Of a DNA stretch of 24,746 nucleotides, positions 1 to 24,746 are shown piece after piece. The notes under the pieces were generated by a model that saw nothing but the letters and a program-made list of their open reading frames with translations, had not been told where the DNA came from and did no database searches. Both the position numbers and the translations under genes were made by a program. Origin of the DNA: a virus. How positions within the stretch are numbered: position 1 is the first letter of the stretch; each line of letters opens with the position of its first letter. The DNA lies in IMG/VR virus record IMGVR_UViG_3300036846_000707, positions 1-24,746 of that record; one strand, given 5' to 3'.

Positions 1-37
1 ATTATACGCGCGTATAATGGGTTATTGTGTGCTGATG
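1..37. other. telRL: Telomere resolution site telRL, centre and right arm (left arm cut off by window edge)
   Basis: Positions 1-18 are the perfect palindrome ATTATACGCGCGTATAAT with its centre between 9 and 10. The 28 bases to the right of the centre (10-37) match the right half of the N15 56-bp telRL target as I remember it, ending in the arm TTGTGTGCTGATG. Protelomerase cuts staggered around the central CGCG and reseals each side as a hairpin, so in the prophage position 10 would be a covalently closed chromosome end. Only 9 bases of the left side are in the window, so I cannot tell whether the source is circular phage DNA or a linear plasmid read through its hairpin. Confidence 0.88.
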
Positions 38-47
38 TTCAGAACAT
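35..47. repeat. Telomere-adjacent 13-bp palindrome and TGTTC motif cluster
   Basis: ATGTTCAGAACAT is a perfect odd palindrome abutting the telomere arm. TGTTC recurs at 36-40, 82-86, 106-110 and 150-154 before telN, and GAAC occurs at 42-45 and 55-58. The spacing is irregular. It may be a binding array for TelN or a regulator, but no known site is recognised. Confidence 0.35.
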
Positions 48-60
48 AGGTGCGGAACGT

Positions 61-70
61 TTATAGCTAG
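61..70 (+). promoter_or_regulatory. Possible half operator for the CB repressor upstream of telN
   Basis: TTATAGCTAG matches the first ten bases of the 16-bp immB operator consensus seen at 10708, 11358 and 11384. The other half is not conserved. It may be chance in an AT-rich region. Confidence 0.25.
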
Positions 71-148
71 TTCTTTTGTTGTGTTCCCTTTCTATTCTGT
101 TATTATGTTCCAATGTGGCGCGATGAAAGAAGCGTAATTAATCGCCAT

Positions 149-176
149 TTGTTCTTTAATTGTGTTACGATACTAA
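149..176 (+). promoter_or_regulatory. Candidate telN promoter
   Basis: TTGTTC (149-154), a 16-bp spacer and TACTAA (171-176) make a modest sigma70 promoter whose start would fall near 183, just before the telN ribosome-binding site GGGAG at 190-194. No better candidate was seen in the 200-bp leader. Confidence 0.35.
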
Positions 177-201
177 GAGGCTTAGAAACGGGAGAATCGG
201 G

Positions 202-2097
202 ATGAGCAAGGTAAAAATCGGTGAGTTGATCAACGCGCTTATGAATGAGGTAGAGGCAATTGATGCCTCAGACCGCCCACAAGGCGACAAAACGAAGAGA
301 ATTAAAGCCGCAGCTGCACGGTATAAGAACGCGTTATTTAATGATAAGAGAAAGTTCCGTGGGAAAGGATTGCAGAAAAGAATAACCGCAAATACTTTTA
401 ACGCCTATATGAGCAGGGCAAGAAAGCGTTTTGATGATAAATTGCATCATAGCTTTGATAAAAACATTCATAAATTATCAGAAAAATATCCACTTTACAG
501 TGAAGAATTATCTTCATGGCTTTCTATGCCTACGGCGAATATTCGCCAGCACATGTCATCGCTACAATCTAAATTAAAAGCAATAATGCCGCTTGCCGAA
601 GAATTATCAAATATAAGAATAGGCGCTAAAGGCAGTGATGCAAAAATAGCAAAACTAATAAAAAAATATCCAGATTGGAGTTTTGCTCTTAGTGATTTAA
701 GCAGTGATGATTGGAAGGAGCGCCGTGACTATCTTTATAAGTTATTCCAACAAGGCTCTGCGTTGCTAGAAGAACTACACCAGCTCAAGGTCAACCATGA
801 GGTCCTGTACCATCTGCAGCTAAGCCCTGCGGAGCGTACATCTATACAACAACGATGGGCCGATGTTCTGCGCGAGAAGAAGCGTAATGTTGTGGTTATT
901 GACTACCCAACATACATGCAGTCTATCTATGATATTTTGAATAGTCCTGCGACCTTATTTAGTTTAAACACTCGTTCTGGAATGGCACCTTTGGCCTTTG
1001 CTCTGGCGGCGGTATCAGGACGAAGAATGATTGAGATAATGTTTCAAGGTGAATTTACCGTTTCAGGAAAGTATACGGTTAATTTCTCAGGGCAAGCCAA
1101 AAAACGCTCTGAAGATAAAAGCGTAACCAGAACGATTTATACTTTATGCGAAGCTAAATTGTTCGTTGAACTATTAACTGAATTACGTTCTTGCTCTGCT
1201 GCATCTGACTTCGATGAAGTTATTCAGGGATATGGAAAAGATGATACCCGGTCCGAGAATGGACGAATAAACGCAATTTTAGCAAAAGCGTTTAACCCCT
1301 GGGTTAAAACATTCTTTGGCGACGACCGCCGTGTTTATAAAGATAGCCGCGCTATTTATGCACGTATCGCATATGAGATGTTCTTCCGCGTCGATCCACG
1401 GTGGAAAAACGTCGACGAGGACGTCTTCTTTATGGAAATTCTTGGACACGACGACGAGAACACCCAGCTGCACTATAAGCAATTCAAGCTGGCCAACTTC
1501 TCCAGAACCTGGCGACCTGAAGTTGGGGATGAAAACACCAGGCTAGTGGCTCTGCAGAAGCTGGACGATGAAATGCCGGGGTTTGCCAGAGGTGACGCTG
1601 GTGTTCGCCTCCATGAAACCGTCAAGCAGCTGGTGGAACAGGACCCCTCTGCAAAAATAACCAACAGCACTCTCCGCGCCTTTAAATTTAGCCCGACGAT
1701 GATTAGCCGATACCTGGAGTTTGCCGCTGATGCATTAGGGCAGTTCGTCGGCGAGAACGGGCAGTGGCAGCTGAAGGTAGAGACACCTGCAATCGTCCTG
1801 CCTGATGAAGAATCCGTTGAAACCATCGAAGAGCCGGAAGATGAGTCCCAGGACAAAGAGCTGGATGAAGATGAAATTGAGGTCGATGATGGTGGCGGCG
1901 ATGAACCTGCCGAAGAAGCTGCACCAGAAAAACACCAGCCAGCTGCTCTAAAACCCGTCTTCAAGCCTGCAAAAAATAACGGGGACGGAACGTACAGGAT
2001 AGAGTTTGAATACGATGGAAAGCATTATGCCTGGTCCGGCCCCGCCGATAGCCCTATGGCCGCAATGCGATCCGCATGGAAAACGTACCACAGCTAA
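202..2097 (+). CDS. telN: Protelomerase (telomere resolvase) TelN
   Basis: A 631-aa tyrosine-recombinase-like telomere resolvase. It binds the replicated telRL palindrome as a dimer, makes staggered cuts through a 3'-phosphotyrosine intermediate and reseals both sides as hairpins. The start MSKVKIGELI at 202 is preceded by GGGAG at 190-194 and gives the N15 TelN length; an upstream in-frame ATG at 160 adds 14 residues without that support. Catalytic residues line up with phiKO2 TelK: R275 (in GRRMIE), K300, K380, R383, H416 (GHDDEN) and nucleophile Y425 (QLHYKQ). Residues about 555-590 are an acidic linker, followed by the C-terminal arm-binding domain ending in AMRSAWKTYHS. The sequence is nearer to TelN than to TelK as I recall them. 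It stands alone between the telomere and a convergent minus-strand region. Confidence 0.97.
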   Translation: MSKVKIGELINALMNEVEAIDASDRPQGDKTKRIKAAAARYKNALFNDKRKFRGKGLQKRITANTFNAYMSRARKRFDDKLHHSFDKNIHKLSEKYPLYSEELSSWLSMPTANIRQHMSSLQSKLKAIMPLAEELSNIRIGAKGSDAKIAKLIKKYPDWSFALSDLSSDDWKERRDYLYKLFQQGSALLEELHQLKVNHEVLYHLQLSPAERTSIQQRWADVLREKKRNVVVIDYPTYMQSIYDILNSPATLFSLNTRSGMAPLAFALAAVSGRRMIEIMFQGEFTVSGKYTVNFSGQAKKRSEDKSVTRTIYTLCEAKLFVELLTELRSCSAASDFDEVIQGYGKDDTRSENGRINAILAKAFNPWVKTFFGDDRRVYKDSRAIYARIAYEMFFRVDPRWKNVDEDVFFMEILGHDDENTQLHYKQFKLANFSRTWRPEVGDENTRLVALQKLDDEMPGFARGDAGVRLHETVKQLVEQDPSAKITNSTLRAFKFSPTMISRYLEFAADALGQFVGENGQWQLKVETPAIVLPDEESVETIEEPEDESQDKELDEDEIEVDDGGGDEPAEEAAPEKHQPAALKPVFKPAKNNGDGTYRIEFEYDGKHYAWSGPADSPMAAMRSAWKTYHS

Positions 2098-2100
2098 AAG

Positions 2101-2132
2101 AAAAGCCACCGATGCGAATCGGTGGCTTTTTT
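2101..2132. terminator. Bidirectional intrinsic terminator after telN
   Basis: A 9-bp GC-rich stem GCCACCGAT / ATCGGTGGC with loop GCGA, preceded by AAAA and followed by TTTTTT, starts 3 bp after the telN stop. The A and T runs on both sides let it act on convergent transcripts from telN and from the tnpB/immA side. Confidence 0.85.
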
Positions 2133-2218
2133 ATGGTGGCCTGTCCCGGTCTATCCCTATTCGCAAATATGAAAAATTTGCGGAGTTTGGCAGCCAAGCA
2201 AGTATGCTACTGATATGC

Positions 2219-2311
2219 CTAAATGCCACCAAGGTTTTCGGTGATTTCCCCTTTCAGCCATGACATATTATCCATGTCCAGGGGCGTTAATTCGGCGCGA
2301 CCTGCACCTAT
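2219..2311 (-). pseudogene. Gene remnant, copy B (related to 3597-3758)
   Basis: An open minus-strand stretch of 30 codons, without a start codon and bounded by stops, reads IGAGRAELTPLDMDN and ends in GEITENLGGI. The same frame of 3597-3758 reads IGAGRAEFTPSDIAG and GEIVVRFGGI. The DNA aligns gap-free over 88 bp (2227-2314 against 3647-3734) with 25 mismatches. Codon-wise similarity points to a once-coding repeat or a duplicated gene. The family is not recognised. The rest of the interval between the telN terminator and tnpB holds only a small hairpin (2162-2182, CGCAAAT / ATTTGCG). Confidence 0.45.
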
Positions 2312-2320
2312 TTATTTAAG

Positions 2321-3499
2321 TTATTCTGCCCGTACAGCAATATTGATGGCAGCGTTTATATCCCTATGGTGATGTGCGCCGCAACTGCAAACCCATCGAC
2401 GATCAGCTAACATCAGATTTTCATTTATAGCGCCGCATCTGCTACAGCGTTTGCTGGTTGGCTCCCAGCGAGAAACTTTCAGTAATGCAACACCGCGCCA
2501 AGCACTTTTATATTCCAGTTGCCGGAAAAACTCACCAAGAGACACATCGGCCAGCGAACGGTTGAGGCCTCGTTTACGACTAGCCCCATTCGGCAGGAAT
2601 TTACCCGACTTATCCGGGGCCTCTTTAGGTTTTACGCTCGCCATCATCCCTTTCACGTTCAGATCCTCAACCGCCAATGCTTGGTTTTCGCGAGTCAGGC
2701 GATTGGTGAACTGATGCAGAAAATTGTTGCGAACGGCAGCGGCCTTCTCATACAGGCGCGCCACAATACGTTTTTGTTTCGACCTATTCGCGCTACCCTT
2801 CTGTTTACGTGCTAAGCATCGCTGAGCCCTGCGCAAGCGCTTCTGTATACGTTTGAATGCAGCCGGGCTACTCACCACCTCGCCAGTAGAAAGCGCGGCG
2901 AACTGGTGGGTAAATCCCTCAGTTTTACATCCCACATCAATACCCACTGGTGATAATTCCACTGTGGGTTGTGCCGGAAAATCGCGGCCATCATCGATGA
3001 GAACCGTGGCGTAAAATTTTCCAGTCGGTGTGCGGCGTACAGTGGCGCGTTTTATGCGCCCATCGAACTCCCTGTCCCCCCGGCAGCGCACCCAACCAGC
3101 TTTTGGCAATTTAAGCTGCCGCGGCTCCAACCTGATATTAGCGGCTGATGTAGTCGTGTATGAAGCATCACCATGGTGTTTAGATTTGAACCTTGGGAAA
3201 CCGGGTTTTTCACCGTTTTTTACCCGTCGAAAAAAATTTTTGTAGGCTGAATCCACGTCTGCACAGGCTTGTTTCAGGGCCTGGCTATCAACGTCTGATA
3301 GCCATAAATATTCATCTTTTTGTTTTACAACTCGCTTTGCCAACTCATATGCTGAAGGCCGTTTTTCTCCAGCTTCATATTGTTTCTGGCAGAATGCTAG
3401 TGCATTGTTAAAAACCCACCGACAGCAACCAAAAGTCTGCATAAAATAGATTTCCTGCTCCTTGCTCGGATATAATCTTATTTTTATCGCATATAGCAT
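2321..3499 (-). CDS. tnpB: TnpB, IS200/IS605-family RNA-guided endonuclease
   Basis: A 392-aa OrfB/TnpB protein. TnpB proteins are RuvC-type nucleases guided by an RNA made from the 3' end of their element and help retain it. The N-terminus has the family opening MLYAIKIRLYPSKEQE and the HTH region GCCRWVFNNAL. The RuvC triad looks intact: D188 (GIDVG), E278 (AVEDLNVKGM) and D380 (HHRDINAA). Zinc-finger cysteines are C352, C355, C371 and C373. The start is chosen at MLYAIK; upstream in-frame ATGs at 3520 and 3538 extend it by 7 or 13 residues that do not look like the family. No tnpA lies beside it, so it is a solitary IS1341-type gene. It lies in the immA region between two diverged copies of an 88-bp sequence and is convergent with telN. 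Confidence 0.92.
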   Translation of the reverse strand: MLYAIKIRLYPSKEQEIYFMQTFGCCRWVFNNALAFCQKQYEAGEKRPSAYELAKRVVKQKDEYLWLSDVDSQALKQACADVDSAYKNFFRRVKNGEKPGFPRFKSKHHGDASYTTTSAANIRLEPRQLKLPKAGWVRCRGDREFDGRIKRATVRRTPTGKFYATVLIDDGRDFPAQPTVELSPVGIDVGCKTEGFTHQFAALSTGEVVSSPAAFKRIQKRLRRAQRCLARKQKGSANRSKQKRIVARLYEKAAAVRNNFLHQFTNRLTRENQALAVEDLNVKGMMASVKPKEAPDKSGKFLPNGASRKRGLNRSLADVSLGEFFRQLEYKSAWRGVALLKVSRWEPTSKRCSRCGAINENLMLADRRWVCSCGAHHHRDINAAINIAVRAE

Positions 3500-3596
3500 T
3501 TTATTCGTCCAATTATTCATGTCCGTATAGCCACCCATGAAAAGTCATAAATTCGGGCTGGCCAACTCGGTCTATCATCGCACGCATGAGTAATTC

Positions 3597-3758
3597 TCAA
3601 ACGGTACTTGGTAAAAAACTTTCGCGTTTATCACGCCTGAAGATTCCACCAAATCTCACGACGATTTCCCCGTTCAACCACAGCACACCGGCTATGTCCG
3701 AGGGCGTAAATTCGGCACGACCTGCGCCTATAAAATCAAAATTGGCCTGTCCGTTTGG
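3597..3758 (-). pseudogene. Gene remnant, copy A (related to 2219-2311)
   Basis: A minus-strand reading frame of 53 codons opening directly after a stop and without any ATG, GTG or TTG near its beginning. It reads ANFDFIGAGRAEFTP then GVLWLNGEIVVRFGGIF and ends at TGA. Copy B lies beyond tnpB. It looks like the C-terminal part of a broken gene of unknown family. Between its stop and tnpB (3500-3596) only a 24-codon ORF starting MRAMIDRVGQPEF is visible, which I cannot support as a gene. Confidence 0.4.
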
Positions 3759-3764
3759 TTAATG

Positions 3765-3851
3765 CTAGATGCTGCAACAACCAGCGCCGGCAGCGGAAAC
3801 GACTGCAACCGCCAGCGTCACCACCGGCACCGCCCGAACTTTCTCCATCAT
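3765..3851 (-). CDS. Possible 28-aa hydrophobic peptide
   Basis: MMEKVRAVPVVTLAVAVV followed by small residues and a CC pair before the stop. It looks like a lone signal-peptide or membrane segment. It starts 28 bp after the 76-aa gene but has no convincing ribosome-binding site. It may be the broken N-terminus of a membrane protein whose remainder was lost; I do not recognise it. Confidence 0.25.
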   Translation of the reverse strand: MMEKVRAVPVVTLAVAVVSAAGAGCCSI

Positions 3852-3879
3852 GGAGAGGGCTGGCCAGCCCAGTAGTCCT

Positions 3880-4110
3880 TTAGTTTGGTGTATTCCCGCG
3901 TAGCTGCTTAGCCAGCTCCTCGTGATATTTTTTCGCGTCATCCAGAAGCTGGCGCAGCGTGTCAATATTGTAAATGGTTTCCTTCGCATAAAGCGACGCG
4001 CTGGTTGATTCCAGATTCAGGCGAACGGCGGCGGCCAGCGCATCAGCGCGGTACAGGTTGCTTTCCAGTAGCTCCATTAAACCTGGAATATTGAGATGGG
4101 TCTGGTTCAT
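3880..4110 (-). CDS. Hypothetical 76-aa protein, translationally coupled to the icd-like gene
   Basis: A small helical protein, MNQTHLNIPGLMELLES to LAKQLRGNTPN, rich in Leu/Ala/Glu, with no signal peptide or membrane segment. The start overlaps the stop of the icd-like gene by four bases (ATGA at 4107-4110), and AGGAGG lies 6 bases upstream of the ATG, so it is a well-supported gene of the same transcript. Function unknown. In N15 the antirepressor gene antA follows icd; this protein is too short, and I do not see antirepressor features in it. Confidence 0.7.
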   Translation of the reverse strand: MNQTHLNIPGLMELLESNLYRADALAAAVRLNLESTSASLYAKETIYNIDTLRQLLDDAKKYHEELAKQLRGNTPN

Positions 4111-4271
4111 ACCGCACCTCCTGCAACCGGCAGGCGGGCTGACAGAACGAGGACAAAACGACTGGCAAACTGGCGACGAGCTTCACGCTCGGATGATGCA
4201 ATGGTGGAAAGGCAGTGGATATGGGATTTTTTATCGGTACGGCAGATCGCAGCGAACCTGTATTTGAACAT
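4107..4271 (-). CDS. icd: Icd-like host cell division inhibitor
   Basis: A 54-aa protein, MFKYRFAAICRTDKKSHIHC with the motif SEREARRQFASRFVLVLSARLPV. This is the pattern of the Icd-like/kil proteins encoded in P1, P4 and N15 anti-immunity loci: a Tyr/Phe-rich start, a central SEREARR and a final aromatic-hydrophobic RLPV. P1 Icd blocks septation when expressed. The start at 4271 is preceded by AGGAG with 8 bases of spacing. It lies downstream of the leader RNA with its attenuator and promoter (4437-4550), the expected position in an immA operon, so it should be silent in the lysogen while the leader RNA acts. Assignment is by motif and context. Confidence 0.72.
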   Translation of the reverse strand: MFKYRFAAICRTDKKSHIHCLSTIASSEREARRQFASRFVLVLSARLPVAGGAV

Positions 4272-4298
4272 GGTATGCACTCCTGTTTTGTATAGGGT

Positions 4299-4338
4299 GC
4301 TACCACCAGAGTTGCGAATCTCTATAGGGTGGTAGCCC
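4299..4338 (-). ncRNA. Leader hairpin before icd (seqC-like element)
   Basis: A perfect 9-bp inverted repeat, GCTACCACC (4299-4307) and GGTGGTAGC (4330-4338), encloses an inner 4-bp stem AGAG/CTCT whose loop holds TTGCGAAT (4312-4319). The complementary octamer TTCGCAAT is at 4347-4354 and ATTGCGAA at 4482-4489. These are the ingredients of competing pairings as in P4/P1 immunity RNAs. Confidence 0.55.
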
Positions 4339-4408
4339 AGACAGGGTTCGCAATACCGGCACAAAACGAAACCGGCCCGACCGAAGTCAGCCCCATCTGA
4401 GCCACCAT
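4322..4408 (-). CDS. Ash-family-like short ORF in the immA leader
   Basis: MVAQMGLTSVGPVSFCAG followed by IANPVWATTL (28 aa) resembles the Ash (phage ASH) family, typically ending ..TANPVWATTP, which is found just upstream of icd-like genes in many enterobacterial prophages. The frame stays open upstream through the attenuator as far as a TTG at 4513. No ribosome-binding site supports the ATG, and the region is also structured RNA, so the resemblance may reflect conserved RNA rather than a protein. Confidence 0.35.
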   Translation of the reverse strand: MVAQMGLTSVGPVSFCAGIANPVWATTL

Positions 4409-4436
4409 AATTCTGGTATGCGCAGATTTAACACAC

Positions 4437-4459
4437 AAAAAAACACGCTGGCGCGTGTT
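4437..4459 (-). terminator. Attenuator of the immA transcript
   Basis: On the minus strand, stem AACACGC / GCGTGTT with loop GCCA is followed by a run of T. It lies about 55-75 bases after the predicted start of transcription and before icd, so it would end a short RNA of the CI/C4 type unless transcription reads through. Confidence 0.75.
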
Positions 4460-4519
4460 GTGCGTCGTCTTGTGATTCGGGATTGCGAAGCCCGGTTGCG
4501 GAATTTGCCGCAACGGGCT
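4460..4519 (-). ncRNA. C4/CI-type antisense immunity RNA (candidate)
   Basis: The transcript from the promoter at 4521-4550 begins in a strong hairpin (AGCCCGTTGCGG pairing with CCGCAACCGGGCT, 4489-4519). It continues through TTCGCAAT (4482-4489), which can pair with the leader copies of ATTGCGAA and TTGCGAA further down, and would end at the attenuator 4437-4459. In P4, P1 and N15 such a processed RNA is the immunity factor that blocks expression of icd and the antirepressor. Called from structure and position. Confidence 0.6.
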
Positions 4520-4520
4520 A

Positions 4521-4550
4521 ACTCTACCGCCAAAACAGAACGCACGTCAA
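4521..4550 (-). promoter_or_regulatory. immA promoter
   Basis: Minus-strand TTGACG (4545-4550), an 18-bp spacer and TAGAGT (4521-4526) form a good sigma70 promoter. Start predicted near 4514, immediately before the leader hairpin. Confidence 0.7.
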
Positions 4551-4573
4551 TAATTTACGTAGATACTTTACCC

Positions 4574-4587
4574 CGTGACCCGTCACG
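4574..4587. repeat. Dispersed palindrome CGTGACNNGTCACG, copy 1
   Basis: CGTGACCCGTCACG, here extended to a stem of 9 bp (CCCCGTGAC / GTCACGGGG, 4571-4590) lying between the last gene of the repA operon and the immA promoter. No T run follows, so it is a poor terminator. The same arms occur at 9864 and 15390. Confidence 0.6.
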
Positions 4588-4615
4588 GGGATAGCCATAT
4601 TTATAGTCTGCTTTA

Positions 4616-4933
4616 CTATTCGTTCAGAAGCTGATCAATCAGGATGCTTTCTTCCTTAGAGATACGCTGGGAAAACAGGCCAATTTCACGAGGACCTAAT
4701 TCAGGGTCTGCCTTTATCGCACACAAATAGCTCTCAGCCTCATGAATGAGGGCCTGTAAAGCGTGTAAATAATTCTTATGAGATTCTTCGAAGCCCTTTT
4801 TTACTCCTGATACAACTGACCAGAGAATGCAGGTATCATCACGTTCATCGCTACTAATAATCTCATCAGCTTTATCCCTTAAAAGCATCAGCTGATCACG
4901 TGTCAGACTTGCCAAAAAAATATCATTTACCAT
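4616..4933 (-). CDS. Hypothetical 105-aa protein
   Basis: MVNDIFLASLTRDQLMLL, an acidic soluble helical protein with no membrane segment and no motif I know. AAGGAG lies 7-8 bases before the ATG. It is the last gene of the minus-strand group that starts at repA, but about 70 bp separate it from the next gene upstream, so it may have its own promoter. It sits where N15 carries small genes of unknown function between immA and repA. Confidence 0.75.
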   Translation of the reverse strand: MVNDIFLASLTRDQLMLLRDKADEIISSDERDDTCILWSVVSGVKKGFEESHKNYLHALQALIHEAESYLCAIKADPELGPREIGLFSQRISKEESILIDQLLNE

Positions 4934-5002
4934 ATGGAATACTCCTTCTAAAAAGTAACAGCTGGAAAGAAAGAGTATTTATACACCATAACAAGACGTT
5001 GG

Positions 5003-5353
5003 CTATCTGAGTCCCGTTATCCGGCTGACGAACGCTCCCACCTTAGAAGTTGATTCAAACCCCATACGTCCACGGATGAGCCACTGGAACGGAATGGTCA
5101 GCAGGTACAGCGGAACGAACCACAAACGGTTCAGGCGCTGCCAGAACGTCGCATCGCGTCGGCTCATCCATTCGGTATTGTCGACGACCTGGTAAGCGTA
5201 TTGCCCTGGCGTTTTTGCTGCTTCCGAGTAGCAATCCTCTTCACCACAAAGAAAGTCGCTTATTTGCTTCCAGTTTTCGAAGCCCTCTTCTTTGAGCCGC
5301 TTCTCCAGCTCGTACCGGCCCAGGACCGGCACCCAACCTCTGCGATAAATCAT
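5003..5353 (-). CDS. Hypothetical 116-aa protein with one membrane segment
   Basis: MIYRRGWVPVLGRYELEK. A soluble N-terminal half of about 75 residues is followed by a hydrophobic stretch LWFVPLYLLTIPFQWLI (about residues 82-98) and a basic C-terminal tail. GGAGG precedes the ATG, which overlaps the stop of the upstream gene by ATGA (5350-5353), so the two are translationally coupled. Probably an inner-membrane protein; function not recognised. Confidence 0.75.
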   Translation of the reverse strand: MIYRRGWVPVLGRYELEKRLKEEGFENWKQISDFLCGEEDCYSEAAKTPGQYAYQVVDNTEWMSRRDATFWQRLNRLWFVPLYLLTIPFQWLIRGRMGFESTSKVGAFVSRITGLR

Positions 5354-5736
5354 GAGGTTTCCTCCGTACCAGCGAAGTGTTTCGGCAACCGTTTTTCATA
5401 GCACACGTCATCGAAGTATTTCTGAGCAACCTTCGCCTCGAAATCATGGAGGGACATTTCAACCGGCCTAATACCATAAAGCAAAGTGCCTTTGTTTAGA
5501 TCGAATCTTTCCTTACCATCATCAGTTCCTGCATCCTCCATGATACTTTCGGCAATATCAGAAAAGCAGAGCGCCGCGCAGCGAAAATCAGCAAAGGCCC
5601 GATGTTCACCCCACTCAGTTACCACATAAATAACGCGGGTCGGGCCGCTGGCGCGGCGTTCAATTTCTCGTTCAATGTCCCGCTTGAACTCATCCAGATC
5701 GTTGTCAGTTAGCTTTTTTACGTTAATATCAATCAC
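5350..5736 (-). CDS. Hypothetical 128-aa protein
   Basis: MIDINVKKLTDNDLDEFKRD, acidic with a charged N-terminal helix and a mixed alpha/beta body (VIYVVTEWGEHRAFADF). The start is GTG at 5736, overlapping the upstream stop as GTGA, with AGGTAGGA before it. It is in the repA operon and coupled to both neighbours. No known domain recognised. Confidence 0.75.
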   Translation of the reverse strand: MIDINVKKLTDNDLDEFKRDIEREIERRASGPTRVIYVVTEWGEHRAFADFRCAALCFSDIAESIMEDAGTDDGKERFDLNKGTLLYGIRPVEMSLHDFEAKVAQKYFDDVCYEKRLPKHFAGTEETS

Positions 5737-5960
5737 GTTCCTACCTCATGATCCACTATTCGAGTTGTTTCAACTCTGCCGCTAACACCTCCACTACCGA
5801 AACCGAAACCGCCCGTTGCTACGCCAGATCCTGATTTTGGATAAAAACCGGCATCGCGTTCAGCACGGATAAATTCAGATTGAGTAACTTCCTTCTCACC
5901 AAAGGCCGGGTGGGAAAGAAAATAGCGCTGTGTGTATCCCAAACGTTCAAGATGATCCAT
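5733..5960 (-). CDS. Hypothetical 75-aa protein with Gly-rich C-terminus
   Basis: MDHLERLGYTQRYFLSHPAF. The second half is a low-complexity run of Gly, Ser, Val and Phe (GGFGFGSGGVSGRVE), unusual for a small cytoplasmic protein and probably disordered. The ATG at 5960 has GGGGG just upstream; an in-frame GTG at 5972 is the alternative. Coupled to the gene below through GTGA. Function unknown. Confidence 0.7.
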   Translation of the reverse strand: MDHLERLGYTQRYFLSHPAFGEKEVTQSEFIRAERDAGFYPKSGSGVATGGFGFGSGGVSGRVETTRIVDHEVGT

Positions 5961-5962
5961 GT

Positions 5963-6289
5963 TTACCCCCACTGGCCATCAGCAAATAACGCGTTGTACT
6001 CGGACGCTGGCAGGCGGCTTCCCCGGATTGAAAGGTCTAGCCAACCACGTCCAGACGGGTCAGCCTTATCCGATTCTTCCCACCGTTCGGCAGCCGTAGC
6101 AGCCAAGCATTCAACCGCCTTCAGATAGTCTTCTGTGCGGAACCAGCCGTAGTTAATGCCGCCGTCAGTGACGGCCCAAGCCATTTTCTTCTCTTCAGCT
6201 TCAATTTCCCGAATCCGGTTATCGCACTGTTCGCGGCAATACTTCAGCTGTACGTAGTCCAGCGTTTTCAAAAATTCAGTAGTCGACAT
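5963..6289 (-). CDS. Hypothetical 108-aa protein
   Basis: MSTTEFLKTLDYVQLKYCRE. It has a helical N-terminus with QLKYCREQCDNRIREIEAEE, then WAVTDGGINYGWFRTEDYLKA, a pattern common in small lambdoid early proteins, and ends in LFADGQWG. The ATG at 6289 follows the upstream stop by one base with GGAAGGGA before it; longer in-frame extensions lie inside the upstream gene. Function not known. Confidence 0.72.
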   Translation of the reverse strand: MSTTEFLKTLDYVQLKYCREQCDNRIREIEAEEKKMAWAVTDGGINYGWFRTEDYLKAVECLAATAAERWEESDKADPSGRGWLDLSIRGSRLPASEYNALFADGQWG

Positions 6290-6290
6290 T

Positions 6291-6491
6291 TTATCCCTTC
6301 CAATCCACCAAAATTTCTCGATATACCCGCTTCCACACGCGGTAGTTGTGCGCAAAGGCTGCGCCACGGGCTTTAATGCTGCGAACCCGAGTATCTTGCT
6401 GGCAACGCTTCAGCGCCTTGTTCGACCGATACCAGTGCTGAAGAACCGATAAGACACCGATAGCCAGAAGCGCTAGCAGTAAATCAGCCAT
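6291..6491 (-). CDS. Small membrane protein (66 aa)
   Basis: MADLLLALLAIGVLSVLQHW: an N-terminal transmembrane segment (about residues 3-19) followed by a strongly basic cytoplasmic tail rich in Lys and Arg. The start lies inside the end of repA (8-base overlap, ATGGCTGA) with GGAGG 6 bases upstream, so translation is coupled to repA. It might tether replication components to the membrane, but that is only a guess. Confidence 0.75.
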   Translation of the reverse strand: MADLLLALLAIGVLSVLQHWYRSNKALKRCQQDTRVRSIKARGAAFAHNYRVWKRVYREILVDWKG

Positions 6492-9400
6492 AGAACGCCT
6501 CCTGTGCGCCGTAGCCGCCCGTATTCATTCCGGTGATGTATTCACGCAAGCGTCGCAGCTCGTGGCTGGAGAGGCGTTCCATGAACTCTGTGAGGTACAG
6601 GGAGGCAAAGGTCATCGCGATGCTGGCTGGCGACCACGTAGCCATCGTTGCCAGCTCGTCGCCGGACAGCGCGGTCAGCGCCCAGGCTTCCGGTACAGGA
6701 ACCGGCAGCGTAGCCAAGGCCTCGGTTATTACTGAATGAGGGGCGTCGGAATCCTGCTCGTTTGTGGATCGCGATTTATGATCCATATATATATTGAGAT
6801 CCAAATCGTGATCCACTTCGTTGGCGGTCTTCTCTGTTTTACGCGTCTGCAGGTTCAAGCCGTCTTCCTGGCGCTGAGCGAGGATGTCCATCATGAATTC
6901 TGCCGACTGCTGGTCAACGAAACGGATCGTAGGCCGCTTATCCCCATCCCTGGCGCGTCGCTTGTCGGTCTTCAGGCCGAGTGAATCGCAGATGTTTTTA
7001 AACAGGGCTTCCGGTACCTTCGGTTTACCTTTTGGCGTCATAAAGCCGCCGATGCGCAGGACGTTGTTCAACATGTCTCGGCGTTCGGCGGTCATGAGGT
7101 TATCCCTGGCACGCTTGAGGCGCTCCTGGGTGGCCTCTCCTGTCATTGTCTCCGGGTCGATGCCGCAGTCGATAAAGTACTGGCGCAGCGCTGTCGATTT
7201 GAGGCCATAGAAGCCGCGCATGGCCACCTCGACCACCGGCAAGCTTTTTACTTTGTAATCGACGATGCCAGGGTGTTTAGCTTGGAACGCTTCATCGGCT
7301 TGTTCGCGGGTCATTGCCGTCACGACGAAGTATTCCCACTGCCCGGCCTGTCTGAATGAGTAGGTGAAGTTGATCGCCGACTCCTCACGGTCATAACGAC
7401 GCGCTGTGACCTCGTCGAGCAGCATGGTTTCATAGCGTCGGACTTTATCTCGAGCGCCGTCGAAGTAGAATTTCAGGGTATCCTCGTCGACGGGTAGCTT
7501 CAGCTCATGCTCGATGTCCCAGCGGACAAGCTTCGCCTGTTCCTCCAGGGTTAACGCGCGTTTTTTCAGAATTGCTTCGCGCTCTGACTCGTTCGGTGTA
7601 TCGATGTTCAGGTGAAGATCCAGCGTTTGTTCCCAGACAATTTCCCGCGCTTCCTTACGCAGCTCCTTCCCGAGTTCATTCGCCTGTGGGTCTCCGGCAA
7701 GCGGCGAAACCTTATAGCCGTCGCTGTGCATAATGCAGATCATGTTGCTGGCGTAATCGTTTCGTGCCGTGGCCTCAATGGCTGATGCCTTGATTTTCAT
7801 CCGGGTGAAATCGGTGTTGGCCACACCCATGGAAATTCTGTCGCCGTCAAAGACAACGTCCGTCAGTTCACCGTTCATACCGGCAGTGGCCAGAAGTGCC
7901 TGGACGTATGCGCGTTCGATTTTTTGAGGATCGGTTTCGCGTTTTGCGCGAACCTTATCGAAGCCGATGATAAATTCTTTCGCTGTACGGTCGCGGCGCA
8001 GCATCTGGATTGCATCGCTGGGGACGACTTCGCCGCAGAACATGCCGAAGTGGCGATCAAAGTGCTTCTGCTCGATGGACACGCCGGATGAGATTGACGG
8101 GCTGTAAATCAGGCCATCGTACTTCTTCACCATCTTTTTCGGTTTGTTGGTGAATTCTTCAACCTCTGGCTCTGGCTTGCTCTTCTGATTAACGCACAGG
8201 AACTTCTTGTGCGGATAATTCAGGCGCAGGGTGGCGGTAACGTCCTCGGCGAACGTTGAACTGTCGGTGGCCAGCATGATTTTTTCACCGAGCTCTACGG
8301 CCTTCATCACCTCGGACATAATGCGATCCTTTTCGGTGTAGAAGACGCGGATAGGCTCGCCCGTTTCGCGGTTGCGAACGTCGACCGGCAATTCGATAAC
8401 GTGGATTTGCAACCATGCTGGTAAGCCCAGCTCTTCGCGGCGCTTCATCGCCAGTTCTGCCAGGTCAACCAGCAGATCGTTGGCATCAGCATCCACCATG
8501 ATCGGGTGTAATTCTGTTCTGGCCAGCGCGTCAATCAGCGTATTGAACACCGCGACCGGGTTTTCCATCGCGCGACCTGAAAGAACGGCGCGTAGCCCCT
8601 GTGTGGCCTCGTCAAAACCGAAATAGTCGTGCTGGCGCATCAGAGGTTGCCAGCAGCCTTTCACGATGGAGTTAATGCAGATCGTCAGCTTGCTGGCGTA
8701 TGGTGCCATTTCCTGATAGCCGGGGTCCTGGTAATGCAGAATATCGGCCTTCGCGCCTTTTCCTTCTGTCATCATTTCCCATAACCCACCGATGAGGCTC
8801 ACCCTGTGCGCGACAGAAACGCCGCGTTCTGCGTTATGCATCAGCGGACGTAGCAGGCCTGTCGACTTGCCCGAGCCCATGCCAGCGCGAACAATCACGA
8901 TCCCCTGCAGCTCCTGCACGTATTTCAGAACATCGTCGGTCATAACCGATGTTTCGAAGCGCTTATATGTGATGTGCTGTGGGCGTTTATTAGGGTCGGT
9001 AATGCGATCACTGAATGAACGAGGGGCCTGTGCCGTGCGGCATTTTCTGTTCAGGCGGCGTGCAATATGGTCTTTGACGGTGGCGCGGTAGACGTTCTCC
9101 AGCCCCATATCCCGCAGAACGATGCAGAACATGTTGAACAGATCGGACGGGCTGTTCGGTACCGGGCATGTCAGCATGCCAATATCTACCGCGTTCAGCA
9201 GCTCTTTTGCGAATGTGCGGCGGTTATCCTGCTTCAGGGTTTTCAGCTTGTTCAGCGTCAGCGTGAGCAGGTCAGTGCTGGCGTTAAGGCGATTTGACCT
9301 GGCGAACAGCTGGCGCGAGGTTTCACGGAGCCCACGTAATTTATGCAGGTCGTTGAAGTCGCTGCACTCCAGCTGGGGATCATCTTCAAAGGTAGGATAA

Positions 9401-10488
9401 ACGCATTTGATGCCGTGGAACTTTGCAAGAATCTCGAAGCCGGTGCGCAGGCCTGTGTTGCCTTTTCCTTCAGCCGACGATTTGCGGTCGTTATCCAGTG
9501 CGCAGGTAATTTTTGCAGCGGGATAGACGTTAACCAGCTGCTCGACAACATGGATCATGTTGTTGGCTGATATCGCGACAACCACGGCATCAAAGCGTTT
9601 TTTCGGGTCCTTCCTGGTAGCCAGCCAGACAGAAGCGCCCGTTGCAAAGCCTTCTGTTACGGCTACATTCTGCGCCCCTTTCAGGTCGCCAATAACGAAA
9701 CATGTTCCGACGAAATCGCCGTTCGTGATGGCGCTGGTCTGGAATTTCCCACCCTGTTGATCGATACGCTGCCAGCCAACAATTCGCCCGTCTTTTCGTC
9801 CGTCCAGGTGGGCCAGCGGAACGGCCATATATGTTGTGGGGCCACGGCTCCATTTTGCGCTGTCGTGACTGGTCACGCGACGGATATCACATGCGCTAAA
9901 TACGTCACGAATTCCTTTCTTGACGGCGTATGGCCATGAACCGTTTTCAGCAGGAGCATGCTCCCAGGCGTGATGGAAAGCCAACCATCCGAGCAAACGA
10001 TCATGCTCTATCTGGTTATTTTTCAAATCGTTAATGCGTTTCATTTCGACGCGGCGGCGGCGTGCTTCAGCCTGACGTTCTAGGCGAGCACGTTCTTCTT
10101 CTGGCTGAGCGACCACGGTCGCACAGTTACGCTGCTGTTCACGGCGATATTCTGAAAACAGAAAGGAGAAACCACTCCATGAACCGGCATCACTGCCTTT
10201 ATGGACGAAGTTAACAAAGGGGTAACTTAAGCCGTCTTTGCTCTGCTCCAGTCGGGAGTAAATTTCGACGCGGCCTTTGAGGCTCTTTTCCAGCGCTTCC
10301 GGGAAGGAATTGTTATATGTGGTGTAGCGCTCTTTACCACCGCGCGGATTAAGCTGGATTCTGTCAGCGCAGGCATGCCAGTTAATACCGGCCATTTTCG
10401 CCAGTTCACTAAGCTCGTCCCGTGCTGCTTCGAGCAATGAATACGGATCGCTGCTAAAGCGCTCCGCGTAGAAGTTTTGTAAGGTCAT
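6484..10488 (-). CDS. repA: RepA, multidomain replication protein (primase-helicase)
   Basis: The 1334-aa replicase of N15-type plasmids, sufficient in N15 for theta replication from an origin inside its own gene. The N-terminal half resembles phage/plasmid primases: a TOPRIM-like fold with TEG at 278-280 (VAVTEGFATGAS) and DND at 332-334 (ALDNDRK). The second half is a helicase: Walker A AGMGSGKST at 535-543, Walker B-like FDEAT at 625-629, and a late motif with QMLRRDR after SISSGVSIEQ, resembling the herpes origin-binding helicase superfamily. The ATG follows AAAGG. A centromere palindrome (10109-10122) and a copy of the CGTGACNNGTCACG palindrome (9864-9877) lie inside the gene. Transcription starts from a CB-controlled promoter at about 10700. 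I did not locate the origin, but the N15 precedent places it within repA. Confidence 0.95.
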   Translation of the reverse strand: MTLQNFYAERFSSDPYSLLEAARDELSELAKMAGINWHACADRIQLNPRGGKERYTTYNNSFPEALEKSLKGRVEIYSRLEQSKDGLSYPFVNFVHKGSDAGSWSGFSFLFSEYRREQQRNCATVVAQPEEERARLERQAEARRRRVEMKRINDLKNNQIEHDRLLGWLAFHHAWEHAPAENGSWPYAVKKGIRDVFSACDIRRVTSHDSAKWSRGPTTYMAVPLAHLDGRKDGRIVGWQRIDQQGGKFQTSAITNGDFVGTCFVIGDLKGAQNVAVTEGFATGASVWLATRKDPKKRFDAVVVAISANNMIHVVEQLVNVYPAAKITCALDNDRKSSAEGKGNTGLRTGFEILAKFHGIKCVYPTFEDDPQLECSDFNDLHKLRGLRETSRQLFARSNRLNASTDLLTLTLNKLKTLKQDNRRTFAKELLNAVDIGMLTCPVPNSPSDLFNMFCIVLRDMGLENVYRATVKDHIARRLNRKCRTAQAPRSFSDRITDPNKRPQHITYKRFETSVMTDDVLKYVQELQGIVIVRAGMGSGKSTGLLRPLMHNAERGVSVAHRVSLIGGLWEMMTEGKGAKADILHYQDPGYQEMAPYASKLTICINSIVKGCWQPLMRQHDYFGFDEATQGLRAVLSGRAMENPVAVFNTLIDALARTELHPIMVDADANDLLVDLAELAMKRREELGLPAWLQIHVIELPVDVRNRETGEPIRVFYTEKDRIMSEVMKAVELGEKIMLATDSSTFAEDVTATLRLNYPHKKFLCVNQKSKPEPEVEEFTNKPKKMVKKYDGLIYSPSISSGVSIEQKHFDRHFGMFCGEVVPSDAIQMLRRDRTAKEFIIGFDKVRAKRETDPQKIERAYVQALLATAGMNGELTDVVFDGDRISMGVANTDFTRMKIKASAIEATARNDYASNMICIMHSDGYKVSPLAGDPQANELGKELRKEAREIVWEQTLDLHLNIDTPNESEREAILKKRALTLEEQAKLVRWDIEHELKLPVDEDTLKFYFDGARDKVRRYETMLLDEVTARRYDREESAINFTYSFRQAGQWEYFVVTAMTREQADEAFQAKHPGIVDYKVKSLPVVEVAMRGFYGLKSTALRQYFIDCGIDPETMTGEATQERLKRARDNLMTAERRDMLNNVLRIGGFMTPKGKPKVPEALFKNICDSLGLKTDKRRARDGDKRPTIRFVDQQSAEFMMDILAQRQEDGLNLQTRKTEKTANEVDHDLDLNIYMDHKSRSTNEQDSDAPHSVITEALATLPVPVPEAWALTALSGDELATMATWSPASIAMTFASLYLTEFMERLSSHELRRLREYITGMNTGGYGAQEAFYG
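9864..9877. repeat. Dispersed palindrome CGTGACNNGTCACG, copy 2
   Basis: CGTGACTGGTCACG inside repA (codons near residue 205). It has the same arms as copies at 4574 and 15390, and the same TG centre as the 15390 copy. Confidence 0.55.
10109..10122. promoter_or_regulatory. Centromere-type site IR1 (SopB-binding palindrome)
   Basis: GCGACCACGGTCGC within the 5' part of repA, with partial extension on one side (GCAC). It is one of four copies. N15 carries four dispersed inverted repeats of this kind that serve as partition sites for SopB. Confidence 0.8.
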
Positions 10489-10509
10489 TTTTTAGCCTTT
10501 CCATGCGAA

Positions 10510-10584
10510 TTAGCATTTTTTCGGGTTGAAAAAATCCGCAGGAGCAGCCACAATAAACGCACATCTTCTGAAGGACGGTGCCAT
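10510..10584 (-). CDS. Possible 24-aa leader peptide upstream of repA
   Basis: MAPSFRRCAFIVAAPADFFN ending PKKC, with its stop 22 bp before the repA ATG. AGGAG is 14 bases before its ATG and within the arm of the leader hairpin, so initiation would be poor. The layout resembles translationally coupled leader peptides of other antisense-controlled replicons. Weak. Confidence 0.3.
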   Translation of the reverse strand: MAPSFRRCAFIVAAPADFFNPKKC

Positions 10585-10641
10585 TATTTTGTGGTGTTGC
10601 TCCTGAAAAAAGGCCCGAGTTTGCCGACTCGGGTTTTTTTT
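10541..10641 (+). ncRNA. Candidate antisense RNA over the repA leader, with terminator
   Basis: The 250 bp between repA and cB holds two structures. An inverted repeat GGAGCA..CCACAA (10541-10553) pairs with TTGTGG..TTGCTCC (10589-10603). A strong intrinsic terminator follows on the plus strand: stem CCCGAGT / ACTCGGG (10614-10633) and eight T (10634-10641). A plus-strand RNA from TTGAAA (10526-10531) and CAATAA (10551-10556, a long 19-bp spacer) would be about 75 nt and fully antisense to the repA leader. Read on the minus strand the same hairpin is followed by CCTTTTTT and could attenuate repA instead. Confidence 0.45.
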
Positions 10642-10707
10642 CGTCTTTTTTTTGGCTGCTACAGTCTGGTTCAACCCCGTCAAAGTATAGATCGGATTAA
10701 ACCATAA

Positions 10708-10723
10708 TTATAGTTAGCCATAA
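10708..10723. promoter_or_regulatory. CB operator over the repA promoter
   Basis: TTATAGTTAGCCATAA, a near-palindrome of the immB operator consensus. It overlaps a minus-strand -10 hexamer TATAAT (10707-10712); the -35 is weak (CAATAA, 10730-10735). Bound CB would block transcription of repA. Confidence 0.7.
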
Positions 10724-10737
10724 ACCCCGTTATTGTA

Positions 10738-11346
10738 TCATCTACCCTCAACCATGAACGATTTGATCGTACCGACTACTTGGTGCACAAATTGAAGATC
10801 ACTTTTATCATGTATAACCCGTTGAGAGTTAGCACTATCAAGGTAGTAGTGCTGCTCGTCAAAGCGCGCTAACCGTTGAATTGTGATTTCACCGCCCTTC
10901 TCACAAACCAACACATCCTCACCCGGCACCAGCGTGAGTGAGGAGTCGACCAGGATAACGTCCCCAGGCTGGTAGTTATGCTGAATTTGGTTCCCTACCG
11001 TCAATGCGTAAACGGTGCTCCGTTGACTCACGAACGGCAGGAATCGCTCAGTGTTTGCAGGTTCTCCAGGCTTCCAGTCGCTATCCGGACCACTCTCTGT
11101 CGTGCCAATAACAGGAACGCGGCCTGGATCCGATTCAGTGCCATACAGTATCCATTGCACGGGCTTACGCAGGCATTTTGCCAGCGACAGCCCGATCTCC
11201 AGCGACGGCATTACGTCGCCACGTTCTAAGTTTTGGACGCCCGGAAGAGAGATTCCCACAGCTTCTGCCACTTGCTTCAGCGTCAGTTTCAGCTCTAAAC
11301 GGCGTGCTTTCAGTCGTTCGCCTCGTGTTTTCATACTGTTAATCAT
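10738..11346 (-). CDS. cB: CB prophage repressor (CI-like, HTH + LexA-like C-terminal domain)
   Basis: A 202-aa repressor. Residues about 5-65 are an XRE helix-turn-helix (LKQVAEAVGISLPGVQNLERGD). Residues about 108-200 have the peptidase S24/LexA-like fold (VYALTVGN, QPGDVILVD, PGEDVLVCEKGGEIT) used for dimerisation. The self-cleavage machinery looks lost: the usual G-D-S-M is GNQI (118-121), the Lys position reads Gln (ITIQRL, about 157), and the usual Ala-Gly cleavage pair is absent (TESGP). It is therefore probably not inactivated by RecA and needs an antirepressor. Divergent from cro with operators between. The start is uncertain: ATG at 11346 or at 11334 (MKTRGERL), neither with a Shine-Dalgarno sequence. 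Confidence 0.92.
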   Translation of the reverse strand: MINSMKTRGERLKARRLELKLTLKQVAEAVGISLPGVQNLERGDVMPSLEIGLSLAKCLRKPVQWILYGTESDPGRVPVIGTTESGPDSDWKPGEPANTERFLPFVSQRSTVYALTVGNQIQHNYQPGDVILVDSSLTLVPGEDVLVCEKGGEITIQRLARFDEQHYYLDSANSQRVIHDKSDLQFVHQVVGTIKSFMVEGR

Positions 11347-11357
11347 AATAGATCTGT

Positions 11358-11373
11358 TTATAGCTGGCTATAA
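11358..11373. promoter_or_regulatory. immB operator next to cB
   Basis: TTATAGCTGGCTATAA is the most symmetric operator copy, 12 bp before the cB start. A minus-strand TATAAA (11357-11362) overlaps it and would start cB mRNA only a few bases before the ATG, so CB may autoregulate. Confidence 0.78.
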
Positions 11374-11383
11374 TTTTTATTAA

Positions 11384-11420
11384 TTATACCTAGCTTTAAT
11401 TTGTAGTTATTGTTTATAAT
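11384..11420 (+). promoter_or_regulatory. immB operator and cro promoter
   Basis: The operator-like TTATACCTAGCTTTAA (11384-11399) overlaps the -35 region of a promoter with a consensus -10 TATAAT (11415-11420). The start is predicted at about 11427, giving a nearly leaderless cro mRNA. Confidence 0.68.
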
Positions 11421-11427
11421 AAAATCT

Positions 11428-11640
11428 ATGAAACCCGAAGAACTTGTGCGCCACTTTGGCGACGTAGAAAAAGCAGCGATTGGCGTGGGTGTTACACCCG
11501 GCGCAGTCTACCAATGGCTGCATGCTGGGGAGATTCCTCGTTTGCGGCAAAGCGACATAGAGGTCCGTACCGCTTACAAATTAAAGAGTGATTTCACCTC
11601 TCAGCGCATGGGTAACAAAGGATGTGATCGTGGAACTTAA
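11428..11640 (+). CDS. cro: Cro-like repressor
   Basis: A 70-aa Cro-family DNA-binding protein, MKPEELVRHFGDVEKAA with the helix-turn-helix GVGVTPGAVYQWLHAGEIP and the typical follow-on RLRQSDIEVRTA. It should compete with CB at the immB operators and favour lytic growth. The ATG is the only sensible start, lacks a Shine-Dalgarno sequence and sits about 8 bases after the -10 box, so the message is probably leaderless. Its 3' end overlaps the start of the Q-like gene. Confidence 0.88.
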   Translation: MKPEELVRHFGDVEKAAIGVGVTPGAVYQWLHAGEIPRLRQSDIEVRTAYKLKSDFTSQRMGNKGCDRGT

Positions 11641-12367
11641 AAGCATTCAAGCCTGTGTATCAACGGCTCTATCAGACCTGCATTATCTCCAGCGCGGCAT
11701 CCTTGAGGTTCAGCTGGAGCAGTTGCGCCTTGCCAGCTCTGGCCGCTTTACTGACAAACCGACCAGAACTATCTGTTTGGGCGATAGTGGGTCCGATGAA
11801 ATCACTATTGCCGCTGAACCCGTTCGTTATCATGTGGGAAAATCATTCAAACAGTCTTCGATGCTGCTCACTGAATTAGATTTCATGACCGCTAGCTGGC
11901 GTCGTGCAATCGAGCAGTTAAATAGCGAAGAGACTGCCTGGCTACATTATTGCTATGGCTGCAAACCAAATTATAAGAATGATGTGATTATTTGCCAGTG
12001 GCTGTGGCTCGATTTTTTAATTTCTCATTCCAGGGAGGGTTTCAAGAAAATGAAAGCCCCCACAAAAAACATCATGCAGAAATTAACTTACTACGGCATC
12101 CAGAACGTTAAATTTGAAATTCTGCATGATAAAGAAAGAAGTGAGATGGAGCAGGACGCATATATTAGCATTTTACTTGATATATCCGTGGATAGCTGGC
12201 GTAAGGATTATAAAAAACGCTGGTTGTTAATGAAATCACGATGCATGCATCTTAACGATATCGCACTGTTAAATGCGGCGGAGAAGCGCAGTGAAATCAT
12301 CGAAAGCCATCGTGCAGGATGTTCCGACTTGCCTGTGCCAGCAGGTTATGTACAGGAAGCCAGATAG
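11630..12367 (+). CDS. Q: Q-like transcription antiterminator
   Basis: A 245-aa protein in the position of N15 gp40, directly after cro, with the central pattern of phage antitermination proteins (EETAWLHYCYGCKPNYKND, ICQWLWLDF). Lambda Q-type proteins load on RNA polymerase paused at the late promoter and let it pass the following terminator; the candidate site is at 17258-18801. I chose GTG at 11630, preceded by AAAGGA with 7 bases spacing and overlapping the end of cro. An in-frame ATG at 11588 lies deep inside cro and has no ribosome-binding site. No N-type antiterminator is seen, as in N15. Assignment rests on motif and position. Confidence 0.75.
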   Translation: MELKSIQACVSTALSDLHYLQRGILEVQLEQLRLASSGRFTDKPTRTICLGDSGSDEITIAAEPVRYHVGKSFKQSSMLLTELDFMTASWRRAIEQLNSEETAWLHYCYGCKPNYKNDVIICQWLWLDFLISHSREGFKKMKAPTKNIMQKLTYYGIQNVKFEILHDKERSEMEQDAYISILLDISVDSWRKDYKKRWLLMKSRCMHLNDIALLNAAEKRSEIIESHRAGCSDLPVPAGYVQEAR

Positions 12368-12593
12368 GCCTGAACTCCGGTTCTCGGGAGTAAGGAATGA
12401 ATACATCATCTGGTGCCCTACATGCGGCTATCAGACGCTCCCTGACAGTAACAGACAATCCGTAATTACTGAATGGTATTTATCAAATCAACCGGGTAAT
12501 AAGCATATCGAAAAAATATGGCTCAAGCGTTATCTGGAAATCAAAGAGGGTGCGACCGCGGTCGCACAAGATAATGAAGAATACTCCGTTTAA
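12291..12593 (+). CDS. Hypothetical zinc-ribbon protein (100 aa)
   Basis: Two cysteine pairs, TCLC near the N-terminus and CPTCGYQTLP about 32 residues later, resemble the small zinc-ribbon proteins of lambdoid early regions (Lar-like). The GTG at 12291 (GGAG seven bases upstream) keeps both pairs; ATG at 12348 would lose the first, and ATG at 12273 is also possible. It overlaps the end of the Q-like gene. Centromere site IR2 (12550-12567) lies inside its 3' part, so codons there are constrained by the palindrome. Confidence 0.65.
   Translation: MKSSKAIVQDVPTCLCQQVMYRKPDRPELRFSGVRNEYIIWCPTCGYQTLPDSNRQSVITEWYLSNQPGNKHIEKIWLKRYLEIKEGATAVAQDNEEYSV
12550..12567. promoter_or_regulatory. Centromere-type site IR2 (SopB-binding palindrome)
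   Basis: GTGCGACCGCGGTCGCAC is a perfect 18-bp palindrome, the most symmetric of the four copies, embedded in a coding gene. Confidence 0.85.
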
Positions 12594-12777
12594 GCAAGGG
12601 CCCATGTCGCGCGATGATGCGGAAAATATTTCTCGGCTTTATAAGAAAAAAGGCCATGAGGTAGTTATCGCTGATTCTTTGGCTTTAGATGGGACATATT
12701 ATGTTTACGTCACTCTACCTGAATTAAAGAAAGAACCCACACCATCAAGAACTTTTCAACAAAGAATATGGGAATAA
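12574..12777 (+). CDS. Hypothetical 67-aa protein
   Basis: MKNTPFKQGPMSRDDAENIS, then VVIADSLALDGTYYVYVTLP; a small mixed alpha/beta protein of a type common in phage early regions. It overlaps the previous gene by 20 bases. ATG at 12604 (AAGG nearby) is an alternative start. Function unknown. Confidence 0.6.
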   Translation: MKNTPFKQGPMSRDDAENISRLYKKKGHEVVIADSLALDGTYYVYVTLPELKKEPTPSRTFQQRIWE

Positions 12778-13694
12778 ATATGGTTAACATGCAAAAAACC
12801 ATTCTGTCGATGATTATGCATAAATGGCTTGAAAGCGATTCTGTAATTATCGACACGGAAACAACCGGTCTTGCTGACGATGCTGAGATTATCGAGATAG
12901 CGATTATCAATATGCGCGGCGAAGTGTTGCTCGACACTCTTGTGAAGCCGACCAAATCAATCCCTCCGGAAGCAACCAAAATCAATCACATCACCAACGA
13001 AATGGTTGCCAATGCACCAGCGTGGCGTGATGTATTCCCAAAGGTGTTGACGATAATTAGCCAGCGTAAATGGCTGGCCTGGAACTCAGGTTTTGATGCC
13101 CGCATGCTAGGGCAGACCTGCGTAAACACGGTTTTTCTAAATAAAAACGCCTATTACGGGGCCTCCGTTGTTGCGCGGATTCACACCAGCCATATTGACG
13201 CCAAAGCAGTCTACGACCAGTGGTATGGAGAGTTTGACGAGAAGCGTAAAGCTTTCAAGCGTCAGAGCCTGACAATCGCAGCTGCGCGACACGGTGTATC
13301 AGTGGAGGGAGCACATCGCGCCCTGGCTGATTGCCAGATGGTTCTGGCCGTGCTGCAAAAAGTCTGCGCTCCCGCTCCTCAAACAGAAAGCGTTGCCGAC
13401 AAAGATTTACCTCCCTGCCCGTTCTGCTATGGCCCACCCTCGTTGTTCACCCATCACCTGAATGACAAAGGCTATGCCCCTTTATATCAGCCCGTGAATT
13501 ATGGCGATGATGGTCTGTACGTAGGTTCGTATGTCTTTTGCCATGAATGCGGCGCACAGGGTGAAGAAGTAAGAGACCACGTCTACGAAGATTCAGATGT
13601 TGCCCAGCTCGAAGCGGAGGCAAAGAACGTCTGGTCAGATCGTGACGAGCGCCACCGCGATCTGTATGTATCCAGCCAAGAGGACAAATCATGA
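12768..13694 (+). CDS. DnaQ-like 3'-5' exonuclease fused to a Lar-type zinc ribbon
   Basis: 308 aa. Residues about 24-200 form a DEDDh exonuclease: D29 and E31 in IIDTETTG, D110 in WNSGFDARML, then H183 and D188 in GAHRALADCQ, so the catalytic set looks complete. Residues about 212-295 form a separate zinc-ribbon module with CPFC (217-220) and CHEC (258-261), similar to phage restriction-alleviation (Lar-like) proteins. DnaQ-like exonucleases of phages act in repair or degradation of DNA or RNA; the role here is unknown. The start is ATG at 12768 (overlapping the preceding gene) or ATG at 12780 (GGGA six bases upstream). The stop overlaps the next ATG (ATGA). Confidence 0.88.
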   Translation: MGINMVNMQKTILSMIMHKWLESDSVIIDTETTGLADDAEIIEIAIINMRGEVLLDTLVKPTKSIPPEATKINHITNEMVANAPAWRDVFPKVLTIISQRKWLAWNSGFDARMLGQTCVNTVFLNKNAYYGASVVARIHTSHIDAKAVYDQWYGEFDEKRKAFKRQSLTIAAARHGVSVEGAHRALADCQMVLAVLQKVCAPAPQTESVADKDLPPCPFCYGPPSLFTHHLNDKGYAPLYQPVNYGDDGLYVGSYVFCHECGAQGEEVRDHVYEDSDVAQLEAEAKNVWSDRDERHRDLYVSSQEDKS

Positions 13695-13933
13695 AACTGA
13701 AAATGTTCACACCCGATGGGTCGGTACTTATCGAAAGCAGCCTGGTAGCGCAGTTCTATCCAGACCATGAAAGTGGCGGTGAGTTAACAACCATCGAAAC
13801 AGTATCCGCTACTGGTGAAACCTTCTCTGCGAAGGTTAAGCACTCATTTCATCAAGTGACAAGTGCGCTTGTCACCGCTTGGAGTGTTGACGAGAAGAAA
13901 GCCGAGCAAAGAGGGAGTGATGAATACGATTAA
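13691..13933 (+). CDS. Hypothetical 80-aa protein
   Basis: MKLKMFTPDGSVLIESSLVA, a soluble protein with several probable beta strands. It is coupled to the exonuclease by an ATGA overlap with GAGGA upstream. An internal 8-bp hairpin (13856-13875, GTGACAAG / CTTGTCAC) lies in the reading frame. Function unknown. Confidence 0.7.
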   Translation: MKLKMFTPDGSVLIESSLVAQFYPDHESGGELTTIETVSATGETFSAKVKHSFHQVTSALVTAWSVDEKKAEQRGSDEYD

Positions 13934-14207
13934 ACCAGAAGGGCCTTTTATCCTCATGACGTTCGAGGGGGACGATATTCTTTTTGACGATCGCGGCATC
14001 GTGATGATGAACGGGAAGCCGAAATGGACAGGAGTTGCTCGCCTGTATTTTGAAAGGGATCTTGGCGAGCATAAAGCAAAATATTGGTCGCGAGATATCA
14101 AAGACGCGCGCGCCTTCAACACTATGGATGAGGCGACAGTTCAGCTTTGCAAAATGAAAAATCCGCACTTAATCCGGATTCGCCAATTAATCGTGAAGGG
14201 AGAGTGA
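13920..14207 (+). CDS. Hypothetical 95-aa protein
   Basis: MNTIKPEGPFILMTFEGDDI. A beta-rich N-terminal part with paired Asp residues (GDDILFDDRG) is followed by a helical C-terminus. The ATG at 13920 has GAGGGA upstream and overlaps the end of the previous gene by 14 bases. No known domain recognised. Confidence 0.7.
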   Translation: MNTIKPEGPFILMTFEGDDILFDDRGIVMMNGKPKWTGVARLYFERDLGEHKAKYWSRDIKDARAFNTMDEATVQLCKMKNPHLIRIRQLIVKGE

Positions 14208-14209
14208 GC

Positions 14210-14455
14210 ATGGCTACAGATGAAATTCTGATGGTGAATCGCATCGGTCGTGCAGATGGAGATTATGGCTGCTACTGCCCTCACTGCGGGGAGCCAATGT
14301 TCTTCAGCGAAGATGATCTGGATGATGTTCGCGGTTCCCAATACCAGCACACTTGCGTGTTAAGCATCAGAACGGGCGAACGTTGTGATGGCTGGATAGA
14401 AGTTTCAACCGGCGCGAAGGTCTCCAAAATTATGTTTGACCAGGGCGAGGACTAA
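14210..14455 (+). CDS. Hypothetical zinc-ribbon protein (81 aa)
   Basis: MATDEILMVNRIGRADGDYG with CYCPHCGEPM and a second pair of cysteines further on (HTC and RC), suggesting one zinc ribbon. The start follows AGGGAGAG. Small phage early protein; partner unknown. Confidence 0.72.
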   Translation: MATDEILMVNRIGRADGDYGCYCPHCGEPMFFSEDDLDDVRGSQYQHTCVLSIRTGERCDGWIEVSTGAKVSKIMFDQGED

Positions 14456-14458
14456 CCC

Positions 14459-14890
14459 ATGAGTACTATTACCAGAGAATGGCTGCAGAAGACTATCGCT
14501 GAGTTTGAGACCACTTGCGACGAGATCCCATTCGGGATGGATGATGACGACGCGAAGATTCTGCAGGTGTTGAAATCGCAGCTAGCATCGCTAGAAGCTT
14601 CCCCTGATTACTATGTTGTCGTGACTAGCGTTGGAGTTTGGCAGAGTTTCTGCAAAACCAGAGCAGAGGCAGAGTGTTTTATATCGAAACCGTACAACCC
14701 AGGTTACTCGATTCTTGAGATATACACTGGCCAGCCCGCTCCGGGCATTGGTGTGGGCGAACTGACTATGTTGGTTAAGCGATTAGCCTTCTCTCTTAGA
14801 AACGCCAAACCAGACAGCAAATTACCCAAAGACGCGATGTCCTATCTGAGCAAAAAAGGGCTGATAAGCGTCGCGGATGTACTGCGATAA
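14459..14890 (+). CDS. Ea22-like phage early protein (143 aa)
   Basis: MSTITREWLQKTIAEFETTC. The opening ITREWLQ..I..E matches the variable early-region proteins of lambdoid phages usually annotated as Ea22-like or Eaa-like. A middle segment YYVVVTSVGVWQSFCKTRAEA looks like a small beta-alpha domain. It follows the previous gene by 3 bases. Role unknown. Confidence 0.7.
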   Translation: MSTITREWLQKTIAEFETTCDEIPFGMDDDDAKILQVLKSQLASLEASPDYYVVVTSVGVWQSFCKTRAEAECFISKPYNPGYSILEIYTGQPAPGIGVGELTMLVKRLAFSLRNAKPDSKLPKDAMSYLSKKGLISVADVLR

Positions 14891-14915
14891 GCAACCCGTT
14901 ACCAGGAATCAGCGA

Positions 14916-15053
14916 ATGAAAACAAAACGTAAATCGGCGGTAGAAATACTGGTCAGACAAGAAGACTTTGCGCTGGATCATACTGTCTGCAGCAGAAGTT
15001 TGCGACTTTTGGCAGCCCAAAAGTTTCTTAATGTTTCTTACGGAGTGAGTTGA
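14916..15053 (+). CDS. Hypothetical 45-aa protein
   Basis: MKTKRKSAVEILVRQEDFAL, ending KFLNVSYGVS. It is short and basic at the start. AGGAA precedes the ATG, and the stop overlaps the next start as TGATG, so it sits well in the operon. Likely translated; function unknown. Confidence 0.5.
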   Translation: MKTKRKSAVEILVRQEDFALDHTVCSRSLRLLAAQKFLNVSYGVS

Positions 15054-15394
15054 TGGCACAGAAACCAGCACTGACAGCAGCACAGAGACAGAAGCTGCGC
15101 CGCGAGCGCTTGAAAGAGAACGGCACCCGCAGGCGGGATTGGATTCTGGAGCCTGAAGAACTGCGAATGCTCAGCGAAATCTGCAAGCAGCGTAGGCCCG
15201 ATCGGCCAGCTTACTCCGAAAACGAAGTTATTGGGCTTTTGATCCGCAAAGACTACAAAGCGTTGCAGAAATCGCTAGCGGCAACATGTAACAGCTGCGG
15301 AAAACCTCTGTCTGAGGTTTCTGCGTGCTCATTCGACGGTCAGAGCGACTGCATGTTAACTACCGCCAGATTGAAGCTGGCCATTAAACCGTGA
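15053..15394 (+). CDS. Hypothetical basic protein with C-terminal zinc finger (113 aa)
   Basis: MAQKPALTAAQRQKLRRERL, a strongly basic helical N-terminus, then a middle helix and CNSCGKPLSEVSAC near the C-terminus. The first half is typical of small phage DNA-binding proteins; the CxxC pair suggests a zinc site. Start in a TGATG overlap with GGAGTGAG before it. Function not established. Confidence 0.7.
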   Translation: MAQKPALTAAQRQKLRRERLKENGTRRRDWILEPEELRMLSEICKQRRPDRPAYSENEVIGLLIRKDYKALQKSLAATCNSCGKPLSEVSACSFDGQSDCMLTTARLKLAIKP

Positions 15395-15403
15395 CTGGTC
15401 ACG
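15390..15403. repeat. Dispersed palindrome CGTGACNNGTCACG, copy 3
   Basis: CGTGACTGGTCACG spans the stop codon of the preceding gene, just before the winged-helix gene start. Identical to the copy at 9864. Confidence 0.58.
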
Positions 15404-15412
15404 AGGTGAAAA

Positions 15413-15634
15413 ATGGACAAGAAAGTTTTGCTTCTTGAAAAGCTTCATCAACGAACTAATGCCAGTTTAGCGAGTGGCGGGGATGGTTTCGTTTTTGCGT
15501 CAATGCTTTCACTTGATGTGGGCCTGAACACACGGACCGTTCGGGGAATTCTGGATGCCGCAGTTGTTGGTGGTGTTCTTGAACGAAGGGAGCGAGGTAC
15601 AGGCAGAGCTCATAAGTACCGGACAATTCAGTGA
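15413..15634 (+). CDS. Small winged-helix-like protein (73 aa)
   Basis: MDKKVLLLEKLHQRTNASLA. The order helix, helix, RTVRGILDAAVVGGVLERRE then a beta wing (GTGRAHKYRTI) resembles small winged-helix DNA-binding proteins. GAGG lies about 7 bases upstream of the ATG. A related layout is seen in the 75-aa gene at 16989. Possible regulator; target unknown. Confidence 0.65.
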   Translation: MDKKVLLLEKLHQRTNASLASGGDGFVFASMLSLDVGLNTRTVRGILDAAVVGGVLERRERGTGRAHKYRTIQ

Positions 15635-15661
15635 AATTAATCAAAAATTTACTGAATTGTG
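15624..15661. other. Long hairpin between the early operon and the SOS gene
   Basis: ACAATTCAGT (15624-15633) pairs with ACTGAATTGT (15652-15661), continued by AAAT/ATTT with one bulged G. No T run follows. ACAATTCA recurs at 15730-15737 just after the start of the next gene and could pair with the right arm in a read-through transcript. Confidence 0.45.
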
Positions 15662-15683
15662 GCTGTATCATTTGCGGAAAAGC

Positions 15684-15699
15684 CTGTAATTTTATACAG
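15684..15699 (+). promoter_or_regulatory. LexA box and promoter of the antC candidate
   Basis: CTGTAATTTTATACAG is a perfect CTGT-N8-ACAG LexA operator. It overlaps -10-like hexamers TATACA (15693-15698) and TATAAA (15700-15705), with TTTGCG (15671-15676) as a -35, so LexA should repress the gene that follows. Confidence 0.8.
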
Positions 15700-15722
15700 T
15701 ATAAATAACGTTGGTAGAATAA

Positions 15723-15953
15723 ATGGTAGACAATTCAATGGCAGCTACAGTCGTATCAAGTTGTGAAAGACTCAATGCCCAGCTGAGTGATCTAGATGCT
15801 GTTCTGGACATGGTATCAGTAGCGATGGCATCTCCGGAAGCCAGCTTACACATGGAAGAAGCCACGCGTCTCATTTGCATGTCGCGCCGGATGGTGCAGA
15901 AGTGCAGAGCTATGGCCAAAGTTGATGGCCATAGCAGCCAACCTCTTAGATAA
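15723..15953 (+). CDS. antC: Probable SOS-induced antirepressor AntC
   Basis: A 76-aa soluble helical protein, MVDNSMAATVVSSCERLNAQ with a long central helix and a basic C-terminus. A LexA box lies 24-39 bp upstream and a strong terminator directly follows, making it a single-gene SOS unit. In N15 induction depends on AntC, a small LexA-controlled protein that inactivates the CB repressor; the non-cleavable look of CB here requires such a partner. I assign it by context and regulation, not by sequence recall. ATG at 15738 is an alternative start; neither has a good ribosome-binding site. Confidence 0.65.
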   Translation: MVDNSMAATVVSSCERLNAQLSDLDAVLDMVSVAMASPEASLHMEEATRLICMSRRMVQKCRAMAKVDGHSSQPLR

Positions 15954-15955
15954 GG

Positions 15956-15989
15956 AAAAAGGTGAGGTAGTCCCTCACCTTTTTCTTTC
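15956..15989. terminator. Bidirectional terminator between antC and the toxin-antitoxin pair
   Basis: A 12-bp perfect stem AAAAAGGTGAGG / CCTCACCTTTTT with loop TAGTC. It serves the plus-strand antC transcript and the minus-strand TA operon. Confidence 0.85.
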
Positions 15990-16277
15990 TTAGTAGATGG
16001 CCTGAATATTGATATTAGCCCCGCATGCCTGGGCATATTTATTCAGGGTCTTCATACTTGCCCCAAGTGGGTTCCCTTCGAGGCGGCTAATTGCAGATGG
16101 GGGTATCCCCATTCTTTCAGCCAAGGCCGATTTAGTTAAACCGGCCTTTTCTCTCATCTCGTACAGCATTTCTAACAGGGCCAGCTCTCTATCTGCGTCC
16201 TGGTATCCCCGGATTGCCTCCGGGGTGTTGAGCAGCTTTTCCTTAACCTGGTTAAACGGGATGCCTTTCACTTTCAT
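15990..16277 (-). CDS. HigA-like antitoxin (XRE family)
   Basis: A 95-aa protein with an N-terminal toxin-binding region and an XRE helix-turn-helix at about residues 46-72 (LTKSALAERMGIPPSAISRLE). It corresponds to N15 gp48. It is second in the operon, its ATG overlapping the toxin stop by one base, the toxin-first order typical of HigBA. It should neutralise the toxin and repress the operon promoter near 16600. Confidence 0.85.
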   Translation of the reverse strand: MKVKGIPFNQVKEKLLNTPEAIRGYQDADRELALLEMLYEMREKAGLTKSALAERMGIPPSAISRLEGNPLGASMKTLNKYAQACGANINIQAIY

Positions 16278-16588
16278 TAGCTCATCTCCTTCAGGCGCGT
16301 TCTCGCGATTTCTATGGCCCCTGCAGGGGTTTTTTGTGTCTTCTTAACAAATGCATGCAACAGGTAAATTTCGTGGCCTACGGCGTATGCATACAGCGTT
16401 CTGGCTATGTTCTTATCTCCAACCCTTAACTCAAAAAGGCCACCGCCAATGACGCGGCTATGAGGCATTTTTAGTTTATTCCCTTCACTTTCCAGTCTTT
16501 CGATCAGCCGAGTCATGCGACCACGTAGCTCATCAGGTAGTTCTTGTAGCTCATCCAGCGCTGCCGGGTGGGTTAACACGTTAAACAT
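16277..16588 (-). CDS. HigB/Gp49-like toxin (RelE superfamily)
   Basis: A 103-aa member of the phage-derived Gp49-like family, which is named for the N15 protein: ALDELQELPDELRGRM, then GGGLFELRVGDKNIARTLYA and LLHAFVKKTQKTP, where the Arg and the KKT..TP region are the usual RelE-fold active-site area. Related toxins cut mRNA on the ribosome. The start at 16588 is preceded by AGGAGG with 7 bases spacing; a longer frame to 16654 lacks such support. Probable role: plasmid maintenance or phage exclusion. Confidence 0.87.
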   Translation of the reverse strand: MFNVLTHPAALDELQELPDELRGRMTRLIERLESEGNKLKMPHSRVIGGGLFELRVGDKNIARTLYAYAVGHEIYLLHAFVKKTQKTPAGAIEIARTRLKEMS

Positions 16589-16755
16589 AGTATAGCCTCC
16601 TGATACGTATAAATATACCAAAAGTGGAAATTTAACACAATAATTAAATTTCACTAAAAAGTGAAAAATAACACTGGATGTGTTTATTGGGCAGAGTTAC
16701 AGTTCGTGTCGTTGAGAGGGGAAAAGTCCCTAACCATATGAATCTGGGGTTGATT

Positions 16756-16977
16756 ATGAATTATCAAGGCAATGAAAACATGCGCAAAGACGCGGCAGAG
16801 ATTTCCAACGAACTTTATGAGTTGTGGCAGAAGGTGAAACGTTTTGAACGCGAATACAGCTACAACAGCAAGGACCTGACCGAACGCCTGGCGGGGCGAC
16901 TTGTAGGCACGATGGAGCCTAAGTTAGCAGAGTTGAATAAGTTTATGGCTGATATTGAATTTCAGTTTGAGGATTGA
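16756..16977 (+). CDS. Hypothetical 73-aa protein
   Basis: MNYQGNENMRKDAAEISNEL, a helical, charged protein with a probable coiled-coil (LWQKVKRFEREYSY, ELNKFMADIEFQFED). GGGG precedes the ATG by 7 bases; the second ATG at 16780 is an alternative. It begins the plus-strand group after the TA pair. Function unknown. Confidence 0.6.
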   Translation: MNYQGNENMRKDAAEISNELYELWQKVKRFEREYSYNSKDLTERLAGRLVGTMEPKLAELNKFMADIEFQFED

Positions 16978-16988
16978 GGGACGAGGCA

Positions 16989-17216
16989 ATGAACGTAAAG
17001 AACATCCGCGAAAACATGACTGAACAGGCTTTAAGCGTTGAAACCGTTATGCGGGGCCACCCCCGCATCTCATTGCAGGCATTAAGCGACGCATGCGCCC
17101 TGAGCATCGTAAAAACGGAATTTATTCTGCAACAGATGGTTTGTTTCGGGGTAGCGCAAAGAGGCGCATTTGGGCGTTATTCGTTAACTCTGGAATATAA
17201 AAACGGTAATTTCTAA
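16989..17216 (+). CDS. Small winged-helix-like protein (75 aa)
   Basis: MNVKNIRENMTEQALSVETV. The stretch ISLQALSDACALSIVKTEFILQ (read as two adjacent helices) followed by a short beta hairpin FGVAQRGAFGRYSLT suggests a winged helix, as in the 73-aa gene at 15413. GAGGG lies 8 bases upstream. Followed directly by centromere site IR3. Confidence 0.62.
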   Translation: MNVKNIRENMTEQALSVETVMRGHPRISLQALSDACALSIVKTEFILQQMVCFGVAQRGAFGRYSLTLEYKNGNF

Positions 17217-17220
17217 AAGT

Positions 17221-17238
17221 GTGCGACCACGGTCGCAC
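17221..17238. promoter_or_regulatory. Centromere-type site IR3 (SopB-binding palindrome)
   Basis: GTGCGACCACGGTCGCAC, 18 bp, with one asymmetric base pair at the centre. Intergenic, just upstream of the candidate late promoter. Confidence 0.85.
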
Positions 17239-17257
17239 AGATTAAAAACGAAAAAGG

Positions 17258-17286
17258 TTGGCAAAACAGGCATTTTTAGGTATCGT
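17258..17286 (+). promoter_or_regulatory. Candidate late promoter (pR'-like)
   Basis: TTGGCA (17258-17263), a 17-bp spacer and TATCGT (17281-17286). The predicted start near 17293 lies about 30 bp before an intrinsic terminator and upstream of the methylase, lysis and terminase genes, the arrangement expected for Q-controlled late transcription. Confidence 0.5.
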
Positions 17287-17385
17287 TTTTCTAAGTTGGG
17301 TTATTTGCGCCTGACTCTCACATAACCGCCTACGTGAAGTGAACCCCGAAAGTTGGACACCCAACGATTAGGGGTTTTCTGTTTT

Positions 17386-17913
17386 ATGGCCAGGAAAAAG
17401 TTCACGCCAGAATTTAAGCAGCAGGTTGTTGCTCATTACCTCAACAGTGATGACGGCGCCAAAGCAACGGCCCGGCGTTTCGGCATTGATCATGGGGCAG
17501 TGCGAAGATAGACGGAACACTGGAAGGTCAGTGGCCAGGCCGGTTTCCTCATCAAAACTGCGCGTTACTCCGCTGCTCATAAAGAATCCGTCGTCCGCTA
17601 TATGTGGGATAACGCCGCTTCGTCCCGTAAGGCCGCAGCTGTTTTTCAGATTGCTGCTGCCTGTACTGTCAGCCGCTGGGAGCGTCTTTATCGTGAGGGG
17701 GGTATTCTGGCCCTTCAGGATAAGCCCCGAGGACGACCCGGAATGTCTGCCAAAAAATCCAAATCAGCACCCGCCCCTGTCGGCCAGCGACCGAATTTTA
17801 CGACCCCGGAAGAGGAGCTGGAGTATCTTCGCGCAGAGAACGCTTACCTAAAAAAGCTGCATGCCTTAATTCAGGAAAAGCAGTTGCAGACGCGGAAGAC
17901 AAAACGCGGATAG
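17386..17913 (+). pseudogene. IS150-group orfA with an in-frame amber codon
   Basis: Reads MARKKFTPEFKQQVVAHYLN through an HTH (AKATARRFGIDHGAVRR) to a TAG at 17509-17511, then continues in the same frame TEHWKVSGQAGF to the normal end TRKTKRG. The family has a conserved Trp here, so TGG has changed to TAG. The remainder holds a second HTH (RKAAAVFQIAAACTVSRWERL) and a leucine-zipper-like end (LEYLRAENAYLKK) before the slippery run of six A and G at 17850-17856. A restart at ATG 17602 would give a 103-aa fragment. Confidence 0.85.
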
Positions 17914-18755
17914 TTTCTGTATTAAGGCCCCTGTATAAACTGTCAGCTCTCCTGCATATCGCCGGTCTGGCGCGCAGCACGTTCTATTATCAGCTGAAAA
18001 TCCGCTGTTGTGATGACCGCCACTCTTCAGTCAGCCAAAGAATAGTGGCCCTGTTCCATTACCATAAAGGACGCTATGGATATCGCCGTATTACGCTGGC
18101 CCTGCGCAATGAAGGGCATGTAATAAACCATAAAACGGTCCGTAAGCTCATGCGGGAACAACAGCTCTCGTCAAATCTGAGGGCTAAAAAGTACAATTCC
18201 TACAAGGGGATATACGGGAAGACAGCGCCCAATGTGCTGCAACGCGACTTCACTGCCGATAAGCCGAAGCAGAAGTGGGTGACGGACGTGACGGAGTTCA
18301 GGGTGGGAAGCAAAAAGCTGTACCTCTCTCCCGTTATGGATCTTTACAACAGTGAGATTATTGCCTGGAATATGGATGAGCATCCCGGCATCGGTCTCGT
18401 GGCAAAAATGCTGGATGATGCGCTGGACGAGCTGAGTTCTGGTGATGGCCCGGTGCTTCACTCAGATCAGGGCTGGCAATATCAGATGGCGGTGTATCAG
18501 GAAAAGCTCTCTTCAAAAGGCCTGACGCAAAGTATGTCACGTAAAGGTAACTGTCTTGATAATGCAGTGATGGAGAATTTTTTTGGGATACTGAAATCAG
18601 AATGTTGGTACTGTGAAGAGTACCGTGATGTGGCTCAGTTAAGAGAAGCAGTGGATGAATACATCCATTACTACAACCATGAACGGATCAAAGCTAAATT
18701 AAATGGCCTGAGTCCGGTACAGTACCGGACTCAGGGAATATCAACCGCCACATAA
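17857..18755 (+). CDS. IS150-group transposase orfB (made by -1 frameshift)
   Basis: In the -1 frame after the AAAAAAG slip site the sequence runs KAVADAEDKTRIVSVLRPLY, then the HTH-21 domain (HYHKGRYGYRRITLALRNEG) and the rve integrase core with DDE residues in WVTDVTEF, LHSDQGWQY and NAVMENFFGILKSE. It has no initiation codon of its own before an internal ATG at 18045, so the active transposase is the OrfAB fusion. The orfA amber codon should block that fusion in a non-suppressor host. Ends ISTAT. Confidence 0.88.
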
Positions 18756-18889
18756 TAAAGTGTCCAACAAATGGGGTTCACTTCATACGGGCGGTTTTTT
18801 TGTGCCTGAAAAAGTGGGCGCGGGACAAGTTGCAGCTCATCCCGCGGTCAACCCATGCCAGAGGTATAGGCTGAACCTAAAGCCCACCC

Positions 18890-18933
18890 GCGATGCGCAT
18901 CGCAGGGGTAGCTTACCCAGGCAGAAATATAAT
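18890..18933 (+). promoter_or_regulatory. Palindromes and -10 box before the methyltransferase gene
   Basis: The stretch between the IS and the methylase holds a perfect 14-bp palindrome GCGATGCGCATCGC (18890-18903), a small hairpin GGGTA/TACCC (18906-18918) and a consensus TATAAT (18928-18933) only 4 bases before the ATG. A promoter there would give a leaderless mRNA, but no good -35 is seen. Confidence 0.4.
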
Positions 18934-18937
18934 AGCT

Positions 18938-20017
18938 ATGTTAAAGACTACACAAATCGACGGAGCGCAGCTCGTTTGCGCAGATTCTCTGCAATTCATC
19001 AAAACCATTCCTGATAATTCCGTAAACCTTATCGCAACTGACCCGCCATATTTTGGCGTGAAGTCGAATGACTGGGATAACCAGTGGGACAGTGATGCGG
19101 ATTTTTTGGGCTGGCTTGATGAGTTTCTGGCGGAATTCTGGAGAATACTGGCACCAAATGGCAGCTTATACATGTTTTCCGGTTCGCGGCTTGCGTCAAA
19201 AATTGAACTGCTTACGCGCGACCGCTTCAATGTCCTGAGCCATATCACATGGGCTAAACCAAGCGGCGTATGGAAACGGCAAAATAAAGCGAGCCTGCGG
19301 GCTTTCTTCCCGGCAACTGAGCGCATCATATTCGCTGAGCATTACGGTGCATCTGGTTATGCAAAAGGTCAGTCAGGATATGCCAGCAAATGCGCTGACC
19401 TGCAGAAAGATATTTTTGCGCCGCTGATTGAATTGTTCGCCAGTGCGCGTCGCCAGCTGGGGATCTCAGCTGCAGACATCAATGCAGCTACAGGGAAAAA
19501 AATGTGTTCGCACTGGTTCTCTGCATCGCAATGGCGGCTTCCGTCTTTGGTTGATTTCCATAAGCTGCAGGCTTTATTCCAGAGAAGAGCAGAGGAAATG
19601 GGTGTTGCTTGCCCTCCTCCGTTTAACGTTGGATATGCTGAACATCAGCAGCACTATGCTGAGCTGAAGCAGAGCTATGAATCTATCAAAGGGCAGTACG
19701 ACGATCTGAAAGCGCAATATGAAAATCTGCGCCGACCGTTCTCAGTGACCGCAGATGTTCCGTATACAGATGTTTGGGCGTTTCCACCGGTACAGTATTA
19801 CCCAGGAAAACATCCGTGCGAGAAGCCAGCTGCGTTGATGGAACACATCATCAGCAGTAGCACTCGCCCTGGAGACGTAGTAGCTGATTTCTTCATGGGA
19901 TCGGGGAGCACAATCAAGGCCGCTCTGAAGCTCGGCAGAAAAGCTATCGGTGTAGAACTTGAAGAAGAACGCTACCTACAGACGGTAGAAGAAGTGAAAA
20001 GCATTACAGCGCTTTAA
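18938..20017 (+). CDS. DNA adenine N6-methyltransferase, beta-class motif order
   Basis: 359 aa. Catalytic motif IV DPPY is at 35-38 (LIATDPPYFG) and the AdoMet motif I DFFMGSGS at 317-324, with the target-recognition region between; this order marks the beta class of N6-adenine or N4-cytosine methylases. The middle contains a heptad-like stretch (YAELKQSYESIKGQ, YDDLKAQYENL, about residues 243-268). No restriction enzyme is next to it, so it is an orphan, probably protecting phage DNA or altering regulation. ATG at 18938 gives a normal N-terminus; no Shine-Dalgarno sequence is visible. N15-type phages carry a methylase in this place. The specificity cannot be read from sequence. Confidence 0.9.
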   Translation: MLKTTQIDGAQLVCADSLQFIKTIPDNSVNLIATDPPYFGVKSNDWDNQWDSDADFLGWLDEFLAEFWRILAPNGSLYMFSGSRLASKIELLTRDRFNVLSHITWAKPSGVWKRQNKASLRAFFPATERIIFAEHYGASGYAKGQSGYASKCADLQKDIFAPLIELFASARRQLGISAADINAATGKKMCSHWFSASQWRLPSLVDFHKLQALFQRRAEEMGVACPPPFNVGYAEHQQHYAELKQSYESIKGQYDDLKAQYENLRRPFSVTADVPYTDVWAFPPVQYYPGKHPCEKPAALMEHIISSSTRPGDVVADFFMGSGSTIKAALKLGRKAIGVELEEERYLQTVEEVKSITAL

Positions 20018-20035
20018 GCGCTCAGTTATGCAACC

Positions 20036-20060
20036 AAACCCGCCATAGAGCGGGTTTTTT
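20036..20060 (+). terminator. Intrinsic terminator after the methyltransferase
   Basis: AAACCCGC / GCGGGTTT stem with loop CATAGA followed by T, 19 bp after the methylase stop and ahead of the lysis cassette. Late transcription must pass it, consistent with Q-modified polymerase. Confidence 0.8.
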
Positions 20061-20131
20061 ATTTCCTGGCTCTGACGCTTTTTTTTGGGGCTAAATTCAA
20101 CACACAGCGCTCCTTATCAGGGGGTGAGGCT

Positions 20132-20401
20132 ATGACCAGAATGAGCACGATTTACAGCAGACTTTCATACGGAACTGGTACGACATTGGCGGGCTGTGGT
20201 GTATCTGCGAAGGCATACGCCGAAAGCTCCAAAACTACAGCCTGGATGATTGCAGATAAAGTCGCAGGCCTGACCTTAAGCGACTGGGCAATTATTGTGG
20301 GTATCACCTGCACCATTATCACTTGCGCCGTTAACTGGTATTACCGGCGTAAAGAAAGGGAGGACCGATTAAATGGCTATCTCTCAAACGCTGAGAAATA
20401 A
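20132..20401 (+). CDS. Pinholin-type holin with dual start
   Basis: 89 aa. The N-terminus MTRMSTIYSRLSYGTGTT parallels phage 21 S (MKSM..AYGTS), including two Met three residues apart with a basic residue between. In S21 the longer form is the antiholin. A weakly hydrophobic first segment (about 14-45, SAR-like) is followed by WAIIVGITCTIITCAVNWYY (about 62-81) and a charged tail RRKEREDR. A pinholin only depolarises the membrane, which fits the SAR endolysin next to it. GGGGTGAGG precedes the first ATG (20132); the second is 20141. It overlaps the endolysin gene. Confidence 0.83.
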   Translation: MTRMSTIYSRLSYGTGTTLAGCGVSAKAYAESSKTTAWMIADKVAGLTLSDWAIIVGITCTIITCAVNWYYRRKEREDRLNGYLSNAEK

Positions 20402-20921
20402 GTTAAGCGCAGTGGTCATCGGGCTTATCGTCGCTGGCGCTTCCGCCCCGACAATTCTCGACCAGTTCCTGAATGAGAAAGAGGGTCACAGTACGACAGC
20501 GTACAAAGATGGCTCCGGTATATGGACGATTTGCCGTGGTGCCACGATGGTCGATGGTAAGCCGGTACTGAATGGCATGAAGCTGACGCAAGCTAAATGC
20601 GATCAGGTCAACGCCATCGAGCGTGATAAAGCCCTGGCGTGGGTTGATCGAAATATCAAAGTACCACTGAGCGAGCCGCAGAAAGCAGGGATAGCCTCAT
20701 TTTGTCCATACAACATTGGTGCAGGTAAATGCCTGCCATCTGGATTTTTGCGTAAGTTGAACGCAGGAGATCGCAAAGGGGCCTGCGCTGAAATCAGGCG
20801 GTGGATATTCGACGGTGGGCGTGATTGTCGGCTGACTAAAGGCGATAAAAATGGCTGTTATGGTCAAGTTGAGCGGCGTGATCAAGAAAGTGCGCTTACA
20901 TGCTGGGAGATAGACCAGTGA
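20373..20921 (+). CDS. SAR endolysin (lysozyme, glycoside hydrolase 24, R21-like)
   Basis: 182 aa. The N-terminal signal-arrest-release segment (LSAVVIGLIVAGASAPTI, about 11-28) exports the enzyme and tethers it inactive until the holin collapses the membrane potential. The catalytic triad follows the T4-lysozyme spacing: E37, D46, T52 (E-8-D-5-T). Several Cys (54, and more near 120-170) may form activating disulfides. AGGGAGGA precedes the ATG, which overlaps the holin 3' end by 29 bases. Cleaves murein between MurNAc and GlcNAc. Confidence 0.93.
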   Translation: MAISQTLRNKLSAVVIGLIVAGASAPTILDQFLNEKEGHSTTAYKDGSGIWTICRGATMVDGKPVLNGMKLTQAKCDQVNAIERDKALAWVDRNIKVPLSEPQKAGIASFCPYNIGAGKCLPSGFLRKLNAGDRKGACAEIRRWIFDGGRDCRLTKGDKNGCYGQVERRDQESALTCWEIDQ

Positions 20922-21463
20922 ATGCCTCCCCGTTAATCGCATTAGTAAAAGCCTGGTGGAAATCTTTTGTCTTACTGATTGTTCTGGGCGGTGCGTTTAT
21001 CGCGGGCAATGCCTGGAGTGATCGAGAATGGGAAAAGAGGTGGGCAGTCCGTGATAGTGATGAGTCTTCGCGACAAGCCAACGCGCAGACTGCCGCCAGA
21101 ATGATAGAGCAAGGGCGAATTATTGCCCGTGATGAGGCCGTTAAAGATGCTCAAGAGAAAGCAGCAGCTGCGCGTGATGATTCTATCCGTTTGTCTGGCA
21201 CTGTTAGCCAGCTGCAGCAACAGGCAAGAAAGCTCGCTACTCGCCTGGACGCCGCAAAGCACACCGCAGATCTTGCCGCTACCGTCAGAGGCAAAACAGC
21301 CGGAACCAACGCCGCAATGCTCGCCGACATGCTCGGAAGCCTTGCAGCAGAAGCTAAATATTATGCTGAACGATCTGACGAAAGCTATCGAGCAGGAATG
21401 ACCTGCCAGCGCATTTATGACTCGGTGAGAGAGTCAAACAACCAATCTGGAGCCTCGCAATAG
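20918..21463 (+). CDS. Rz: Rz-like inner-membrane spanin (DUF2514 type)
   Basis: 181 aa. An N-terminal membrane segment (SFVLLIVLGGAFIAGNAW, about 14-31) is followed by a long periplasmic coiled-coil rich in Ala, Glu, Arg and Gln, with a C-terminal part carrying AGMTCQRIYDSVRESN. The start is GTG at 20918, overlapping the endolysin stop (GTGA) with GGGAG 8 bases upstream; ATG at 20900 is possible but has no such site. The Rz1 gene is embedded in another frame. With Rz1 it fuses inner and outer membranes in the last step of lysis. Confidence 0.88.
   Translation: MNASPLIALVKAWWKSFVLLIVLGGAFIAGNAWSDREWEKRWAVRDSDESSRQANAQTAARMIEQGRIIARDEAVKDAQEKAAAARDDSIRLSGTVSQLQQQARKLATRLDAAKHTADLAATVRGKTAGTNAAMLADMLGSLAAEAKYYAERSDESYRAGMTCQRIYDSVRESNNQSGASQ
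21147..21401 (+). CDS. Rz1: Rz1-like outer-membrane spanin lipoprotein, nested in Rz
   Basis: 84 aa in the +1 frame inside Rz. It begins MLKRKQQLRVMILSVCLALL with lipobox LLASC, so Cys23 is the lipidated residue after signal peptidase II cleavage. The mature part is rich in Pro and Gln (PQSTPQILPLPSEA, KQPEPTPQCSPTC), as in Rz1 proteins. It ends inside Rz, 62 bases before the Rz stop. The fully embedded arrangement is that of lambda Rz/Rz1. Confidence 0.87.
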   Translation: MLKRKQQLRVMILSVCLALLASCSNRQESSLLAWTPQSTPQILPLPSEAKQPEPTPQCSPTCSEALQQKLNIMLNDLTKAIEQE

Positions 21464-21475
21464 CGGGGCTTTTTT
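21451..21475 (+). terminator. Intrinsic terminator overlapping the end of Rz
   Basis: AGCCTCGC / GCGGGGCT stem (one G-U pair), loop AATA, then six T. The Rz stop codon TAG (21461-21463) lies in the hairpin. Confidence 0.75.
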
Positions 21476-21499
21476 ATAGCTGAAATCAGCGGAGATAAA

Positions 21500-21703
21500 A
21501 TGGCGAAAATCAAACTGACACTCGAACAGATTAATGCTCTGGCTAAGTTTGCAGAGGAAGAAGGCCAGCCCGAATACACGGTTTGTCATGGGCAGATTCC
21601 GGGCTTCGATAATGTTCCAGATTACGATGGTTTGATTGCGTTTTCTGGTTCGGAAGAGCATGGCGTTCTGGCTCTGGAAGAAATAGCGCAGGGTGGTATT
21701 TGA
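21500..21703 (+). CDS. Hypothetical 67-aa acidic protein
   Basis: MAKIKLTLEQINALAKFAEE, then YTVCHGQIPGF and VPDYDGLIAFSGSEEHGVLA. Soluble, with no membrane segment. GGAG is 7-8 bases upstream, and the stop overlaps the next start (TGATG), so it is cotranscribed with the DUF4406-like gene. Related small proteins occur among accessory genes of enterobacterial phages; role unknown. Confidence 0.7.
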   Translation: MAKIKLTLEQINALAKFAEEEGQPEYTVCHGQIPGFDNVPDYDGLIAFSGSEEHGVLALEEIAQGGI

Positions 21704-22014
21704 TGAAAGTTTATATTGCTGGGCCAATGACTGGCCGTGAAAACTTTAACCGAGAGGCTTTCAATAAAGAGGCAGATCGCCTGACGCGCCATGGTCATAC
21801 CGTTCTTAGTCCGGCCAGTTTACCTAATGGTCTGGAGCAACGTGAATTCATGGATATTTGCTTCGCGATGCTTCGCTGTGCAGATGCAATCCTGATGCTT
21901 CCAGGCTGGCAGACCTCATCAGGTGCTACTGCTGAATATCATTACGCCTACAAGATGGAGCTACCGGTTTACTCAACGCTTCATTATCCGCCTGTGGCAG
22001 AAGCCGCAGTCTAA
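21703..22014 (+). CDS. DUF4406 / nucleoside deoxyribosyltransferase-like protein
   Basis: 104 aa, MKVYIAGPMTGRENFNREAF. The motif YIAGPMTG, then LPNGLEQREFMDICFAML and CADAILMLPGWQTSSGATAE, is the DUF4406 pattern related to nucleoside 2-deoxyribosyltransferases, with the glycine-rich YIAGPM loop and the W..S.GA.AE end. Members are common in phages and may act on nucleotides; no activity can be asserted here. Start at 21703 within TGATG. Confidence 0.85.
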   Translation: MKVYIAGPMTGRENFNREAFNKEADRLTRHGHTVLSPASLPNGLEQREFMDICFAMLRCADAILMLPGWQTSSGATAEYHYAYKMELPVYSTLHYPPVAEAAV

Positions 22015-22051
22015 GACAAAACAATACTTATAAAAGTAGTGTTCCGCTTTC

Positions 22052-22069
22052 GTGCGACCACGGTCGCAC
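22052..22069. promoter_or_regulatory. Centromere-type site IR4 (SopB-binding palindrome)
   Basis: GTGCGACCACGGTCGCAC, 18 bp, identical to IR3, in the intergenic region between the lysis/accessory genes and cos. Confidence 0.85.
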
Positions 22070-22082
22070 GCTTTTCCATTCC

Positions 22083-22154
22083 CATAGACATGAGCGTTGC
22101 TACGTAACGGGTTCATAGCCCAATCTGCGCGGACTAATAGCGCTCATGTCTATG
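22083..22154 (+). ncRNA. Candidate structured RNA with a 14-bp closing stem
   Basis: CATAGACATGAGCG (22083-22096) and CGCTCATGTCTATG (22141-22154) are perfect complements. The 44-base interior can form GTTGC-tac-GTAAC and GGG-ttcatag-CCC, a branched shape. Only 31 bp separate it from the next start codon. It is not followed by T, so not a terminator. No known family recognised; orientation is assumed to follow late transcription. Confidence 0.45.
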
Positions 22155-22185
22155 AGGTTGTATTAGCAATTTAAAGGGATACCCC

Positions 22186-22893
22186 ATGGCAAACACGTAT
22201 ACGATTTGTGAAGTAACAGTGACGATCCCAAAAATCGGCATTGTATCCAGTGATAAAGAAGGGAACGAGTTTAAGTGTGGAGAAATCTATCACATTAATC
22301 TCTTCGCTATGAGACCAGGCTGGAGTAATCGCCTCAGCGACTTTGAAGGATTGATTGTTGGACGGCTAGACTTTTCGGGCTACTCGGAATCACAGTTCTC
22401 ACGCACTCAGAAAATTATTATGCCTAATGGCTACGAGCTGGTAGCGCTGCGCGTGGGCGAGAGTGGTCGTCCTATAACATGGGAGAGCCTGCCAGTGCTG
22501 TTTGTCGGCGACCCCATCAGCCTGAAAGATGCCGATGATACTGTCAGAGTAAGGATGGGCAAGATTCATAGTGCCGAGCCCTTCAGCATCAGAGACGCTA
22601 AGGTATTTATCCACGATGCCTTTATTAGGGATGGCGTCTCGGTAGCGAATCACGGTGTGGGGCTGAACGTCGACAATGACAGCCGCGAAATGCGCAACTT
22701 CGATCATCACGATATTGGTGCTGATAGCTTTGAAGTGAAAACAGTCGTGACCTATCCAGCCGCGCTTGGCGCGGCTATGGAAATGTCTCTTAACGACGAT
22801 ACAAGCAAGGCTATCACCAAGTTAGTTAACGACACCATCCGCAAAGCGTTGCAGCCTGGCGGTGCAATCTGGTCTCAACGGAAAGGGCGTTGA
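22186..22893 (+). CDS. Hypothetical 235-aa protein next to cos
   Basis: MANTYTICEVTVTIPKIGIV, a soluble beta-rich protein with no signal peptide or membrane segment, ending GAIWSQRKGR about 30 bp before cosQ. AAAGGGAT lies 8 bases before the ATG. The layout (FEGLIVGRLDFSGYSES, LPVLFVGDPISLKDAD) does not match any phage family I know. It occupies the last position before the packaging site, where lambdoid phages place moron genes, so lysogenic conversion or regulation are possibilities without evidence. Confidence 0.72.
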   Translation: MANTYTICEVTVTIPKIGIVSSDKEGNEFKCGEIYHINLFAMRPGWSNRLSDFEGLIVGRLDFSGYSESQFSRTQKIIMPNGYELVALRVGESGRPITWESLPVLFVGDPISLKDADDTVRVRMGKIHSAEPFSIRDAKVFIHDAFIRDGVSVANHGVGLNVDNDSREMRNFDHHDIGADSFEVKTVVTYPAALGAAMEMSLNDDTSKAITKLVNDTIRKALQPGGAIWSQRKGR

Positions 22894-22925
22894 GGCCGCA
22901 CCCAGCGCGGCCCCCAGGGCTTCGC

Positions 22926-22938
22926 GGGTCCTTTCCGG
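22926..22938 (+). promoter_or_regulatory. cosQ
   Basis: GGGTCCTTTCCGG is identical to the core of lambda cosQ and lies 17 bp before the nicking region, as in lambda. It is needed there to end packaging. Confidence 0.85.
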
Positions 22939-22950
22939 CAATCCGCCCTG

Positions 22951-22967
22951 TTACGGGGCGGCGACCT
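22951..22967 (+). other. cos: cosN, cohesive-end cleavage site
   Basis: TTACG followed by GGGCGGCGACCT (22956-22967) matches lambda cosN with its 12-base 5' overhang. Terminase nicks here give the phage-DNA ends. Downstream, CGCTATTTATGAAA is also shared with lambda. Confidence 0.92.
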
Positions 22968-22979
22968 TGCAGGCTCCCG

Positions 22980-23043
22980 CTATTTATGAAATTTTTGGAT
23001 GTGAGGTTGTTGTTTAATCATTGCTGAAAACGAGTGAGGAAAT
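22980..23043 (+). promoter_or_regulatory. Presumed cosB region
   Basis: The stretch between cosN and the small terminase gene should hold terminase-binding R sites and an IHF site. The minus strand around 23024-23040 reads CCTCACTCGTTTTCAGC, which resembles lambda R sites only loosely. Confidence 0.45.
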
Positions 23044-23553
23044 ATGGCCGTTCTTTTGAATAAATCTGATATGGCTTCCTCGCTGGGGATATCCGTCCAG
23101 GCCTTTGATAAATGGGGCGTCCGGTCAGTAGAGAAGAAGGGGCGGGAAGTATTCTTCGATGTTCGTTCGGTCGTTGAAAACCGTATTGAACACCAGAGCC
23201 GGAAACTACAACCATCGCAAGATGATGGTGACGATGATGGTATCAATATTGAATATGAACGCTGGCGCTTAACTCGCGCCAACGCGGATGCGGCGGAGCT
23301 GTCGAATGAGAAGAAACGTCGCGAGGTCGTAGAGACTGCGTTTTGTACTTTCGTGTTATCCAGAATAGCCGCTGAAATATCGAGTACCCTGGATGGCATC
23401 CCGCTTTCGATGCAGCGCCGGTTCCCTGAACTGGAAAATCGGCATATCGAGTTCCTCAAAGGGGATGTGGTAAAGGCGATGAACAAGGCTGCGGCGCTGG
23501 ATGAACGGATTCCGGGGTTGTTGAATGATTATATCGACCAGTCAGGTAGCTAA
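23044..23553 (+). CDS. Terminase small subunit (Nu1-like)
   Basis: A 169-aa packaging protein, N15 gene 1 equivalent. The winged helix-turn-helix at the N-terminus (LLNKSDMASSLGISVQAFDKW) binds cosB. The middle has a charged helix, EYERWRLTRANADAAELSNE, and the C-terminus interacts with the large subunit. GAGGA precedes the ATG. Its 3' end overlaps the large-subunit gene by 29 bases, as is usual for this pair. Confidence 0.93.
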   Translation: MAVLLNKSDMASSLGISVQAFDKWGVRSVEKKGREVFFDVRSVVENRIEHQSRKLQPSQDDGDDDGINIEYERWRLTRANADAAELSNEKKRREVVETAFCTFVLSRIAAEISSTLDGIPLSMQRRFPELENRHIEFLKGDVVKAMNKAAALDERIPGLLNDYIDQSGS

Positions 23554-24746
23554 TCTGCAGGTAGCGGTAAAAGCTGGTCTGAAATCACTACATCGCCCGG
23601 AGCCGCTTACAGCAGTTGAGTGGGCTGACGCACATTATTACTTACCAAAAGAGTCTGCATACCAGGAAGGGCGGTGGGAAACGCTGCCTTTTCAGCGCGC
23701 AATTATGAATGCGATGGGCAGTGATAATATCCGCATCGTGAATGTCATTAAGTCAGCGCGCGTCGGCTATTCGAAAATGCTACTCGGCGTTATTGCTTAT
23801 TTTATTGAGCATAAACAGCGAAATGAGTTGCTTTGGCTTCCCACTGATGGTGATGCAGATAACTTCATGAAATCGCACGTTGAGCCGACGATTCGTGATG
23901 TCCCCTCGCTGCTATCGCTTGCTCCCTGGTATGGGAAAAAACACAGGGATAACACCCTGTCGATGAAACGCTTTATCAACGGTCGTGGTTTTTGGTGCCT
24001 GGGTGGTAAGGCAGCAAAAAACTATCGCGAAAAATCTGTCGATGTGGTCGGTTACGATGAGCTGGCGGCGTTTGACGCAGATATTGAAAAAGAGGGTTCT
24101 CCAACTTTTCTGGGCGATAAGCGTATCGAAGGGTCAGTCTGGCCTAAGTCAATACGCGGCTCCACCCCAAAACTACGTGGAACGTGCCAGATTGAGCGAG
24201 CTGCAAAAGAGTCTGGGCATTTTATGCGTTTTCATGTCGCATGCCCGCATTGCGGTGAAGAGCAGTACCTCAAATTCGGTGAGCGGGATACACCCTTTGG
24301 CTTCAAGTGGGAGCCGGAACAGGCTGATACGGTTTACTACCTCTGCGAACATAACGCCTGCGTCATTAAGCAGCATGAACTGGATTTTTCCAACGCTCGT
24401 TACATTTGCGAATTGACCGGAATATGGACCCGTGACGGGCTTCGCTGGTTCTCGTCGGCTAATGCTGAAATTGACCCGCCTGAAAGCGTAACTTTTCACA
24501 TCTGGACAGCCTACAGCCCGTTTACCACATGGGTGCAGATTGTTAAAGACTGGTTCAAGACGAAAGGCGATACGGGTAAACGCAAGACATTCGTTAACAC
24601 CACCTTGGGTGAGACGTGGGAAGCGAAAATCGGTGATCGCCCTGATGCGGACGTTTTAGCGGAGCGAAAAGAGCACTTCGGCTCAGCCGTACCGGATCGA
24701 GTCGCGTATCTGACTGCAGGTATCGACTCCCAGCTTGACCGCTACG
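23525..24746 (+). CDS. Terminase large subunit (lambda gpA-like), 3' end beyond window
   Basis: The first 407 codons of the packaging motor and cos endonuclease, cut by the window edge. It opens MIISTSQVANLQVAVKAGLK and parallels lambda gpA throughout. The ATPase P-loop-like KSARVGYSK (76-84) keeps lambda K76, the acidic Walker B segment is VDVVGYDELAAFD (about 170), and CPHCGEEQYLKFG is conserved. The window stops at GIDSQLDRY, the beginning of the nuclease domain. Translation likely couples to the small subunit through the overlap. Confidence 0.95.
   Translation, partial: MIISTSQVANLQVAVKAGLKSLHRPEPLTAVEWADAHYYLPKESAYQEGRWETLPFQRAIMNAMGSDNIRIVNVIKSARVGYSKMLLGVIAYFIEHKQRNELLWLPTDGDADNFMKSHVEPTIRDVPSLLSLAPWYGKKHRDNTLSMKRFINGRGFWCLGGKAAKNYREKSVDVVGYDELAAFDADIEKEGSPTFLGDKRIEGSVWPKSIRGSTPKLRGTCQIERAAKESGHFMRFHVACPHCGEEQYLKFGERDTPFGFKWEPEQADTVYYLCEHNACVIKQHELDFSNARYICELTGIWTRDGLRWFSSANAEIDPPESVTFHIWTAYSPFTTWVQIVKDWFKTKGDTGKRKTFVNTTLGETWEAKIGDRPDADVLAERKEHFGSAVPDRVAYLTAGIDSQLDRY

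Follow-up and report, generated by a model that had tools for sequence, protein, structure and literature searches.

The window, a stretch of 24,746 nucleotides from the viral record IMGVR_UViG_3300036846_000707, carries an IS150-type insertion sequence in the late region of an N15-type phage. The locus raises the question of whether the element entered a transcription terminator by chance or by a targeting habit of its kind, and of what became of termination there. A sequence-only reading had placed the element exactly in the loop of an intrinsic terminator that excision would restore. Joining both flanks of the element in a script restored AACCGCC-TACG-GGCGGTTTTTTT, a base-for-base match to the reported arrangement. 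The reading is borne out by two relatives with the same empty site: phage N15 (AF064539) has the exact sequence ATAACCGCCTACGGGCGGTTTTTTT, and Enterobacter phage MStein-2023a has an identical site with a TACG loop. The end of the span given, 18801, lies just past the T run of the terminator; the element itself ends at 18785.

Relatives of the N15/phiKO2 type had been named as the comparison to make, with the absence of a hairpin from them as the outcome that would speak against the reading. The hairpin is present at their empty site. Stem and T run are preserved in the phages YDC107_1, phiKO2, 48ST307 and KpLi5, whose loops differ, and an alignment of the six phages showed that the promoter region, stem and T run are conserved while the loop varies (TACG, TTTAT, ATCAG, GCCAA), the pattern expected of a working terminator. 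Folding of the N15 hairpin gave -12.7 kcal/mol, and of 23227 other window positions, 11 have seven perfect pairs closing a 4-nt loop. A generic terminator scan of the window did not report the split terminator. Both stem arms are intact and TACG is duplicated, unlike in insertion of the IS1272/IS1182 type, which is blunt, removes part of the stem and duplicates nothing. IS1397 and ISKpn1 likewise enter palindrome loops, but the palindrome here is an N15-type terminator and not a REP/PU sequence.

Table 1. Positions of features in the window and of mini-elements in other sequences (L numbers)
Feature	Position	Strand	Remarks
Q-like antitermination protein gene	11588-12364	+	phrog_304 'anti-termination protein Q-like', E 8.8e-60
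Candidate late promoter TTGGCA-17-TATCGT	17258-17286	+	conserved in N15-type phages; annotated promoter in N15, putative late promoter in phiKO2
Terminator stem, left (5') arm AACCGCC	17324-17330	+	window sequence, phage alignment
Target duplication TACG, left copy (terminator loop)	17331-17334	+	flank comparison
IS3-family, IS150-group insertion sequence, 1451 bp	17335-18785	+	ends TGAAGTGAACCC / GGGTTCACTTCA
Left-end terminator-like hairpin, left inverted repeat (IRL) plus leader just before orfA	17341-17377	+	about -17 kcal/mol
orfA frame	17386-17913	+	in-frame TAG at codon 42 (17509-17511)
orfB, DDE transposase, -1 frame relative to orfA	18045-18755	+	rve, IS3 family NF033516
29-nt palindrome inside the orfB 3' end	18707-18735		position conserved in relatives
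Target duplication TACG, right copy	18786-18789	+	flank comparison
Terminator stem, right (3') arm GGCGGTT	18790-18796	+	T run onward to 18800
DNA adenine/N4-cytosine methylase gene, N15 gene 52 homologue	18935-20017	+	first gene past the terminator
Mini-element	L231:6795-6842		CGAA duplication
Mini-element	L249:639-687		CGAA duplication (L249/L250)
Mini-element	L250:2061-2109		CGAA duplication (L249/L250)
Mini-element	L246:1412-1463		no detectable duplication
Mini-element	L233:999-1050		no detectable duplication
Mini-element	L238:1957-2008		no detectable duplication
Mini-element	L247:12817-12868		no detectable duplication
Mini-element, Providencia plasmid	L251:301-349		similar to viral-contig copies

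The surroundings of the terminator resemble those of the tR' of lambdoid phages, in which a late promoter is followed by an intrinsic terminator and then by methylase and lysis genes. The N15 annotation marks a putative rho-independent terminator at the empty site, downstream of annotated -35/-10 signals, the corresponding place in phiKO2 carries annotations of a putative late promoter and of a terminator, and a scan of the window found the promoter-like site. The genes past the terminator are methylase, holin, endolysin and spanin, so the predicted layout of late promoter, terminator and methylase and lysis genes agrees with the window. An intrinsic terminator directly downstream of the late promoter is thus found both in the annotations and in the six-phage alignment, and the phage encodes a Q-type antiterminator. 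Because this Q-like protein is present, the split terminator is fairly read as a tR', and it is plausible that it is the site of Q action in this phage. A difference from the lambdoid arrangement is that the Q-like gene lies ~5 kb upstream. Alternatively, the hairpin could serve as a plain gene 51 terminator or be a palindrome with a regulatory role, as two small genes, gp50 and gp51, end just upstream. However, gp51 and the hairpin are separated by the promoter, which six phages conserve together with the terminator; along with the Q-like gene, this makes the alternative rather unlikely. On the preferred tR' reading, we infer that the terminator works with Q.

In its ends, duplication and transposase the element is of the IS3 family, IS150 group. 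The terminal inverted repeats match at 21 of 25 positions, the ends are of the TG..CA type, and the TACG duplication falls within 3-5 bp. OrfB matches NF033516 (6.2e-90) and the Pfam domains rve, rve_2 and HTH_21, as an IS3-type DDE transposase does. The orfA and orfB frames stand in a -1 relation, and in the Pantoea copies one annotated transposase CDS runs across both. These nearest copies are intact, full-length and located in Pantoea agglomerans plasmids, with 96-98% DNA identity. OrfA of the window copy is broken, and the copy is probably inactive now because of the in-frame stop at codon 42. When E. coli genomes were searched by megablast with the element, the only matches were distant ones of ISEcB1 type. 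The Pantoea copies have palindromic sites as well; for one copy the site is the terminator GCCGCC-TACG-GGCGGTTTTTTT. As a separate observation, the hairpin of the palindrome at the end of orfB is kept by relatives (30 of 43 at -12 kcal/mol or better), and its arms appear to co-vary (GGCCTGAG/CTCAGGCC, GGACTGAG/CTCAGTCC, GGATTGAG/CTCAATCC).

Relatives were gathered by OrfB similarity only, blind to the insertion site, from 80 loci in bacterial genomes and 40 loci in viral contigs, with additional copies from the same genomes and from plasmids. Element ends were called from the terminal-repeat consensus and the duplication, without hairpin information; requiring TG/CA tips misplaces the ends in Acinetobacter and Bacteroidota. 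This gave 134 distinct sites, 98 of them with a 3-5 bp duplication. Relatives whose OrfB is at least 60% identical to that of the window copy have 54 distinct duplication-flanked sites, of which 51 are hairpin loops, and at an identity of at least 50% the count is 79 of 93. Random positions of the same length in the flanks are hairpins in 7.3% of cases. A run of at least four T or A beside the stem accompanies 73 of the 79 hairpin sites compared with 9% of the chance flank hairpins, so that hairpin and run occur together at 73 of 93 sites versus 0.68% in the flanks. After dereplication by lineage the signal is weaker but kept: hairpins hold the insertion in 21 of 31 lineages, and a T run is present in 18. 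Multiple copies within one genome behave alike in Burkholderia, Cupriavidus, Kluyvera and Acinetobacter, and elements lie in either direction with respect to the T run without bias (30 vs 29, with 20 ties). The suggestion that the target is chosen by hairpin structure, which was to be checked by collecting further insertions, is therefore upheld and widened to dozens of independent sites of related elements.

Such a distribution might also arise if insertion were loose and intergenic terminators were merely the least harmful places to survive in. The sites are mostly intergenic and represent surviving insertions, to which purifying selection against insertion within genes contributes, and the close relatives IS150 and ISKpn8 show no hairpin preference. 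However, in 69 of the 79 hairpin sites the centres of duplication and loop are no more than 1 nt apart, a precision that purifying selection alone would not produce, whereas neutral intergenic landing would scatter insertions over tens to hundreds of bases. Together with the low yield of the same-length flank positions, this makes survivorship very improbable. A transposase reading a short GC-rich motif common in terminators, e.g. CCGCC-N4-GGCGG, is also improbable, though less so. CCGCC/GGCGG recurs among the nearest relatives, and 30 of the 41 sites with 4-bp duplications have C-G at position 5 counted from the duplication. However, in these 41 sites pairing of the arms exceeds that of arms shuffled between sites at the successive positions 1-11, indicating that the pairing is local and not merely a shared consensus. 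Stem sequences differ widely between sites yet pair within each site, and other relatives occupy AT-rich or different stems (AACGAGTTG/CAACTCGTT, AAAGGTCTGT/ACAGACCTTT, AAAAATCCC/GGGATTTTT).

Thus, insertion into terminator loops has recurred with pairing within each site and no fixed stem sequence. We consider it highly probable that this clade of the IS150 group picks the loops of palindromes, mostly those of intrinsic terminators, and that in the window it picked the likely tR' of an N15-type phage. The insertion machinery would single out the loops of palindromes, for most lineages those of intrinsic terminators, and would place the element in the middle of the loop while duplicating 3-5 bp; in the N15-type phage it would have used the conserved terminator that separates the putative late promoter from the methylase and lysis genes. 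We infer that the transposase itself recognises the palindrome, whether this is extruded as a cruciform or read as a symmetric site in duplex DNA. In viral contigs, a more distant element with 54% OrfB identity (L106-L121) lies repeatedly in GCCCCTC/GAGGGGC loops, in both orientations and with similar flanks, apparently in a dispersed terminator-like repeat of the host.

In the OrfB tree, terminator-loop targeting extends across Pseudomonadota, Bacteroidota and Bacillota. That the relatives lie mostly in terminator loops across several phyla points to a targeting habit rather than chance. Judged by eye, the insertion sites in Pseudomonas capeferrum and those of some Burkholderia copies seem to be palindromes, REP-like in the former and GC-rich in the latter. 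A second look at three annotated IS1397 copies placed all of them in PU loops, as published (PMC1525189). IS150 and ISKpn8 belong to the group by OrfB and ends, but their inspected copies have no hairpin at the sites and they lack the terminator-like hairpin at the left end. The inspected copies of the IS3 group, a small control set, showed no hairpin preference. Palindrome-loop targeting therefore looks like the usual state of the clade, and the REP targeting of IS1397 like a special case of it.

Hairpin targeting as such is already known from IS1397, ISKpn1 and IS1272, and the broad terminator-loop preference in the IS150 group is a variant of it. IS1397, ISKpn1 and others target palindromes at REP sequences (PMC1525189), and the transposase is reported there and in references therein as the determinant of target choice. 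IS1397 and ISKpn1 share with the present element the IS3 family, the type of end sequence, 3-4 bp duplications and insertion in palindrome loops, but their targets are species-specific REP/PU repeats, whereas those here are intrinsic terminators of unrelated sequence. The staphylococcal IS1272 and TnSha1 of the IS1182 family insert into hairpins, often terminators, with little primary sequence conservation (PMC4923244). They belong to an unrelated family, and their insertion is blunt, deletes part of the stem and makes no duplication (PMC4923244). ISEcB1, an IS3-family element of E. coli, is distinct from the window copy but has 63% OrfB identity to it, its inspected copies lie in terminator loops, and its left end has the corresponding hairpin and T run; the literature searched contained no report of its terminator targeting. 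Terminator-loop targeting in the IS150 group was likewise absent from this literature, which did not extend to the principal reviews on IS elements or the papers on IS1397, so that an earlier mention is possible. Nor did it, with key reviews outside its scope, report a terminator-like left end or nested mini-elements in this group.

The sequence-only reading had further proposed that loss of the terminator could uncouple the late genes from Q. As stated, this is unsupported, since the element itself begins with a terminator-like hairpin (Table 1) that any transcript from the candidate late promoter must cross. The hairpin is followed by a U-rich tail at 17378-17385, TCTGTTTT, before the ATG at 17386. 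The generic scan did not report it, a branched or long loop being outside the limits of the scan. Folding of the first 62-75 nt gave, in 38 of 49 divergent elements, a stem between the left inverted repeat and the leader just before orfA, followed by a U-rich tail. A matching inward-reading terminator at the right end was found in 1 of the 49, and the left-end hairpin with a U-rich tail in none of six IS3-group elements. Terminator targeting and the left-end terminator-like hairpin tend to occur together (29/40 vs 2/9, Fisher p 0.008), an association that is weak because the elements are related.

Several ISs are protected from impinging transcription, including by hairpins. The left-end hairpin fits two non-exclusive roles, shielding the orfA start from outside transcripts or terminating them, and release of the late genes from Q depends on whether it terminates. 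If it only hides the orfA start, the tR' is abolished and the late genes run without Q. The probable SD lies in the 3' arm of the hairpin (GGGG in the window, AAGG or GGGGG in other elements), which, with the protection known for other ISs, gives this possibility some weight. However, T makes up 69% and A 11% of the 8 nt that follow the stem in 76 elements, beyond what the spacing of the start codon needs, and the stems reach -35 kcal/mol. Hiding alone is thus a possible but less favored role; replacement of termination by the insertion is somewhat more likely than its removal, and termination may have moved by ~50 nt instead of disappearing.

Pattern scans of viral contigs also found palindromes of 48-52 bp that consist of two IS ends only and lie mostly in terminator loops, where mini-element and host terminator form one long nested hairpin. 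None were found in E. coli genomes, and a search by exact pattern found none in 25 genomes, most of which have full-length relatives. In one full-length element (L241) the left-end hairpin is a perfect repeat-to-repeat palindrome; for this reason the mini-elements could be mobilised left ends. A wider lifestyle can be proposed tentatively, at a little short of even chances, in which the clade harbours in terminator loops and rebuilds the terminator from its own left end. Structure-guided loop insertion in several phyla would make intrinsic terminators safe harbours, the broken terminator would be replaced by one built from the left inverted repeat and leader, and the mini-elements would enter the same loops and re-form a long nested hairpin, so that terminators would grow by transposition. 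If the elements restore termination, this would explain how they multiply without disturbing neighbouring genes. A single insertion thus leads to a testable rule, that a widespread IS group appears to recognise a transcription signal by DNA shape, with bearing on target choice by DDE transposases, on cruciform extrusion in cells and on the evolution of terminators and phage late switches.

Other features of the window were observed alongside. A GTGCGACCACGGTCGCAC palindrome at 17221-17238 lies just upstream of the late promoter, where phiKO2 is annotated with a putative plasmid partitioning site, and 48ST307 has a second copy nearby. A single ORF at 12768-13694 combines an RNase T/DnaQ-type exonuclease domain with a Lar restriction-alleviation domain and adjoins a separate Lar-like gene at 12273-12593. 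The minus-strand region 4325-4527 is a P1/P22-type antirepressor control region, with a C4 antisense RNA, its a1/b1 target and isrK matches. By eye, a 405-aa ORF at 2321-3538 on the minus strand is TnpB-like, of the IS200/IS605 type, so that a second mobile element may be present in the phage record. The minus-strand gene pair at 15990-16654, opposite to the late direction, is like N15 genes 48/49, and the annotation of KpLi5 calls its homologues there a repressor and a RelE/ParE-type toxin.
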